From: Lachnospiraceae bacterium
GTDB taxonomy: Bacteria > Bacillota > Clostridia > Lachnospirales > Lachnospiraceae
NCBI GenBank assembly: GCA_017617005.1
Contig: JAFZWW010000028.1
Span: 1 to 56,425, forward strand
Length of the DNA: 56,425 nucleotides
Direction of reading: 5' to 3'
Position 1 is the first letter of the stretch. Each line of letters starts with the position of its first letter. The position numbers and the translations under genes were made by a program. The notes under the pieces were generated by a model. That model was given only the letters and a program-made list of their open reading frames with translations, was not told the DNA's origin and did no database searches. Positions 1 to 56,425 of the stretch are shown here, piece by piece.

Positions 1-966
1 ATTTACAGACCTGCGGCTATCGAACAGCTGAAGGTAAACGGAAGCAAGGTCGGTGTTGATGTATTCGAAATGGGTACGGATGTAAAGCCTCCCGTGATCG
101 CCGAGAATGCCCTTGAGAAAGCAAAGAAGGAAAACTACAACGTAGTTATCCTCGATACTGCCGGACGTCTCCAGATCGACGAAGAACTCATGAACGAGCT
201 TAAAGAGATCAAGGAGAAGGTGGGAGTTTTCCAGACCATCCTTGTCGTCGATGCGATGACCGGTCAGAATGCGGTAAATGTTGCCAAGACCTTTGACGAA
301 GAGATCGGTATCGAAGGCGTCATCCTTTCCAAGCTTGACGGTGATACAAGAGGCGGTGCCGCACTTTCGATAAAAGCCGTCACAGGCAAGCCTATCCTCT
401 ATGTTGGAATGGGAGAAAAGCTCACAGACCTCGAGCAGTTCTATCCCGACCGCATGGCCTCCAGGATCCTCGGAATGGGTGATGTGCTCAGCCTCATTGA
501 AAAGGCGCAGGCAAATGTCACAACGACCGAAGAAGAAGGCCGCGGAATGATGAACCGCATGCAGAAGGGTAAGTTCGATTTCAACGATTACCTTGAGAGC
601 ATGAAGCAGATGAAGAACATGGGCGGACTCGCATCCATTCTTTCAATGCTTCCCGGCATGGGCATCAATGCATCCGAGCTTGAAGGTGCGATCGATGAAA
701 AGAAGCTCCGTCAGACCGAAGCTATCATCCTTTCGATGACACCCGAGGAAAGAAGCAATCCCAAGCTCATGAATCCCAGGAGAAAGTTCAGGATCGCCAA
801 GGGTGCGGGACTTGATATCGCCGAAGTAAACAGATTCATCAAGCAGTTCGAACAGAGCCAGAAGATGATGAAGCAGATGGGCGGTATGGGCAAACGAGGA
901 CGCGGCATGTTCCCCGGAATGGGCGGCATGGGCGGTTTCGGCGGAAAGAAAGGCTTTCCTTTTTAA
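1..966 (+). CDS. ffh: Signal recognition particle protein Ffh (5' end outside window)
   Basis: This is the 54-kDa GTPase of the signal recognition particle. It binds 4.5S RNA and signal sequences and hands ribosomes to FtsY at the membrane. The reading frame is open from base 1, so the N domain and P-loop lie upstream of the window; 321 residues remain. Visible G motifs are DTAGRL (about residue 50) and SKLDGDTRGG (about 113). The methionine-rich M domain follows (MKQMKNMGGL, SMLPGMG), and the tail is rich in Gly, Met and Phe. The stop is 75 nt before rpsP, the usual Firmicute order. Identity is certain; only the 5' boundary is missing. Confidence 0.97.
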   Translation: MYRPAAIEQLKVNGSKVGVDVFEMGTDVKPPVIAENALEKAKKENYNVVILDTAGRLQIDEELMNELKEIKEKVGVFQTILVVDAMTGQNAVNVAKTFDEEIGIEGVILSKLDGDTRGGAALSIKAVTGKPILYVGMGEKLTDLEQFYPDRMASRILGMGDVLSLIEKAQANVTTTEEEGRGMMNRMQKGKFDFNDYLESMKQMKNMGGLASILSMLPGMGINASELEGAIDEKKLRQTEAIILSMTPEERSNPKLMNPRRKFRIAKGAGLDIAEVNRFIKQFEQSQKMMKQMGGMGKRGRGMFPGMGGMGGFGGKKGFPF

Positions 967-1041
967 GACAGATTGAATCCGGATTATTCCGTTTTCATAT
1001 AAAAACTAATCGTATTAATTTATTTACGGAGGAATTTTAAA

Positions 1042-1287
1042 ATGGCAGTTAAGATCAGACTCAGAAGAATCGGAGAGAAGAAGGCTCCTTTCTATCGCAT
1101 CATTGTTGCAGATTCAAGAAGCCCCAGAAACGGCAGATTTATCGATGAGATCGGAACCTACGATCCTTCAACCGATCCTTCAACTTTCAATATCGATGAA
1201 GAGGCAGCAAAGAAGTGGATCGCTAACGGTGCACAGCCTACCGAGGTTGTAGGAAAGCTTTTCAAGGTAGCCGGCATCATTAAATAA
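1042..1287 (+). CDS. rpsP: 30S ribosomal protein S16
   Basis: Small-subunit ribosomal protein S16 binds 16S rRNA during early 30S assembly. The 81 residues match the usual length, and the start [20 protein letters not shown] is the family signature. A good Shine-Dalgarno (ACGGAGGA) lies about 8 nt before the ATG. It sits between ffh and the KH-domain gene, as in most Clostridia, and is probably cotranscribed with khpA (26-nt gap). A terminator-like hairpin after khpA could keep the level of rpsP-khpA above that of the downstream modification genes. Confidence 0.98.
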
Positions 1288-1313
1288 TCCTGCATTTTTT
1301 CCAAGGAGGCCTT

Positions 1314-1544
1314 ATGAAAGAACTTGTGGAAGTTATTGCAAAGGCTCTCGTAGATCATCCCGAAGAGGTAGTTGTTACCGAGAAAAAGGATGGAGCAGAT
1401 TACCTTATCGAGCTTCATGTAGCAAGCTCCGATATGGGTAAAGTCATCGGAAAACAGGGCAGGATAGCTAAGTCCCTTCGTTCCGTTGTCAAAGCTGCAG
1501 CATCAAGGGAAAATGCAAGAGCTGATGTTGAAATAACCGATTAA
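1314..1544 (+). CDS. khpA: KH-domain RNA-binding protein KhpA
   Basis: Small KH-domain RNA-binding protein (YlqC/KhpA family), 76 residues. In other Firmicutes KhpA pairs with KhpB and affects cell elongation and RNA metabolism. One KH fold is seen, with the nucleic-acid-binding loop GKQG inside VIGKQGRIAKSLR at about residues 43-55. A near-perfect Shine-Dalgarno (AAGGAGG) precedes the ATG by 5-6 nt. The position between rpsP and rimM is the conserved one. A strong hairpin with a short T-tract follows directly. Confidence 0.93.
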   Translation: MKELVEVIAKALVDHPEEVVVTEKKDGADYLIELHVASSDMGKVIGKQGRIAKSLRSVVKAAASRENARADVEITD

Positions 1545-1550
1545 TCATAG

Positions 1551-1581
1551 CGGACCGCATCTTTCCTGCGGTCCGTATTTT
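1551..1581 (+). terminator. Intrinsic terminator or attenuator between khpA and rimM
   Basis: A perfect 9-bp GC-rich stem, CGGACCGCA (1551-1559) with TGCGGTCCG (1567-1575), has a 7-nt loop and is followed by TATTTT. The T-tract is short and interrupted, so partial termination is more likely than a complete stop. The rimM ATG begins only 6 nt after it. Confidence 0.7.
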
Positions 1582-1587
1582 AAATGT

Positions 1588-2100
1588 ATGAAAGAATATA
1601 TAAAAGTAGGTACAATAACACAGCCCTTCGGTATCAAGGGAGAGACCAAGGTCTATCCCGATGTTGACGATCCCGCATATTTCAAGAAATTGAAGAATGT
1701 GTACTTTGAAAAAAACGGATCGTATGAAGAGATCGGGATCGAATCCGTCCGCATGGCGCTTCCTCTTGTTATAATAAAGTTCAGGGGGATCGATACACCC
1801 GAAGATATCAGAAAGTACAGACAGACCGATCTGTATGTCATGAGAAAGGATGCGCCTCCTCTCGAAGAGGGTGAGCATTATTATGCGGACCTTCTGGGCA
1901 TCGAGGTTACCGACGATACCGGTGTTTACAGAGGTAAGCTTACCGATATCATAGAGACCGGTGCAAATGACGTATATGAGATAACATCCGATGACGGAAA
2001 AACTTTTCTGCTTCCCGCCATAAAGCAGTGTATACTTGATGTGGATGTTGAAGCAGGCACAATGAAGATTCATATTCTGGAGGGACTTCTTGATCTATAA
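1588..2100 (+). CDS. rimM: 16S rRNA processing protein RimM
   Basis: Assembly factor that acts on the head of the 30S subunit and binds S19. The 170 residues fit the family. The N-terminal RimM barrel starts KVGTITQPFGIKGETKVYP, and the C-terminal PRC-type barrel carries GIEVTDDTG and ETGANDVYE. No Shine-Dalgarno is visible: the ATG lies 6 nt behind the T-tract of the hairpin at 1551-1581. The N-terminus nevertheless aligns with the family, so I keep this start. The 3' end overlaps trmD by 11 nt, which suggests translational coupling. Confidence 0.95.
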   Translation: MKEYIKVGTITQPFGIKGETKVYPDVDDPAYFKKLKNVYFEKNGSYEEIGIESVRMALPLVIIKFRGIDTPEDIRKYRQTDLYVMRKDAPPLEEGEHYYADLLGIEVTDDTGVYRGKLTDIIETGANDVYEITSDDGKTFLLPAIKQCILDVDVEAGTMKIHILEGLLDL

Positions 2101-3337
2101 AGTTCTCACACTTTTTCCCGAAATGATCAGGTCGGTCATGGAGACGGGTATCATAGGACGTGCGCTTAAGGAAGGGGCTCTTGGATTGGAGACCTTTAAT
2201 ATCCGTGACTATGCGGACAATAAACGCGCCCAGGTGGACGATTATCCTTACGGCGGAGGTGCGGGACAGGTAATTCAGGCAGAACCCGTTTACAGGGCAT
2301 ATCTTGATGCCGTCGGTCTGCTTCCGGGTGATCCCGGTAAAAAGAATGCACCCATACCCGCTACGTTTCCCGAAAAGAAACCCAGATGCATATATCTTTC
2401 TCCCCAGGGAAAGAGATTCGACCAGAGAATGGCGAGGGAACTGGCAAGTGAGGATGAGCTGATTTTCCTCTGCGGTCATTATGAAGGTGTTGACGAGAGG
2501 GTTCTTGAAGAGATAGTTACCGATTATATCTCTTCGGGTGATTACATCCTTACCGGAGGCGAGCTTCCCGCACTTACCGTTATGGATGCTGTATCGAGAC
2601 TTCTTCCGGGTGTTCTCGGAAATGACGAATCCCCGGAGGTAGAGACATTTTACAGGGATCTTCTCGAATATCCCCAGTATTCGAGACCCGAGGTCTGGCA
2701 TGACAAAGCGGTTCCTTATGTTCTTACTACCGGAAATCATGCCGATATCGAAAGCTGGAGACTTGAAAGGAGCATAGAAAGGACCAGGGCAGGAAGACCG
2801 GATCTTTATCTTGTCTACCGCAAAAAAGAAGAACTCATGTCAAGGATGAAGCAGGCCAAGATCCAGAATATCCCTGCACTCGAAGCACTTCTTTATGATG
2901 ATACGGATATCCTTTATGAGGGAGTGTCGTATTACCTGATCCGGGACCACTATACCAAAACAATGTATGCCGGCTGCTTTACCAAGAACAATCCGATCAT
3001 TGACGGATACGATTCAGAGATAGTCAGGAAGACAATCTCCGATCATCTGAACGAGGTTAAGGACATTATCCTGTTAAATGCCCCGGATCCAATGTATGAC
3101 GGCAAGCTGGATGAGAAGATATTGCTGGCATTTACCGAAAAGAGTCCCCTTTCGTCACAGCGTGTAAGGCCTTTCGGCGATCTCGGCAAAGAATTAAAAG
3201 AAAAAGTCGCCTCTGCATTGTCTGCAGGAAGGACATATTATGAGTTCCGCGATCCTTCCGATACCGAAAACATAAATAAAGCACTTCAGATGGGCTTTTA
3301 TTCATCAAGGGTGCTCAAAAAATCGCTTGTGGACTGA
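2090..3337 (+). CDS. trmD: tRNA (guanine37-N1)-methyltransferase TrmD with a C-terminal extension
   Basis: This SPOUT methyltransferase makes m1G37 in tRNAs and prevents +1 frameshifts. The start is TTG, with GGAGGG 6-8 nt upstream, and it overlaps rimM. The core (residues 1 to about 243) shows TLFPEM, the YGGGAGQV loop, CGHYEGVDER, the knot motif GDYILTGGELPA and the end RTRAGRPDLY. TrmD is normally about 240-250 residues; this protein is 415. The extra 165-170 residues (after about 246) form no family I can name with confidence. The last part (NINKALQMGFYSS) faintly resembles the end of a GNAT acetyltransferase, which is only a weak guess. No stop or frameshift separates core and extension. 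Confidence 0.95.
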   Translation: MIYKVLTLFPEMIRSVMETGIIGRALKEGALGLETFNIRDYADNKRAQVDDYPYGGGAGQVIQAEPVYRAYLDAVGLLPGDPGKKNAPIPATFPEKKPRCIYLSPQGKRFDQRMARELASEDELIFLCGHYEGVDERVLEEIVTDYISSGDYILTGGELPALTVMDAVSRLLPGVLGNDESPEVETFYRDLLEYPQYSRPEVWHDKAVPYVLTTGNHADIESWRLERSIERTRAGRPDLYLVYRKKEELMSRMKQAKIQNIPALEALLYDDTDILYEGVSYYLIRDHYTKTMYAGCFTKNNPIIDGYDSEIVRKTISDHLNEVKDIILLNAPDPMYDGKLDEKILLAFTEKSPLSSQRVRPFGDLGKELKEKVASALSAGRTYYEFRDPSDTENINKALQMGFYSSRVLKKSLVD

Positions 3338-3385
3338 TGGTCTGCGCATATCCCGGATAAAAATGCCGATTTCATCAATATCTGC

Positions 3386-3414
3386 TTGCATTTTATGGTA
3401 ACTTATGATAAATT
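3386..3414 (+). promoter_or_regulatory. Predicted sigma-A promoter of rplS
   Basis: The -35 is TTGCAT (3386-3391), the spacer is 17 nt, and the -10 is TAAATT (3409-3414) preceded by TGA, an extended -10. Transcription would start near 3421, giving a leader of about 109 nt before rplS. It lies just after trmD, so rplS can be transcribed independently of the upstream operon. Confidence 0.65.
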
Positions 3415-3420
3415 ACCAAT

Positions 3421-3529
3421 GTTGCGTTAAAAGGTGGTCCGCTGTTAGCTCTTTAAGCTATTATGAACATCCCAAGGAGCTGTCATAAGGTGTGTGCCTT
3501 ATAGACAGAGCTAAGATAAGGAGTATATT
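3421..3529 (+). ncRNA. Candidate structured 5' leader of rplS (L19 leader-like)
   Basis: Two nested pairings are seen. The closing pairing is TTAGCTC (3445-3451) with GAGCTAA (3508-3514). Inside it, CTGTC (3480-3484) pairs with GACAG (3504-3508), stacked on ATAAGG (3485-3490) with CCTTAT (3497-3502) around a 6-nt loop; G3508 can serve only one of the two. The ribosome-binding site (AAGGAG, 3518-3523) follows directly. L19 autoregulatory leaders are known in low-GC Gram-positives. That this is one rests on position and folding only. Confidence 0.5.
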
Positions 3530-3877
3530 ATGTCAGACATCATTAAGGAAATTGAAAACGAACAGCTTAAGAGCGAAGTTCCCGAGTTTAATGTAGGTGA
3601 TACCGTTAAGGTTCATAACCGCATTGTAGAGGGCGAGAAGTCCAGAATTCAGATCTTCGAGGGAACCGTTATCAAGAGACAGAACGGATCAAACCGTGAG
3701 ACCTTCACCGTACGTAAGATCTCAAACGGCGTAGGTGTTGAGAAGACCTGGCCCCTTCACTCTCCCAACGTAGAAAAGGTTGAGATCGTCAGAAAAGGTA
3801 AGGTACGCAGTGCAAGACTTAACTACCTCAGAGACAGAGTCGGTAAGGCTGCCAAGGTTAAGGAAGCTGTTAAATAA
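3530..3877 (+). CDS. rplS: 50S ribosomal protein L19
   Basis: Large-subunit protein L19 lies at the 30S-50S interface. The 115 residues match the family. Signatures are [25 protein letters not shown] and the C-terminal [14 protein letters not shown]. The Shine-Dalgarno AAGGAG is 6-7 nt before the ATG. The gene has its own predicted promoter and folded leader upstream and a strong terminator downstream, so it appears to be an independent, possibly autoregulated unit between trmD and the signal peptidase operon. Confidence 0.98.
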
Positions 3878-3892
3878 TCTGTTTTCGAATGT

Positions 3893-3923
3893 AAAAGCCG
3901 GTGTCAATACACCGGCTTTTTTT
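3893..3923 (+). terminator. Strong intrinsic terminator after rplS
   Basis: A perfect 8-bp stem, GCCGGTGT (3897-3904) with ACACCGGC (3909-3916), closes a CAAT tetraloop. It is followed by seven T and preceded by AAAA that can extend the stem. It lies 15 nt after the rplS stop. Confidence 0.93.
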
Positions 3924-3935
3924 ATGCTCTTTTTA

Positions 3936-3964
3936 TTCTGAAAAATTGTGATTTATGGTATAAT
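3936..3964 (+). promoter_or_regulatory. Predicted promoter of the lepB-rbgA operon
   Basis: A consensus -10 TATAAT (3959-3964) is preceded by TGG, making an extended -10. The -35 at 17-nt spacing is a weak TTCTGA (3936-3941). It lies just after the rplS terminator and about 50 nt before the first signal peptidase start, where a promoter is needed. Confidence 0.6.
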
Positions 3965-4012
3965 TACAAGGATTATGCAAACATGATTTAACTTGAATTT
4001 TAGCCTTTTGAA

Positions 4013-4588
4013 GTGAGACAGGACGGATATTATTTTTACAAAAAAAGACGTAGGTTCAGCGAGGAATTTTTACGCGATACGGTGCATCTGGTCATAGGTA
4101 TACTGATCAGTCTTCTTTTTGCGTTCATACTGGTTTATTTCTTCGGAATGAGCACAACCGTATCGGGTGATTCGATGAAACCGGTCCTTGTAAGTGACCA
4201 GAAGGTTCTTGTAAACCGTTTCGTATATAAGCTCTCACAGCCGAAAACCGGTGATGTGGTGATCTTTTTGCCGAACGGTAATGCAAATACCCATTTTTAC
4301 ATGAGAAGGGTCGTTGCCGTGCCCGGAGACAAGGTTTATATCGAAGGCGGCGTGCTTTACGTGAACGGAACGCCATCCGATGTCGTTACAGGAAGGATCG
4401 GTGAAGCCGGACTTGCATCCAATGAGATAACTCTCGAGCAGGGACATTATTTCGTACTCTGTGACGATCTCAGCGATGCCGACGATTCGAGAAGCGCTAA
4501 TATCGGACCTGTGGAGAGCAAGTACATACTCGGCAAGGTGTGGCTCGCATTTTCGGAAGGCGATTCCAAGATGCATTTGGTGGATTAA
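4013..4588 (+). CDS. Signal peptidase I paralogue lacking the catalytic lysine
   Basis: S26-family protein, 191 residues, with a basic N-terminus (KKRRR) and one membrane segment at about residues 26-45. The nucleophile motif is kept (SGDSMKP, Ser54). The motif that normally carries the general base Lys (Y-K-R before the PGD) reads YMRRVVAVPGD, so Arg98 stands where Lys is expected. The later GDN box reads CDDLSDADDSR. By family knowledge the Ser-Lys dyad is essential, so this copy is probably weak, inactive or altered in role; that is inference. It starts with GTG and lacks a clear Shine-Dalgarno. It abuts rbgA directly, and an intact paralogue lies 850 nt downstream. Confidence 0.85.
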   Translation: MRQDGYYFYKKRRRFSEEFLRDTVHLVIGILISLLFAFILVYFFGMSTTVSGDSMKPVLVSDQKVLVNRFVYKLSQPKTGDVVIFLPNGNANTHFYMRRVVAVPGDKVYIEGGVLYVNGTPSDVVTGRIGEAGLASNEITLEQGHYFVLCDDLSDADDSRSANIGPVESKYILGKVWLAFSEGDSKMHLVD

Positions 4589-5437
4589 ATGGCAGGAAAT
4601 GATTACGGCTGGTACCCCGGACATATGACAAAGTCCGTCAGGGCTATCAGGGAAGAATTGAAACTTGTGGATCTTTGCATAGAGGTTCTTGATTCAAGGA
4701 TACCTTTATCAAGCAGAAATCCCGATATAGATGAGCTTGCAAAGGGCAAGTTCAGGATGGTCGTTCTTAATAAGGCAGATCTGTCTGATGAAAGGAAGAC
4801 CGCGCTGTGGACTTCGTATTTTAAAGAGAAGGGTATTGAGAGCCTTGTTCTCAATGCCAAGGAAAAGAAGGCTTCGGATCAGGTCAAAAAGCTTGCAATG
4901 ACGGTCTGCGCGGAGAAGATAGAACGCGACCGCAAAAGAGGTATTGTCGGACGCCCGATCAGGGCTATGGTGTGCGGTATTCCCAATGTCGGTAAATCAA
5001 CGCTCATCAATTCGATAACCGGCAAAGCTCCCGCGAAGACCGGAAATAAACCGGGTGTCACGAGGAGCAACCAGTGGGTAAAGACCGGCGCAGGTATCGA
5101 ACTTCTTGATACTCCCGGATTACTATGGCCTAAGTTCGAGGACAGGAGTGTAGGACTTAAGCTTGCCGCTGTAGGCAGTATTAACGATCAGATATTAAAT
5201 ACGATCCTTCTTGCTTCGGAAACCATACTTATGCTCAGGGATATCTATCCCGATGCGACGGTTCCGAAATATGAGATATCGTGTAATGAAAAACCCGAGG
5301 ATGTACTTAAGGCTGTCGCGGAAAGAAACGGTCTTATCCTGAAGGGCGCGGATCCCGACATCAGAAGGGCCGCCGAGACCCTGCTCGCAGAGCTTCGCAG
5401 CGGCAAACTGGGACGTATGACTTTGGAGGAGCCATAA
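4589..5437 (+). CDS. rbgA: Ribosome biogenesis GTPase RbgA (YlqF)
   Basis: Circularly permuted GTPase needed for late 50S assembly in Firmicutes. The 282 residues fit the family. The order G4 (NKAD, about residue 58), G1 (GIPNVGKST, about 130), G2/G3 (TRSNQW, DTPG) shows the permutation. The N-terminus YGWYPGHMTKSVR is diagnostic. The ATG directly follows the stop of the upstream signal peptidase paralogue, whose last codons supply GGTGGA as ribosome-binding site. The setting rplS-lepB-rbgA-rnhB is conserved in Firmicutes. Confidence 0.96.
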   Translation: MAGNDYGWYPGHMTKSVRAIREELKLVDLCIEVLDSRIPLSSRNPDIDELAKGKFRMVVLNKADLSDERKTALWTSYFKEKGIESLVLNAKEKKASDQVKKLAMTVCAEKIERDRKRGIVGRPIRAMVCGIPNVGKSTLINSITGKAPAKTGNKPGVTRSNQWVKTGAGIELLDTPGLLWPKFEDRSVGLKLAAVGSINDQILNTILLASETILMLRDIYPDATVPKYEISCNEKPEDVLKAVAERNGLILKGADPDIRRAAETLLAELRSGKLGRMTLEEP

Positions 5438-5440
5438 GCT

Positions 5441-5998
5441 ATGGGCAGTAAAGCTAAAACCAATAAATTCCTGAAGGAAGCATTCAGCACAGGCGTATAT
5501 TTTCTCGTGGTGTTTCTGCTGGCCGCATTCGTACTTAAATTCGTAGGTCAGAGATCGGTCGTTGACGGAAGCTCGATGAATGATACGCTCTATGACGGGG
5601 AAAGTGTTTGGGTCAATAAGTTCACATACCGCTTCAATGAACCCGAGAGATTTGATATCGTCGTTTTTCCTTATAAGTACGCAGAGAATACTTTCTTTAT
5701 CAAGAGGATAATCGGACTGCCCGGTGAGACAGTGCAGATCCGTGAAAACGGCGACATACTCATAAACGGTGAGGTCCTCGAAGAAAACTACGGAAAAGAG
5801 GTAATTCACGCCGACAGGCTCGGAACCGCGGTTGAACCCATAACACTCGGCGTAGACGAATATTTCGTACTCGGTGATAACAGGAACGATTCGATGGATT
5901 CCAGGTATCCCAATGTAGGACCGATCAAAAAGGACGAGTTTATCGGAAAAGCCGTTTTTAGACTTTTCCCCGTAACCAAGATGGGCGGTATCGAATGA
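5441..5998 (+). CDS. lepB: Signal peptidase I
   Basis: Membrane serine protease that removes signal peptides from exported proteins. It has 185 residues with one N-terminal membrane segment at about residues 16-34. All S26 boxes are intact: the nucleophile in GSSMNDTL (Ser45), the general base in FFIKRIIGLPGE (Lys88), and GDNRNDSMDSR. It lies 3 nt after rbgA and overlaps rnhB by 4 nt. Compared with the copy at 4013-4588, this is the one expected to do the housekeeping cleavage. Confidence 0.95.
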   Translation: MGSKAKTNKFLKEAFSTGVYFLVVFLLAAFVLKFVGQRSVVDGSSMNDTLYDGESVWVNKFTYRFNEPERFDIVVFPYKYAENTFFIKRIIGLPGETVQIRENGDILINGEVLEENYGKEVIHADRLGTAVEPITLGVDEYFVLGDNRNDSMDSRYPNVGPIKKDEFIGKAVFRLFPVTKMGGIE

Positions 5999-6753
5999 TG
6001 GAAAGTATTTCCGATATCAAAAACAGACTTGCGGAAACGAACGATGAATCCCTTCCCCTTGTAATGAGTCTGTATGCCGGGGATGAAAGGGCAGGTGTAA
6101 AGAAAGCACTTGAAGGTGCACAGAAGAGGTACGATAAGCTTCTTGCCGAAAAGCAGAGGATCTACGATCTCGGAGCTTACGAAAGACAGTATTCCGATCA
6201 TATGTTCATCTGCGGCATCGATGAAGTAGGAAGAGGACCTTTTGCGGGACCCGTAGTTGCCGGGGCGGTTATATTACCCAAAGACTGTGACATCCTCTAT
6301 ATTAACGATTCCAAGAAACTCTCCGAAAAAGTAAGAGAAAAGCTTTATGAGGAGATAAAGGAAAAAGCGGTATCTGCTGCGGTCGGAATTGTCGAACCCG
6401 CAAGGATCGATGAGATCAATATCCTGCAGGCAACATATGAAGCCATGAGAATCGCAATCTCAAAGCTGGATCCGGGGCCGGACCTTCTTCTTAATGATGC
6501 GGTCACAATCCCCGGTGTCGATATAATGCAGGTTCCCATAATAAAGGGAGACGCCAAGAGCATTTCGATAGGTGCCGCGAGCATCTTTGCCAAGGTTACA
6601 AGGGACCGCCTGATGCTTGAATATGACAAACAGTATCCCGAATACGGCTTTGCCAAGAATGTCGGATACGGAACCGCGGAGCATATCGCCGCACTGAAAA
6701 AATACGGGCCCACACCCATCCACAGAAGAAGCTTTATCCATGATTATGTATGA
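5995..6753 (+). CDS. rnhB: Ribonuclease HII
   Basis: Endonuclease that cuts the RNA strand of RNA-DNA hybrids and initiates removal of misincorporated ribonucleotides. The catalytic motif GIDEVGRGPFAGPVVAG lies at about residues 73-89; further conserved parts are INDSKKL, GDAKSISIGAASIFAKV and the C-terminal YGTAEH...PTPIHRRSF. The 65-residue region before the catalytic domain is common in Firmicute RNase HII. An ATG at 5995 overlaps the lepB stop; a second ATG at 5998 is equally possible. The 3' end overlaps the next gene by ATGA. Confidence 0.96.
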   Translation: MMESISDIKNRLAETNDESLPLVMSLYAGDERAGVKKALEGAQKRYDKLLAEKQRIYDLGAYERQYSDHMFICGIDEVGRGPFAGPVVAGAVILPKDCDILYINDSKKLSEKVREKLYEEIKEKAVSAAVGIVEPARIDEINILQATYEAMRIAISKLDPGPDLLLNDAVTIPGVDIMQVPIIKGDAKSISIGAASIFAKVTRDRLMLEYDKQYPEYGFAKNVGYGTAEHIAALKKYGPTPIHRRSFIHDYV

Positions 6754-8636
6754 GTGCGATAAGTGATATCTTTCTAAATCCGATAAAGAATGTACCTGAT
6801 AAGCCTGCCTCCGATGTTTCGGGGGAAGGTGCTGCGACTCTGGCCAAAATGAAGAACGGGGATACATTCTCCGCCAAGGTGGTCAATACATCCGGAGAGA
6901 ATGTCACACTCAGGCTTTCAAACGGCAATCTCGTTAATGCAAAGCTATCATCGGATATGAATATATCCGAAGGACAGACGGTTTCATTCGAGATAAGGAA
7001 TTCGGGTAATTCCATAAAGATATCACCGCTTCTTACAAACACATCCGCAGATATCAGTGTCCTCAAAGCACTCGACCAGGCTTCGCTTCCCGTAAACGAT
7101 ACATCGGTTGCTATGACAACGGAGATGATGAAGGCGGGACTTTCCATAGACAGACAGTCTCTTGCGGGAATGTATGAGAGCATACTGAACAATCCCGGTG
7201 CCAAAATAAGTGATGCGGTGGACCTGGCAAAGCTCGGTCTTCAGATAAATGAAGCAAATCTTTCGAATATCGAAAGCTATAAGAACCTTTCCTATCAGAT
7301 AGATCAGGGAATGCAGACAATTGCCGAAAAGACTGATCAGGCTCTTATGGATCTCGTTTCGGGAGGAGATACCGCCGGAGCATCAAAGGTGATGTCATCC
7401 CTTATTGAATCGGTCACATCATATATGTCTGAAACAGGAGATCCGCTGACCGCTGAAAACGCACTTCAGAGTACTGAGGTAAATGCCGTAGCACAGTCGG
7501 AAGCCGTTAACGCCGAAAACGGAACCGTACAGGGTGATGCAGTATCAGCAGATGAAAAACTAATCGCGCAGGCGGATGTATCCGTCAGGGAAGGTGCCGT
7601 TTCCGATGCGGCAGAGAAAGCATCCGGTGATGCGGCTGCAAACGTAAGCGGTGATGTTCAGGATCCCGCATCAAAGGCACTCGAACTGTTAAAAGCGATG
7701 CAGTCAGGTCAGAGTGAAAGTAAGGACAATATGCCCGTCCCGCAGAATTCCGAATCTTCGGTATCCGGAACTGCGCTTTCAGACACGGGATCACAGCCTT
7801 CTTCAATCACAGAGGATTTCAGCCGTGCCGTAGAAGTCTTCAGGCAGATCACCGGAGAAGCGGAATATAAACCTGCGGATCTTCAGAATTTTCTTAAGGA
7901 TATCTCCGCATTCCAGGCAAAGGCTCTGGCGGAGGGTAATACCGACGGACTCAGAGACCTGGTTTCTTCAAAATCTGTAAGGAATCTTATATTCGATGTC
8001 CTAAGAGATCAGTGGAGTATATCGCCTTCAGAAGTAGCGGACAAGGAAAAGGTTGAAGCATTATATAGGAGACTCGGCGACCAGATCAATATTTTAAAAG
8101 ATGGACTGACAGGTGTTAATGCACAGAATACTCCCGCATTCCAGGCGGCCGACAATATGAGTTCCAATCTGGATTTCCTTAACCAGATAAACCAGATGTA
8201 TGCTTATATCCAGCTTCCGCTCAAACTTTCGGGCGGTGACAATGCACACGGCGACCTGTATGTTTATTCGAACAGAAAAAATATGACATCGGATGATTCG
8301 ACCGTTACGGCATTCATGCATCTCGATATGGACCATTTGGGACCGGTCGATGTTTATGTTGCAATGGATATAAAGTCCGGCGGCAAGGTGCAGACCAATT
8401 TCACGGTCGCTGATGATGAGATACTGTCTTTCCTTGAGGAGAATATTCACATCCTCAATGAGAGACTCAATAAAAGAGGATACGATCTTTCCTGCAGGAT
8501 GTCCCTTAAGGGAAAGGAAGAATCACCCGAAGAAGAAGCACTTGCAGACGGCGGTGTAAACCTCCTTCTTTTACATGCGGGCGGTATGGGAGGATCTTTC
8601 CGGGCGGGAATGAGATCGTTCGATGTGAGGGCATGA
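6750..8636 (+). CDS. FliK-like protein (YlqG type)
   Basis: The 628-residue protein has a C-terminal flagellar hook-length-control-like domain at about residues 480-590 (LPLKLSG, GDLYVYS, DMDHLGPVDVYVAMD, VQTNFTVADD, LNKRGYD). The N-terminal part (1-110) resembles a small beta-rich domain (GDTFSAKVVNTSGENVTLRL). The middle (about 220-350) is low-complexity, rich in Ala, Ser, Glu and Val, and probably disordered. It has no signal peptide. It sits between rnhB and a FlhB-tail homologue, as ylqG-ylqH do in Bacillus. No other flagellar gene occurs in the window, so its role is unknown. It overlaps both neighbours by 4 nt. Confidence 0.8.
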   Translation: MSAISDIFLNPIKNVPDKPASDVSGEGAATLAKMKNGDTFSAKVVNTSGENVTLRLSNGNLVNAKLSSDMNISEGQTVSFEIRNSGNSIKISPLLTNTSADISVLKALDQASLPVNDTSVAMTTEMMKAGLSIDRQSLAGMYESILNNPGAKISDAVDLAKLGLQINEANLSNIESYKNLSYQIDQGMQTIAEKTDQALMDLVSGGDTAGASKVMSSLIESVTSYMSETGDPLTAENALQSTEVNAVAQSEAVNAENGTVQGDAVSADEKLIAQADVSVREGAVSDAAEKASGDAAANVSGDVQDPASKALELLKAMQSGQSESKDNMPVPQNSESSVSGTALSDTGSQPSSITEDFSRAVEVFRQITGEAEYKPADLQNFLKDISAFQAKALAEGNTDGLRDLVSSKSVRNLIFDVLRDQWSISPSEVADKEKVEALYRRLGDQINILKDGLTGVNAQNTPAFQAADNMSSNLDFLNQINQMYAYIQLPLKLSGGDNAHGDLYVYSNRKNMTSDDSTVTAFMHLDMDHLGPVDVYVAMDIKSGGKVQTNFTVADDEILSFLEENIHILNERLNKRGYDLSCRMSLKGKEESPEEEALADGGVNLLLLHAGGMGGSFRAGMRSFDVRA

Positions 8637-8917
8637 TGGCTGAAGAAAAGAAGAAGATAAAAACAGCGGTCGCCCTCGAATACGATCCGGGCGATGAGGC
8701 TCCCAGGGTCATTGCATCCGGTAAAGGTGCCCTGGCCGACAAGATAATCGAAAAGGCCAAGGAAAGCGATGTTCCAATTCATGAAGACGATAAACTTGCG
8801 AACACGCTCTCGAAACTTGAGATCGGGGATCTGATACCTCCCGAGCTGTATGAGGTTGTCGCAGAGATCCTGATCTTCGTCGATTCAATGGATAAGATCA
8901 AGAGTAAGCTTAAGTGA
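8633..8917 (+). CDS. FlhB C-terminal-domain homologue (YlqH/FlhX type)
   Basis: Protein of 94 residues corresponding to the cytoplasmic tail of the flagellar export switch protein FlhB. Family features are AVALEYDPGDEAPRVIASG, IIEKAKESDVPIHEDDKLA and EIGDLIPPELYEVVAEIL. It begins after the point where FlhB carries the NPTH autocleavage site, so it matches the released fragment and has no membrane part. Stand-alone copies (YlqH, FlhX) are known. The neighbour is a FliK-like protein, the normal partner of this domain in substrate switching. Confidence 0.88.
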   Translation: MMAEEKKKIKTAVALEYDPGDEAPRVIASGKGALADKIIEKAKESDVPIHEDDKLANTLSKLEIGDLIPPELYEVVAEILIFVDSMDKIKSKLK

Positions 8918-9273
8918 CGGACAACCGGAAAAAAGGATCTTTTCACGAGACCATTGCAATTGAATATCTCAAAAAGAAAGGACATCGGATAATCGCGAGG
9001 AACGAACTCAATAAATTCGGGGAGATCGATATCATATCAGTTTCTCCGGACGGAAAACTTGTTTTTACGGAAGTAAAATACAGGAAGAGTGCAAAGCGCG
9101 GATATCCCCTGGAGGCCGTGACACCTGAAAAACAGCGCAGGATCAGCAGGGCTTCCGCATATTATCTGAACTCACACCGTGAATACCTTAATCATCAGAT
9201 CAGATATGACTGTATTGGTATTATCGGCGATGAAATAAAACATATAGAAAACGCATTTTACTACGTGGGGTGA
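8914..9273 (+). CDS. UPF0102 family protein YraN, nuclease-fold
   Basis: Protein of 119 residues in the YraN family, whose fold is like Holliday-junction resolvases and restriction enzymes. The signature is seen: a conserved E (about residue 11), GEIDII (about 34-39) and FTEVKYR with the ExK pair (about 52-55). The cellular function is not established. The GTG start overlaps the previous stop (GTGA), and the 3' end overlaps the response regulator region. Its position near rnhB is common in Firmicutes. Confidence 0.93.
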   Translation: MTDNRKKGSFHETIAIEYLKKKGHRIIARNELNKFGEIDIISVSPDGKLVFTEVKYRKSAKRGYPLEAVTPEKQRRISRASAYYLNSHREYLNHQIRYDCIGIIGDEIKHIENAFYYVG

Positions 9274-9275
9274 CT

Positions 9276-9968
9276 ATGGCAAATATTCTTGTTTGTGATG
9301 ATGATAAAGATATAGTCGAGGCGATCGAAGTATATCTCAAGGATGACGGACACATTATATACAAAGCATATAACGGTGCCGATGCACTTGATATTCTCGG
9401 AAAAGAGGACATACAGCTTGTGATCCTCGATATCATGATGCCCGTGATGAACGGTATAGAGGTTGCGGAAAAGATCAGGGAAACCAGCACGCTTCCCATT
9501 ATTTTCCTGTCCGCAAAATCGGAGGAGAATGATAAGGTCACCGGACTCAACGCCGGTGCGGATGATTATATCACCAAGCCTTTTTCTCCCGCGGAACTTA
9601 CCGCAAGAGTAAGATCCAATCTCAGGAGATATACGCTTCTCGGCAGCATCAACGAAGGTAACAACCATATCTATAATTGCGGTGCACTCAGCATCAATGA
9701 TGAGACCAAAACCGTTACGGTTGATTCGCAGCCCGTTAAGCTTACCCCCATCGAATACAATATCCTTCTCCTTCTTTTGAAGAACAAGGGAACCGTATTT
9801 TCAACGGATAAGATCTATGAATCGATCTGGAACGAAGCTCCCATTGCGACCGACAATACGGTTGCGGTGCATATAAGACATATCAGGGAGAAGATCGAGA
9901 TAGATCCCGGACAGCCCCAGTTCCTTAAAGTCGTCTGGGGAGTCGGATATAAGATAGAAGATCTATGA
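9276..9968 (+). CDS. OmpR/PhoB-family response regulator
   Basis: Two-domain DNA-binding response regulator, 230 residues from this start. The receiver domain (1-115) has CDDD, the phosphoacceptor in LVILDIMMP, Ser/Thr in FLSAK and Lys in ITKPF. The winged-helix domain (about 135-230) ends VWGVGYKIE. I chose ATG 9276 because GTGGGG lies 6-10 nt upstream; a GTG at 9270 would add two residues. It overlaps the histidine kinase by 4 nt, so the two form a system. The targets are unknown. Confidence 0.95.
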   Translation: MANILVCDDDKDIVEAIEVYLKDDGHIIYKAYNGADALDILGKEDIQLVILDIMMPVMNGIEVAEKIRETSTLPIIFLSAKSEENDKVTGLNAGADDYITKPFSPAELTARVRSNLRRYTLLGSINEGNNHIYNCGALSINDETKTVTVDSQPVKLTPIEYNILLLLLKNKGTVFSTDKIYESIWNEAPIATDNTVAVHIRHIREKIEIDPGQPQFLKVVWGVGYKIEDL

Positions 9969-12640
9969 AGAAGACCAGAACCAAAAAATTAATGTTCCAT
10001 CTCGGAATGCACTTATGTGCATTTATTTCCGTACTCTTTCTGGCTGATATATTCTTCTGCAGTTATATATCTGTAAGCTATCTCGGAGGAGATTCAAGGT
10101 ATGCCCTCAATCCATTCCCCTCACAGGAAACCGAAGAGATAGACCGTATCATTACCGATGTGTTTGCACACCAGGCCTCCGATATCATGAAGTATACGGC
10201 AGCCAAGGAGATACTCGGTGCCCAGAACGGCATCAAGGATAACAGGCTGGTGGATGTTTCCGATTATTATCACGGAACATATAAGGTCAGCATCAAGCTG
10301 TATCTTTCCGACCTTATCAATCTCGGAAGAAGAGGAATCGAATATTCGGAAAGAAGCCTTACCGTCCAGGATTTTGTTTATTATTTCGGTGATCCCCTCT
10401 ATTCCGAAAACTTCGCACTCGATCCTTACGGAAATCTGTATTTCATAGGTTTTGAGACTCTTAACAGATATAAGTTTTCCGAAAAATACACGACCAATAT
10501 CACGGAAGAGGAAGAGCCGGATGTCGATGAAAATGTTGTCAGAGCCATCCGGAATACCTCTCCTTCCGATCTTATAAATCTTGTTGCCCAGTACTGTGTA
10601 AGGGAATATCCCGAACTTGTGTCCCTTTCCAGCTGGGAAGACGGAATGATCTATGTTACCTTCAAAGAGCCCATCGTCGATGATGAAGGCTTTACTTCAT
10701 TTTTGAGCTATAAGGAAGCCATCAGAAACTGGGACGGATACTTTACCGCAATAGATGAGCTGAAGGTCACTTCTTCACTCTTTTCCTCCGCATATGATGT
10801 TTACAGGGAAGGAGAGAAGCTGTACGAAAACAGTGATTCAAATCTTGTTTATACAATAAGGACCAAGGATAACGACGGTAACACAAGGGTATATACGAAT
10901 TATCCCGATTCCAAAAAATACGATGATTCTTCACTGGCAGACATTTACTCCAGCCATCTTCATTACATCATCTGTTATTACGACGATCTCGAGTATTCGA
11001 CTCTTTCCGATATCGGAGAGAATGTCATAACCGATGCCATTATGATCTATCCCGATGTATATCCCGACAATACCCATGTCTGGATGTATATCGATGATAC
11101 AACTTCAAGGGCAAACGATATATATTACGATCTGCTCTACAGATATGATTCCGTAAAACAGATCTCCGGATTTTTTACCATTGTCATTGCATTCCTTACT
11201 TTCATCTATCTTTCACTTTTCGTATACCTGCTCTTCATCACCGGCGTTGAATATACGGATGAAGGAGAGGAATTCAGGGTATTTCCGCAGGATAAGATCT
11301 GGATCGAGGTCATGATTGCTTTTTCGGTGGTCGCATTTTACATCGCCAGATTTTATTTCGACTACCTGAAGCAGCTTATAAATGTAAATTACTGCAGGGT
11401 CACCTTTGAAAACGGAGGACCTTTCAAAAATGCGGGAATTTCCTCATATCTTGTTTTTGGTATGTTTGGATTCCTGCTCTCGCTTACCGGTGCATTCATT
11501 GTTTTCTCTTTTGTCAGAAGGATAAGGGCCGGTGTTCTCTTTGAGTATTCATTCCTCAAGAGGATCAAAATGTTCTTCGACTGGTTCGCTCTTATTTATT
11601 CGGGTGGTTCCGCATCGTCATGGTTCATCCTTATTCCGTATGCCGCTTTCCTTGTCGTGAACGTGGGCGGCGCGGTATACGGTATGCTTAATCTCGATAA
11701 TGTTGCGATCTCGGCGATAGTTTTCTCCGTGCTCATTCTGTTCGATATCTTTGTAGGCATTACGCTTTTCCTCGTGACCGCGGAAAAGAAGGAGCTGCTT
11801 GACGGAATAGCGAAGATAAGAGCAGGCGAGGTTGATTACAAGATCGATGTATCGAACCTTCGCTATGAGAATAAGAATCTTGCGGAGAGCATCAATAATA
11901 TCGGTGACGGTATCAAGACGGCTGTGGAATCATCACTTATGGAGGAGCAGCTCAGGTCGGAGCTGATCACCAATGTCTCGCATGACCTTAAGACACCTCT
12001 TACTTCGATCATCAATTATTCCGACCTTCTTAAGAGGGATAACCTTACCGAGGATAAAAAGAAGGAATACCTGTCCATAATCGGTGAAAAGTCGATCAAG
12101 CTCAAAAAATTGCTCGAGGACCTTCTCGAAGCGTCCAAGCTTTCATCCGGTCAGGTCGAGCTCAACAGGGAAAAGACGGATCTTACGGAGCTTTTGAACC
12201 AGGCGCTCGGAGAATACGAGGGAAGATTTAAGAACTCGAAGCTCGAGCTTGTAACCAATGATTTCCCCAGGGCATTTATCTATACCGATCCCGGATGTAC
12301 CTGGAGGATATTCGATAATCTTTTTGAGAATATCTGTAAATATGCCATGAGCGGAACAAGGGTATATGTAGATTACACCGCTTCCGAAGGCATAGCATAT
12401 ATCAAAATAAAGAACGTTTCAGCCGTAAGACCCAGATTCCAGGGTGACGAGCTTACGGAGAGATTTATAAGGGGAGATGAGAGCAGGACGGGAGAAGGCA
12501 GCGGACTCGGTCTGTTCATAGCCAAGAGCCTGACCGAGGCACAGGGCGGAACCTTCAAGGTTATTGTCGACGGTGATATGTTCGTAACGAGTATTTCAAT
12601 ACCCGAATTCAGCTCTGATCTCGATGAAAACGTGTTATAA
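9965..12640 (+). CDS. Sensor histidine kinase with a large extracytoplasmic domain and a multi-span membrane region
   Basis: Membrane histidine kinase of 891 residues, paired with the regulator just upstream. One membrane helix (about 12-38) precedes an extracytoplasmic region of about 350 residues that I cannot place in a family. Five further helices follow between about 395 and 610. A short HAMP-like linker leads to HisKA (NVSHDLKTPLTSIINYS, His673) and an ATPase domain with an N-box-like NLFENICKYA and the G2-box GEGSGLGLFIAK. The usual G1 box (DNG) is weak: KNVSAV stands in its place. The ligand is unknown. The 3' end is 20 nt before the next gene. Confidence 0.93.
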   Translation: MKKTRTKKLMFHLGMHLCAFISVLFLADIFFCSYISVSYLGGDSRYALNPFPSQETEEIDRIITDVFAHQASDIMKYTAAKEILGAQNGIKDNRLVDVSDYYHGTYKVSIKLYLSDLINLGRRGIEYSERSLTVQDFVYYFGDPLYSENFALDPYGNLYFIGFETLNRYKFSEKYTTNITEEEEPDVDENVVRAIRNTSPSDLINLVAQYCVREYPELVSLSSWEDGMIYVTFKEPIVDDEGFTSFLSYKEAIRNWDGYFTAIDELKVTSSLFSSAYDVYREGEKLYENSDSNLVYTIRTKDNDGNTRVYTNYPDSKKYDDSSLADIYSSHLHYIICYYDDLEYSTLSDIGENVITDAIMIYPDVYPDNTHVWMYIDDTTSRANDIYYDLLYRYDSVKQISGFFTIVIAFLTFIYLSLFVYLLFITGVEYTDEGEEFRVFPQDKIWIEVMIAFSVVAFYIARFYFDYLKQLINVNYCRVTFENGGPFKNAGISSYLVFGMFGFLLSLTGAFIVFSFVRRIRAGVLFEYSFLKRIKMFFDWFALIYSGGSASSWFILIPYAAFLVVNVGGAVYGMLNLDNVAISAIVFSVLILFDIFVGITLFLVTAEKKELLDGIAKIRAGEVDYKIDVSNLRYENKNLAESINNIGDGIKTAVESSLMEEQLRSELITNVSHDLKTPLTSIINYSDLLKRDNLTEDKKKEYLSIIGEKSIKLKKLLEDLLEASKLSSGQVELNREKTDLTELLNQALGEYEGRFKNSKLELVTNDFPRAFIYTDPGCTWRIFDNLFENICKYAMSGTRVYVDYTASEGIAYIKIKNVSAVRPRFQGDELTERFIRGDESRTGEGSGLGLFIAKSLTEAQGGTFKVIVDGDMFVTSISIPEFSSDLDENVL

Positions 12641-12678
12641 TCTGTAACGAAAAACAGTTAATGGATAGGAATCAGAAT

Positions 12679-13869
12679 ATGCCTAATGTACTTGAACTTG
12701 AAAACTCAATGCCCGTAGGACAGCTCGGATTATTGGTGCATCCTTCTTTCGGAATGAAGGGCGACCGCGTGAATTCGTATCTTGCCTCATTCCGTAAGGA
12801 TATCCATAACGATCTGGTCAAAAACGACCCCGCATTCCAGGGATATCAGATGGATGATTACAGGGTCCCCTTTTCCATTCCCAGATTCGGAAGCGGAGAG
12901 GGAAAATGCCATATCCAGCAGTCCACGAGAGGTAAGGACTTATTTATTCTCGTAGATGTCACCAATCATTCGCTCACCTACAAGATGAACGGCTTCGATA
13001 ACCATATGTCTCCCGATGACATCTATCAGGACCTCAAGAGGATCATAGCTGCTATCGATGGTAAAGCATACCGTATCAATGTCATTATGCCTTTCCTCTA
13101 TGAGGGAAGACAGCACAGAAGACACGGACGCGAATCTATGGACTGTGCTTACATGCTTAAAGAACTCAGTGATATGGGCATGGCCAATTTCATCACCTTC
13201 GATGCACACGATCCCAGGGTTCAGAACTCGATCCCTCTTATCGGTTTCGATAATTTTATGCCCCCTTACCAGTTCATCAAGGCACTTCTTACCAATGAAG
13301 ATGACCTTATAGTTGATGAAGATCATATGGTCGTCATCGCACCCGATGAAGGTGCTCTTGAAAGAGCTATCTATTTTGCAAACGTTCTCGGACTCAATAC
13401 CGGTACGTTCTACAAGAGACGTGATTATTCCAGGATCGTTAACGGTAAGAATCCGATAGTTGCCCATGAATTCCTCGGAGACAATATTGACAGCAAGGAT
13501 GTCGTTATCATTGACGACATGATCTCCTCTGGAGGTTCGATGGTCGATACCGCAAGGCAGCTCAAGGAGATGAATGCAAGACGTGTATTCATATGTACCA
13601 CTTTCGGTCTTTTCACCGAGGGACTCGATAATTTCGATAAGGCATATGAGAAGGGATATTTCGACAGGGTCATCACCACAAACCTTACCTATCTGCCTCC
13701 CGAGATCTATGACAGACCTTATTTCATCGAGGCCGATATGTGCAAGTTCATCGCATCCATCATTGATTTCATGAACCATGATTCATCCATGTCCAATGTT
13801 ATGGATAATACCCAGAAGATGCATGCGGTTCTCGAAAACTACAATGCACGACTGAACGTAGAGATCTGA
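12679..13869 (+). CDS. prs: Ribose-phosphate pyrophosphokinase, divergent long form
   Basis: PRPP synthetase family enzyme, which would make PRPP from ribose 5-phosphate and ATP for nucleotide, His and Trp synthesis. The PRPP loop is clear (VVIIDDMISSGGSM, near residue 275), as are FLYEGRQHRRHGRE and TFDAHDPRVQ, counterparts of PRPP-synthetase motifs. The protein is near 400 residues against about 315 in the classical enzyme, and its N-terminal part differs from it. ATG 12679 has TAGGA 8 nt upstream; ATG 12661, without a Shine-Dalgarno, would add six residues. It is followed at 13 nt by the DUF512 gene. Confidence 0.88.
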   Translation: MPNVLELENSMPVGQLGLLVHPSFGMKGDRVNSYLASFRKDIHNDLVKNDPAFQGYQMDDYRVPFSIPRFGSGEGKCHIQQSTRGKDLFILVDVTNHSLTYKMNGFDNHMSPDDIYQDLKRIIAAIDGKAYRINVIMPFLYEGRQHRRHGRESMDCAYMLKELSDMGMANFITFDAHDPRVQNSIPLIGFDNFMPPYQFIKALLTNEDDLIVDEDHMVVIAPDEGALERAIYFANVLGLNTGTFYKRRDYSRIVNGKNPIVAHEFLGDNIDSKDVVIIDDMISSGGSMVDTARQLKEMNARRVFICTTFGLFTEGLDNFDKAYEKGYFDRVITTNLTYLPPEIYDRPYFIEADMCKFIASIIDFMNHDSSMSNVMDNTQKMHAVLENYNARLNVEI

Positions 13870-13882
13870 TCCGGAGTTTCAC

Positions 13883-15211
13883 TTGAGTAAAAGCCATGTC
13901 ATAAAAAGCATTAATAAAGGTTCGATTGCAGATTCGCTGGGCATTTTGCCCGGCGATATTGTAATCAGGATAGATGATCAGGAGATAGAGGATATCTTCG
14001 ATTATCAGTTCTTTACCATGTCCGACAATCTCATTCTTACCGTCTTGCGTGACGGGGAGGAGTGGGAATATGACATAGAAAAGGGTGAGAACGAGGATCT
14101 CGGTATAGTGTTCGAAAACGGACTTATGGACACTTACAGGAGATGCTCAAACAACTGCATTTTCTGTTTCATAGACCAGATGCCTCCCGGAATGAGGGAC
14201 ACTCTTTATTTCAAGGATGATGATTCGAGACTTTCTTTCCTTCAGGGTAACTATATAACCCTGACCAATCTGTCCGAAAAGGATCTGAGCAGGATCGTCA
14301 GATATAATCTTTCCCCCGTCAATGTATCGATCCATACCATGAATCCCGAACTCAGATGCAAGATGCTGGGTAACCGTTTTGCGGGCTCATCGCTCTCAAA
14401 GCTTAATGTTCTTGCAGAGGCAGGAATAGAGATGAACGGCCAGATTGTTCTCTGTAAGGGGATTAATGACGGAAAGGAACTGGAATATTCGATCTCCGAG
14501 CTTATGAAATTCATTCCGTCCTTCAGGAGTCTTTCCGTTGTTCCTGTCGGTCTTTCCAAGTACCGTGACGGGCTGTTTCATCTGGAACCCTTTGAAAAAG
14601 AAGACAGTATCGAGGTCATCGGAATCATCGAGAAGTACCAGAAACTGGCTTTTGAAAAGCACGGTATCCATTTTGTTCATGCGAGCGACGAATGGTATCT
14701 GACCGCGGAAATGGAACTTCCGGAAGCGGAGCGTTATGACGGTTATCTGCAGATAGAAAACGGCGTTGGAATGATGCGTTCGTTCATTGATGAGACTGAT
14801 GAACAGATCGAAAAGAGAACCCGGGACGGTAGCTTTGCATCATGTGACCCGAACAGACATATCACACTTGTAACAGGTATGCTCGCGTATCCGATCATCA
14901 AAGCTACCGCTGAAAAACTCGAAGCAAAGGTTCCGGGAATGAGGCTCGATGTGTTCCCTGTAAGGAATGATTTCTTCGGTGAGAGGATCACTGTTTCGGG
15001 ACTTCTTACAGGTCAGGATATTATAGCCCAATTGAAGGGTAAGGAACTGGGAACGGAGGTTCGGCTACCCGAGTCCGTAGTTCGTGCCGGAACCGACGTT
15101 TTCCTTGATGATTACACGGTTTCACAGGTCTCGGATGCTTTACAAGTACGCGTATATACGATAAAATCTAATGGTTACGACTTTGTTGATTCCTGTGTGG
15201 GGATCAGCTGA
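13883..15211 (+). CDS. DUF512 protein: PDZ-like plus radical-SAM-type iron-sulfur protein
   Basis: Protein of 442 residues with a PDZ-like N-terminal segment (KGSIADSLGILPGDIVIRID, about 10-30) and a radical-SAM-like core. The cluster motif is CSNNCIFC (CX3CX2C, about residue 89), followed by FIDQMPPGMRD and DDSRLSFLQGNYITLTNL. The C-terminal DUF512 part contains TGMLAYP and GLLTGQDI. The reaction is not known. TTG start with CCGGAG 8 nt upstream. The order DUF512-der-plsY-gpsA is conserved in Clostridia, suggesting a housekeeping function near ribosome or membrane biogenesis. Confidence 0.9.
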   Translation: MSKSHVIKSINKGSIADSLGILPGDIVIRIDDQEIEDIFDYQFFTMSDNLILTVLRDGEEWEYDIEKGENEDLGIVFENGLMDTYRRCSNNCIFCFIDQMPPGMRDTLYFKDDDSRLSFLQGNYITLTNLSEKDLSRIVRYNLSPVNVSIHTMNPELRCKMLGNRFAGSSLSKLNVLAEAGIEMNGQIVLCKGINDGKELEYSISELMKFIPSFRSLSVVPVGLSKYRDGLFHLEPFEKEDSIEVIGIIEKYQKLAFEKHGIHFVHASDEWYLTAEMELPEAERYDGYLQIENGVGMMRSFIDETDEQIEKRTRDGSFASCDPNRHITLVTGMLAYPIIKATAEKLEAKVPGMRLDVFPVRNDFFGERITVSGLLTGQDIIAQLKGKELGTEVRLPESVVRAGTDVFLDDYTVSQVSDALQVRVYTIKSNGYDFVDSCVGIS

Positions 15212-15243
15212 TATTTTTGTGTTTAAACAGGTATTTTTTTAGT

Positions 15244-16569
15244 ATGAGTTACAGACCGATAGTAGCCGTCGTCGGAAGACCCAATGTCGGAAAATCGACG
15301 CTTTTCAATGCCCTTGCGGGAGAAAGGATATCCATAGTAAAGGATACCCCCGGAATCACCAGGGACAGGATCTATGCCGACGTTTCATGGCTTAATTACA
15401 ATTTTACTCTGATAGATACAGGCGGAATCGAGCCCGAGTCCAAGGATCTTCTTTTATCATCCATGAGGGACCAGGCTCAGATCGCCATTGATACCGCTGA
15501 TGTCATTCTTTTTGTGACAGATGCGAAAACGGGACTTCAGGATGCCGATTCGGGCGTATGCTCAATGCTCCGCAAATCAAGAAAGCCCGTTATCCTTGTT
15601 GTCAACAAGGTTGATTCTTTTGAGAAGCAGCAGTCTGATGTATATGAGTTCTATAATCTTGGTATCGGAGAGCCATATCCCATTTCCGCGACCAATATGC
15701 TCGGATTCGGTGAGCTTCTCGATAAGGTAGTAAGTTATTTCGACGAAGATACCGAAGCGGCAGAGGATGAGGATACCCCCAAGGTTGCAGTAATAGGTAA
15801 GCCCAATACCGGCAAATCATCCCTCATCAATAAGCTTCTGGGTGAGAACAGGCTTATTGTCTCCGACATCGCTGGCACAACACGTGATGCCGTTGATACA
15901 AGAGTCTCATACGGTGATAAGGAATATATCTTTATCGATACCGCCGGACTTCGAAGGAAAAACAAGATCAAGGATGATCTTGAGCACTATATGATAGTCA
16001 GGACCGTCAGCGCCGTTGAAAGAGCTGACATCGCAGTTCTTGTCATCGATGCGACAGAGGGAGTTACGGAGCAGGATGCCAAGATAGCCGGTATCGCCCA
16101 TGACCGCGGAAAAGCCGTGATCATTGCCGTAAATAAATGGGATGCGGTCAATAAGGACGACAAGACGATCTACAAATTTACCGAGAACGTCAGGAATATA
16201 CTTTCATTCATGCCTTATGCGGAGATAATATTCATTTCCGCACTAACCGGCCAGAGACTCGGCAAGCTCTTTGAGACCATCGATATGGTAAGGGAGAGCC
16301 AGGACAAGAGAGTCGGAACCGGTGCACTGAACGAGATACTTGCGGAAGCTGTGGCAATGCAGCAGCCTCCCAATGACAAGGGTAAGTTCCTCAAGCTGTA
16401 TTACATTACCCAGGTCTCGAGCAGGCCTCCCACGTTCGTTATTTTTGTGAATGACAAGGAACTGGCACATTTCTCATACATCAGGTACATAGAAAACCAG
16501 GTACGTGAGAATTTCGGATTTAAGGGCACGCCTCTCAAATTCATTGTCAGGGAAAGAAAAGGTGAATGA
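15244..16569 (+). CDS. der: Ribosome biogenesis GTPase Der (EngA)
   Basis: Essential double-GTPase for 50S assembly. Two G domains in tandem show GRPNVGKST (about residues 10-18), DTGGIEP, NKVD and then GKPNTGKSS (about 184), DTAGLRRK, NKWD. A KH-like C-terminal domain ends with GTPLKFIVRERKG. With the ATG at 15244 the protein has 441 residues and starts MSYRPIVAVVGRPNVGKST, as in homologues; a longer frame from a TTG at 15217 adds nine residues unlike the family. The plsY start lies 1 nt after the stop. Confidence 0.96.
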   Translation: MSYRPIVAVVGRPNVGKSTLFNALAGERISIVKDTPGITRDRIYADVSWLNYNFTLIDTGGIEPESKDLLLSSMRDQAQIAIDTADVILFVTDAKTGLQDADSGVCSMLRKSRKPVILVVNKVDSFEKQQSDVYEFYNLGIGEPYPISATNMLGFGELLDKVVSYFDEDTEAAEDEDTPKVAVIGKPNTGKSSLINKLLGENRLIVSDIAGTTRDAVDTRVSYGDKEYIFIDTAGLRRKNKIKDDLEHYMIVRTVSAVERADIAVLVIDATEGVTEQDAKIAGIAHDRGKAVIIAVNKWDAVNKDDKTIYKFTENVRNILSFMPYAEIIFISALTGQRLGKLFETIDMVRESQDKRVGTGALNEILAEAVAMQQPPNDKGKFLKLYYITQVSSRPPTFVIFVNDKELAHFSYIRYIENQVRENFGFKGTPLKFIVRERKGE

Positions 16570-16570
16570 T

Positions 16571-17248
16571 ATGGCTCGTTTATGGTGCTTTCTCATCGGA
16601 TATGCACTCGGACTGATCCAGACGGCATATATAGTCGGTAAATGCAAAGGTGTTGATATCAGGAATTACGGAAGCGGTAATTCGGGTACCACCAATGCGC
16701 TCAGGGTTCTCGGCACCAAGGCCGGACTCATTGTTTTTGCCGGCGATATGCTCAAAGCCATCATCACCGTTCTCATAATAAGATTCACTTTTGCGCAGGC
16801 TTATCCCGATATCAGATTTCTGCTCATAATCTATGGCGGAGCGGGATGCGTTCTGGCTCATGATTTTCCTTTCTATATGCATTTCAAAGGAGGAAAGGGT
16901 ATCGCGGCCACCGGAGGAATGATACTCGCTTTTCACGGATCTTTCTTTTTCCCGGGACTTGCATACTTTTTCATTCCGTTCCTTCTCACCCACTATGTAA
17001 GTCTCGGATCCCTTATTTTATATGCGGGATTTTTTATCCAGCTCGTGGTTACCGGTCAGATGAACCTGTTCGGAATATATGACGGTATGCCTCAGGCTGC
17101 AAAAACAGAGATGTATATTATCGCATTCTTTCTCATGCTCCTTGCTTACTGGCAGCACAGATCCAATATCGTAAGGCTAATAAAGGGAGAAGAGAGAAAA
17201 ACTTATCTGGGAAAAAAGAATGATGCAAATATTCCCGAAAGGAGATAG
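16571..17248 (+). CDS. plsY: Glycerol-3-phosphate acyltransferase PlsY
   Basis: Membrane acyltransferase that moves acyl groups from acyl-phosphate to glycerol 3-phosphate, the first step of phospholipid synthesis. The 225 residues carry five or more hydrophobic segments and the loops GSGNSGTTNALR (about 36-47) and HFKGGKGIAATGG (about 105-117). I chose ATG 16571 because MARLWCFLIGYALG places the first membrane helix at the N-terminus. The gene ends with TAG, one of few in the window. The next gene, gpsA, makes its substrate and starts after 2 nt. Confidence 0.95.
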   Translation: MARLWCFLIGYALGLIQTAYIVGKCKGVDIRNYGSGNSGTTNALRVLGTKAGLIVFAGDMLKAIITVLIIRFTFAQAYPDIRFLLIIYGGAGCVLAHDFPFYMHFKGGKGIAATGGMILAFHGSFFFPGLAYFFIPFLLTHYVSLGSLILYAGFFIQLVVTGQMNLFGIYDGMPQAAKTEMYIIAFFLMLLAYWQHRSNIVRLIKGEERKTYLGKKNDANIPERR

Positions 17249-17250
17249 TT

Positions 17251-18255
17251 ATGGCAAAGGTTACGGTTCTCGGCGGAGGTACATGGGGTATAGGACTTAC
17301 CATCCTTCTCGCAACAGCGGGACATGATGTGATGGTATGGTCTGCGGTCGAATCGGAGATTGAAATGCTCTCGACAACCCATGCCCATAAGATGCTTCCG
17401 GGTGCAAAGATACCCGAGAGTGTCAGATATACTCTTGATGATAAGGAGGCTGTAACTGACAGGGATATCCTCGTCATGGCAGTCGCTTCTTCTTTTACAA
17501 GGAAGACCGCGAAGAGACTTGCTCCCCTTATCAAAGAAGGACAGATAATCGTTGATGTTGCAAAGGGAATTGAAGAGGGAACTCTCAAGACTCTTTCCGA
17601 ACAGATAAGCGATGAGATCCCGGGTGCCGATGTCTGCGTTCTTTCCGGACCCACACATGCGGAAGAAGTTTCGAGACTTATGCCCACAACCATCGTTGTT
17701 GCTTCACGCAATAAGGAAACCGCTCATTATGTCCAGGATGTTTTTATGACCGAGACATTCAGGGTTTATACAAGCTCCGACGTAAAGGGAGTTGAGCTCG
17801 GCGGCTCGCTTAAGAATGTCGTTGCTCTTGCTGCCGGTATCGCCGACGGACTCGGATACGGGGACAATGCAAAAGCTGCACTCATCACAAGAGGAATTGC
17901 GGAGATATCAAGACTGGGTGTGAAGATGGGATGCAGGCCCGAAACTTTCAGCGGACTTACCGGTATGGGAGATCTTATAGTTACCTGTGCAAGTATGCAT
18001 TCACGTAACAGAAGATGCGGAATACTCCTCGGTGAAGGCAAGAGCCTTAAGGAAGCACAGGAAGAAGTCGGAATGGTCGTAGAAGGAATTTTCTCCGCAA
18101 AGGCTGCCATAGAACTCGGCAGGAAATATGAAGTGAGCCTTCCCATTATTGAACAGGTAAATCTTATCCTCTTTGAAGGAAAAGACCCCGGTGTGGCCGT
18201 TAAGGAGCTTATGCTCAGGGAAAAGAAGGATGAAGTATCCGATACTCAGTGGTGA
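17251..18255 (+). CDS. gpsA: NAD(P)-dependent glycerol-3-phosphate dehydrogenase
   Basis: Cytosolic enzyme that reduces dihydroxyacetone phosphate to sn-glycerol 3-phosphate for phospholipids. It has 334 residues, with the nucleotide-binding motif GGGTWGIGL (about 8-16), the catalytic Lys region ELGGSLKNVVALAAGI, and GLTGMGDLIVTC. A strong Shine-Dalgarno (AAAGGAG) lies before the ATG. It supplies the neighbour plsY. The 3' end overlaps the next gene by 26 nt. Confidence 0.97.
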   Translation: MAKVTVLGGGTWGIGLTILLATAGHDVMVWSAVESEIEMLSTTHAHKMLPGAKIPESVRYTLDDKEAVTDRDILVMAVASSFTRKTAKRLAPLIKEGQIIVDVAKGIEEGTLKTLSEQISDEIPGADVCVLSGPTHAEEVSRLMPTTIVVASRNKETAHYVQDVFMTETFRVYTSSDVKGVELGGSLKNVVALAAGIADGLGYGDNAKAALITRGIAEISRLGVKMGCRPETFSGLTGMGDLIVTCASMHSRNRRCGILLGEGKSLKEAQEEVGMVVEGIFSAKAAIELGRKYEVSLPIIEQVNLILFEGKDPGVAVKELMLREKKDEVSDTQW

Positions 18256-19693
18256 TGCCTCTTTTCAAATCTTAATATTGTCCTCGGTTCTGATAATCGC
18301 GGTGCTGTTCATAGCGGCATCCGGTGCTTTTTATCTCAAAACGAGGAAAAAATACATCCTTGAGAACATAAAACTCAGGGATCAGGTCAGGCGTATCGGT
18401 GATGACAGGAACATTCTGCTCAATAATCTGACACGGGAAGTCAAGAGCGGGATGGTTTCCGTTCTCGGCATGAATGAACTGATAATGCGTGAAAGTCATG
18501 ATGACGGTATCAGGGATCACGCGGCACATATAAAAACATCGGGAGAAGATATCATTGCCCTTATGCAGGGCACTCTTGATTATGCAAAGCTCGAAAGAGG
18601 ACTCATAGATGTCTTCAGGGATGACATGGATCTGGCTTCGCTTCTGATCGATGTCATCAGTGTTTCAGGTCCTTCGCTCAGAAACAAAGGTCTTATTCTT
18701 GATCTGTTTCTCGATAAAGATACTCCGGGCACGATCAAGGGAGATTACGAGAAATTAAGGCGAAGCTTTCTGAATCTTTTTTCTTTTATCAGCAAGAATT
18801 CCACTAAGGGTTATGTGAAGTTTTCTTCTTTCCACAAAGAGACCGAAGACGGTGATTGTCTTATCACTTTCAGGATAATCTGCGAGTCTCTTACTTCGTC
18901 TTCGTCCGGTCTTGAAAATGTTCTCCTTAACGGATTGTCCGATAATAAACTTCTGTTTTCAAAAAAAGAGACGGGACTTCTTGAGTTCTTTATTGCCGGT
19001 AATGTAGTGAAAGCGATCGGCGGGGATTTTAAGGTATTCGAGACCGTTGATGAAGAGGTGGCATTTGATCTTTCGCTTAAAACCGAAATCGTTGATGCGA
19101 CCGGTATAGGAGATATAAAAAAGGTCGTAAGAAAAAGATCGTTCGGAAGCGAGCCCGAGACGGGAAGATTCTATTCGCCTGCTTCAAGGATTCTTTATGC
19201 CGATAAGGATCTCGGCAATATCTCCGTTATTAAAGCATTGCTCGAGCCGTCAGGGATCGTTATTGATTTTGCCTCCGATTGTGAGGAGGCTCTCACCCTG
19301 ATCAGGATAAATGAGTACGATGTCATCTTTGCGGATGCCGAATTAAAAGATGATGCCGGTATTAAACTTGTCGGACATATAAGGAGCGGTGAGCCCAATA
19401 TACTCGATGTCAGAAAACCCTGCATTGCGATTTTTGACGAATCCGTCAGGCTGTCGGAGGAAGAAATGGGAAGGGGCGGTTATACCGATATGGTTTCCAA
19501 ACCTGTCAATCCCGCTGTTATTGAAAGTATGCTGATCAGATATCTTCCTTCGGACAAGGTTGATATAGCGGATGAATCGTATTTCTGTCCCGGTATCAGA
19601 TCCGAGCATGACATCAGGAAATATTCCGAAGGTTATGATGACCTATACAAAGCTGCGGTCGGGATATATAAGAGAGCCAAAAAGTACAGGTGA
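18230..19693 (+). CDS. Degenerate histidine kinase-like protein with C-terminal receiver
   Basis: Protein of 487 residues: one membrane helix (about 10-32), a coiled linker, a HisKA-like region, an ATPase-like region and a receiver-like domain (about 325-445). The H-box reads LTREVKSGMVSVLGM, so Arg69 replaces the phosphorylated His. In the N-box the segment LNLFSFISKNS replaces the key Asn, and the G boxes are not recognisable. The receiver keeps an Asp (FADAEL) and a Lys (SKPVN), but its acidic pair is AD. It should not autophosphorylate; a scaffold or allosteric role is inferred. The start within gpsA gives the hydrophobic N-terminus. Confidence 0.82.
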   Translation: MKYPILSGDASFQILILSSVLIIAVLFIAASGAFYLKTRKKYILENIKLRDQVRRIGDDRNILLNNLTREVKSGMVSVLGMNELIMRESHDDGIRDHAAHIKTSGEDIIALMQGTLDYAKLERGLIDVFRDDMDLASLLIDVISVSGPSLRNKGLILDLFLDKDTPGTIKGDYEKLRRSFLNLFSFISKNSTKGYVKFSSFHKETEDGDCLITFRIICESLTSSSSGLENVLLNGLSDNKLLFSKKETGLLEFFIAGNVVKAIGGDFKVFETVDEEVAFDLSLKTEIVDATGIGDIKKVVRKRSFGSEPETGRFYSPASRILYADKDLGNISVIKALLEPSGIVIDFASDCEEALTLIRINEYDVIFADAELKDDAGIKLVGHIRSGEPNILDVRKPCIAIFDESVRLSEEEMGRGGYTDMVSKPVNPAVIESMLIRYLPSDKVDIADESYFCPGIRSEHDIRKYSEGYDDLYKAAVGIYKRAKKYR

Positions 19694-19711
19694 GCACAGG
19701 GATAAGAACAG

Positions 19712-22378
19712 TTGATCTTCAATGAGAGCTACAATATATACTTTGAACTTTCGGTATTGCCCATTGAGCTGATACTGCTTATTTTTGTGTACGGCAATTA
19801 CAAGGATGACCGTGATACAAAAGCTACCAATTATAGGTTCAAGATATATGCGCTCCTTACCACGGTCGGAACACTGCTTGATATCGTTACCGGAATCACC
19901 TTCATGTGGGGTGATACGCTTCCCGCATGGTTTCATGTTATCTTTCTGTCTCTGAATTTCCTTATGGGGCTGAGCAGCTCGATGGGATTCTATTTCTATA
20001 TGGTCGCTTTTTCCGGACTTCAGAAAAGCGAACGTACGCTGAATATTATCGCATATATCATTAATTCTGTTTATGTGATCATACTCATCGTAAATTATTT
20101 TACAGGTATAGCATTTACTTATGTTCCTGGTATAGGACTTGTAAGAAATCTCCTTTACGGAACCGTGGGTTATCTCTTCCCGCTTTATTATATTTTCCTC
20201 GGAGTTTCTCTTTCCTTTTTCAGGAAAAAGAGATTCACAAAGGTACAGAGAACATTCCTTTCAAGCGGATTTTTGATCGTTCTCGTTATATTCATCGTTC
20301 AGGTGAAGCTTGAAGAAAGAGCGCAGATGGCATATTTTGTCGGCGGAATCTGTCTGCTCATGCTGTTCCTCACTCTGGAGACTCCGGAATATACGGAGCT
20401 TGTAAATACTCTTGATGAACTCGACAAGGTCAGAAGGGATGAAAAAAGAGCGCTCGAAAGGATCAAAAGATCCGATGAGGCCAAGAGCACGTTCCTTTCG
20501 CATCTGTCTCACGAGATCAAGACGCCCATCAATGCGATAATGGGTTATACGGAAGAGATACTTAAAGCCAATGTTTCCGATGAAGTCAAGGAAAATGCCG
20601 CCAGCGCATTCAAGGGTGCAAGAAGGCTTGACCAGTTCTTCTCCGATATCGTCGATAATATGTCCGATATCAACGAGTACGGAAACAGTGCTTTTGTTTC
20701 TCTTGAGGAGATAGAAAAAGAGCTTTACCTGAATGTCGGATTCGACATCGAAGAAAAGAAGAATACCAGGGATTTCATTTCCAAATCCGGATTCGGTTCT
20801 CTTGCATTACCGGAATCGGATATCTACCCCGATTCATCCATGTACAAGGTTCTCTGCGTTGATGACAATGAACTCAATATGGAGCTTCTTGTACGTACGG
20901 TAAAGCAGTTCGGTTTTTCCGTTGACGGAGCCGAGGACGGAAAGACTGCGATCGAACTGGTCACCAAAAATGATTACGATCTGATCTTAATGGATCATAT
21001 GATGCCCGTGATGGATGGTGTTGAAGCCATGCATTACCTTAGAAACAATTCATTATGTGATCTTACTCCGATCATTGTCGTTACAGCCAATGCGGTTCGA
21101 GGCGAAAGAGAGAAATATATAAGCGAAGGCTTTGATTCATTTCTTCCCAAGCCGTTTACGGGCGGTTCACTCCTCAGGGCCGTCGGTAAATTCCTTCCTT
21201 TGGCAACCATGGAAACTCTGGTCAAGGAGGGAGGCAGATCCGGTATATCGGGTTTTATGCTTGCGTCCACATTTTCCAGACCGCTTATTGCTCCCGGTGC
21301 CAAGATACTTATCGCAGGTCAGGAAAGGGAATGCATAAACAGATTTTCAAGGCTTTTCCTCACGACTATGGCCAGGATCGATGTTGTATACGGGTGTGAT
21401 GAATGTGTTGAAAGATTGTCGGGCGGGGATTACGACATAGTATTTGTCGAAGACGGACTTCGCACATCGGATAACCGTTCGATCAAGACATATATATGGA
21501 ACAGCGTCGATATTCCCACGATCCTCATCACAAAAAAGAATTCGGATATTGATCCCGCTGTGATATTTGACAGCTATTCGGATTATATAAATATTGATGA
21601 TGACGCAGATGTTATCGATGCAATGCTCCTTCTCTACTTGCCCAAGGATAAGGTCAGGGTTATCGGAACGGGAGATAACAGGAAGAGATTTTCACTCGAT
21701 ATATCATCTTCATACGATCTTTCCGACGGAACCGAGAAGGTCAAGACCAAGGTTGTTCCCGGAAAAGAAGGACCTGTTGCAGAACTGTCCGGAGAATGTG
21801 CATTCCTTAAAGACGTAAAGGGTATTGATATCGAACAGGGACTTTATAACTGCGGTTCCGAAGAGGGACTTAAGAAAGCCATAGAGATATTCATCAGCAC
21901 GGCAGAAACCAAGGCAGGAGAGATCGAGGAACTTTATACTGACGGAGATATTGACGGATATACCATCAGGGTTCATGCTCTTAAGAGTTCCGCAAGAATA
22001 ATAGGAGCAATTGAGCTGTCCGAACTTGCCAGAGCACTTGAAGCGGCCGGCAAGGACCGTAACAGTGAATTCATAGGTGAAAAGACGGGAGAACTGCTTT
22101 CCGGATACAGAAGTCTGACCCGGGAGCTTTCCGATTCGATTTCTTCGGATGAATCTGTCGAAAAGGTTCCCGTTACTCCCGTTGTTCTGAGCGATGCATA
22201 TTCGGCGATTTATGAGCTGGCTTCCATGATGGATTACGACAGTCTGGAGGTTGTTTTTGAATCGCTGCGTAAATATGATTTTGAAAAGGCCGATGCCGAA
22301 AGACTTGACAGGATAAAAAGATCCATGGAAGCTCTTGACTGGGAATCCGTTCTCAGCGCAGCAAAGGAGGCATTATGA
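19712..22378 (+). CDS. Hybrid histidine kinase without an ATPase domain: 7TM-HisKA-REC-REC-HPt
   Basis: Protein of 888 residues with a TTG start (in-frame stop at 19703). It has about seven membrane helices (10-230), a coiled coil (235-262), a HisKA helix pair with intact H-box (HLSHEIKTPINAIMGY, His267), a full receiver (377-495; CVDDNE, Asp428 in LILMDHMMP, KPF), a second receiver-like domain (about 530-650) with Glu where the Asp should be (IVFVED), and an HPt domain (RVHALKSSARIIGA, His755). Between HisKA and the receiver only about 55 residues remain, too few for the ATPase domain. It therefore needs ATP-dependent phosphorylation in trans, or serves only as a relay. Confidence 0.85.
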   Translation: MIFNESYNIYFELSVLPIELILLIFVYGNYKDDRDTKATNYRFKIYALLTTVGTLLDIVTGITFMWGDTLPAWFHVIFLSLNFLMGLSSSMGFYFYMVAFSGLQKSERTLNIIAYIINSVYVIILIVNYFTGIAFTYVPGIGLVRNLLYGTVGYLFPLYYIFLGVSLSFFRKKRFTKVQRTFLSSGFLIVLVIFIVQVKLEERAQMAYFVGGICLLMLFLTLETPEYTELVNTLDELDKVRRDEKRALERIKRSDEAKSTFLSHLSHEIKTPINAIMGYTEEILKANVSDEVKENAASAFKGARRLDQFFSDIVDNMSDINEYGNSAFVSLEEIEKELYLNVGFDIEEKKNTRDFISKSGFGSLALPESDIYPDSSMYKVLCVDDNELNMELLVRTVKQFGFSVDGAEDGKTAIELVTKNDYDLILMDHMMPVMDGVEAMHYLRNNSLCDLTPIIVVTANAVRGEREKYISEGFDSFLPKPFTGGSLLRAVGKFLPLATMETLVKEGGRSGISGFMLASTFSRPLIAPGAKILIAGQERECINRFSRLFLTTMARIDVVYGCDECVERLSGGDYDIVFVEDGLRTSDNRSIKTYIWNSVDIPTILITKKNSDIDPAVIFDSYSDYINIDDDADVIDAMLLLYLPKDKVRVIGTGDNRKRFSLDISSSYDLSDGTEKVKTKVVPGKEGPVAELSGECAFLKDVKGIDIEQGLYNCGSEEGLKKAIEIFISTAETKAGEIEELYTDGDIDGYTIRVHALKSSARIIGAIELSELARALEAAGKDRNSEFIGEKTGELLSGYRSLTRELSDSISSDESVEKVPVTPVVLSDAYSAIYELASMMDYDSLEVVFESLRKYDFEKADAERLDRIKRSMEALDWESVLSAAKEAL

Positions 22379-23130
22379 GTGAATCCGTTCTTATGGTGAG
22401 CAAGGTTGACAGTTTTATGGTCAATGCGATCAAGTATAAGCTTGAAGCCGAGGGCTTTCTTTGTACTTTTTCTTCGACAGAGTCGCCTTACATTAAGAAT
22501 TCGATAGATGAAAAGAGGATAATCATTCTTTATATGGATGAATCCATTCTGGAAAGACCGGATCTTCTCATTTATCTGAAGGATAAATGCAATGACGATG
22601 AGAAAAAACTTATACTCATCGGATCACCTGCGGATTTTGCGGTCGTGAACGAGTATATATCCGATAATTTCCTTGCGGGTAAGCTTGAAAGACCGATCGA
22701 TATGTCCGTTCTCATTGCACTGCTCAGGGGTGTACAGACCACCGCCCAGGAAGACAGCGATAAAAAGAGTGTTCTTATCGTTGACGATGACACGAATTAT
22801 CTTAGGACCGTAAGAGACTGGCTCAAGGATAAGTACAAGGTATATATGGCGAACTCCGGCATTCAGGCACTGACATGGCTTGCCAAGAATCATGCGGATC
22901 TCGTTCTGCTGGATTATATGATGCCGGTAGCGTCGGGGCTTGAGATACTCGAAATGATAAGGAGCGAGGAGTTTTCAAGGGATATTCCCGTTATCTTCCT
23001 CACAGGAAAGTCCGACAAGGAAAGTGTCAAAACCGTAATGAAGCTTAATCCTCAGGGATATCTGCTTAAATCCATAAGCAAAGAAGTCCTCAGGAATGAA
23101 CTTGATAAATTTTTTAACGGAGAAATGTAA
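22375..23130 (+). CDS. Double-receiver response regulator
   Basis: Protein of 251 residues with two receiver domains and no output domain. The first (1-115) is degenerate: the acidic pair is replaced (MVSKVD), though an Asp is present in ILYMDES. The second (about 132-250) is canonical at the acidic cluster (VLIVDDDTNYL) and phosphoacceptor (LVLLDYMMP), with FLTGKSD and a Lys in YLLKSIS, but lacks the Pro that usually follows. A strong Shine-Dalgarno (AAAGGAGG) and an ATGA overlap link it to the hybrid kinase. It probably ends the relay by protein contact. Confidence 0.87.
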   Translation: MSESVLMVSKVDSFMVNAIKYKLEAEGFLCTFSSTESPYIKNSIDEKRIIILYMDESILERPDLLIYLKDKCNDDEKKLILIGSPADFAVVNEYISDNFLAGKLERPIDMSVLIALLRGVQTTAQEDSDKKSVLIVDDDTNYLRTVRDWLKDKYKVYMANSGIQALTWLAKNHADLVLLDYMMPVASGLEILEMIRSEEFSRDIPVIFLTGKSDKESVKTVMKLNPQGYLLKSISKEVLRNELDKFFNGEM

Positions 23131-23943
23131 ATGGAAAAGTTTGAAGGAACAAGTGGATACGTTGCAAGCCCGGAACTGATGGATTCCGTTAATATTGCGA
23201 TGGCACTCAAAAAGCCCCTCCTTATAAAGGGTGAACCCGGAACGGGTAAGACAATGCTTGCCCAGTCCGTTGCCGATGCTCTCGGCAAAAAACTGATCAT
23301 CTGGAATATTAAATCCACCACCAAGGCTCAGGACGGTCTTTATATGTATGACACCATCCAGAGACTCTATGACGGTCAGTTCGGAGAGGGCGGAGTCGAC
23401 GACATAGCTCATTACATCAAGCTCGGAAAGCTCGGTGAAGCATTCGAGAGCGAGGAGCAGGTTGTCCTTCTTATTGATGAGATCGACAAGGCGGATCTTG
23501 AGTTTCCCAACGATCTTCTCTGGGAGCTTGACCAGATGGAGTTCTATATTAACGAGACCAAGAAAACCGTAAAGGCTAAGCACAGACCCATAGTGATCAT
23601 CACCTCTAACGCAGAGAAAGAGCTTCCTGATGCGTTCCTCAGAAGATGTATTTTCCATTATATCGAGTTCCCCGGAAAGGAACTGATGGAGGAGATCATA
23701 AGGGTGCATTTCCCCGAGGTTGAGGAGCATCTGCTTGCCGAGGCAATGGATGTGTTCTATCAGATCCGCGACATCAGGGATATCCGTAAGAAGCCTTCAA
23801 CATCCGAACTGATCGACTGGATCAATGCGCTTCAGATCGGCGGCATTCCTTACGGTCAGATCAAGACGAGGCTTCCTTTCATCGGAGTCGTTGTCAAAAA
23901 AGACGAAGACCTCGAGCAGACCACACATCACAACTTCGAATAA
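23131..23943 (+). CDS. MoxR-family AAA+ ATPase
   Basis: AAA+ ATPase of 270 residues with Walker A GEPGTGKT (34-41), Walker B VVLLIDEIDKAD (about 111-122), sensor TSNAEKELPDAFLRR and the arginine-finger region. MoxR ATPases act as chaperones that remodel or insert cofactors into partners, usually with a VWA protein encoded next door, as here. It starts just after the double receiver gene with GGAGAAATGTAA as ribosome-binding region, so the ATPase-VWA pair may be in the same transcript as the phosphorelay. Confidence 0.93.
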   Translation: MEKFEGTSGYVASPELMDSVNIAMALKKPLLIKGEPGTGKTMLAQSVADALGKKLIIWNIKSTTKAQDGLYMYDTIQRLYDGQFGEGGVDDIAHYIKLGKLGEAFESEEQVVLLIDEIDKADLEFPNDLLWELDQMEFYINETKKTVKAKHRPIVIITSNAEKELPDAFLRRCIFHYIEFPGKELMEEIIRVHFPEVEEHLLAEAMDVFYQIRDIRDIRKKPSTSELIDWINALQIGGIPYGQIKTRLPFIGVVVKKDEDLEQTTHHNFE

Positions 23944-23957
23944 ATATTGTTTACGTT

Positions 23958-23981
23958 ACTTCGCGGGTCCTGCCGCTAAGT
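23958..23981 (+). promoter_or_regulatory. Hairpin directly before the VWA gene start
   Basis: ACTT (23958-23961) and GCGG (23963-23966) pair with CCGC (23973-23976) and AAGT (23978-23981), with one C-T mismatch and a 6-nt loop. The stem ends at the base before the ATG at 23982. No Shine-Dalgarno is visible. A translational role is a guess. Confidence 0.4.
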
Positions 23982-25220
23982 ATGAGTCTTCTCGCTAATT
24001 TACCTAAAAAGATGTTTTTGAACTTTTTTGAATCATTAAGAAAACATGGGATAAATGTCACTTTGGGAGAGTGGCTCGATCTGGAGAATGCACTGGATTC
24101 TTCTCTGATCGGCGGACAGCTCTCAAGGTTTTATCACTGTGCGAGAATGATCCTGGTCAAGTCTGAGACCGATTATGATAAGTATGACGAGGCATTCGAG
24201 GAATGCTTCGGTAAGATCAAGAGCGATCCGGAAGTCGGTAAGGAAATGCTCCGTTGGCTCGATAAATCCGACATGATGCAGCTTGCCGAAATGGAAGTCA
24301 AGGACCATCTGAACAAGATGGAGGGTGAGGGCATCATCATCGATAAAGAGGATGTAGAGCAGAAGTTCAAACAGAGGCTCAAAGATCAGGATTCAGAACA
24401 TAACGGAGGTTCATTCTGGATCGGTACGATGGGTAAGACCTCTTTCGGTAATACCGGCGGTAATATCGGAGGTGTCAGAGTCGGAGGCGCAACCGGATAT
24501 CAGTCCGCGTTTGCCGTCATCGGTGCCAAGAAATACAGAGATTTCCGTGATGACAGGGTCATGACCAACCGTCAGTTCCAGCTAGCTTTCAGAAGGCTCA
24601 GGCAGTTTTCTTCGAGGCTCGACACACCCGAGAGGGAACTTGATATAGACAAGACCGTGGATGAGACCTGCAATCAGGGCGGTGTTCTCAGGATTGAAAT
24701 GAGGAAACCGAGGAAAAATTCGGTAAAGCTCCTTCTTTTGATGGATTCCGGCGGAACAATGATCCCATATTCCGAGCTTTTGAACGATCTTTTCCAGGCG
24801 GTAAACAAAAGTAACCACTACAAGGAAGTAAAATGTTATTATTTTCATAACTGCATTTACTCCCATGTATATAAGACACCGGAATGCGAAAACGGTGACT
24901 GGGTTGAAACAAAATGGCTTTTCCGCAACACGGATTCCGATTATAAGGTTATAATAGTCGGGGATGCAGCAATGGCACCCGAGGAACTCTATTCGGATAC
25001 GGGTAACTACCGCGGGCCCAATGACGGCCTCAGCGGTGAGGAATGGCTCAAGTCCGTAAAGAGACATTATAAGAAGGTAGTTTGGCTCAATCCCAAGATG
25101 GCTCCCGGAAATGCTCCGTGGAGAGAAGTCGAGACAGCCGTAAAGCAGATGTTCCCTATGTATAAATTATCCGTGAAAGGTCTTGATCAGGCGATGACCA
25201 AGCTCATGGAAACAAGATAA
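23982..25220 (+). CDS. VWA-domain protein, CoxE type
   Basis: Protein of 412 residues that pairs with the MoxR ATPase upstream. The N-terminal helical part contains FLNFFESLRKHGINVTLGEW, typical of the CoxE-like family. A glycine-rich linker (GGSFWIGTMGKTSFGNTGGN) precedes the von Willebrand A domain, whose metal site reads LLMDSGGTM (about residue 255), a variant of DxSxS. The C-terminus has VVWLNP and a final helix. The ATG at 23982 lacks a Shine-Dalgarno; an ATG at 24012, where the family core begins, is a possible alternative. No substrate is indicated. Confidence 0.88.
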   Translation: MSLLANLPKKMFLNFFESLRKHGINVTLGEWLDLENALDSSLIGGQLSRFYHCARMILVKSETDYDKYDEAFEECFGKIKSDPEVGKEMLRWLDKSDMMQLAEMEVKDHLNKMEGEGIIIDKEDVEQKFKQRLKDQDSEHNGGSFWIGTMGKTSFGNTGGNIGGVRVGGATGYQSAFAVIGAKKYRDFRDDRVMTNRQFQLAFRRLRQFSSRLDTPERELDIDKTVDETCNQGGVLRIEMRKPRKNSVKLLLLMDSGGTMIPYSELLNDLFQAVNKSNHYKEVKCYYFHNCIYSHVYKTPECENGDWVETKWLFRNTDSDYKVIIVGDAAMAPEELYSDTGNYRGPNDGLSGEEWLKSVKRHYKKVVWLNPKMAPGNAPWREVETAVKQMFPMYKLSVKGLDQAMTKLMETR

Positions 25221-25243
25221 ATTATTTAAAGGAGATTTTTAAG

Positions 25244-26467
25244 ATGGGTATTTTTGAAGAGCTGCAGCAGAGACAGCTTCTTGCACAGCTTACCGACGAA
25301 AACGAGATAAGGGAGCTTGTCAACAACGGCAAAGCTACATTCTATATAGGCTTCGATCCTACCGCAGATTCGCTTCATGTAGGTCATTTTATGGCACTTT
25401 GCCTTATGAAGAGACTACAGCAGGCAGGTAATAAGCCCATAGCGCTTGTCGGCGGCGGAACCGGAATGATCGGAGATCCTACCGGAAAGAGCGATATGCG
25501 TACCATGATGACCAAGGAGACCATCGATCACAATGTCGAGTGCTTCAAGAAGCAGATGTCCAGGTTCATCGAATTCGGTGAAGGAAAGGCAATGCTCGTC
25601 AATAATGCGGACTGGCTCCTTGACCTTAACTATGTTGAATTCATCAGGGATATCGGTCCTCATTTCAGCGTAAACAACATGCTCAGGGCAGAGTGCTACA
25701 AGCAGCGTATGGAGAAGGGACTTACATTCCTTGAGTTCAACTACATGCTCATGCAGTCATACGATTTTCTTGAGCTCTACAAGAGATACGGCTGTAACAT
25801 GCAGTTCGGAGGAGACGACCAGTGGAGCAATATGCTCGGCGGAACCGAGCTCATCAGAAAGAAGCTCGGCAAGGATGCATATGCGATGACCATAACCCTT
25901 CTTCTCAATTCCGAAGGAAAGAAGATGGGTAAGACCGCAAAGGGTGCGGTTTGGCTTGATGCGAACAAGACCACTCCTTATGAGTTCTACCAGTACTGGA
26001 GAAATGTCGACGACGCCGATGTCTTCAAATGTCTCAGAATGCTCACATTCCTTCCTCTCGAACAGATCGAAGAGATGTGCAAGTGGGAGGATTCCAGGAT
26101 CAACGAAGCAAAGAAGATCCTTGCGCACGAACTTACCGAGCTTGTTCACGGCAAGGAGGAAGCAGATAAGGCTGAAGCCGGAGCAAACGCACTCTTCGGA
26201 GGCGGTGATCTTTCGGCTGCCGATATTCCCACCGTACAGATCGAAGAGGGTGACTACAGGGACGGCAAGATCGATATTCTCGGCATTCTTGTAAAAGCAG
26301 GTCTCTGTCCCACAAGAAACGAAGCTCGCCGTGCGGTTGAGCAGGGCGGTGTTACCGTTGACGATGAGAAAGTAACCGATGTCAAAACTCTGTATTCCGC
26401 AGAAGACCTCAAGGACGGAAAGCTTGTCAGACGCGGAAAGAAAGCATACAAAAAGGTGATCTCATGA
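25244..26467 (+). CDS. tyrS: Tyrosyl-tRNA synthetase
   Basis: Class I aminoacyl-tRNA synthetase that charges tRNA-Tyr. The 407 residues include the HIGH-like motif HVGH in TADSLHVGHF (about 42-51), the tyrosine pocket QSYDFLELY, the KMSKS-like KKMGKT (about 226-231) and the C-terminal S4 domain (GLCPTRNEARRAVEQGGV). A strong Shine-Dalgarno AAAGGAG is present. Only 23 nt separate it from the VWA gene, so no T-box leader is possible here. It overlaps the PNP gene by 4 nt. Confidence 0.97.
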   Translation: MGIFEELQQRQLLAQLTDENEIRELVNNGKATFYIGFDPTADSLHVGHFMALCLMKRLQQAGNKPIALVGGGTGMIGDPTGKSDMRTMMTKETIDHNVECFKKQMSRFIEFGEGKAMLVNNADWLLDLNYVEFIRDIGPHFSVNNMLRAECYKQRMEKGLTFLEFNYMLMQSYDFLELYKRYGCNMQFGGDDQWSNMLGGTELIRKKLGKDAYAMTITLLLNSEGKKMGKTAKGAVWLDANKTTPYEFYQYWRNVDDADVFKCLRMLTFLPLEQIEEMCKWEDSRINEAKKILAHELTELVHGKEEADKAEAGANALFGGGDLSAADIPTVQIEEGDYRDGKIDILGILVKAGLCPTRNEARRAVEQGGVTVDDEKVTDVKTLYSAEDLKDGKLVRRGKKAYKKVIS

Positions 26468-27285
26468 GCGAAGCTTACGATAAACTGCAGACAGCATTAA
26501 AGGCCGTAAGGGAAAAGACTGATTTTGTTCCCGATATCGCACTCGTACTCGGATCCGGACTCGGTGCATATGCCGATTCCATAAAGACCGTATGCGAGAT
26601 CCCTTATTCCGAGCTTCCCGGATTTCCCGTTTCAACAGTACAGGGTCATTCCGGAAAGTTCATCTTCGGATACGACGGTGATAAGAAGATCGTATGCATG
26701 AAGGGCAGGGTGCATATGTATGAAGGATATGAACCTTCCGATGTCGTTATGCCCATAAGGCTCATGTATCTCATGGGTGCCAAGATCCTGTTCCTTACAA
26801 ATGCTGCCGGCGGTATTAACGAAAGCTTCCATCCCGGATGTCTTATGCTCATCGAGGATCAGATATCTTTCCTTGTAAGAAATCCCCTCATAGGTCCAAA
26901 TGTCGAGGAACTCGGAACAAGATTCCCGGATATGACCAAGATCTATGATAAGGATCTTTCCCAGATAATAATCGATAAGGCAGCCGAACAGAAATCCGAG
27001 CTTTTCAAGGGAGTCTATGTCCAGCTCAGCGGACCTTCATATGAATCGCCTTCCGATGTAAAGGCTCTCAGGCTTCTCGGCGGAAGTGCTGTCGGAATGA
27101 GTACCGCGATCGAAGCGATTGCCGCAAGGCATGCCGGAATGAAGGTATGCGGAATTTCCGTCATCTCCAATATGGCTGCGGGGATCACCGGTGAGGAACT
27201 AAATCACGAAGAGGTCCAGAAGGCTGCCGATTCCGTTTCCGAGAGATTTGAAGAGCTCGTAAGAGCTTCCATATCCGCATTCTGA
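26464..27285 (+). CDS. Purine-nucleoside phosphorylase
   Basis: Trimeric-type PNP, 273 residues, that splits inosine, guanosine and deoxy forms into base and (deoxy)ribose 1-phosphate. Motifs are LGSGLGAYAD (phosphate site, about 28-37), QGHSGK, RVHMYEGY, LTNAAGGIN, the GPSYESP loop, GMSTAIEAIAARH and ISNMAAG with the base-binding Asn. The ATG overlaps the tyrS stop; AAAGGTG precedes it. Cytidine deaminase, an amidohydrolase and an NCS2 permease follow, forming a salvage cluster. Confidence 0.95.
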   Translation: MSEAYDKLQTALKAVREKTDFVPDIALVLGSGLGAYADSIKTVCEIPYSELPGFPVSTVQGHSGKFIFGYDGDKKIVCMKGRVHMYEGYEPSDVVMPIRLMYLMGAKILFLTNAAGGINESFHPGCLMLIEDQISFLVRNPLIGPNVEELGTRFPDMTKIYDKDLSQIIIDKAAEQKSELFKGVYVQLSGPSYESPSDVKALRLLGGSAVGMSTAIEAIAARHAGMKVCGISVISNMAAGITGEELNHEEVQKAADSVSERFEELVRASISAF

Positions 27286-27312
27286 TCTTAGATCATCTTT
27301 GAGGTTAACCGT

Positions 27313-27735
27313 ATGAACGAAGAAGATATCCAGAATCTGATACTTAATGCTTTTGAAGGAAGAACAAAGTCCTATTGTCCTTATTCGGGCTATGCTGTCG
27401 GTGCCGCAATACTTACTTCTTCCGGCGAGATCTACAGGGGCTGCAATGTTGAGAATTCTTCATACGGCGCGACGATCTGTGCCGAAAGATGTGCCGCTCT
27501 TAAAGCGGTCAGTGAAGGCGACAAAGAGTTCAAGGCTATTGCCATAGTAGGAGGTCTGAAGGATTCCAAGGAGCTTACCGATTTTGCCTATCCCTGCGGA
27601 ATCTGCAGACAGTTTATTTCCGAATTCGGCGGAAGCGATATGACGGTTATCGTTGCAAGAAGCATTGACGACAGGAAGGTTTACAAGCTTTCCGAATTAT
27701 TGCCCGAAGCGTTCACTTCCGATTCCATAAGATAG
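27313..27735 (+). CDS. cdd: Cytidine deaminase
   Basis: Zinc enzyme that converts cytidine and deoxycytidine to uridine forms. The 140 residues fit the tetrameric family. Zinc-site motifs are CAERCA (about 57-62, with the catalytic Glu) and PCGICRQF (about 95-102); the substrate-binding NVENSSYGATIC is also present. TTGAGG precedes the ATG by 8 nt. It ends with TAG and is followed by 55 nt with no feature I can support. Confidence 0.95.
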   Translation: MNEEDIQNLILNAFEGRTKSYCPYSGYAVGAAILTSSGEIYRGCNVENSSYGATICAERCAALKAVSEGDKEFKAIAIVGGLKDSKELTDFAYPCGICRQFISEFGGSDMTVIVARSIDDRKVYKLSELLPEAFTSDSIR

Positions 27736-27790
27736 TTTTTCATTAACTTTTGTTTTCAAGATCTGCGTAGGTTTATAGAGGTTTTCTTTT

Positions 27791-29074
27791 ATGAATATTC
27801 GTCTGTACAACGCTAAGATACTTGATCTGGATGAATCTCACACAGTGAGAACGGGAGAGGTGCGCATAAGTGACGGTCTGATCGCCGAGGTCATTTATGA
27901 CGGTGAGATCCGGCCCGAAGACAGGTTATTCGACAGAGAAATCGACTGTAAGGGCAATCTTCTGATGAGGGGCTTTAATGATGCACATACCCATTCGGCT
28001 ATGACATTCTTAAGATCCTTAGCCGATGACAAGCCGACTCCGAAATGGCTGGAAGAGGATATCTTCCCCAACGAAGCTAAGCTCGCCGAAGATGATATAG
28101 CCGATTTCCAGAGGCTTTCAATTATGGAATATGTATCCGGCGGCATCGTGTCCGCTATGGATATGTATTTAAGACCGGATGTGACCGCGGAGGTTTTCGC
28201 CTCGGCAGGTATGAGAGCGGTCATTGTATCGGGACTCAATAATTTTACTTCATCCCTTTCCGAGCTGGAGGATCAGTTTGAAAGGCTCAATTCCTTCAGT
28301 CCCCTTGTATCATTTAAGGCAGGTATTCACGCCGAATATACCACTTCAAGGGAAATTCTCGAGAAACTGTCAGGATTTGTCCATGAAAAGAAAACGGGTG
28401 TTTACTGTCATGCTTCCGAGACGGAGAGTGAAGTTGCCGGCTGCATCGAAAGATATGGTCTTCCTCCCGTAGAATTCCTTGATTCGCTGGGTCTCTTTGA
28501 TCACGGTGGCGGAATCTATCACGGTGTACATGTTACCGACGAAGAAATAGGCATACTTAAGGAAAAGGGTGTTTATACGGTCACAAACCCGGCTTCAAAC
28601 TGTAAGCTTGCAAGCGGCATTCTCCCGCTCAAAAAGCTTTATGACTTCGGAGTAAAGCTTGCGATAGGAACCGACGGTCCCGCCAGCAATAACTGCCTTG
28701 ATATGTTCAGGGAAATGTATCTGGCGAGTGTTCTCTGCAAAATAAGAGAAAAAGATGCCGCATGTATCGATGCATCTGTTATACTTGATATGGCTGTTAA
28801 GGGTAGTGCCGGATGTATGGGACTTGAGGATTCGGGTCTTATGAAAGCCGGTAAGCCTGCAGATATAATTATGATCGATATGAACAGGCCCAATATGCAG
28901 CCTGTCAACAATATCGTCAAGAATCTCGTGTATTCGGGTCAGACCGCAAATATCAAGATGACGATGGTCTCCGGACGGATATTGTATTACAATGGTGAAT
29001 ATGATCTGGGATTCGATCCCGAAGAGATAATAAGAAGATGTGGGGAGAGAACTGACAAAATAGTATCCGGCTAA
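27791..29074 (+). CDS. Amidohydrolase of the MtaD/SsnA type (purine or adenosine-derivative deaminase-like)
   Basis: Metal-dependent amidohydrolase of 427 residues. Metal ligands are visible as FNDAHTHSAM (HxH, about residue 60), CHASETESE, HGVHVTDEE and GTDGPASNN. The C-terminal strand KPADIIMIDMNRPNMQP is typical of the MtaD/SsnA/TrzA group, which deaminates S-adenosylhomocysteine, methylthioadenosine or related compounds. The substrate cannot be fixed from sequence; the neighbours favour a purine compound. AGAGG lies 12 nt before the ATG. Confidence 0.87.
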   Translation: MNIRLYNAKILDLDESHTVRTGEVRISDGLIAEVIYDGEIRPEDRLFDREIDCKGNLLMRGFNDAHTHSAMTFLRSLADDKPTPKWLEEDIFPNEAKLAEDDIADFQRLSIMEYVSGGIVSAMDMYLRPDVTAEVFASAGMRAVIVSGLNNFTSSLSELEDQFERLNSFSPLVSFKAGIHAEYTTSREILEKLSGFVHEKKTGVYCHASETESEVAGCIERYGLPPVEFLDSLGLFDHGGGIYHGVHVTDEEIGILKEKGVYTVTNPASNCKLASGILPLKKLYDFGVKLAIGTDGPASNNCLDMFREMYLASVLCKIREKDAACIDASVILDMAVKGSAGCMGLEDSGLMKAGKPADIIMIDMNRPNMQPVNNIVKNLVYSGQTANIKMTMVSGRILYYNGEYDLGFDPEEIIRRCGERTDKIVSG

Positions 29075-29082
29075 GATAGCAG

Positions 29083-29100
29083 ACGGAAAATATTTTCTGT
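29083..29100 (+). repeat. 18-bp imperfect palindrome upstream of the NCS2 permease
   Basis: ACGGAAAAT (29083-29091) directly abuts ATTTTCTGT (29092-29100), an inverted repeat with one mismatch and no spacer. The shape suggests a dimeric operator rather than an RNA hairpin. It lies 58 nt before the permease start. No ligand or protein can be named. Confidence 0.35.
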
Positions 29101-29126
29101 TCTCTATATAAGTATTTTATTAAACA

Positions 29127-29143
29127 TTCTCATAAAATGAGAA
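29127..29143 (+). promoter_or_regulatory. Small hairpin abutting the permease ribosome-binding site
   Basis: TTCTCAT (29127-29133) and ATGAGAA (29137-29143) form a perfect 7-bp AT-rich stem with a 3-nt loop, directly next to AGGAG (29144-29148) of the NCS2 permease gene. It could affect ribosome access, but may be chance in an AT-rich leader. Confidence 0.35.
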
Positions 29144-29157
29144 AGGAGAATTAAAAA

Positions 29158-30522
29158 ATGCTTGAAAAATTTTTTAAACTGAAGGAGAACGGCACTGATG
29201 TCAAGACAGAGATCATAGCCGGCGTAACAACCTTCATGGCCATGGCTTACATCCTGGCAGTCAATCCCGATATTCTGTCCGCTTCGGGAATGCCCAAAGA
29301 TGCTATCCTCATAGCCACAGCTCTCGCCGCATTCATCGGAACCATGTGTATGGGTCTGATGGCAAATTATCCTTTCGCTCTGGCTCCCGGTCTTGGTCTT
29401 AATGCATATTTTGCTTACACCGTCTGCCTTACAATGGGATACAGCTGGCAGTTTGCTCTCTTTGCAGTATTTATCGAAGGTCTTATTTTCATAGTTCTTT
29501 CGGTAACTCCCGTAAGAGAAGCAATCTTCAATGCAATTCCTCTTCAGCTTAAGAAGGGTGTTTCTGTTGGTATCGGACTTTTCGTCGCATTCATCGGTCT
29601 CCAGAATGGTAAGATCGTTGTTGATGACGGAGCCACTCTCGTTACCATCGTATCTTTCAGAGAGAACTTCACCACTATCGGAATCTGGGCACTTCTTACC
29701 ATTATCGGTATCTTTATCATCGCGATACTTCATATCAAGAAGATCAAGGGTGCCATCCTCATCGGTATCTTTGCTACCTGGATCCTCGGAATTCTCTGCG
29801 AACTTGTCGGATTCTATGTTCCCAATGCAGAAGCCGGATTCTATTCCGCAATCCCTTCCAATTTTGCAGAGTTCTCCTTCGCATCCATCGGCCAGACCTT
29901 CGGAGCATGCTTCTCCGGAGCTGCATTTGAGAATTTCAGCGTTCTTAATTTCATAGTCATCATGTTTGCATTCCTTTTCGTTGATGTGTTCGATACTCTC
30001 GGAACACTCATCGGATGTGCCGACAAGGCTGATATGCTCGACAAGGAAGGTAAGCTTCCCCGTATCCGTCCCGCACTTCTTGCTGACGCTATCGCTACAA
30101 GCGCAGGTGCAGTTCTCGGAACCTCAACCACAACCACTTTCGTTGAGTCTTCCGCAGGTGTATCCGCGGGAGGACGTACCGGACTTTCATCCGTAGTTAC
30201 CGGACTTCTTTTCCTTGTATCACTTATCCTTTCACCCCTTTTCATTTCGATCCCCGGATTCGCAACCGCTCCCGCGCTTGTATTCGTCGGATTCCTTATG
30301 ATGGGTGCTATCTCCGGTATTGATCTCAAGGATCCCACCGAGGCTATTCCCGCATTCCTTGCATTCCTTGTAATGCCTCTTGTTTACAGCATTTCAGACG
30401 GTATCTGCATCGGCGTTATCGCTTATGTACTTATCAATCTCTGCACCGGAAATGCAAAGAAGATCAAGCCCCTCATGTACATCCTTGCAATACTCTTTAT
30501 ACTCAAATACATTTTGCTTTAA
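29158..30522 (+). CDS. NCS2-family purine permease (AzgA/PbuG type, hypoxanthine/guanine)
   Basis: Inner-membrane purine uptake transporter of 454 residues with 12-14 hydrophobic segments. Signatures of the AzgA-like branch are EIIAGVTTFMAMAYILAVNP (about 17-36), ALAPGLGLNAYFAYTV (about 75-90), FVDVFDTLGTLIGCADKADM (about 275-294) and GTSTTTTFVESSAGVSAGGR. A strong Shine-Dalgarno AAAGGAG is present. As the last gene of the salvage cluster it would bring in bases for the PNP and deaminase steps. A strong terminator follows. The 83-nt leader holds no purine riboswitch that I can recognise. Confidence 0.95.
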   Translation: MLEKFFKLKENGTDVKTEIIAGVTTFMAMAYILAVNPDILSASGMPKDAILIATALAAFIGTMCMGLMANYPFALAPGLGLNAYFAYTVCLTMGYSWQFALFAVFIEGLIFIVLSVTPVREAIFNAIPLQLKKGVSVGIGLFVAFIGLQNGKIVVDDGATLVTIVSFRENFTTIGIWALLTIIGIFIIAILHIKKIKGAILIGIFATWILGILCELVGFYVPNAEAGFYSAIPSNFAEFSFASIGQTFGACFSGAAFENFSVLNFIVIMFAFLFVDVFDTLGTLIGCADKADMLDKEGKLPRIRPALLADAIATSAGAVLGTSTTTTFVESSAGVSAGGRTGLSSVVTGLLFLVSLILSPLFISIPGFATAPALVFVGFLMMGAISGIDLKDPTEAIPAFLAFLVMPLVYSISDGICIGVIAYVLINLCTGNAKKIKPLMYILAILFILKYILL

Positions 30523-30533
30523 TATGATCATTT

Positions 30534-30565
30534 CCCTGCCGGATTATTTCCGGCAGGGATTTTTT
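30534..30565 (+). terminator. Strong intrinsic terminator after the purine permease
   Basis: A perfect 10-bp stem, CCCTGCCGGA (30534-30543) with TCCGGCAGGG (30549-30558), closes a 5-nt loop and is followed by six T. It ends the nucleoside salvage transcript. The next gene's likely ATG lies only 10 nt beyond the T-tract. Confidence 0.95.
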
Positions 30566-30575
30566 GCTTTTTTCT

Positions 30576-32255
30576 ATGTACGGAATCTATTTTATTGCGA
30601 TAATCTTAATACTGCTTGCGATCAGCGGATACCGTCTGTCTATGGAAGAGAAGAGACAGACGCATCTTCTGATTCGTGAATCCTTCGGGAAGGCTTCTTC
30701 CAGAAAGCTTTCTCAGGAAAGGAAGGAATCACTTCAAAAGCTCCTTGACCTGAGCGGCTCCAAAGGCTCTGACAGGATAGATGAACTGACCTGGTCCGAT
30801 ACCGGCATGGAAGATATATTCCTTCAGATGGATAACTGCCTCTGTGCTCCGGGTGAGGAATATCTGTATAAAAAGCTTCACGACGTAAGCAGCTCGGATG
30901 ATGAACTTTTAAATACGGACAGCATCGTTTCTGAGCTTTATAAGGATGAGGATCTCAGGGTATCCCTCGGATCATCTTTATGTGAGCTCGGTTTCGTAAA
31001 GGATAAGACACTTCCGGAATATCTTGAACATATTGTTTCATCGGATAAATTCTTAAACCCTTATTTCCATATCCTTGCCGATATTTATTTCATTGCGGTG
31101 ATAGTTGTTCTTATCTTCAAGCCCGTTATCGGGGCCGTGCTACTTGTTGTCCTGATACTGGTTCAGATATCATCATACTTTTCTCTCAGAAGATCCGCCG
31201 AGGAAAGACTGAGCGGTATCACGATGATCATGAGACTCAGCTGTATGGACAAGAGTCTTCCAAAAGAAAAGAACGGAGAGACAGGAAGGCTGATAGACGA
31301 GCTTTCTAAAGATCTGTCAGCGATTAACAACAAAAAGTTTCTTTCTGCATTTGTTCTTAGCTCGGGACCCAATTCCGGTAACGGACTTATTTCGATGCTC
31401 CTTACATACATAAACCTCTTATTTCATTTTGATCTGATAGTAAGCGCATTCCTTCTTTCCGGGATCAAAAAAGACAGGGATAAGATCCTTTCCGCATATG
31501 ATAAGACCGGTTTCCTCGATATGTGCCTTGCGGTTGCATCATACCGGGCATTTCTTGAAAAAAAGGGTTCATACTGTACACCCGTATTTACCGAAGATGC
31601 GGTAATAAGTATCAAAGAGGGCTTTAATCCCCTTATAGATAAGCCTGTAGTAAATGATGCATTCACCATGGGCGGAGTGCTTATCACAGGTTCAAATGCC
31701 AGCGGCAAATCGACATATATGAGAATGATCGCCGTCAATGCGATCCTTGCACAGACCGTTGCAACATGCTGTGCAAAAGAATACAGGGCTTCACATTTCC
31801 GTATCTATTCTTCGATAGCCGTTAATGACAGCATCCTTAAGGGTGAAAGTTATTTCATGGCCGAGATCAAGAGTCTTAAGAGGATCGTCGATGCGGCTTC
31901 ATCGGAAGGAAGACCTGTCATCTGCTTTATAGACGAGATCCTTCGCGGAACAAACACTTCAGAGAGGATTGCTGCCGCATGTGCCGTACTTAAATACCTT
32001 TCGGATCTGAATGTGATCACATTTGCGGCGACTCATGACATCGAGCTTACTACGCTGATATCGGATAAGTATGAGAATGTACATTTCAGCGAAAACATAA
32101 CACAGGATGATGTGACCTTTACTTATGTTCTTGAGAAGGGTCCGACCAAGAGCAGAAATGCGATCGCACTGCTGAAAAAGAACGGATTTCCCGCATCCGT
32201 CACCGCCGAAAGTGAAAAGCTCTGCGGCGAACTGGATAAAAGAAGCAGCATCTGA
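30576..32255 (+). CDS. Membrane-anchored MutS-family ATPase
   Basis: Protein of 559 residues whose C-terminal half is a MutS-type ABC ATPase: Walker A ITGSNASGKST (about 372-382), Walker B VICFIDEILRGT, followed by TSERIAAACAVL and the switch His in ATHDIEL. The N-terminus is a membrane helix (GIYFIAIILILLAI), and two further hydrophobic segments (about 168-205) lie before the ATPase. Mismatch-binding and Smr domains are absent, so it is neither MutS nor MutS2. Function unknown. No Shine-Dalgarno is visible before ATG 30576; ATG 30642 is an alternative that removes the first helix. Confidence 0.85.
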   Translation: MYGIYFIAIILILLAISGYRLSMEEKRQTHLLIRESFGKASSRKLSQERKESLQKLLDLSGSKGSDRIDELTWSDTGMEDIFLQMDNCLCAPGEEYLYKKLHDVSSSDDELLNTDSIVSELYKDEDLRVSLGSSLCELGFVKDKTLPEYLEHIVSSDKFLNPYFHILADIYFIAVIVVLIFKPVIGAVLLVVLILVQISSYFSLRRSAEERLSGITMIMRLSCMDKSLPKEKNGETGRLIDELSKDLSAINNKKFLSAFVLSSGPNSGNGLISMLLTYINLLFHFDLIVSAFLLSGIKKDRDKILSAYDKTGFLDMCLAVASYRAFLEKKGSYCTPVFTEDAVISIKEGFNPLIDKPVVNDAFTMGGVLITGSNASGKSTYMRMIAVNAILAQTVATCCAKEYRASHFRIYSSIAVNDSILKGESYFMAEIKSLKRIVDAASSEGRPVICFIDEILRGTNTSERIAAACAVLKYLSDLNVITFAATHDIELTTLISDKYENVHFSENITQDDVTFTYVLEKGPTKSRNAIALLKKNGFPASVTAESEKLCGELDKRSSI

Positions 32256-32295
32256 AATCTGAGGTTTACATAATTCCTCTAAATCCCTATATTTC

Positions 32296-32324
32296 TTGCG
32301 ATTTTGAGGCAATAAATGTATACT
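32296..32324 (+). promoter_or_regulatory. Predicted sigma-A promoter of the small membrane protein gene
   Basis: The -35 is TTGCGA (32296-32301), the spacer is exactly 17 nt, and the -10 is TATACT (32319-32324). Transcription would start near 32331, leaving a leader of about 68 nt. Confidence 0.7.
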
Positions 32325-32398
32325 ATATTATGTGTTTTGAGTACTTTTGAAGATTTATTTTCCACACAATATGCCCGCTTTTTGAAGGAGGAATCGAT

Positions 32399-32590
32399 AT
32401 GGGTCAGGGAATAACGTTTTTGAATTCGTTCCTGAGCTACCTGCTTCTCATGATAATAATCGTATGTGTAGCTGCGCTCGGTTTTATCGTCGGAAGGATC
32501 CTGCGTAAGAGGAAGGATGCCAAAACAGGAAATGCCGAGAGTATCGAAACTGTTTCTGAGAGCTCACCCGGGTCGACCGAAAATTCCTAA
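32399..32590 (+). CDS. Small single-span membrane protein, function unknown
   Basis: Protein of 63 residues with one membrane helix (about 10-34, SYLLLMIIIVCVAALGFIVG), a basic stop-transfer segment (RILRKRKD) and a polar Ser/Glu-rich tail, so the C-terminus is probably cytoplasmic. I recognise no family. It is a real gene on these grounds: an excellent Shine-Dalgarno (AAGGAGG, 7-8 nt before the ATG), its own near-consensus promoter, and its own intrinsic terminator. Confidence 0.75.
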   Translation: MGQGITFLNSFLSYLLLMIIIVCVAALGFIVGRILRKRKDAKTGNAESIETVSESSPGSTENS

Positions 32591-32600
32591 GGTGATTTTT

Positions 32601-32635
32601 TAAGGATACGTGTAAATCCGTATCCTTATATTTTT
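32601..32635 (+). terminator. Intrinsic terminator after the small membrane protein gene
   Basis: A perfect 10-bp stem, TAAGGATACG (32601-32610) with CGTATCCTTA (32619-32628), has an 8-nt loop and is followed by TATTTTT. The annotated WYL-regulator ATG begins at the base after the T-tract, so read-through or a different start must serve that gene. Confidence 0.82.
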
Positions 32636-33619
32636 ATGGGGCTAAGTGTTTTGAACACATACAATAACAAGACAAGGATACTTCTTGTCCTGGATATCCT
32701 CAAAAAAAATACCGATGAAGACCATGCGCTGAAAGCGGCCGATATCATCCAAAGGATAACTGCCGAAGGATTAAAATGCGACCGCAAGACTCTGTATGAC
32801 GATATTGCTTCGCTTATCGATGCGGGTGTCGATATCATACACGAAGCGGGCGGCGGATATAAGCTCCTGTCACGTGATTTCGAAGATGCGGAGATCAGAC
32901 TTCTTGTCGATGCGGTCTATTCATCAAAATTCATTTCTTCGCAAAAGACAAAAGTCCTTGCAGGCAAACTGAAATCCCTGACAAGTGACACTCAGGCATC
33001 TTCAATAACGAGACAGATTTATTCTTCAGATACCAAAACCCCCAATGAAGATGTCCTTTACAATGTTGATTCATTATCGCGTGCGATCCAGGATAATAAG
33101 CAGGTAAGCTTTGAATACCTTGTATGGGGTGCAAATAAAAAACTTGTCACCAAAGGCGAGAAGACCAGGGTGTTAAGTCCCTGGGCGCTTATATGGCAGG
33201 ATCAGAATTATTATCTGATGGCTTATGACGATACCGCAGGGAAGATGAAACACTTCCGTGTCGACAAAATGAGACATGTAAGTGTTTCCGATGATGTAAG
33301 ATGTGGCCGGGAAGTGTTTGAAAGCATCGATATGTCCGAATACCTCGAAGAGACTTTTTCAATGTACGGAGGAAAACAGGAGACCATAACCCTTGATTTT
33401 CCCGAGGAACTGATCGGTATTGCATATGACAGGTTCGGAACAGAGGTAACACAGAGACCCGGTGATAAAGGTCACATACTCGTAAGGACCAAATGCTATG
33501 TGAGCAATCAGTTCTACGGATGGCTTTCGGGACTGGGCGGCGATGTCAGACTTGTATCTCCCGACAGTGCGGTTGATGCATACAGAACGTTTTTAAAGGA
33601 TCTTATAAAAAAATATTAA
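32636..33619 (+). CDS. WYL-domain transcriptional regulator (HTH_11 plus WYL)
   Basis: Protein of 327 residues with an N-terminal helix-turn-helix (ITAEGLKCDRKTLYDDIASL, about 41-60), a central helical part, a WYL domain (about 140-220, with SPWALIWQDQNYYLMAYDD and HFRVDKM) and a C-terminal extension. WYL proteins such as PafBC sense nucleic acid and control DNA-damage genes. It lies 18 nt before nrdD, so control of dNTP supply is plausible but inferred. ATG 32636 touches the terminator and has no Shine-Dalgarno; TTG 32651, with GGGG 9-12 nt upstream, may be the true start. Confidence 0.87.
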   Translation: MGLSVLNTYNNKTRILLVLDILKKNTDEDHALKAADIIQRITAEGLKCDRKTLYDDIASLIDAGVDIIHEAGGGYKLLSRDFEDAEIRLLVDAVYSSKFISSQKTKVLAGKLKSLTSDTQASSITRQIYSSDTKTPNEDVLYNVDSLSRAIQDNKQVSFEYLVWGANKKLVTKGEKTRVLSPWALIWQDQNYYLMAYDDTAGKMKHFRVDKMRHVSVSDDVRCGREVFESIDMSEYLEETFSMYGGKQETITLDFPEELIGIAYDRFGTEVTQRPGDKGHILVRTKCYVSNQFYGWLSGLGGDVRLVSPDSAVDAYRTFLKDLIKKY

Positions 33620-33637
33620 GTATTCCGGAGAAATAAA

Positions 33638-34576
33638 ATGTCAGCAGAAAACATTGATTACGGCAAGATCTATAAACCTTCGAACGAAGTATATGTGATC
33701 AAAAAGGACGGTTCGCGTGAAGCGTTCAATGTACAGAAGGTCATCAATGCTGTCAGTAAGAGTGCATACAGGGCTCTTACCGAGTTTTCCGATGAAGATA
33801 ACAGGAAGATCTGTACTCTTATAATTTCAAAAGTCGATGAACTGGGTGAAAATGAGATACCCATTCCCAGGATGCACAACATCGTAGAGGAGGTTCTTGA
33901 ACAGGTCAAGCCCATAGTCGCAAAAAGTTACCGTGATTACCGCAATTACAAGCAGGACTTTGTGCGCATGCTGGATGACGTTTACAAGAAGTCTCAGTCC
34001 ATCATGTATATCGGTGACAAGGAAAATTCCAATACCGATTCCGCACTTGTTTCCACCAAGAGGAGCCTTATCTTTAACCAGCTCAATAAAGAGCTTTACA
34101 TGAAGTTTTTCCTTACCACCGAAGAGATCCAGGCTTGCCGTGACGGTTATATCTACATTCATGATATGTCGTCAAGAAGAGATACCATGAACTGCTGTCT
34201 CTTTGACATCGCATCCGTTTTAAAAGACGGATTTGAAATGGGAAATATCTGGTATAACCAGCCCAAATCCCTCGATACAGCTTTCGATGTAATGGGAGAT
34301 ATCGTTCTTTCCGCAGCTAGCCAGCAGTACGGAGGATTTACCATTCCTTCTGTCGAATATACACTTGAACCCTACGCAAAACTTTCTTATGACAAGAAAT
34401 ACAAAAAGTACATAGATCTCGGCGTTGATGAGAAGAAGGCCGCCGATGCCGCACTTGCCGATGTCGAAAGAGAATTCGAACAGGGCTTTCAGGGCTGGGA
34501 ATATAAATTCAATACCGTTGCTTCCAGCCGCGGAGATTATCCTTTCATTACCGTGACCGCAGGAACCGGAACCTAG
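33638..34576 (+). CDS. nrdD: Anaerobic ribonucleoside-triphosphate reductase NrdD, N-terminal part, ended by in-frame TAG
   Basis: First 312 codons of class III ribonucleotide reductase, which makes dNTPs without oxygen. An ATP-cone allosteric domain (about 18-105: YVIKKDGSREAFNVQKV) and the start of the catalytic barrel are present, with the radical-pathway Cys region RRDTMNCCLFD (about 180-190). Translation ends at TAG 34574-34576 in the middle of a conserved stretch (TVTAGTGT, stop, DFQKMATRALL). The remaining two-thirds of the enzyme continues in the same frame. The Shine-Dalgarno CCGGAG is good. Alone this fragment cannot be an active reductase. Confidence 0.9.
   Translation: MSAENIDYGKIYKPSNEVYVIKKDGSREAFNVQKVINAVSKSAYRALTEFSDEDNRKICTLIISKVDELGENEIPIPRMHNIVEEVLEQVKPIVAKSYRDYRNYKQDFVRMLDDVYKKSQSIMYIGDKENSNTDSALVSTKRSLIFNQLNKELYMKFFLTTEEIQACRDGYIYIHDMSSRRDTMNCCLFDIASVLKDGFEMGNIWYNQPKSLDTAFDVMGDIVLSAASQQYGGFTIPSVEYTLEPYAKLSYDKKYKKYIDLGVDEKKAADAALADVEREFEQGFQGWEYKFNTVASSRGDYPFITVTAGTGT
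34574..34576 (+). other. nrdD: In-frame amber codon (TAG) inside nrdD
   Basis: Codon 313 of the nrdD frame is TAG. The frame before (from 33638) and after it (to 35806) is the same and both sides encode conserved NrdD sequence without a gap or shift. The frame is otherwise free of stops. TAG ends plsY, cdd and rodA in this window, so it is a normal terminator elsewhere. Confidence 0.97.
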
Positions 34577-34588
34577 GACTTTCAGAAG

Positions 34589-35806
34589 ATGGCTACCAGG
34601 GCGCTTCTCAAGGTGCATATGGAAGGACAGGGCAAGAAGGGCAGAAAAAAGCCCGTTCTCTTCCCCAAGATCGTATTCCTTTACGATGAAAAGCTTCACG
34701 GTGAAGGCGGAGAACTCGAGGATATCTTTGAACTCGCCGTAAGATGTTCATCCAAGACTATGTATCCCGATTATCTTTCCCTTACCGGAGAAGGATATGT
34801 TCCTTCGATCTACAAAAAGTACGGCAAGATCATTTCACCCATGGGCTGCAGGGCATTCCTTTCACCATGGTTTGAAAGAGGCGGCATAGAACCTGCCGAT
34901 GAGAATGATACACCGGTATATGTCGGACGATTCAATATCGGTGTCGTATCGCTCCATCTTCCGATGATCCTTGCCCGAAGCAGAAAAGAGAACAGGGATT
35001 TCTACGTGATACTCGATTATTACCTTGAACTGATAAGAAACCTTCATTTGAGAACATATTCCTATCTCGGTGAAATGAAGGCTTCCACGAATCCCCTTGC
35101 ATACTGTATGGGCGGCTTCCGTGGCGGAAATCTCCAGCTTTCTGACAAGATAAAGCCACTGCTTGATTCCGCCACATCTTCATTCGGTATCACGGCCCTC
35201 AATGAACTCCAGAGGCTTTATAACGGCAAATCACTCACTGAGGATGCGGAGTTTTCGCTTGAGGTCATGGGACATATCAATGAAAAGATCGCTCAGTTCA
35301 AGAAAGAAGACCACAGATTATATGCGATCTACGGAACACCTGCCGAGAATCTCTGCGGACTTCAGGTAAAGCAGTTCAGAAAGAAATTCGGTATCATCGA
35401 AGGAGTATCGGACCGTGAATATGTTTCGAATTCCTTCCACTGTCATGTTACCGAGAATATCACTCCGATCGAAAAGCAGGATTATGAGAAGAGATTCTGG
35501 GATCTTTTCAACGGCGGCAAGATCCAGTATGTAAAGTATCCCGTTGATTATAATCTCGATGCGATCAAGACTCTTGTCAGACGCGCAATGAAGATGGGCT
35601 TCTATGAGGGTGTTAACCTTTCACTTTCTTATTGTGATGACTGCGGACATGAAGAACTTTCAATGGATGTCTGTCCCGTATGCGGAAGCCGTAACCTGAC
35701 CAAGATCGACCGTATGAACGGTTACCTTTCATATTCAAGGACACACGGTGACACAAGACTCAATGATGCCAAGATGATCGAGATTGCTGAAAGAAGATCA
35801 ATGTAA
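34589..35806 (+). CDS. nrdD: Anaerobic ribonucleoside-triphosphate reductase NrdD, C-terminal part
   Basis: The 405 residues from the first ATG after the amber codon, in frame with the N-terminal part; together they give about 722 residues, the expected NrdD size. Seen here are KKPVLFPKIVFLYDE, SPMGCRAFLSP, the catalytic loop region GTPAENLCGLQVKQF, the zinc site CDDC and CPVC, and the glycyl-radical site RMNGYLSYSR with the tail NDAKMIEIAERRSM. All catalytic features are intact, so the gene does not look decayed. The ATG has no Shine-Dalgarno, which argues against a naturally split gene. It overlaps nrdG by 1 nt. Confidence 0.9.
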   Translation: MATRALLKVHMEGQGKKGRKKPVLFPKIVFLYDEKLHGEGGELEDIFELAVRCSSKTMYPDYLSLTGEGYVPSIYKKYGKIISPMGCRAFLSPWFERGGIEPADENDTPVYVGRFNIGVVSLHLPMILARSRKENRDFYVILDYYLELIRNLHLRTYSYLGEMKASTNPLAYCMGGFRGGNLQLSDKIKPLLDSATSSFGITALNELQRLYNGKSLTEDAEFSLEVMGHINEKIAQFKKEDHRLYAIYGTPAENLCGLQVKQFRKKFGIIEGVSDREYVSNSFHCHVTENITPIEKQDYEKRFWDLFNGGKIQYVKYPVDYNLDAIKTLVRRAMKMGFYEGVNLSLSYCDDCGHEELSMDVCPVCGSRNLTKIDRMNGYLSYSRTHGDTRLNDAKMIEIAERRSM

Positions 35807-36366
35807 TGAGATATCATGATATTACAAAGGATGACATGAATAACGGTGACGGACTCAGGGTTGTTCTCTGGGTGAGCGGCTGCAGTCATATGTGCAGCGG
35901 CTGTCAGAATCCACAGACCTGGGAACCCGACAGCGGAATATATTTTGACGATGAAGCAAAAAAGGAACTGTTCGATCTGCTTTCCCGCGACTATATTTCC
36001 GGTCTTACCCTCAGCGGAGGAGATCCTTTATATCCCGGCAACATTGCCGATGTCGAACATCTCCTCAAAACCTTCAAGGATACATTTCCCGATAAGACGG
36101 TATGGCTCTATACCGGTGATCTCTGGGAGGATATCAAAGGTCTTCCTTTGATGAGTTATGTTGATGTCGTTGTTGACGGACCCTTCGACAAGAATCTGAA
36201 GGATGTGACACTCTGCTGGAAAGGAAGCTCTAATCAGAGAGTTATCGATGTGAAGGAATCACTCGAATCAGGGGAAGTCAGGATCCATTGTCCGGATCAT
36301 TACACCGTGCTCGATCCCGATTCCGTTCACGGAAGTTCCAGATCAGGTGTGCCCTGTATGTATTGA
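35806..36366 (+). CDS. nrdG: Anaerobic ribonucleotide reductase activating protein NrdG
   Basis: Radical-SAM activase that generates the glycyl radical on NrdD. It has 186 residues. The cluster motif is CSHMCSGC (CX3CX2C, at about 26-33); LSGGDPL, the SAM-binding glycine motif, lies near residue 67. The start overlaps the last base of nrdD, the usual coupling. The C-terminal part is normal in length. An intact activase indicates that the pathway is under selection. Confidence 0.96.
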   Translation: MRYHDITKDDMNNGDGLRVVLWVSGCSHMCSGCQNPQTWEPDSGIYFDDEAKKELFDLLSRDYISGLTLSGGDPLYPGNIADVEHLLKTFKDTFPDKTVWLYTGDLWEDIKGLPLMSYVDVVVDGPFDKNLKDVTLCWKGSSNQRVIDVKESLESGEVRIHCPDHYTVLDPDSVHGSSRSGVPCMY

Positions 36367-36379
36367 TAAAGGAGTTCAT

Positions 36380-36886
36380 ATGACAAGAGTAGGAAAGTTT
36401 GAAAAGGTAAGTTTTGAACAGTTTAAGGCAGGAATGGAAGGTATCTGTGATGATGAGCAGATGCTTAAGGAAAAATATGACCGCATTCAGCTTCCGACAA
36501 GAGCAACGAAGGGAAGCGCAGGATATGATATAAAGTCTACACTGGATTTTGACCTTGCACCCGGTGAGACCGTCAAGATCCCTACAGGTATCAGGGCAAG
36601 TATGCTCGAGGACTGGATGCTCTGTGTATTCCCCAGGAGCGGACTCGGATTTAAGTTCAGATTACAGCTTAACAATACCGTCGGTATCATCGACAGTGAT
36701 TATTATAATTCTGATAACGAGGGTCATATCTTCGTTAAGATGACCAATGACTCAAAGGAGGGCAAGACTGTTTCCCTTAAAGAGGGAGATGCTTTTGCAC
36801 AGGCTATATTTATTCCTTACGGAATCACTGAGGATGACGATTGCGAGGGTGTCAGAAACGGCGGATTTGGCAGTACCGGTAAATAA
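36380..36886 (+). CDS. dut: dUTPase (deoxyuridine 5'-triphosphate nucleotidohydrolase)
   Basis: Trimeric dUTPase-family enzyme, 168 residues, that splits dUTP to dUMP and keeps uracil out of DNA. Motifs I to V are visible: GSAGYDI, PRSGLGFK, NNTVGIIDSDYYN, and the C-terminal arm GGFGSTGK, which closes over the active site. About 45 extra residues precede motif I. I chose ATG 36380 with AAAGGAG 6 nt upstream; an upstream in-frame ATG inside nrdG lacks such a signal. With nrdDG it forms a dNTP-supply operon. Confidence 0.94.
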   Translation: MTRVGKFEKVSFEQFKAGMEGICDDEQMLKEKYDRIQLPTRATKGSAGYDIKSTLDFDLAPGETVKIPTGIRASMLEDWMLCVFPRSGLGFKFRLQLNNTVGIIDSDYYNSDNEGHIFVKMTNDSKEGKTVSLKEGDAFAQAIFIPYGITEDDDCEGVRNGGFGSTGK

Positions 36887-36900
36887 GCATATAGACTTCC

Positions 36901-36921
36901 ATACTACATATAGTGTTTTTT
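36901..36921 (+). terminator. Weak AT-rich terminator candidate after the dUTPase gene
   Basis: ATACTA (36901-36906) and TAGTGT (36911-36916) pair (one G-T) around a CATA tetraloop, and five more T follow. The stem is short and AU-rich, so it is a candidate only. Confidence 0.45.
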
Positions 36922-36934
36922 AATAATATTTTAA

Positions 36935-36964
36935 TTGTTTTTTGATGTCTATCTGATGTATTAT
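36935..36964 (+). promoter_or_regulatory. Predicted promoter of degV
   Basis: The -35 is TTGTTT (36935-36940), the spacer is 18 nt, and the -10 is TATTAT (36959-36964). The leader of about 45 nt contains a stable small hairpin, ATAGCC (36981-36986) and GGCTGT (36991-36996) around a GAAA tetraloop, just before the ribosome-binding site. Confidence 0.5.
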
Positions 36965-37013
36965 ATCTTACGGTGAAATTATAGCCGAAAGGCTGTTTAT
37001 CCGGAGGTATGAT

Positions 37014-37880
37014 ATGTTTAAGATCTTTACAGATAACGGTTCGGACATTCCTGACGATTTTGCGAGAGAGTATAATATCGAAACTTTAAATCTTGCAACG
37101 ATCATCGACGGCGTGGTGTATAATCAGGGAGTCGAGCTTAAGAAAGATAAATTTTACGAGATGCTTGCCGCAGGTGCAAAGCCGACAACATCCCAGATAA
37201 ATCCCGATCAGGCCAAGCAGTTCTTTGAAGAGCATATCGCTGATGCGGATGAATTTCTTTTTATCTGTATTTCGTCGGGGCTTTCGGGAACTTATCAGAG
37301 CCTCAGCATCGGTGCCGCTGAGATAATGGAAAAGTATCCCGGCAAGAAGATCGAGGTTGTTGATACACTTACCGGTTCACTCGGTGAAATGCTTACTCTT
37401 TACAAAGCTGTAAAGATGAGAGAAGCGGGAAAGAGCTTTGAAGAGGTTGTTGCTTTTGCAAAAGAGAACGCCGTTCACAGCTGCCTTGCCATAACCGTTG
37501 ATAATCTCATGGATCTGTGGAGAGGCGGAAGAGTATCCAAGACAAGTGCGATCATCGGAACCATCGCTGCGATCAAACCTTTCATCACCGTTAATAACGA
37601 CGGTACACTTGATGCGGGCGGTAAGATCAGGGGCCGTAAGAAGAGCCTCGATCATATCGTTGATTATATGGAAGAGCATATGGGATCATACCGTGACATG
37701 AATGAGATCATTATGATCGCTCACGGTAACTGTCCCGAAGATGCCGAATATTTAAAAAACAAGATAGAGGAGCGCCTGGGCTTCAAGAAATTTATGGTCA
37801 ATCAGATAGGACCTATGATAGGAACTCATACGGGACCTACCATCTGCCTTGCCGGTTATTTCGGAGAAACACGCTCCTGA
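37014..37880 (+). CDS. DegV-family fatty-acid-binding protein
   Basis: DegV/FakB-family protein of 288 residues. Members bind a fatty acid and can deliver it to the kinase FakA. Seen are FTDNGSDIP (about 4-12), the SGLSGTYQS loop (about 90-98), VDTLTGSLGEML, RGGRVSKT and GCPED-like GNCPEDAEYL. No fatty acid kinase gene is in the window, so the partner is elsewhere or the ligand differs. Strong Shine-Dalgarno CGGAGG. miaB follows after 10 nt. Confidence 0.94.
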   Translation: MFKIFTDNGSDIPDDFAREYNIETLNLATIIDGVVYNQGVELKKDKFYEMLAAGAKPTTSQINPDQAKQFFEEHIADADEFLFICISSGLSGTYQSLSIGAAEIMEKYPGKKIEVVDTLTGSLGEMLTLYKAVKMREAGKSFEEVVAFAKENAVHSCLAITVDNLMDLWRGGRVSKTSAIIGTIAAIKPFITVNNDGTLDAGGKIRGRKKSLDHIVDYMEEHMGSYRDMNEIIMIAHGNCPEDAEYLKNKIEERLGFKKFMVNQIGPMIGTHTGPTICLAGYFGETRS

Positions 37881-37890
37881 AAAGGGCGTT

Positions 37891-39303
37891 ATGAATCAGT
37901 CAGATGTTTTAGCAACAATAGCTCAGAGAGAATTCGTTAATAAGTCTCTTGATCTTTTAACAAATAAAGAAAAAGAATCAGGCAAGAAACTCACTGCATC
38001 CGTTATTACTTTCGGATGTCAGATGAATGCACGTGATTCGGAAAAATTAGCCGGTATCCTTGTGGCTTCGGGATTTGAACTCCTTGAAGACACCGAGGAT
38101 GCCGACTTTGTTTTGTATAATACCTGCACCGTAAGGGATAATGCGAACCAGAAATTATACGGTCATCTCGGTGAAGCACTTTCCAGGAAAAAGAAGAATC
38201 CCGAAATGCTGGTAGGCATATGCGGATGTCTTCCCCAGGAACCTTCCGCACTTGAAAAGATAAAGAAATCTTATTCTTATGTTGATCTTATATTCGGAAC
38301 GCATAATCTGTATGCATTTCCCGAATATCTGAGCAGACTTCTTTCCGGTGAGAGACATATATGTGAGATCGTCGATCATGCTGACAATATAGTCGAAGAT
38401 CTCCCGGTTATCCGTAAGTATCCTTTCAAATCAGGTGTAAATATAATGTTCGGATGCAATAATTTCTGCACCTATTGCATCGTTCCCCATGTCCGCGGAA
38501 GGGAAAGATCAAGGGAAAGCACAGACATTCTTGAAGAGATAAGAAAACTTGCCGGAACAGGCGTAAAAGAAGTCATGCTTCTCGGACAGAATGTAAATTC
38601 TTACGGTAACGGAATAGACGGAGAGATCTCTTTTCCCGAACTTTTAAAGCGTGTATGCGATATTGATGGGATTGAAAGAGTAAGGTTTATGACATCACAC
38701 CCGAAGGACCTTTCCGAAGAACTCATACAGACCATCAAGTCCGATGAGAAGATATGCAGGCATCTTCATCTTCCCCTCCAATCGGGATCGACTAAGGTCC
38801 TTAAGGAGATGAACAGAAGATATACCAAGGAGCAGTACCTTGACCTTGCGCTTCATATCAAGGATGAGATCCCGGACATTGCTCTTACGACCGATATCAT
38901 GGTCGGTTTCCCCGGTGAGACCGCAGCGGATGTCGACGATACGATCGATGTGATAAAGCAGGTTGAATACGATAATGCATTTACCTTCATATATTCAAAG
39001 AGAATGGGTACTCCTGCGGCTTCAAGAGAAGACCAGGTACCGGAAGCAGAAGTTAAAGAAAACTTTGACAGGGTTTTGAAATGCGTTCAGGATTCCGCGA
39101 AGAAGCAGAGCCTCCGCTGGCAGGGACTTGTGCTTCCCGCCCTTGTCGAAGAGACCAACACTTCCCTTGACGGCTATGTCACGGGTCGTCTTTCGAACAA
39201 CATGATCGTTCACTTCCCCGGCACGCCCGGACTTATAGGAACCATCGTGCCCGTCAGACTCGATGAATGCCGCGGATTCTACTACATGGGATCAAGAGTT
39301 TAA
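37891..39303 (+). CDS. miaB: tRNA-2-methylthio-N6-dimethylallyladenosine synthase MiaB
   Basis: Radical-SAM methylthiotransferase that adds the 2-methylthio group to i6A37 in tRNAs; miaA, which makes i6A, lies 6 kb downstream. The protein has 470 residues. The N-terminal UPF0004 domain holds TFGCQMNARDSE, NTCTVRDNA and GICGCLPQE; the radical cluster is GCNNFCTYC followed by VPHVRGRE; a TRAM domain ends the protein. ATG 37891 is preceded by AAAGGGC; a longer frame starting inside degV is unlikely. Confidence 0.96.
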   Translation: MNQSDVLATIAQREFVNKSLDLLTNKEKESGKKLTASVITFGCQMNARDSEKLAGILVASGFELLEDTEDADFVLYNTCTVRDNANQKLYGHLGEALSRKKKNPEMLVGICGCLPQEPSALEKIKKSYSYVDLIFGTHNLYAFPEYLSRLLSGERHICEIVDHADNIVEDLPVIRKYPFKSGVNIMFGCNNFCTYCIVPHVRGRERSRESTDILEEIRKLAGTGVKEVMLLGQNVNSYGNGIDGEISFPELLKRVCDIDGIERVRFMTSHPKDLSEELIQTIKSDEKICRHLHLPLQSGSTKVLKEMNRRYTKEQYLDLALHIKDEIPDIALTTDIMVGFPGETAADVDDTIDVIKQVEYDNAFTFIYSKRMGTPAASREDQVPEAEVKENFDRVLKCVQDSAKKQSLRWQGLVLPALVEETNTSLDGYVTGRLSNNMIVHFPGTPGLIGTIVPVRLDECRGFYYMGSRV

Positions 39304-39316
39304 TTAATCTGGTGAT

Positions 39317-39364
39317 GAGTGGTATATAGCGATCTTTTCGATTTTGCCGACGCACTATACACTC
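39317..39364 (+). promoter_or_regulatory. Long imperfect hairpin in the mutS leader
   Basis: GAGTG (39317-39321), TATA (39323-39326) and GCG (39329-39331) pair with CGC (39351-39353), TATA (39356-39359) and CACTC (39360-39364), with a bulged G and a 2x2 internal loop around a 19-nt apical loop. No T-tract follows, so it is not a simple terminator. It ends 23 nt before the mutS ATG. The function is unknown. Confidence 0.4.
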
Positions 39365-39386
39365 AGCACGTATAAAGGAATTTATT

Positions 39387-42053
39387 ATGCCTGATATAAA
39401 CGACGTATCACCCATGATGCAAAATTATCTGGAAACGAAGAAGCAGTATTCCGACTGCCTTCTTTTCTACCGCATCGGCGATTTCTACGAGATGTTCTTC
39501 GATGATGCCGTTCTCGTTTCCAAGGAACTTGAACTCACACTCACCGGTAAAGCCTGCGGTATGGATGAGAGAGCACCCATGTGCGGTGTTCCTTTTCATG
39601 CTGCGGATTCATATATTTCCAGACTTGTTTCCAAAGGATATAAAGTTGCGATCTGCGAACAGGTCGAAGATCCCAAACTTGCCAAGGGACTTGTAAAGCG
39701 TGAAGTAATAAAGGTCGTCACACCCGGAACCAATATGAACATGCTCGCTCTCGACTCCGGAAGAAACAATTACCTGATGTGCATCTGCTATCAGGATAAC
39801 GGTACCGGTGTCAGTGTCGTCGATATCTCAACCGGAGAATTTCTTGTTTCCGAGCTTTCTTCTCCCAATGAGATAAATGACTTCCTTAGCAGATTCTCAC
39901 CTTCCGAGCTTATCTGCAATAATGCTTTTTCGGTACAGAGCGACCTTCTCAATTCCATAAAGGAAAGATATCAGATTCCCGTTACTGTTTTAGATAATGC
40001 TCTCTTTGATGAAAAGACCGCAACAGGTGAAGTTCTTCTCCAGTTCAAAGTAAAGAGCCTTATCGGACTCGGTCTTGATTCAATGATCCCCGGAGTTCTT
40101 GCCGCAGGTGCGACACTTCTGTATCTTCACGATACGCAGAAGACAAGCCTCGGAAATATAACTCAGATACACCCTTACATCGCCAAGAAATTCATGATGC
40201 TTGATTCTTCTTCGAGAAGAAATCTTGAGCTTACCGAGACCATCAGGGACAAACAGAAAAAAGGATCATTACTCGGAGTGCTTGACCGCACAAAGACGGC
40301 AATGGGTGGAAGACTTTTAAGAACATTCCTTGAAGAGCCGCTTATCGATGATACAGAGATCATCAAAAGGCAGGATGCCATCGAGGAGTTTACAAAGAAT
40401 GCAATCTGCAGGGACGAGCTGAGGGAATACCTGAACCCTGTTTACGACCTCGAAAGACTTCTTGCAAGGGTAAGCTTCGGAAGTGCGAATCCCAGGGATC
40501 TTATAAGTCTTGCTTCTTCCCTGCGTATGCTTCCTCATATGATCACAGCGATCTCAGATATGCATTCTGCAATGATCGATGAGATCAAAAATGACTTCGA
40601 TCCCCTTTCGGATATCGAAGCACTCATTACAGCATCCATCAAGGACGAACCTCCCCTTACCATCAGGGACGGAGATATCATCAAAGACGGATTTGACGAA
40701 GAGATCGACAAGCTAAGGATTGCCAAGACCGAAGGCAAGAAATGGCTTGCCCAGCTTGAAGAATCCGAAAAAGAAAGAACGGGTATCAAAACCCTTAAGA
40801 TCAAATACCATAAAGCATTCGGTTTCTATTTCGAGATAACCAATTCATTCCTTGATAAGGTTCCCGATGACTATATCAGAAGACAGACTCTTACCAATTG
40901 TGAGAGGTTCACTTCCGCAGCTCTTAAAGAGCTTGAGGATACAGTGCTCAATGCCGAGGAGAAGATCCGCAATCTTGAATACGATGTTTTCGTAAATATC
41001 AGGAATTCCATATCCGCTGAAAGCGAAAGAATCTTAAAGACCGCAAGAAGTGTTGCTTATCTTGATGTAATGTCTGATCTTGCGTATGTATCCGAAGTGA
41101 ACAGATATGTAAGACCCCATATTAATTCAAAGGGTATCATCAATATCAAGGAAGGACGTCACCCGGTTGTCGAAAAGATGCTCGGTGGTGAACTCTTTGT
41201 ATCGAATGATACTTATCTTGACAATCAGAGCAATCTTGTAAGTATCATCACGGGTCCCAATATGGCGGGTAAATCGACATATATGAGACAGACCGCTCTG
41301 ATAGTTCTTATGGCCCAGATAGGCTGCTTTGTTCCCGCATCAAGTGCGGATATCTGTGTAGTCGACAGGATCTTCACCAGAGTAGGTGCATCCGATGATC
41401 TTGCGAGCGGACAGTCGACATTCATGATTGAAATGAATGAGGTATCCAACATCCTCAGGAATGCAACATCCAAGTCACTGTTGATACTCGATGAGATCGG
41501 AAGGGGAACATCAACCTTTGACGGACTTGCGATAGCCTGGGCCGTAACCGAGCATATCGCAAATAAAAAGCTCCTCGGTGCCAAGACATTGTTCGCCACA
41601 CATTATCACGAACTTACCGAACTGGAGGGCAAGATCGATAATGTGCACAATTACTGCATTGCAGTCAAAGAAAGCGGAGACGATATAGTTTTCCTCAGAA
41701 AGATTGTAAAGGGCGGTGCCGACAGAAGCTACGGTATCCAGGTTGCCAAGCTTGCCGGAGTTCCCGATATTGTTATCGACAGAGCCGGACAGATCGCATC
41801 CTCCCTTGCTCTTCAGGATATTTCGTCAGTTGTTGAGTCGATCGCCATTAACGATCAGGCCGGTTCCAAAACCAAAAAAGTAACAAGACCCGACGAAGTA
41901 GATTCGGGTCAGCTTTCATTCTTCGATCTTGTTTCGGATGAGGATGTTCTCAAGGAGATCGAAGATATAGACATATCAAATCTTACTCCGCTGGATGCCC
42001 TTAATACCTTATACAGGCTTCAGAACAAGGTTAAGAACAGGTACAGGATATGA
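39387..42053 (+). CDS. mutS: DNA mismatch repair protein MutS
   Basis: Mismatch-recognition ATPase, 888 residues. The N-terminal mismatch-binding domain contains the Phe-x-Glu motif as FYEMFFDDA (about 32-40). The ATPase domain carries GPNMAGKSTYMRQ (Walker A, about 621-633), GASDDLASGQSTFMIEM, the Walker B region LLILDEIGRGTSTFDG and the switch ATHYHEL. The C-terminus ends with a helix-turn-helix-like dimerisation tail (LTPLDALNTLYRLQNKV). A good Shine-Dalgarno (AAAGGAA) is present. It overlaps mutL by 4 nt. Confidence 0.98.
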   Translation: MPDINDVSPMMQNYLETKKQYSDCLLFYRIGDFYEMFFDDAVLVSKELELTLTGKACGMDERAPMCGVPFHAADSYISRLVSKGYKVAICEQVEDPKLAKGLVKREVIKVVTPGTNMNMLALDSGRNNYLMCICYQDNGTGVSVVDISTGEFLVSELSSPNEINDFLSRFSPSELICNNAFSVQSDLLNSIKERYQIPVTVLDNALFDEKTATGEVLLQFKVKSLIGLGLDSMIPGVLAAGATLLYLHDTQKTSLGNITQIHPYIAKKFMMLDSSSRRNLELTETIRDKQKKGSLLGVLDRTKTAMGGRLLRTFLEEPLIDDTEIIKRQDAIEEFTKNAICRDELREYLNPVYDLERLLARVSFGSANPRDLISLASSLRMLPHMITAISDMHSAMIDEIKNDFDPLSDIEALITASIKDEPPLTIRDGDIIKDGFDEEIDKLRIAKTEGKKWLAQLEESEKERTGIKTLKIKYHKAFGFYFEITNSFLDKVPDDYIRRQTLTNCERFTSAALKELEDTVLNAEEKIRNLEYDVFVNIRNSISAESERILKTARSVAYLDVMSDLAYVSEVNRYVRPHINSKGIINIKEGRHPVVEKMLGGELFVSNDTYLDNQSNLVSIITGPNMAGKSTYMRQTALIVLMAQIGCFVPASSADICVVDRIFTRVGASDDLASGQSTFMIEMNEVSNILRNATSKSLLILDEIGRGTSTFDGLAIAWAVTEHIANKKLLGAKTLFATHYHELTELEGKIDNVHNYCIAVKESGDDIVFLRKIVKGGADRSYGIQVAKLAGVPDIVIDRAGQIASSLALQDISSVVESIAINDQAGSKTKKVTRPDEVDSGQLSFFDLVSDEDVLKEIEDIDISNLTPLDALNTLYRLQNKVKNRYRI

Positions 42054-44068
42054 TCAAAGTCTTAAACAAAGAAACAATAGACAGGATCTCTGCGGGCGAA
42101 GTCGTAGAACGTCCCTTTAATGTTGTAAAAGAGCTTGTCGAGAATTCCGTAGATTCGGGAGCCCGTGCGATAACCGTAGAAATAAAGGGCGGCGGTATAG
42201 ATCTTATAAGGGTTACGGATAACGGATGCGGTATCGATCCTTCCGATATGAAGACGGCTTTCCTGAGACATGCTACCAGTAAGATCGATACGGCTCAGGA
42301 TCTTGAACATATCGAAACACTCGGTTTCAGGGGTGAGGCGCTTGCATCTATCTGTGCCGTTTCCGAGACTGAGATGATAACATGTCTCGAAGGCTCATTG
42401 ACAGGTAACAGACTTTTTATAAGAGGCGGAGAAGAAATATCATTTGAAGAAGTCGGTGCTCCCAAAGGCAGCACTATGATCGTCCGCAATCTTTTCTTTA
42501 ATACTCCGGCAAGAAAGAAATTTTTAAAGACTCCTTCTACCGAAACTTCATACATTGTGGAGATGATGGAGAAGATGGCTCTTTCCCATCCCGATATCTC
42601 TTTTCAGCTCATAACGGATAACAGATCGCGTTTCCATACTGTCGGAAGCGGTGATCTTCTCGATGTCATATTCAGGGTATTTGGCCGTGACACTGCGTCC
42701 ATGCTTGTTCCGATCAATTCCGAAAATGACGGTCTTAAGATAAGCGGATTCCTCGGCAAGCCCGAGACTGTCAGAAGCAACCGCAATATGGAAGTGTATT
42801 TCATAAACGGAAGATATGTAAAAAATGATTTCATTTCTTCGGCAATCGAAGAGGGTTATCGTGAATATCTGATGCTTCATAAATTCCCTGTTGTATTCCT
42901 GAACTTCTCGATCGATCCTTCCAGTGTCGATGTAAATGTTCATCCCGCAAAGCTTGATGTAAGGATAACCGATCAGAATTCATTCTTTTCATTCGTGTCA
43001 TCATCCATACATGATGTCATGAAGAATGCGGAGATGATACCCGAAAATATCCTTACGGATGATAAGGACAAAAAGGAAGCCGTCAGGGCATCTAAGGAAG
43101 AAATCGCATCCGGTAAGAATCCCGAACCTTTCGAGTCAGTAAGAAAGGGAGATCCGATACAGAGCGCGGTCCGGTCATACAGCGATTTCGTCAGCGGAAA
43201 TACAGGATCTTATTCGGGCAACACATATGCCAAAGTATCCGGATCTTATACATTTGATAAAGGTGAAGATTCGTCTGTTTCTGAGGACAGTTTCTTTGAA
43301 GATGACAGGAAGGATCTTAAAGTATCTCAACCTGTAGTAACGCAGGCAATGGGTGGTAGCATTGATGAAGAATCGTCATTCTCTGTATCAGGTACCGAGA
43401 ATAACGATCCCACCTCCGAATTTCTTGCAAATGCCCGCTTCGAACAAAAGCACCTTTTCGATGACCATCTTCTCGATGAGGGTAAGAGAGCAAAATACAG
43501 GATAATCGGTCAGGTATTCGATACTTACTGGGTTGTGCAGTATGAGCAGAAGATGTTCATCATAGATCAGCATGCGGCCCACGAAAAAGTGAATTACGAG
43601 AGAATGATGAAGAGGATCTATTCAGGTGAAAATCATTCACAGCTTCTCATGCCTCCCGTTGTAGTTTCTTTATCTGCAACCGAAGAAAGCGTATTAATTG
43701 ACAATAAAGAAGCTTTTGAAAGAGCCGGTTTTGAAGTCGAGAATTTCGGCGGTTCCGAATATGCTCTAAGAGGAGTTCCGGTCGATCTGTTCGGACATTC
43801 CGAGAAGGAACTCTTCCTTGCGGTTCTCGATGAGATGAGTACCAATCCCGGTCTCGGTACATTTAAAACCATAGATGAGAAGATCGCGGGAATGGCATGC
43901 AAAGCCAGCATTAAGGGAGGAGACAGGATCGGTATCGAACAGGCCGAGAAGCTCATTGATGAACTGCTTACTCTCGATAATCCGTATAACTGTCCCCACG
44001 GAAGACCCACCATCATTTCAATTACCAGGACCGAAATGGAAAAGAAGTTTAAAAGGATAGTCGATTAA
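42050..44068 (+). CDS. mutL: DNA mismatch repair protein MutL
   Basis: GHKL ATPase that links MutS to strand removal. It has 672 residues. ATPase motifs are ELVENSVDSGA (about 24-34), DNGCGID, HATSK and TLGFRGEAL. A long disordered linker (about 330-460) leads to the C-terminal domain, which carries the endonuclease motif DQHAAHEKVNYE (about 506-517) and CPHGRPT. By family knowledge this motif marks a nicking MutL, as expected for an organism without MutH. It overlaps miaA by 1 nt. Confidence 0.97.
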   Translation: MIKVLNKETIDRISAGEVVERPFNVVKELVENSVDSGARAITVEIKGGGIDLIRVTDNGCGIDPSDMKTAFLRHATSKIDTAQDLEHIETLGFRGEALASICAVSETEMITCLEGSLTGNRLFIRGGEEISFEEVGAPKGSTMIVRNLFFNTPARKKFLKTPSTETSYIVEMMEKMALSHPDISFQLITDNRSRFHTVGSGDLLDVIFRVFGRDTASMLVPINSENDGLKISGFLGKPETVRSNRNMEVYFINGRYVKNDFISSAIEEGYREYLMLHKFPVVFLNFSIDPSSVDVNVHPAKLDVRITDQNSFFSFVSSSIHDVMKNAEMIPENILTDDKDKKEAVRASKEEIASGKNPEPFESVRKGDPIQSAVRSYSDFVSGNTGSYSGNTYAKVSGSYTFDKGEDSSVSEDSFFEDDRKDLKVSQPVVTQAMGGSIDEESSFSVSGTENNDPTSEFLANARFEQKHLFDDHLLDEGKRAKYRIIGQVFDTYWVVQYEQKMFIIDQHAAHEKVNYERMMKRIYSGENHSQLLMPPVVVSLSATEESVLIDNKEAFERAGFEVENFGGSEYALRGVPVDLFGHSEKELFLAVLDEMSTNPGLGTFKTIDEKIAGMACKASIKGGDRIGIEQAEKLIDELLTLDNPYNCPHGRPTIISITRTEMEKKFKRIVD

Positions 44069-45018
44069 TGAACGGAAAGCCCCCACTTATAATTTTATCG
44101 GGACCTACCGCAGTCGGAAAAACTTCCCTTTCCGTTGAATTTGCGCTGGCTCATGACCTTGAGATAATCTCTGCCGATTCTGCTCAGGTTTACAGGGGTA
44201 TGAATATCGGTACGGCGAAGATAACCGAAGAAGAAAAGAAAGGCATTCCCCATTACCTGATAGATGTATGTGACAGGAGTGAAGATTATTCCGCATTTAA
44301 GTTTTCCGAGATGGCAAACGAATGCATAGATATCATCCGTGGACACGGAAAGATACCGTTTGTGGTGGGAGGTACCGGATTTTATATTCAGGCTCTTTTA
44401 AAGGGCGTGGAATTTGATGATGATGGTCCCGATGAAGAATACCGTGACAGTCTGGAGAAGATCGCCGGTGAAAAGGGTTGTGAGCATCTTTATGAAATGC
44501 TCAAATCCGTAGACGAAGAAAGTGCCCTGAAGATTCCTCCCCGGAATATAAAAAGAGTTATAAGGGCGCTGGAATATAACCATCTTACAGGCAGGAAGAT
44601 CTCAGATCATAACGAGAACGAAGCTGCCAGAGAACCCGTATTCAATGCCGCATACTTTGTTCTGACCGATGACAGGGAACTCATATATAAAAGGATCGAC
44701 CGGAGAGTCGATGAAATGATCGAAGCCGGGCTTGAAAAGGAAGTCCGTGGTATTCTGGAAAGCGGTACTTCTCCGGAAAGCGTCTCCATGCAGGCGATAG
44801 GATATAAGGAAATGGTTCCGTATATCAGGGGTGAGATAAGTCTCGATGAAGCTGTTTATCAGATAAAGCTCAGGACCAGGCATTTTGCCAAAAGACAGCT
44901 TACGTGGTATAAAAGAGAACCGGATGTCATTATGATGGACAGGCGTGACTTTAACGGTGATGTTAAAGCAATGATCGAATTTATGGACGAAGAATGTAAA
45001 AAAAGAGGTTTGTTTTGA
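44068..45018 (+). CDS. miaA: tRNA dimethylallyltransferase MiaA
   Basis: Transfers the dimethylallyl group to A37 of tRNAs reading U-initial codons, the substrate step for MiaB. It has 316 residues with the P-loop GPTAVGKTS (about 12-20), SADSAQVYRGMNIGTAK (about 35-51), VGGTGFYIQALL and the C-terminal TRHFAKRQLTWYKR. Its ATG overlaps the mutL stop. It overlaps the following PLP-enzyme gene only by the stop codon region. Confidence 0.97.
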   Translation: MNGKPPLIILSGPTAVGKTSLSVEFALAHDLEIISADSAQVYRGMNIGTAKITEEEKKGIPHYLIDVCDRSEDYSAFKFSEMANECIDIIRGHGKIPFVVGGTGFYIQALLKGVEFDDDGPDEEYRDSLEKIAGEKGCEHLYEMLKSVDEESALKIPPRNIKRVIRALEYNHLTGRKISDHNENEAAREPVFNAAYFVLTDDRELIYKRIDRRVDEMIEAGLEKEVRGILESGTSPESVSMQAIGYKEMVPYIRGEISLDEAVYQIKLRTRHFAKRQLTWYKREPDVIMMDRRDFNGDVKAMIEFMDEECKKRGLF

Positions 45019-46307
45019 TGAACGGAAATGATCTTAAATCCATATATAAGGATCTGGGAATAAGTGAGAATGTGCTGAAGGCGGCAGAGGAAGTGCTCGA
45101 TACTCTTAAGGGACGTTTTGCGGCGATCGACGAGAATGCGGAACTCTGCCAGCTGAAGGTTCTTCGTGCATTCCAGAAGAACAATGTTAATGAAAGCTGC
45201 CTTATAGGAACGACCGGTTACGGTTATAACGATATCGGCAGGGATACTCTGGAAAAGGTGTATGCCGATTATTTCGGTACCGAAGACTGTCTTGTAAGGC
45301 CTCAGATAACATGCGGAACACACGCACTTGCACTTGCTCTGATGAGTAACTTAAGACCCGGTGACGAACTTCTTTCCGCAGTGGGTAAGCCTTACGATAC
45401 GCTTGAAGAGGTTATCGGAATAAGGGATTCCGTGGGTTCACTTGCCGAGTACGGAATAACTTATGCCCAGGCTGAACTTTCTGAGGACGGAACTCCCAAT
45501 CTTGAGAATATTAAAAATGCGATAAATGACAGAACAAAGCTTGTAACCATTCAGAGATCAAAGGGCTATCAGACCAGGCCTTCGCTATCGGTTGCACAGA
45601 TTGCCGAGATCATCAAAACGGTAAAATCCGTCAGGGAAGATATCATCTGTATGGTTGATAATTGCTACGGAGAATTTGTCGAGCCGCTTGAGCCTTCGGA
45701 TGTTGGGGCCGATATGGTCGTTGGTTCACTTATAAAGAATCCCGGAGGCGGACTTGCACAGACCGGCGGATATATCGCAGGTACTAAAAAGTGCATCGAG
45801 AATGCTTCATACAGACTTACAGCTCCCGGACTCGGAAGGGAAGTCGGTCCTTCACTTGAAGCAATATCTAGACTGTATCAGGGATTTTTCATGGGGCCCG
45901 TAATAACCGCATCTGCAATAAAAAATGCAATTTTCGCTGCGGCACTCTTTGAAAAGTATGGTTTTGAAAGCTATCCTTCATCAAAAGAAGAAAGACATGA
46001 TATCATCCAGGCCATCACTTTCGGAAAGCCCGAGGGACTGATCGCATTCTGTGAAGGCATCCAGTCGGCGGCTCCCGTTGATTCTTCATTTGCTCCCGAA
46101 CCCTGGGATATGCCCGGTTACGATTCCAAGGTGATCATGGCCGCAGGAGCTTTTATTTCAGGTTCTTCGATCGAACTTTCTGCCGACGGCCCCTTGCGTG
46201 AACCCTATACCGCTTATTTCCAGGGCGGACTAACCTGGCCTCACGGCAAATTCGGTATAATCAAGGCCTTCCAATCTCTGGTGGATAAAGGGCACATTTT
46301 ATGTTAA
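45018..46307 (+). CDS. PLP-dependent methionine-gamma-lyase-like protein (aluminium-resistance/YnbB family)
   Basis: Protein of 429 residues in the Cys/Met-metabolism PLP-enzyme superfamily, in the group often named aluminium resistance protein. The Schiff-base lysine is in VGSLIKNPGGGLAQTGG; GTTGYGYNDIGRD and VDNCYGEFVE are typical. The biochemical reaction is not established for this group. ATG 45018 has AGAGG about 10 nt upstream; a TTG directly before it adds one residue. It commonly follows miaA in Clostridia. Confidence 0.9.
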   Translation: MNGNDLKSIYKDLGISENVLKAAEEVLDTLKGRFAAIDENAELCQLKVLRAFQKNNVNESCLIGTTGYGYNDIGRDTLEKVYADYFGTEDCLVRPQITCGTHALALALMSNLRPGDELLSAVGKPYDTLEEVIGIRDSVGSLAEYGITYAQAELSEDGTPNLENIKNAINDRTKLVTIQRSKGYQTRPSLSVAQIAEIIKTVKSVREDIICMVDNCYGEFVEPLEPSDVGADMVVGSLIKNPGGGLAQTGGYIAGTKKCIENASYRLTAPGLGREVGPSLEAISRLYQGFFMGPVITASAIKNAIFAAALFEKYGFESYPSSKEERHDIIQAITFGKPEGLIAFCEGIQSAAPVDSSFAPEPWDMPGYDSKVIMAAGAFISGSSIELSADGPLREPYTAYFQGGLTWPHGKFGIIKAFQSLVDKGHILC

Positions 46308-46324
46308 AATATTTTGGCGCGCAA

Positions 46325-46343
46325 TTATTTGATATTCAAATAA
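46325..46343 (+). repeat. 7-bp inverted repeat upstream of the DUF4321 gene
   Basis: TTATTTG (46325-46331) and CAAATAA (46337-46343) form a perfect dyad with a 5-nt centre. It overlaps a possible -35 TTGATA (46329-46334) that lies 17 nt before GATATT (46352-46357), a poor -10. It could be an operator on a weak promoter; the evidence is limited. Confidence 0.35.
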
Positions 46344-46370
46344 AAACATGCGATATTTAATGGAGAGAGT

Positions 46371-46613
46371 ATGAAATACAGAGGCTGGGTTTTATTTTTC
46401 CTTATAATATTCGGTTATATCCTCGGTAATCTGATCGGTCAGCACAGCGGAATAGCATTTCTGAATTACGGCGGTGCTTTCGGACTTACCTCTCCTGTTG
46501 AACTTAACATCGGTTTTATGATCCTTACCTTCGGACTGACCTTCAATATCAATATTGCTGGTATCATCGGGATCATAATCGCTTTTGTCTGTTTTAAGTT
46601 CATTAAGATCTAA
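46371..46613 (+). CDS. DUF4321 small membrane protein
   Basis: Protein of 80 residues with two or three membrane segments (WVLFFLIIFGYILGNLIG at about 5-22; the C-terminal half from about 45). The order of the conserved parts (short N-terminus, GGAFGLTSPVELNIGFMILTFG-like centre, INIAGIIGIIIA) fits the DUF4321 family. Function unknown; the family often sits beside radC and mreB in Clostridia, as here. Shine-Dalgarno GGAGAG is present 6 nt before the ATG. Confidence 0.83.
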   Translation: MKYRGWVLFFLIIFGYILGNLIGQHSGIAFLNYGGAFGLTSPVELNIGFMILTFGLTFNINIAGIIGIIIAFVCFKFIKI

Positions 46614-46647
46614 AGCTTTGATCGTCCCGGAGAAGACGAGAGAGCTT
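46613..46647 (+). promoter_or_regulatory. Hairpin covering the radC ribosome-binding region
   Basis: AAGCT (46613-46617) and TCGTC (46622-46626) pair with GACGA (46635-46639) and AGCTT (46643-46647), separated by a small internal loop. The purine-rich GAGAGAG (46638-46644), the only plausible Shine-Dalgarno for radC, lies in the 3' arm. Folding would hide it. Confidence 0.4.
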
Positions 46648-46649
46648 AT

Positions 46650-47336
46650 ATGAAAGAAAATATAATTCCCGAGAAGCCTTATGAAAGATTCAAGGAACTC
46701 GGTGCCGGTGCACTGACCGATGCCGAACTTCTGGCAGTCATTTTGAGGACGGGTACCAAAGGAAGCGATGCGGTCGATATTTCGTCCAAGGTACTTAAAC
46801 TCGGCAAAGCTCCCAGGCTAGGGCTTCTTGCGCTTTACGACCTCGATATCAGGGAACTCATGAAGATCCCCGGGATAGGTGAAGTTAAGGCGGTAAAGCT
46901 CAAATGCCTTGCGGAACTGTGCACGAGAATGCATGAGGCAGGACTTAAAAACGGTTTTTGTGCCTCAAGTCCCTCATCCGTGGCTGAGTTCTACATGGAG
47001 CGTCTCAGGCATGAAAAGAATGAATGTGTTCTTCTTTTGAGCCTTGATTCCAAAGGAAAGGTCATAAGAGAATCGGTCATATCGAAGGGAAGCGTCAACA
47101 GGTCTCTGGCACCTGTAAGAGAGATCCTGCTTGAAGCTCTGGATGCAGAAGCGGTAAACATCATTTTGCTGCATAATCATCCCAGCGGCGATCCTTCTCC
47201 TTCGTCAGATGACGAAAAGCTTACGGAGAAACTGTTCAAAACCTGCGTACAGGCTGATATACCTCTGATGGATCACATAATCATCGGTGACAATACATAT
47301 TTCAGTTTTAATGAATCCGGTTTTTTACACGGTTAA
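46650..47336 (+). CDS. radC: RadC/JAB-domain protein
   Basis: Protein of 228 residues with an N-terminal helix-hairpin-helix region (MKIPGIGEVKAVKLK, about 70-84) and a C-terminal JAMM-type metal domain with HNHPSGDPSPSSDD (about 175-188). The family was once linked to DNA repair, but its function is unresolved. The start fits the family (PYERFKELGAGALTDAELLAVILRTG). It lies 15 nt before mreB, the conserved Clostridia order. Confidence 0.93.
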   Translation: MKENIIPEKPYERFKELGAGALTDAELLAVILRTGTKGSDAVDISSKVLKLGKAPRLGLLALYDLDIRELMKIPGIGEVKAVKLKCLAELCTRMHEAGLKNGFCASSPSSVAEFYMERLRHEKNECVLLLSLDSKGKVIRESVISKGSVNRSLAPVREILLEALDAEAVNIILLHNHPSGDPSPSSDDEKLTEKLFKTCVQADIPLMDHIIIGDNTYFSFNESGFLHG

Positions 47337-47351
47337 AGAAAGGGTTTTTAT

Positions 47352-48362
47352 ATGGCAGTCAATGCATATGGTATCGACCTTGGTACCAATCACATCAAGA
47401 TCTTCAATAACAATGATAATACGATCACCATTCAGAAGAACATGATCGCCATCAAGGATGAGAGTGAATTTTTTGCTTACGGTGATTCCGCATATGAGAT
47501 GCATGAGAAAGCACCCGCAAATATCCAGATATCTTATCCTTTGTCATGCGGTGTTATTTCGGATCTTCATAATGTCGAGCTTTTGGTCAAATATATGATC
47601 AGCGATATTCAGGGAGGAACACCCAAGAGCGCTGATTTCCTTATCGCTGTTCCCTACGATATCACCGATGTCGAGAAGAGAGCTTTCTATGATCTTCTCA
47701 AGGAAGCCGGTGTAAAGGCTCACAAGATCTATGTTGCACAGATGGCTATAGCCGACGGTATCGGAATGGGTATCGATGTCAAGAACGCAGTCGGTGTTCT
47801 TGTCGTTAACGTCGGATTTGAGACGACCGAGATCTCCGTTCTTTCGCTCGGTGGAATCGTTCTTTCAAAGCTTATAAAAGAAGGCGGACTTAAATTCGAC
47901 GATTCCATCAGGACCGCAGTTAGAAACGAGTTCGGACTTCTTATCGGAGGAAAGACTGCCGAAGAAGTTAAGAAGAACCTCGGCGGACTTGAAAAGGAGC
48001 AGAAGGGCGCTCTAGTTTACGGAAGAGATATCGTTACGGGTCTTCCCGTACAGAGAGAGATCCCCACTAAGCTGATCGTTGATTCTCTTGAAAGTGATTT
48101 CAAGACCATCATAGATAACATTAAATTCATTCTGGAGAGAACCCCTCCCGAACTGTCTGCGGATATATTCCGTAACGGTATCTACCTTACCGGAGGAGCA
48201 AGCCAGGTATCCCATCTTGTAGAGAGGATCGCTGACGGAACCGGTCTGAAGGTTAATGTTACGGATGAACCGATGACATCTACGGCATACGGACTTGGAA
48301 GGATAATCCAGGATCCCGAGTTTTCTTCTCTTGCACAGAGTGCTGAGGGCATGGGTAAATGA
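47352..48362 (+). CDS. mreB: Actin-like cell-shape protein, MreB family
   Basis: Bacterial actin homologue of 336 residues that organises cell-wall elongation. Actin-fold nucleotide motifs are GIDLGTNHIKIF (phosphate 1, about 6-17), VLVVNVGFETTEISV (phosphate 2, about 151-165) and GIYLTGGASQVSHL (adenosine, about 278-291). It is clearly divergent from standard MreB, which has DLGTANTLVY at phosphate 1. Followed by mreC and mreD with ATGA-type overlaps, so the operon role is not in doubt. Shine-Dalgarno AAAGGG. Confidence 0.92.
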   Translation: MAVNAYGIDLGTNHIKIFNNNDNTITIQKNMIAIKDESEFFAYGDSAYEMHEKAPANIQISYPLSCGVISDLHNVELLVKYMISDIQGGTPKSADFLIAVPYDITDVEKRAFYDLLKEAGVKAHKIYVAQMAIADGIGMGIDVKNAVGVLVVNVGFETTEISVLSLGGIVLSKLIKEGGLKFDDSIRTAVRNEFGLLIGGKTAEEVKKNLGGLEKEQKGALVYGRDIVTGLPVQREIPTKLIVDSLESDFKTIIDNIKFILERTPPELSADIFRNGIYLTGGASQVSHLVERIADGTGLKVNVTDEPMTSTAYGLGRIIQDPEFSSLAQSAEGMGK

Positions 48363-49228
48363 GTCCTGTTGTTAAACCAAAGGGGGAGAGATTTACAATA
48401 CCGGGTAAATATCTCCTCCTTATTTTAACCTGTATATGCATCCTGCTGATGATCCTGACATATGGGACATCTGTTTTTGATGTGCCCGTAAACAGTGCTG
48501 TGGGAACACTTATAGTTCCTTTCGAAAGCGGGATCTCCAGAGCGGGAGAATGGCTCAGGAACAGGAAGGACGAGCTTTCATCCGTTCAGTCTCTGTTAAA
48601 AGAAAACGAAGAGCTTAAGGCTCAGATAGCTGAACTCACTGAAGAAAATATCATACTTACTCAGGAAAGATATGAACTTACGGATATGCAGGCGCTTCTC
48701 GGATTGTCCGAGGTCTATAATTCCTATGAAAAAGTCGGAGCCCGTATTATTGCAAAGGATACCGGAAACTGGTACACCTCCTTTGTTATAGATAAGGGAA
48801 CCGATGACGGACTTGCGCTTGATATGAACGTGATCGCCGGCGGAGGACTGATCGGAAGGATAACCAAGATCGGACCCAACTGGGCGCGCGTCACATCCAT
48901 AATCTCAGACGGCTGTCATGTGAGCGGACAGGTTGCCTCCTCCGATCTGACACTGATCGTATCCGGAGATCTGTCACTGAATGATAAGGGACTTCTTTCT
49001 TTTTCCCAGCTTTCCGATCCGGACGGACTTGTTGTCAAAGGTGATAAAGTCATCACGAGCAATATCAGCGACAAATATCTTCCGGGTCTTCTAATCGGAT
49101 ACATTGATTCGATTGAGACCGATGCCAATAACCTGACTAAATCGGGAACGATAACCGTTGCTACAGACTTTTCGTATCTTTCAACCGTGCTTGTCATTAC
49201 CGATGTGAAAAATACAGATTACGAATGA
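48359..49228 (+). CDS. mreC: Rod shape-determining protein MreC
   Basis: Bitopic membrane protein of 289 residues that links MreB to the periplasmic elongation machinery. It has one N-terminal membrane helix (about 16-36), a coiled coil (about 72-105, ELKAQIAELTEENIILTQE) and the beta-rich MreC domain with VIAGGGLIGRITKIGPNWARV. It overlaps mreB and mreD by 4 nt each. Confidence 0.96.
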   Translation: MSPVVKPKGERFTIPGKYLLLILTCICILLMILTYGTSVFDVPVNSAVGTLIVPFESGISRAGEWLRNRKDELSSVQSLLKENEELKAQIAELTEENIILTQERYELTDMQALLGLSEVYNSYEKVGARIIAKDTGNWYTSFVIDKGTDDGLALDMNVIAGGGLIGRITKIGPNWARVTSIISDGCHVSGQVASSDLTLIVSGDLSLNDKGLLSFSQLSDPDGLVVKGDKVITSNISDKYLPGLLIGYIDSIETDANNLTKSGTITVATDFSYLSTVLVITDVKNTDYE

Positions 49229-49752
49229 TCCAAAAAATACTGATAGCAATTTCAATACCTTTCTTTTTCCTGCTTCAAGCCTGTGTTTTCACTTCTCTGG
49301 AGCTTGGAAATGTTATTCCCAATCTTATGGTGCTGCTCGCCTGCGTGTACGGTTTCTTTTACGGTGAAAAGACCGGAGCCGTATGCGGATTTTTTGCGGG
49401 TCTTCTTATGGACATTTTCTTTGGTGAGATGCTCGGTCTCAACGCACTTCTCGTTATGTTCATCGGATATGTGAACGGAGGCTTCAGCGGTCTTTTCTAT
49501 GCCGAGGATATAAGGCTTCCCCTTATACTGATCACACTTTCCGACGCATCTTTCGGTCTTATGTATTACATTTCCACATTTCTTATGAGAGGCAGGCTCG
49601 GTTTTTCTTTTTATGCACTGAATGTCATATGCCCCGAGATATTCTATACTCTTTTGGTTTCTCTTGTGATCTATCCCATACTTCTCGGAATAGATACACT
49701 GTTCAGAAACTACCGCATCAAGAAGGAGAGAGAGACTCAGCAGAATGTTTGA
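49225..49752 (+). CDS. mreD: Rod shape-determining protein MreD
   Basis: Integral membrane protein of 175 residues with about five or six hydrophobic segments, including FFLLQACVFTSLELGNVIPN and the central FFAGLLMDIFFGEMLGLNAL, which is typical of MreD. It stabilises the MreC-PBP2-RodA complex. It overlaps mreC by 4 nt and the PBP gene by 8 nt. Confidence 0.94.
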   Translation: MIQKILIAISIPFFFLLQACVFTSLELGNVIPNLMVLLACVYGFFYGEKTGAVCGFFAGLLMDIFFGEMLGLNALLVMFIGYVNGGFSGLFYAEDIRLPLILITLSDASFGLMYYISTFLMRGRLGFSFYALNVICPEIFYTLLVSLVIYPILLGIDTLFRNYRIKKERETQQNV

Positions 49753-52612
49753 CGGTCTTCGTGAAAGGATAATAAGCATCTTCACGAGCAGGGTCACGGT
49801 CATATTCCTGATCATGACCGGTCTTTGTTGCATTCTTTTGTACAGATGTTTCTATCTTCAGATCATCAAAGGTTCCGACTATCTTGAAAACTTTGTTCTC
49901 GAACAGGAAAAGACCAGGGATATCATGCCCGTCAGAGGCAATATCTATGACTGTAACGGAAATCCTCTAGCTTATAACGTTCTTGCTTATAACATCAATC
50001 TTGAGGACACCTTTGAGACTTCTTCGGACAAGGACAGAAAGCTCAATGAGCTTATATATAATCTTGTAAAATTCATCGAGAAAAACGGAGATTATATCAT
50101 TTCCGATTTTAAGATAACGCTTAATGAAGACGGCGAATTTGTTTATACGGTCTCGGGATCGCAGCTGAACAGATTTCTTGCGGATATCTACGGACATGCC
50201 GATCCTGCGCAGTTATCCGAAGATGAAAAGAATGCCACGGCTCTGGATGTGATGATATATCTGAGCAGGAACTCGGGTAGAGGATACAGGTTCTCCGTAG
50301 GTGAAAGGATTGATCCGAGCGATAAAAAATCCGAGTTTATCGAAGGCAAAGGGTATACGCACAGGGAGTGGCTTCAGATCGTTTCGATACGTTATGCGAT
50401 GAGCCTTACTTCTTACCGTAAATATATCGGAACCACCATCGCAACGGATGTATCAAAAGAAACCGTTGCCCTTATCATGGAAAATTCCGATATTCTTCCC
50501 GGTGTGACCATCCAGGAGGATACGATAAGGAAATATGTGGACAGCAAATATTTCGCACATCTTCTCGGATATACGGGAAGGATCTCGCCCGAACAGATCG
50601 ATATCCTGAACCAGAGAATGATCGATGAAGGCGCATCCGTCGGAACATATACTTCCGATGATGTGGTCGGACAGCTCGGTATCGAATACTATCTTGAGAC
50701 AACTCTTCAGGGATCCAAGGGATATGAGAAGGTTATGGTCGACAACACCGGTAAGGTGCTTTCTATCCTTGAACATAAAGATGCCGTCAGAGGGCAGGAC
50801 GTGTATCTTTCGATCGATAAGGATCTTACGATAGAGCTTTATGACATCACCGAAAGAAAGCTCGCATATATCCTTGTACAGAAGATACAGAACGCAAAAT
50901 ATGCGGTCAGGACTACCGATTCCGTCAAATCAATTCCCATCGCCGATGTTTATTATGCCGTTTTCCGCAATAATGTTCTCGACATATCGCATTTTTCCGC
51001 AGATGATGCGAAGGATATGGAGAGAATGGTATACGGCAAATATCTTGATTACAAGGACAGCGTCTATCAGACGCTGGAAATGAGTATAAGGACCACGAGG
51101 ACTCCTTATTACAAACTCAGCGATGAGTACAAGGTTTATCAGTACTATATCGTAAGACTCCTTATGAATAACGGAATCATCATGTCATCGGAAATTGATT
51201 CCGAGGACAGTTATTTCAAAGCATGGGACGGAGACGGTGACGTAAGTCTCGGCGATCTGCTCGAGCATTGCATCGATACCGGGCTTATCGATATATCAAA
51301 GCTTGATCTCGAATCAAAGTATGCGGATTCTTCGGAAGTTTTTGATGCACTTATCCTCAAGATATTCGAGCTTGCCGATAAGGATCCGGAGTATCAGGTA
51401 AGATTCTATAAATACATGATACTGAATGATAAGCTTACCGGCTACCAGGTCTGCAAGCTTTTGTATGAGCAGGAAGCGATCAACATCCCCGAATCCGAGG
51501 TTACAAGACTGAACGCAGGTGCGATCTCCGCATATACGTTCATGATCAACAGGATCTCGAATCTTGATATTACTCCCGCACAGCTTGCTCTCGAACCCTG
51601 TAACGGTTCTGTTGTAATGACCAATCCCAATAACGGACAGGTCCTTGCATTGGTTACTTACCCCGGTTATGACAACAACATGATGGCCAATTCTGTAAAT
51701 GCCGCGTACTATAACAGGCTTATCAATGATGATTCGTCACCGCTTCTGAATTTTGCAACACAGTACAGGGCCGCACCCGGATCCACATTTAAGATAGTAT
51801 CCGCAACCGCCGGTTTTTCCGAGGGTGTCATCAACACTTCGACACTTTTCAATTGTTCGGGAATTTTCACGGAAGTCGATCCTTCGCCCAAATGTACCGC
51901 GATACACGGCAACGAGACTGTAAGAACCGCTATCAGGGATTCGTGTAACCTGTATTTCTTCAATGTAGGTTACAGGCTTGCTACCATGAACGGTTATTAC
52001 GATGATGCCGCAGGTCTTGAATATCTGTATAAATATGCGGATATGTACGGACTTACCCAGAGATCCGGAGTTGAGATAAGCGAGTATGAACCTGAAGTAT
52101 CCGATATGGACTCGGTTCGTTCATACATAGGACAGGGTACCAATGCTTATACTACAACGCAGCTCGCACGATATGTTTCTTCGATTGCTAACGGCGGAAC
52201 CACTTATGACCTGACACTTCTTGATCATATAGAGGATTCGTACGGTAGAACCATTTGGCAGCATGAACCCGTTGTATATAACAATGTTTATCTGGAAGAT
52301 TATCAATGGAACGCTATCAAGAACGGTATGATCGACGGCGTTGAGAACAAACCTTATTTCGGTGATATTCCGGTGCCTGTAGCGGGAAAGACCGGTACCG
52401 CACAGGAATCAAGGTCCAAGCCCGACCACGCCCTTTATATCGCCTTTGCCCCTGCGAGGGGTGATGCAGAGGTTGCACTGTGCTGCCGTATCCCGTACGG
52501 ATTCTATTCCGATTATGCCGCACAGCTTGCACATGAATGCCTTCAGGCATATTACGATGTTGACCCGGAAGTCGATCAGAGCGCATATTCAACAGATGAA
52601 AGAAGAGACTGA
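49745..52612 (+). CDS. Class B penicillin-binding protein (PBP2 type) with a large internal insertion
   Basis: Peptidoglycan transpeptidase of the elongation machinery, 955 residues against about 600-700 usual. It has one membrane helix (about 17-37) and a dimerisation domain starting MPVRGNIYDCNGNPLAYN. Transpeptidase motifs are STFK (Ser680), SCN (about 728) and KTGT (about 880). Between SIDKDLTIELYDITERKL (near 355-372) and ITPAQLALEPCNGSVVMTN (near 605-625), which are close together in ordinary PBP2, lie about 230 extra, mostly helical, charged residues. No stop or frameshift interrupts it. Confidence 0.95.
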   Translation: MFDGLRERIISIFTSRVTVIFLIMTGLCCILLYRCFYLQIIKGSDYLENFVLEQEKTRDIMPVRGNIYDCNGNPLAYNVLAYNINLEDTFETSSDKDRKLNELIYNLVKFIEKNGDYIISDFKITLNEDGEFVYTVSGSQLNRFLADIYGHADPAQLSEDEKNATALDVMIYLSRNSGRGYRFSVGERIDPSDKKSEFIEGKGYTHREWLQIVSIRYAMSLTSYRKYIGTTIATDVSKETVALIMENSDILPGVTIQEDTIRKYVDSKYFAHLLGYTGRISPEQIDILNQRMIDEGASVGTYTSDDVVGQLGIEYYLETTLQGSKGYEKVMVDNTGKVLSILEHKDAVRGQDVYLSIDKDLTIELYDITERKLAYILVQKIQNAKYAVRTTDSVKSIPIADVYYAVFRNNVLDISHFSADDAKDMERMVYGKYLDYKDSVYQTLEMSIRTTRTPYYKLSDEYKVYQYYIVRLLMNNGIIMSSEIDSEDSYFKAWDGDGDVSLGDLLEHCIDTGLIDISKLDLESKYADSSEVFDALILKIFELADKDPEYQVRFYKYMILNDKLTGYQVCKLLYEQEAINIPESEVTRLNAGAISAYTFMINRISNLDITPAQLALEPCNGSVVMTNPNNGQVLALVTYPGYDNNMMANSVNAAYYNRLINDDSSPLLNFATQYRAAPGSTFKIVSATAGFSEGVINTSTLFNCSGIFTEVDPSPKCTAIHGNETVRTAIRDSCNLYFFNVGYRLATMNGYYDDAAGLEYLYKYADMYGLTQRSGVEISEYEPEVSDMDSVRSYIGQGTNAYTTTQLARYVSSIANGGTTYDLTLLDHIEDSYGRTIWQHEPVVYNNVYLEDYQWNAIKNGMIDGVENKPYFGDIPVPVAGKTGTAQESRSKPDHALYIAFAPARGDAEVALCCRIPYGFYSDYAAQLAHECLQAYYDVDPEVDQSAYSTDERRD

Positions 52613-52615
52613 TAA

Positions 52616-53308
52616 ATGGCAACTCCTGTCGTTTTAAAAAGCTATAACGGTGCGATCAAGCTAATACTTGATCCCGATATGCCCTTTAATGAACTTCTCG
52701 GTCATGTGAGGGATAAATTCTATGCATCCAGGAACTTCCTCGGTAATGCATCCATCATCCTTGATATCGAAGGAAGAAAGCTTTCGGATATCGAGGAGGA
52801 CCTGATCGTTGATGCCGTTCATGCAAGCAGTGATGTTTCTGTTTCATGCCTTGTCGGCAAAAACGAAAACGATCAGGAGCATATCAGGAAAGTTAACGAG
52901 ATGCTTAACGAAAGGCTTCAGGGCAGCGATAAATGTATGATCCTTCAGTCTTCCGTCATGAATAAACAGGTCATTGAAGTTGAAGAGAGTATTGTCATAC
53001 TCGGTGACGTAAATCCCGGAAGCGAAGTCAGAAGCTGCGGCAATATAATAGTGCTCGGCGGTTTATACGGAAGTGCACATGCGGGATCTCAGGGTGATGA
53101 TTCCTGTTTTATATGTGCGATAGAACTCGAAGCCGAGAAAATGGGTATAGGGGAATATGAGTATGTTCCCGACAGCAAGCCGATCTGGAGCGCAGTACTA
53201 AAAAGCGCACCCAAGGTTGCCAGGATAAGTGACGGACAGTTTACCATAAGCCCTCTTAACAGGGTCGTTATGGAGAAGATATATGATTCTAAAAACCTAC
53301 AGGCTTAA
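52616..53308 (+). CDS. minC: Septum site-determining protein MinC
   Basis: Division inhibitor that antagonises FtsZ. It has 230 residues. The N-terminal domain (about 1-100) is divergent; the C-terminal beta-helix is clear (VILGDVNPGSEVRSCGNIIVLGGLYGSAHAGSQGDD, positions about 127-165). MinC normally needs the ATPase MinD, encoded next to it; here rodA follows at once and overlaps by 26 nt, and minD and minE are absent from the window. Start ATG is 3 nt after the PBP stop. Confidence 0.92.
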   Translation: MATPVVLKSYNGAIKLILDPDMPFNELLGHVRDKFYASRNFLGNASIILDIEGRKLSDIEEDLIVDAVHASSDVSVSCLVGKNENDQEHIRKVNEMLNERLQGSDKCMILQSSVMNKQVIEVEESIVILGDVNPGSEVRSCGNIIVLGGLYGSAHAGSQGDDSCFICAIELEAEKMGIGEYEYVPDSKPIWSAVLKSAPKVARISDGQFTISPLNRVVMEKIYDSKNLQA

Positions 53309-54452
53309 AGATTACAATTTCATGCTGATAATCTTTACGATACTCCTATCCGTGATAGGAGTGTTTGCCATAAGCTCTGCGATGGGAGAAGCCGGTTTTG
53401 ATAATGTTCGTAAACAGATAGGCGGTATCATTGTCGGAACGGTCATGATGATCGTAATATCGCTCATCGATTATCATTTCATACTAAAATTCTGGATTCC
53501 AATATACCTGGCCATGACCGTCATACTGTTTATGGTCATGGTGGGAGGTTATAATGCCAACAATGCCCAGAGGTGGCTGAAGATAGGTTTTATCAGGTTC
53601 CAGCCCTCTGAGATGGCCAAGTTGATGTTGATTTTATTTTTTGCAGCGTTTATTATGAAATACAGGGAAAAAATCAGCAATTTCCACCTGCTTTTGGTAT
53701 GTACGGGACTCTTTGTCGTACCGTTTTTCCTTGTTTATAAACAGCCCGATCTTTCTACCAGTCTTGTATTGATCTTCATCTTTTCAGCCATTATGTTCAC
53801 AAGTGGCATAAAGAAAAGGATAATACTTGTTATTTTATTGATCATGATACCGGTCGGCGCTGTTATGATAGGTTATATCCTTAATCCCGATAATCATGCA
53901 ATCAAAGATTATCAGTTGGACAGGATCAACGGTTTCCTTTATCCGGAGGATTATCCCGAGATCGCTTATCAGCAGAACAATTCCGTTACCGCTATAGGTT
54001 CGGGTATGCTTGAGGGAAAAGGATATAAGAATAACGAGATCACATCCGTTAAGAACAGTAATTTCATATCTGAAGCAGAGACCGACTTTATCTTTGCCGT
54101 TATAGGCGAAGAGTTCGGTTTCAGGGGGGCTTCGGTAACTATCATCTTACTGTTTTTGATATCACTGAGCTGTCTGGACGCAGGAATACGTGCATCAGAT
54201 GTCGGGGGTTCGATAATATGTGCCGGGATGGGAACATTCATCGGTATTCAGGGATTTATGAACATTGGCGTTGCCACGTTCCTTCTTCCCAACACGGGTC
54301 TTCCGCTTCCTTTCGTTAGCTACGGACTGACATCACTCGTGACGCTTTACTGTGGACTAGGGGTGGTCCTCAATGTAAGGCTTCAGGTAAAACATTCGGT
54401 TAATCCGCTGGATGATTTTATGCTGAATTATAATGGAAAGGGGCCGTATTAG
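53283..54452 (+). CDS. rodA: SEDS peptidoglycan glycosyltransferase RodA/FtsW family
   Basis: Polytopic membrane glycosyltransferase of 389 residues with about ten membrane segments that polymerises lipid II together with the PBP2 of the same operon. Signatures are RWLKIGFIRFQPSEMAKL (about 99-116), KQPDLSTSL (about 158) with the catalytic Asp region, SEAETDFIFAVIGEE (about 260) and TGLPLPFVSYGLTSLV. The genomic context (mreBCD-pbp) favours RodA over FtsW. The start lies inside minC; it ends with TAG. Confidence 0.95.
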   Translation: MILKTYRLKDYNFMLIIFTILLSVIGVFAISSAMGEAGFDNVRKQIGGIIVGTVMMIVISLIDYHFILKFWIPIYLAMTVILFMVMVGGYNANNAQRWLKIGFIRFQPSEMAKLMLILFFAAFIMKYREKISNFHLLLVCTGLFVVPFFLVYKQPDLSTSLVLIFIFSAIMFTSGIKKRIILVILLIMIPVGAVMIGYILNPDNHAIKDYQLDRINGFLYPEDYPEIAYQQNNSVTAIGSGMLEGKGYKNNEITSVKNSNFISEAETDFIFAVIGEEFGFRGASVTIILLFLISLSCLDAGIRASDVGGSIICAGMGTFIGIQGFMNIGVATFLLPNTGLPLPFVSYGLTSLVTLYCGLGVVLNVRLQVKHSVNPLDDFMLNYNGKGPY

Positions 54453-54456
54453 GGGA

Positions 54457-54852
54457 ATGAACATTGCACTTATCGCGCATGATTCCAAGAAGAAACTCAT
54501 GCAGAATTTTTGTGTTGCGTACAGGGGCATTCTTTCAAAGCATGATCTTTACGCAACCGGTACCACCGGAAGACTTATCGAAGAAGTAACCAATCTGTCG
54601 ATCCATAAAATGCTTGCGGGTCATCTCGGAGGAGAGCAGCAGCTTGCGGCACAGATCGAGCAGAATCTCATAGATCTTGTTATCTTTTTAAGGGATCCCG
54701 TCAATATTGCGGTACATGAACCCAATGTGGAGAATGTATTCAGAGACTGCGATCTCCATAATATCCCGCTCGCAACTAATCTTGCCAGTGCGGAGCTTCT
54801 TATCAAATCCCTCGACAGAGGCGATCTTGAATGGAGAGAGATGTATAAATGA
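54457..54852 (+). CDS. mgsA: Methylglyoxal synthase
   Basis: Converts dihydroxyacetone phosphate to methylglyoxal and phosphate, a bypass of lower glycolysis under phosphate limitation. The family start MNIALIAHDSKKK is seen, then LYATGTTGRL (phosphate-binding), AGHLGGEQQLAAQI, LRDPVN and the C-terminal IPLATNLASAELLI. I use ATG 54457 (131 residues) since homologues begin near this Met; AGGGG directly precedes it and AAAGGGG lies further upstream. ATG 54433 would add eight residues. It overlaps the carboxypeptidase gene by 4 nt. Confidence 0.94.
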   Translation: MNIALIAHDSKKKLMQNFCVAYRGILSKHDLYATGTTGRLIEEVTNLSIHKMLAGHLGGEQQLAAQIEQNLIDLVIFLRDPVNIAVHEPNVENVFRDCDLHNIPLATNLASAELLIKSLDRGDLEWREMYK

Positions 54853-55844
54853 CACGTTCACGCGGATATTATAAATTCAAGATTCTATCGCTCTTTCTCA
54901 TTTCCGTTCTGCTTTTATGCGGCTGCGGATCTGATTTTGCATCCCCTTACAAGTCATCGGTACTTGCGTCCGAAATGGCCGGAAGGGGATTTCTTGCGGA
55001 CCTTAAGGCGGATTCTTTTGCCTCGGATCTCTGCGTTATCACAGGCGATGTACCCGTACCCGGACTTGAAATGGCCAATTCGGTTGAATCGGTCCTTCTT
55101 GTCGATATCAATAATGCCGAGGTTATGGCTGCGGTCGGTGCCACGAGGCAGATCCATCCCGCATCCACGACAAAGCTTATGACGGCACTTCTTGCCCTTG
55201 AAAACTGTTCCATGGATGAAAAGCTGACTCTCGGTTCCGAAGTTACCGGATTTGCTTATGATGAGACCGTTCTTCCCGGCAAAGTCGGTGATACTATGAC
55301 TATGGACCAGGCGCTTCATTTTATGCTCATGTATTCGGCCAATGATATTGCCAATTCGATAGCTGTTCATGTCGGAGGAAATATTTCTCATTTCTGCGAG
55401 ATGATGAACGAAAGGGCTTATGAACTCGGCGCGACCAATACCCATTTTTCGAATCCTCACGGACTTGATGCGGACGATCATATGACTACAGCATACGATC
55501 TGTATCTCATCCTCAGCGAGTGCGTCAAATACGAAAAATTCGTCGAAATAGTATCAAGCTCTGAGTATCAGACCGTTTACAAGGACGCAAACGGAAAAGA
55601 CGTCAATAAGACCGTAAGGAGCACCGATCTGTTCATAAGGACCGACAAGGATGTAAACGCTCCCGCGGGAATTACCGTCATCGGAGGAAAGACCGGAACA
55701 ACGGGCGGAGCAGGACATTGCCTGATCGTTTTATGCAAGGATTCGTCCGGCAATCCGTATATTTCTTGTGTCATGGGCACCCCCGATACCGATACGCTTT
55801 ATGCGCACCAGAAAGAGCTTATGTCACTCATTTTAAACAGTTAA
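54849..55844 (+). CDS. D-alanyl-D-alanine carboxypeptidase, lipoprotein (S11 family)
   Basis: Low-molecular-weight penicillin-binding protein of 331 residues that trims the terminal D-Ala of stem peptides. The N-terminus is a lipoprotein-type signal (LFLISVLLLCGCG, lipidated Cys24 or Cys26). Catalytic motifs are HPASTTKLM (SxxK, Ser106 and Lys109), YSANDIANS (SxN) and GGKTGTTGGAGH (KTG). It ends soon after the catalytic domain, with no visible C-terminal anchor, consistent with lipid anchoring. It closes the wall-synthesis operon. Confidence 0.94.
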   Translation: MTRSRGYYKFKILSLFLISVLLLCGCGSDFASPYKSSVLASEMAGRGFLADLKADSFASDLCVITGDVPVPGLEMANSVESVLLVDINNAEVMAAVGATRQIHPASTTKLMTALLALENCSMDEKLTLGSEVTGFAYDETVLPGKVGDTMTMDQALHFMLMYSANDIANSIAVHVGGNISHFCEMMNERAYELGATNTHFSNPHGLDADDHMTTAYDLYLILSECVKYEKFVEIVSSSEYQTVYKDANGKDVNKTVRSTDLFIRTDKDVNAPAGITVIGGKTGTTGGAGHCLIVLCKDSSGNPYISCVMGTPDTDTLYAHQKELMSLILNS

Positions 55845-55850
55845 AAAGCC

Positions 55851-55879
55851 TTGATAGTTTGGGCGTTTTAAACTATAAT
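55851..55879 (+). promoter_or_regulatory. Near-consensus sigma-A promoter with an internal 7-bp dyad
   Basis: TTGATA (55851-55856), a spacer of exactly 17 nt and TATAAT (55874-55879) form the best promoter in the window. ATAGTTT (55854-55860) and AAACTAT (55870-55876) are a perfect inverted repeat spanning the spacer and touching both hexamers, which could be a repressor site. It begins 7 nt after the carboxypeptidase stop. Confidence 0.82.
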
Positions 55880-55883
55880 CTTA

Positions 55884-55937
55884 TTAGTGGTTTTAATACC
55901 GCTAAAATATATGCATCGGAGGAAAAATTAGTGGTTT
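55884..55937 (+). promoter_or_regulatory. Leader with alternative pairings that include the start codon
   Basis: TTAGTGGT (55884-55891) can pair with ACCGCTAA (55898-55905) around a 6-nt loop (one G-T pair). An 11-base direct repeat, ATTAGTGGTTT, occurs at 55883-55893 and again at 55927-55937, the second copy containing the GTG start (55931). ACCGCTAA can therefore pair with either copy but not both. Confidence 0.4.
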
Positions 55938-56362
55938 CATTGATAGTTGGTCAGAAGGGCAAGGGCAAGACTAAGGAACTTTTGGACAAGGTTAACACCG
56001 ATGTTAAGACAGTTTCCGGCAATATAGTTTATCTCGATAAAGATACGGCTCATATGTTTGAGCTGAACAACAAGATCAGACTCATTAATGTCACAGATTA
56101 TGACATTTCAGGACCGGATGAATTCTACGGATTCGTATCCGGTATCATTTCCCAGAATCACGACATTCAGCAGATGTATTTTGATTCATATATCAAGATC
56201 TCCCATCATCAGGATGATATGGATATCACAGATAATATTGAGAAGCTCGCTGCACTCAGCGAGAAGTACAAAGTAGACATGATTCTTTCAGTAGGTCTTG
56301 AGAGAAGCAAGTTCCCCGCAACACTCCAGGCTAACGAGAAGATCGCTATCAAATTCCTTTGA
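55931..56362 (+). CDS. Small P-loop protein, function unknown
   Basis: Protein of 143 residues with a Walker A-like motif near the N-terminus (VVSLIVGQKGKGKT, residues 1-14). A possible second acidic element lies in IVYLDKDT, and the C-terminus ends IAIKFL. I cannot assign a named family beyond P-loop NTPase. GTG start with CGGAGGA about 10 nt upstream; a longer upstream frame overlapping the carboxypeptidase gene runs through the promoter and is not credible. The gene has its own strong promoter and terminator, so it is a separate unit, probably well expressed. Confidence 0.8.
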   Translation: MVSLIVGQKGKGKTKELLDKVNTDVKTVSGNIVYLDKDTAHMFELNNKIRLINVTDYDISGPDEFYGFVSGIISQNHDIQQMYFDSYIKISHHQDDMDITDNIEKLAALSEKYKVDMILSVGLERSKFPATLQANEKIAIKFL

Positions 56363-56375
56363 TCTAAGTTTACAG

Positions 56376-56418
56376 GCCCCGGAGCAGTGGATTTCGCAGT
56401 TCCGGGGCATATTTTTTT
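56376..56418 (+). terminator. Intrinsic terminator after the P-loop protein gene
   Basis: GCCCCGGA (56376-56383) pairs perfectly with TCCGGGGC (56401-56408), with a 17-nt loop, followed by ATA and seven T. It lies 13 nt after the stop codon. Confidence 0.88.
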
Positions 56419-56425
56419 ATGAGCG

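Follow-up and report, generated by a model that had tools for sequence, protein, structure and literature searches.

The in-frame TAG in the nrdD gene of this Lachnospiraceae bacterium is very probably a private and very recent premature stop: a nonsense variant carried by the sampled strain or population, or else an error in the assembly consensus. The sequence alone favours these two together without separating them, and in either case the TAG is ordinary. The first-pass annotation of this DNA had left four options side by side: sequence error, recent nonsense mutation, amber suppression or programmed recoding. Our evidence jointly favours the first two, and nothing firm was found for the last two. 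The annotation had named, as observations that would reduce the TAG to an error or a private mutation, a sense codon in all relatives and a second functional RNR in the strain; the compared relatives do have a sense codon (0 stops in 109 loci, the best 80 of 554 named ones among them), and the genome does carry a second RNR gene, a class III nrdD on contig C25.

The window, that is, the whole stretch of 56,425 nucleotides that was analysed, is contig C87 of an assembly of 149 contigs and 2.44 Mb (86.8% complete, 4.46% contamination), which we infer to be derived from a metagenome. The features of the window around the stop are the following.

33638..34573, + strand: 5' part of nrdD, 312 codons, with the ATP cone and the start of the class III ribonucleotide reductase (RNR) catalytic domain (PF03477, PF13597, TIGR02487)
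34574..34576, + strand: in-frame TAG, codon 313; Gly, Ser, Glu, Thr or Asp in compared homologues (sequence, homologue alignment)
34575..34591, + strand: possible reinitiation site, AGGA at 34575-34578, a 10-nt spacer and ATG 34589
34577..35806, + strand: 3' part of nrdD, 409 codons and TAA, with the PMGCR region, zinc Cys pairs and RMNGYLSY (TIGR02487)
35806..36366, + strand: nrdG, activating enzyme (TIGR02491, 177.5 bits, cut-off 126.1)

Sequence and translation confirm what had been claimed of the frame, which is open from ATG 33638 to TAA 35806 except for the TAG at codon 313. The ATP cone reported earlier is present in the 5' part (PF03477, 3.6e-16 in the profile search), and nrdG is indeed intact, its match lying above the cut-off and its ATG beginning on the final base of the nrdD TAA. 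TIGR02487 is matched on both sides of the TAG at adjoining profile positions, 1-189 before it (157.7 bits) and 193-581 after it (399.1 bits), with a cut-off of 326.35, and the Pfam NRDD domain PF13597 is likewise matched at positions 1-167 and 179-560. With its ATP cone, an NRDD domain on both sides of the TAG and an adjacent nrdG, the gene resembles class III NrdD (TIGR02487 / PF13597) and differs from it by one in-frame TAG. The encoded protein is ~98% identical to that of the relative G027, a stretch of which shares ~82-87% DNA identity with the window. When the intact relative L003 is aligned with 9d3x, a class III enzyme of solved structure, residue 313 directly follows a GLGT segment and precedes the GCR segment. 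The continuous frame through the radical cysteine and the glycyl-radical region is broken here at codon 313. The 3' part of the gene holds the PMGCR region, the zinc Cys pairs and the glycyl-radical region RMNGYLSY. Both PMGCR and the glycyl-radical region at the C terminus would be absent from a product of 312 residues. If the TAG is real, translation would end after these 312 residues, and the truncated copy would probably be inactive, with neither the radical-cysteine region nor the glycyl-radical region in its product.

The privacy of the stop rests on the comparison with relatives. We compared 109 homologous loci, composed of 29 best matches from genus relatives and the best 80 of 554 named loci; several genomes are included twice, and together with the window the set holds 103 distinct sequences. 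Codon 313 encodes Gly in 71 of these 109 loci (the best 80 of the 554 included), Ser in 28, Glu in eight, Thr in one and Asp in one, and neither this codon nor any other codon of the aligned nrdD is a stop in any of them. The near relatives L003, L004, L005 and L020 all have Ser at this position. The best named match among the best 80 of 554 belongs to Lachnospiraceae bacterium AC2028 (L118). A scan of GTDB r220 for the TAG motif at the site of codon 313 gave no matches; the scan required the exact motif, so it misses homologues with other neighboring residues, and the window's own record is possibly absent from it. The TAG therefore looks private. Its absence in the compared relatives means that a broken copy or a reading error is most likely, not special decoding, and conserved recoding was rejected, the TAG being absent from all 109 loci, the best 80 of 554 among them, and from the exact-motif scan of GTDB r220. 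In the literature that we searched no report of an in-frame stop in nrdD was found. Parts of one published study (PMC8629427) describe stop codon inferences that were traced to misalignment or contamination.

The gene had been described as not looking decayed, and this description holds. In relation to the nearest relative, L003, dS is 0.825 before the TAG and 0.961 after it, with dN of only 0.004 and 0.0115, respectively, and these substitution rates indicate that purifying selection is acting on both sides of the TAG. When 20 genes of the window, located between 30564 and 55844, were compared against G017 and G027, nrdD had five private amino-acid differences, the stop included (four are missense), against 100 private synonymous codons, a ratio tied for third lowest among the 20 genes. 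Decay of the gene is thus unsupported, with very low dN/dS either side of the TAG and few private missense changes, which means that either the stop arose very recently or the consensus of this assembly (149 contigs, 86.8% complete) is in error. Three residues besides the stop, V457, S514 and G545 (window 35006-35272), are absent from all 109 homologues, which include the best 80 of 554 named ones; all three lie 3' of the TAG, and at position 514 every member of this set of 109 has Ala. The count of unique residues is ordinary overall, since four or more are seen in 30 of the 103 distinct sequences, counting the window. That those of nrdD all follow the TAG, while L003, L004 and L020 have none, could be a faint hint of relaxed selection.

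It had also been argued that an anaerobe should need this gene. This is weakened by contig C25, which carries another class III nrdD (L002:1417-3342), open for 641 codons up to where the contig ends; the 591 residues scanned score above the curated cut-offs for both PRK09263 and TIGR02487. Over the 3' part this second copy is 36% identical to the TAG-bearing one, and a second nrdG is located on contig C137 (L198). Among the other genus genomes this second nrdD type was found in 29 of 30, partial in some, and was not seen in G030. The second nrdD with the second nrdG would supply dNTPs, and loss of the TAG-bearing copy could thus be tolerated. On the other side, a search for the class I/II large subunit (PF02867) had no match in any of the 31 genus genomes, this one included, and class III may be the only RNR on which the genus depends. 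The TAG-bearing type is also not obviously dispensable, because it is kept in all 30 other genus genomes searched; the weaker cases are G024, with 63% identity, and G025 and G030, with the gene in two pieces, while in G004 the match covers only 37 residues of a 351-codon open frame.

The nrdD gene could alternatively work as a split gene, in which translation stops at the UAG and restarts at ATG 34589, and chains of 312 and 405 residues form a working enzyme. The first-pass annotation regarded a natural split as unlikely, partly because the first ATG after the stop seemed to have no Shine-Dalgarno sequence. The latter point needs correction, as a weak AGGA, which overlaps the TAG and is formed partly by it, precedes the in-frame ATG 34589 by 10 nt. 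This AGGA means little, since in part of the sampled genome 218 of 1683 internal ATGs of long ORFs (13%) have a Shine-Dalgarno signal of equal strength, and reinitiation here is not clearly signalled above chance. Matches to nrdD on some viral contigs (L338-L341, L346-L347) span ~3.0-3.2 kb in comparison with ~2.1 kb; being longer than the gene, they may mean that these genes are interrupted, possibly by inserted elements, and to that extent they speak for splitting. Phage class I NrdA is reportedly split, with chains that assemble into a working enzyme. The likeness lies in the cut of an RNR large chain within its catalytic domain; here, however, there is no inserted element, the reinitiation signal is weak and nrdD forms one unbroken match in all 109 compared loci (including the best 80 of 554). 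The location of the cut within the catalytic domain also argues against two separate chains. The original judgement of the split gene is therefore sustained by the unbroken loci and the common motif, and we consider this explanation very improbable.

The preferred reading, a private premature stop, has a second example in the same assembly. We scanned 1.56 Mb, ~64% of the assembly, for stops with coding in the same frame on both sides; in ORFs of at least 220 codons the scan would detect 8398 of 10190 random interior positions (82%), those near gene ends being missed. It returned 125 candidates (88 TAA, 25 TGA and 12 TAG), of which two were judged by eye to be true interruptions, both of them TAG, in nrdD and pncB; the rest were judged to be gene junctions or shadow frames, with L087:7052, L081:2912 and L297:4061 among the less clear. 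In this ~64% of the assembly no TAA or TGA was judged by eye to be a true interruption. In a comparison of the window's ORFs with G027 and G017, nrdD was flagged with both, along with 13 further stop-containing frames (nine with G027 and four with G017) which, by position and identity, are taken for 5' extensions or for frames that overlap or lie antisense. The second interruption is

C27:2640-2642 (L062): in-frame TAG in pncB, nicotinate phosphoribosyltransferase (basis: interrupted-gene scan)

The gene is the only nicotinate phosphoribosyltransferase match found in the assembly, and its two parts match NF003704 at 5-279 and 281-394, either side of its one TAG. The 3' part was matched in 28 of 31 genus genomes, its own included, and in the 26 other genomes in which the site is readable it encodes Gln (14) or His (12) and never a stop, so by this comparison the pncB TAG is likewise private. 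Both TAGs directly precede GAC, a codon with a usage of 2.4%. A bias towards TAG was considered, as both interruptions are TAG, and rejected: given the codon usage here, TAG is the expected outcome of 44-51% of nonsense changes at a single base, and two TAGs of two (chance ~0.2-0.26) are therefore not striking. In sum, the two stops resemble an ordinary nonsense allele or consensus error in being private and in lying, in the case of nrdD, within a gene that is otherwise intact, with pncB as a second example, and we found no difference from this known kind.

Two TAGs in genes that otherwise look intact are also what would be seen if the strain had a suppressor tRNA that inserts an amino acid at UAG and so rescues nrdD and pncB. 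The GAC that follows both stops is compatible with suppression or readthrough, as is the variability of codon 313 among the 109 homologues (best 80 of 554 included). So is the rarity of TAG as a terminal stop, noted at first for the window and holding beyond it: of the 1167 ORFs with 150 codons or more in the sampled genome, 71 end in TAG (6.1%, the two premature TAGs counted). The share is however similar in stretches of two relatives (5 of 91 ORFs), and the median extension to the next stop is longer, not shorter, after TAG (17 codons) than after TAA (14) or TGA (9), so that genes ended by TAG show no early back-up stops. The search for an amber-decoding tRNA, which had been proposed together with one for the pyl system, turned up none in this incomplete assembly. 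The Rfam tRNA search of the assembly yielded 37 matches, 35 above the cut-off, and none has a CTA anticodon; because the assembly is only 86.8% complete, a UAG-decoding tRNA could possibly be missing from it. Anticodons were read by ARAGORN for 34 tRNAs and by eye for one at a contig end (GCC), while the weak matches are one read by eye as CAC and a fragment. A separate count made with the interrupted-gene scan saw only part of the ARAGORN-read set, 21 tRNAs, again with no CTA. At L069:80-170, beside two tRNA-Ser genes on contig C114, there is a fragment similar to the 3' half of tRNA-Ser; it has no CTA. The serine tRNAs found have the anticodons GGA, TGA, CGA and GCT, their presence arguing against suppression, and the gene for release factor 1 (RF1) is intact. 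In addition, homologues have mostly Gly or Ser at the nrdD site and Gln or His at the pncB site, so no single suppressor would restore both genes. Amber suppression is accordingly quite unlikely.

Programmed recoding, or reassignment of the stop codon in the lineage, would be in accordance with the in-frame position of the TAG and with the second in-frame TAG in pncB. No PylS above the curated cut-off was found in the assembly, the best match to the profile reaching 21.1 bits where 178.15 are required. Amber suppression and pyrrolysine decoding thus share with our case an in-frame UAG, and differ from it in that here no decoding tRNA was found, PylS is below the cut-off, RF1 is intact and the UAG is unconserved. 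The RNA fold around the nrdD TAG is not unusual (z-score +1.03, with 168 of 200 shuffles folding at least as well), and structure at the stop was set aside as nothing beyond chance in these 200 shuffles. UAG is neither conserved at the site (absent from all 109 compared loci, with the best 80 of 554 among them) nor frequent in frame, only two in-frame TAGs being found in the 1.56 Mb that make up ~64% of the assembly. We regard recoding or reassignment as extremely improbable.

From these results a private and very recent premature stop in nrdD, a nonsense variant or a consensus error, is the reading that we prefer. It carries a caution: when a lone in-frame stop is met in an intact conserved gene of a fragmented assembly, relatives and the genome-wide count of such stops can be checked before recoding is proposed. 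It is unlikely that we are dealing with a natural amber-suppressing strain, its tRNA in the unassembled part of the genome, at an early step to reassignment, or else with a two-chain nrdD made via ATG 34589. Should readthrough of the TAG nevertheless be shown, nrdD and pncB would serve as two ready-made reporter genes in a natural suppressor strain.
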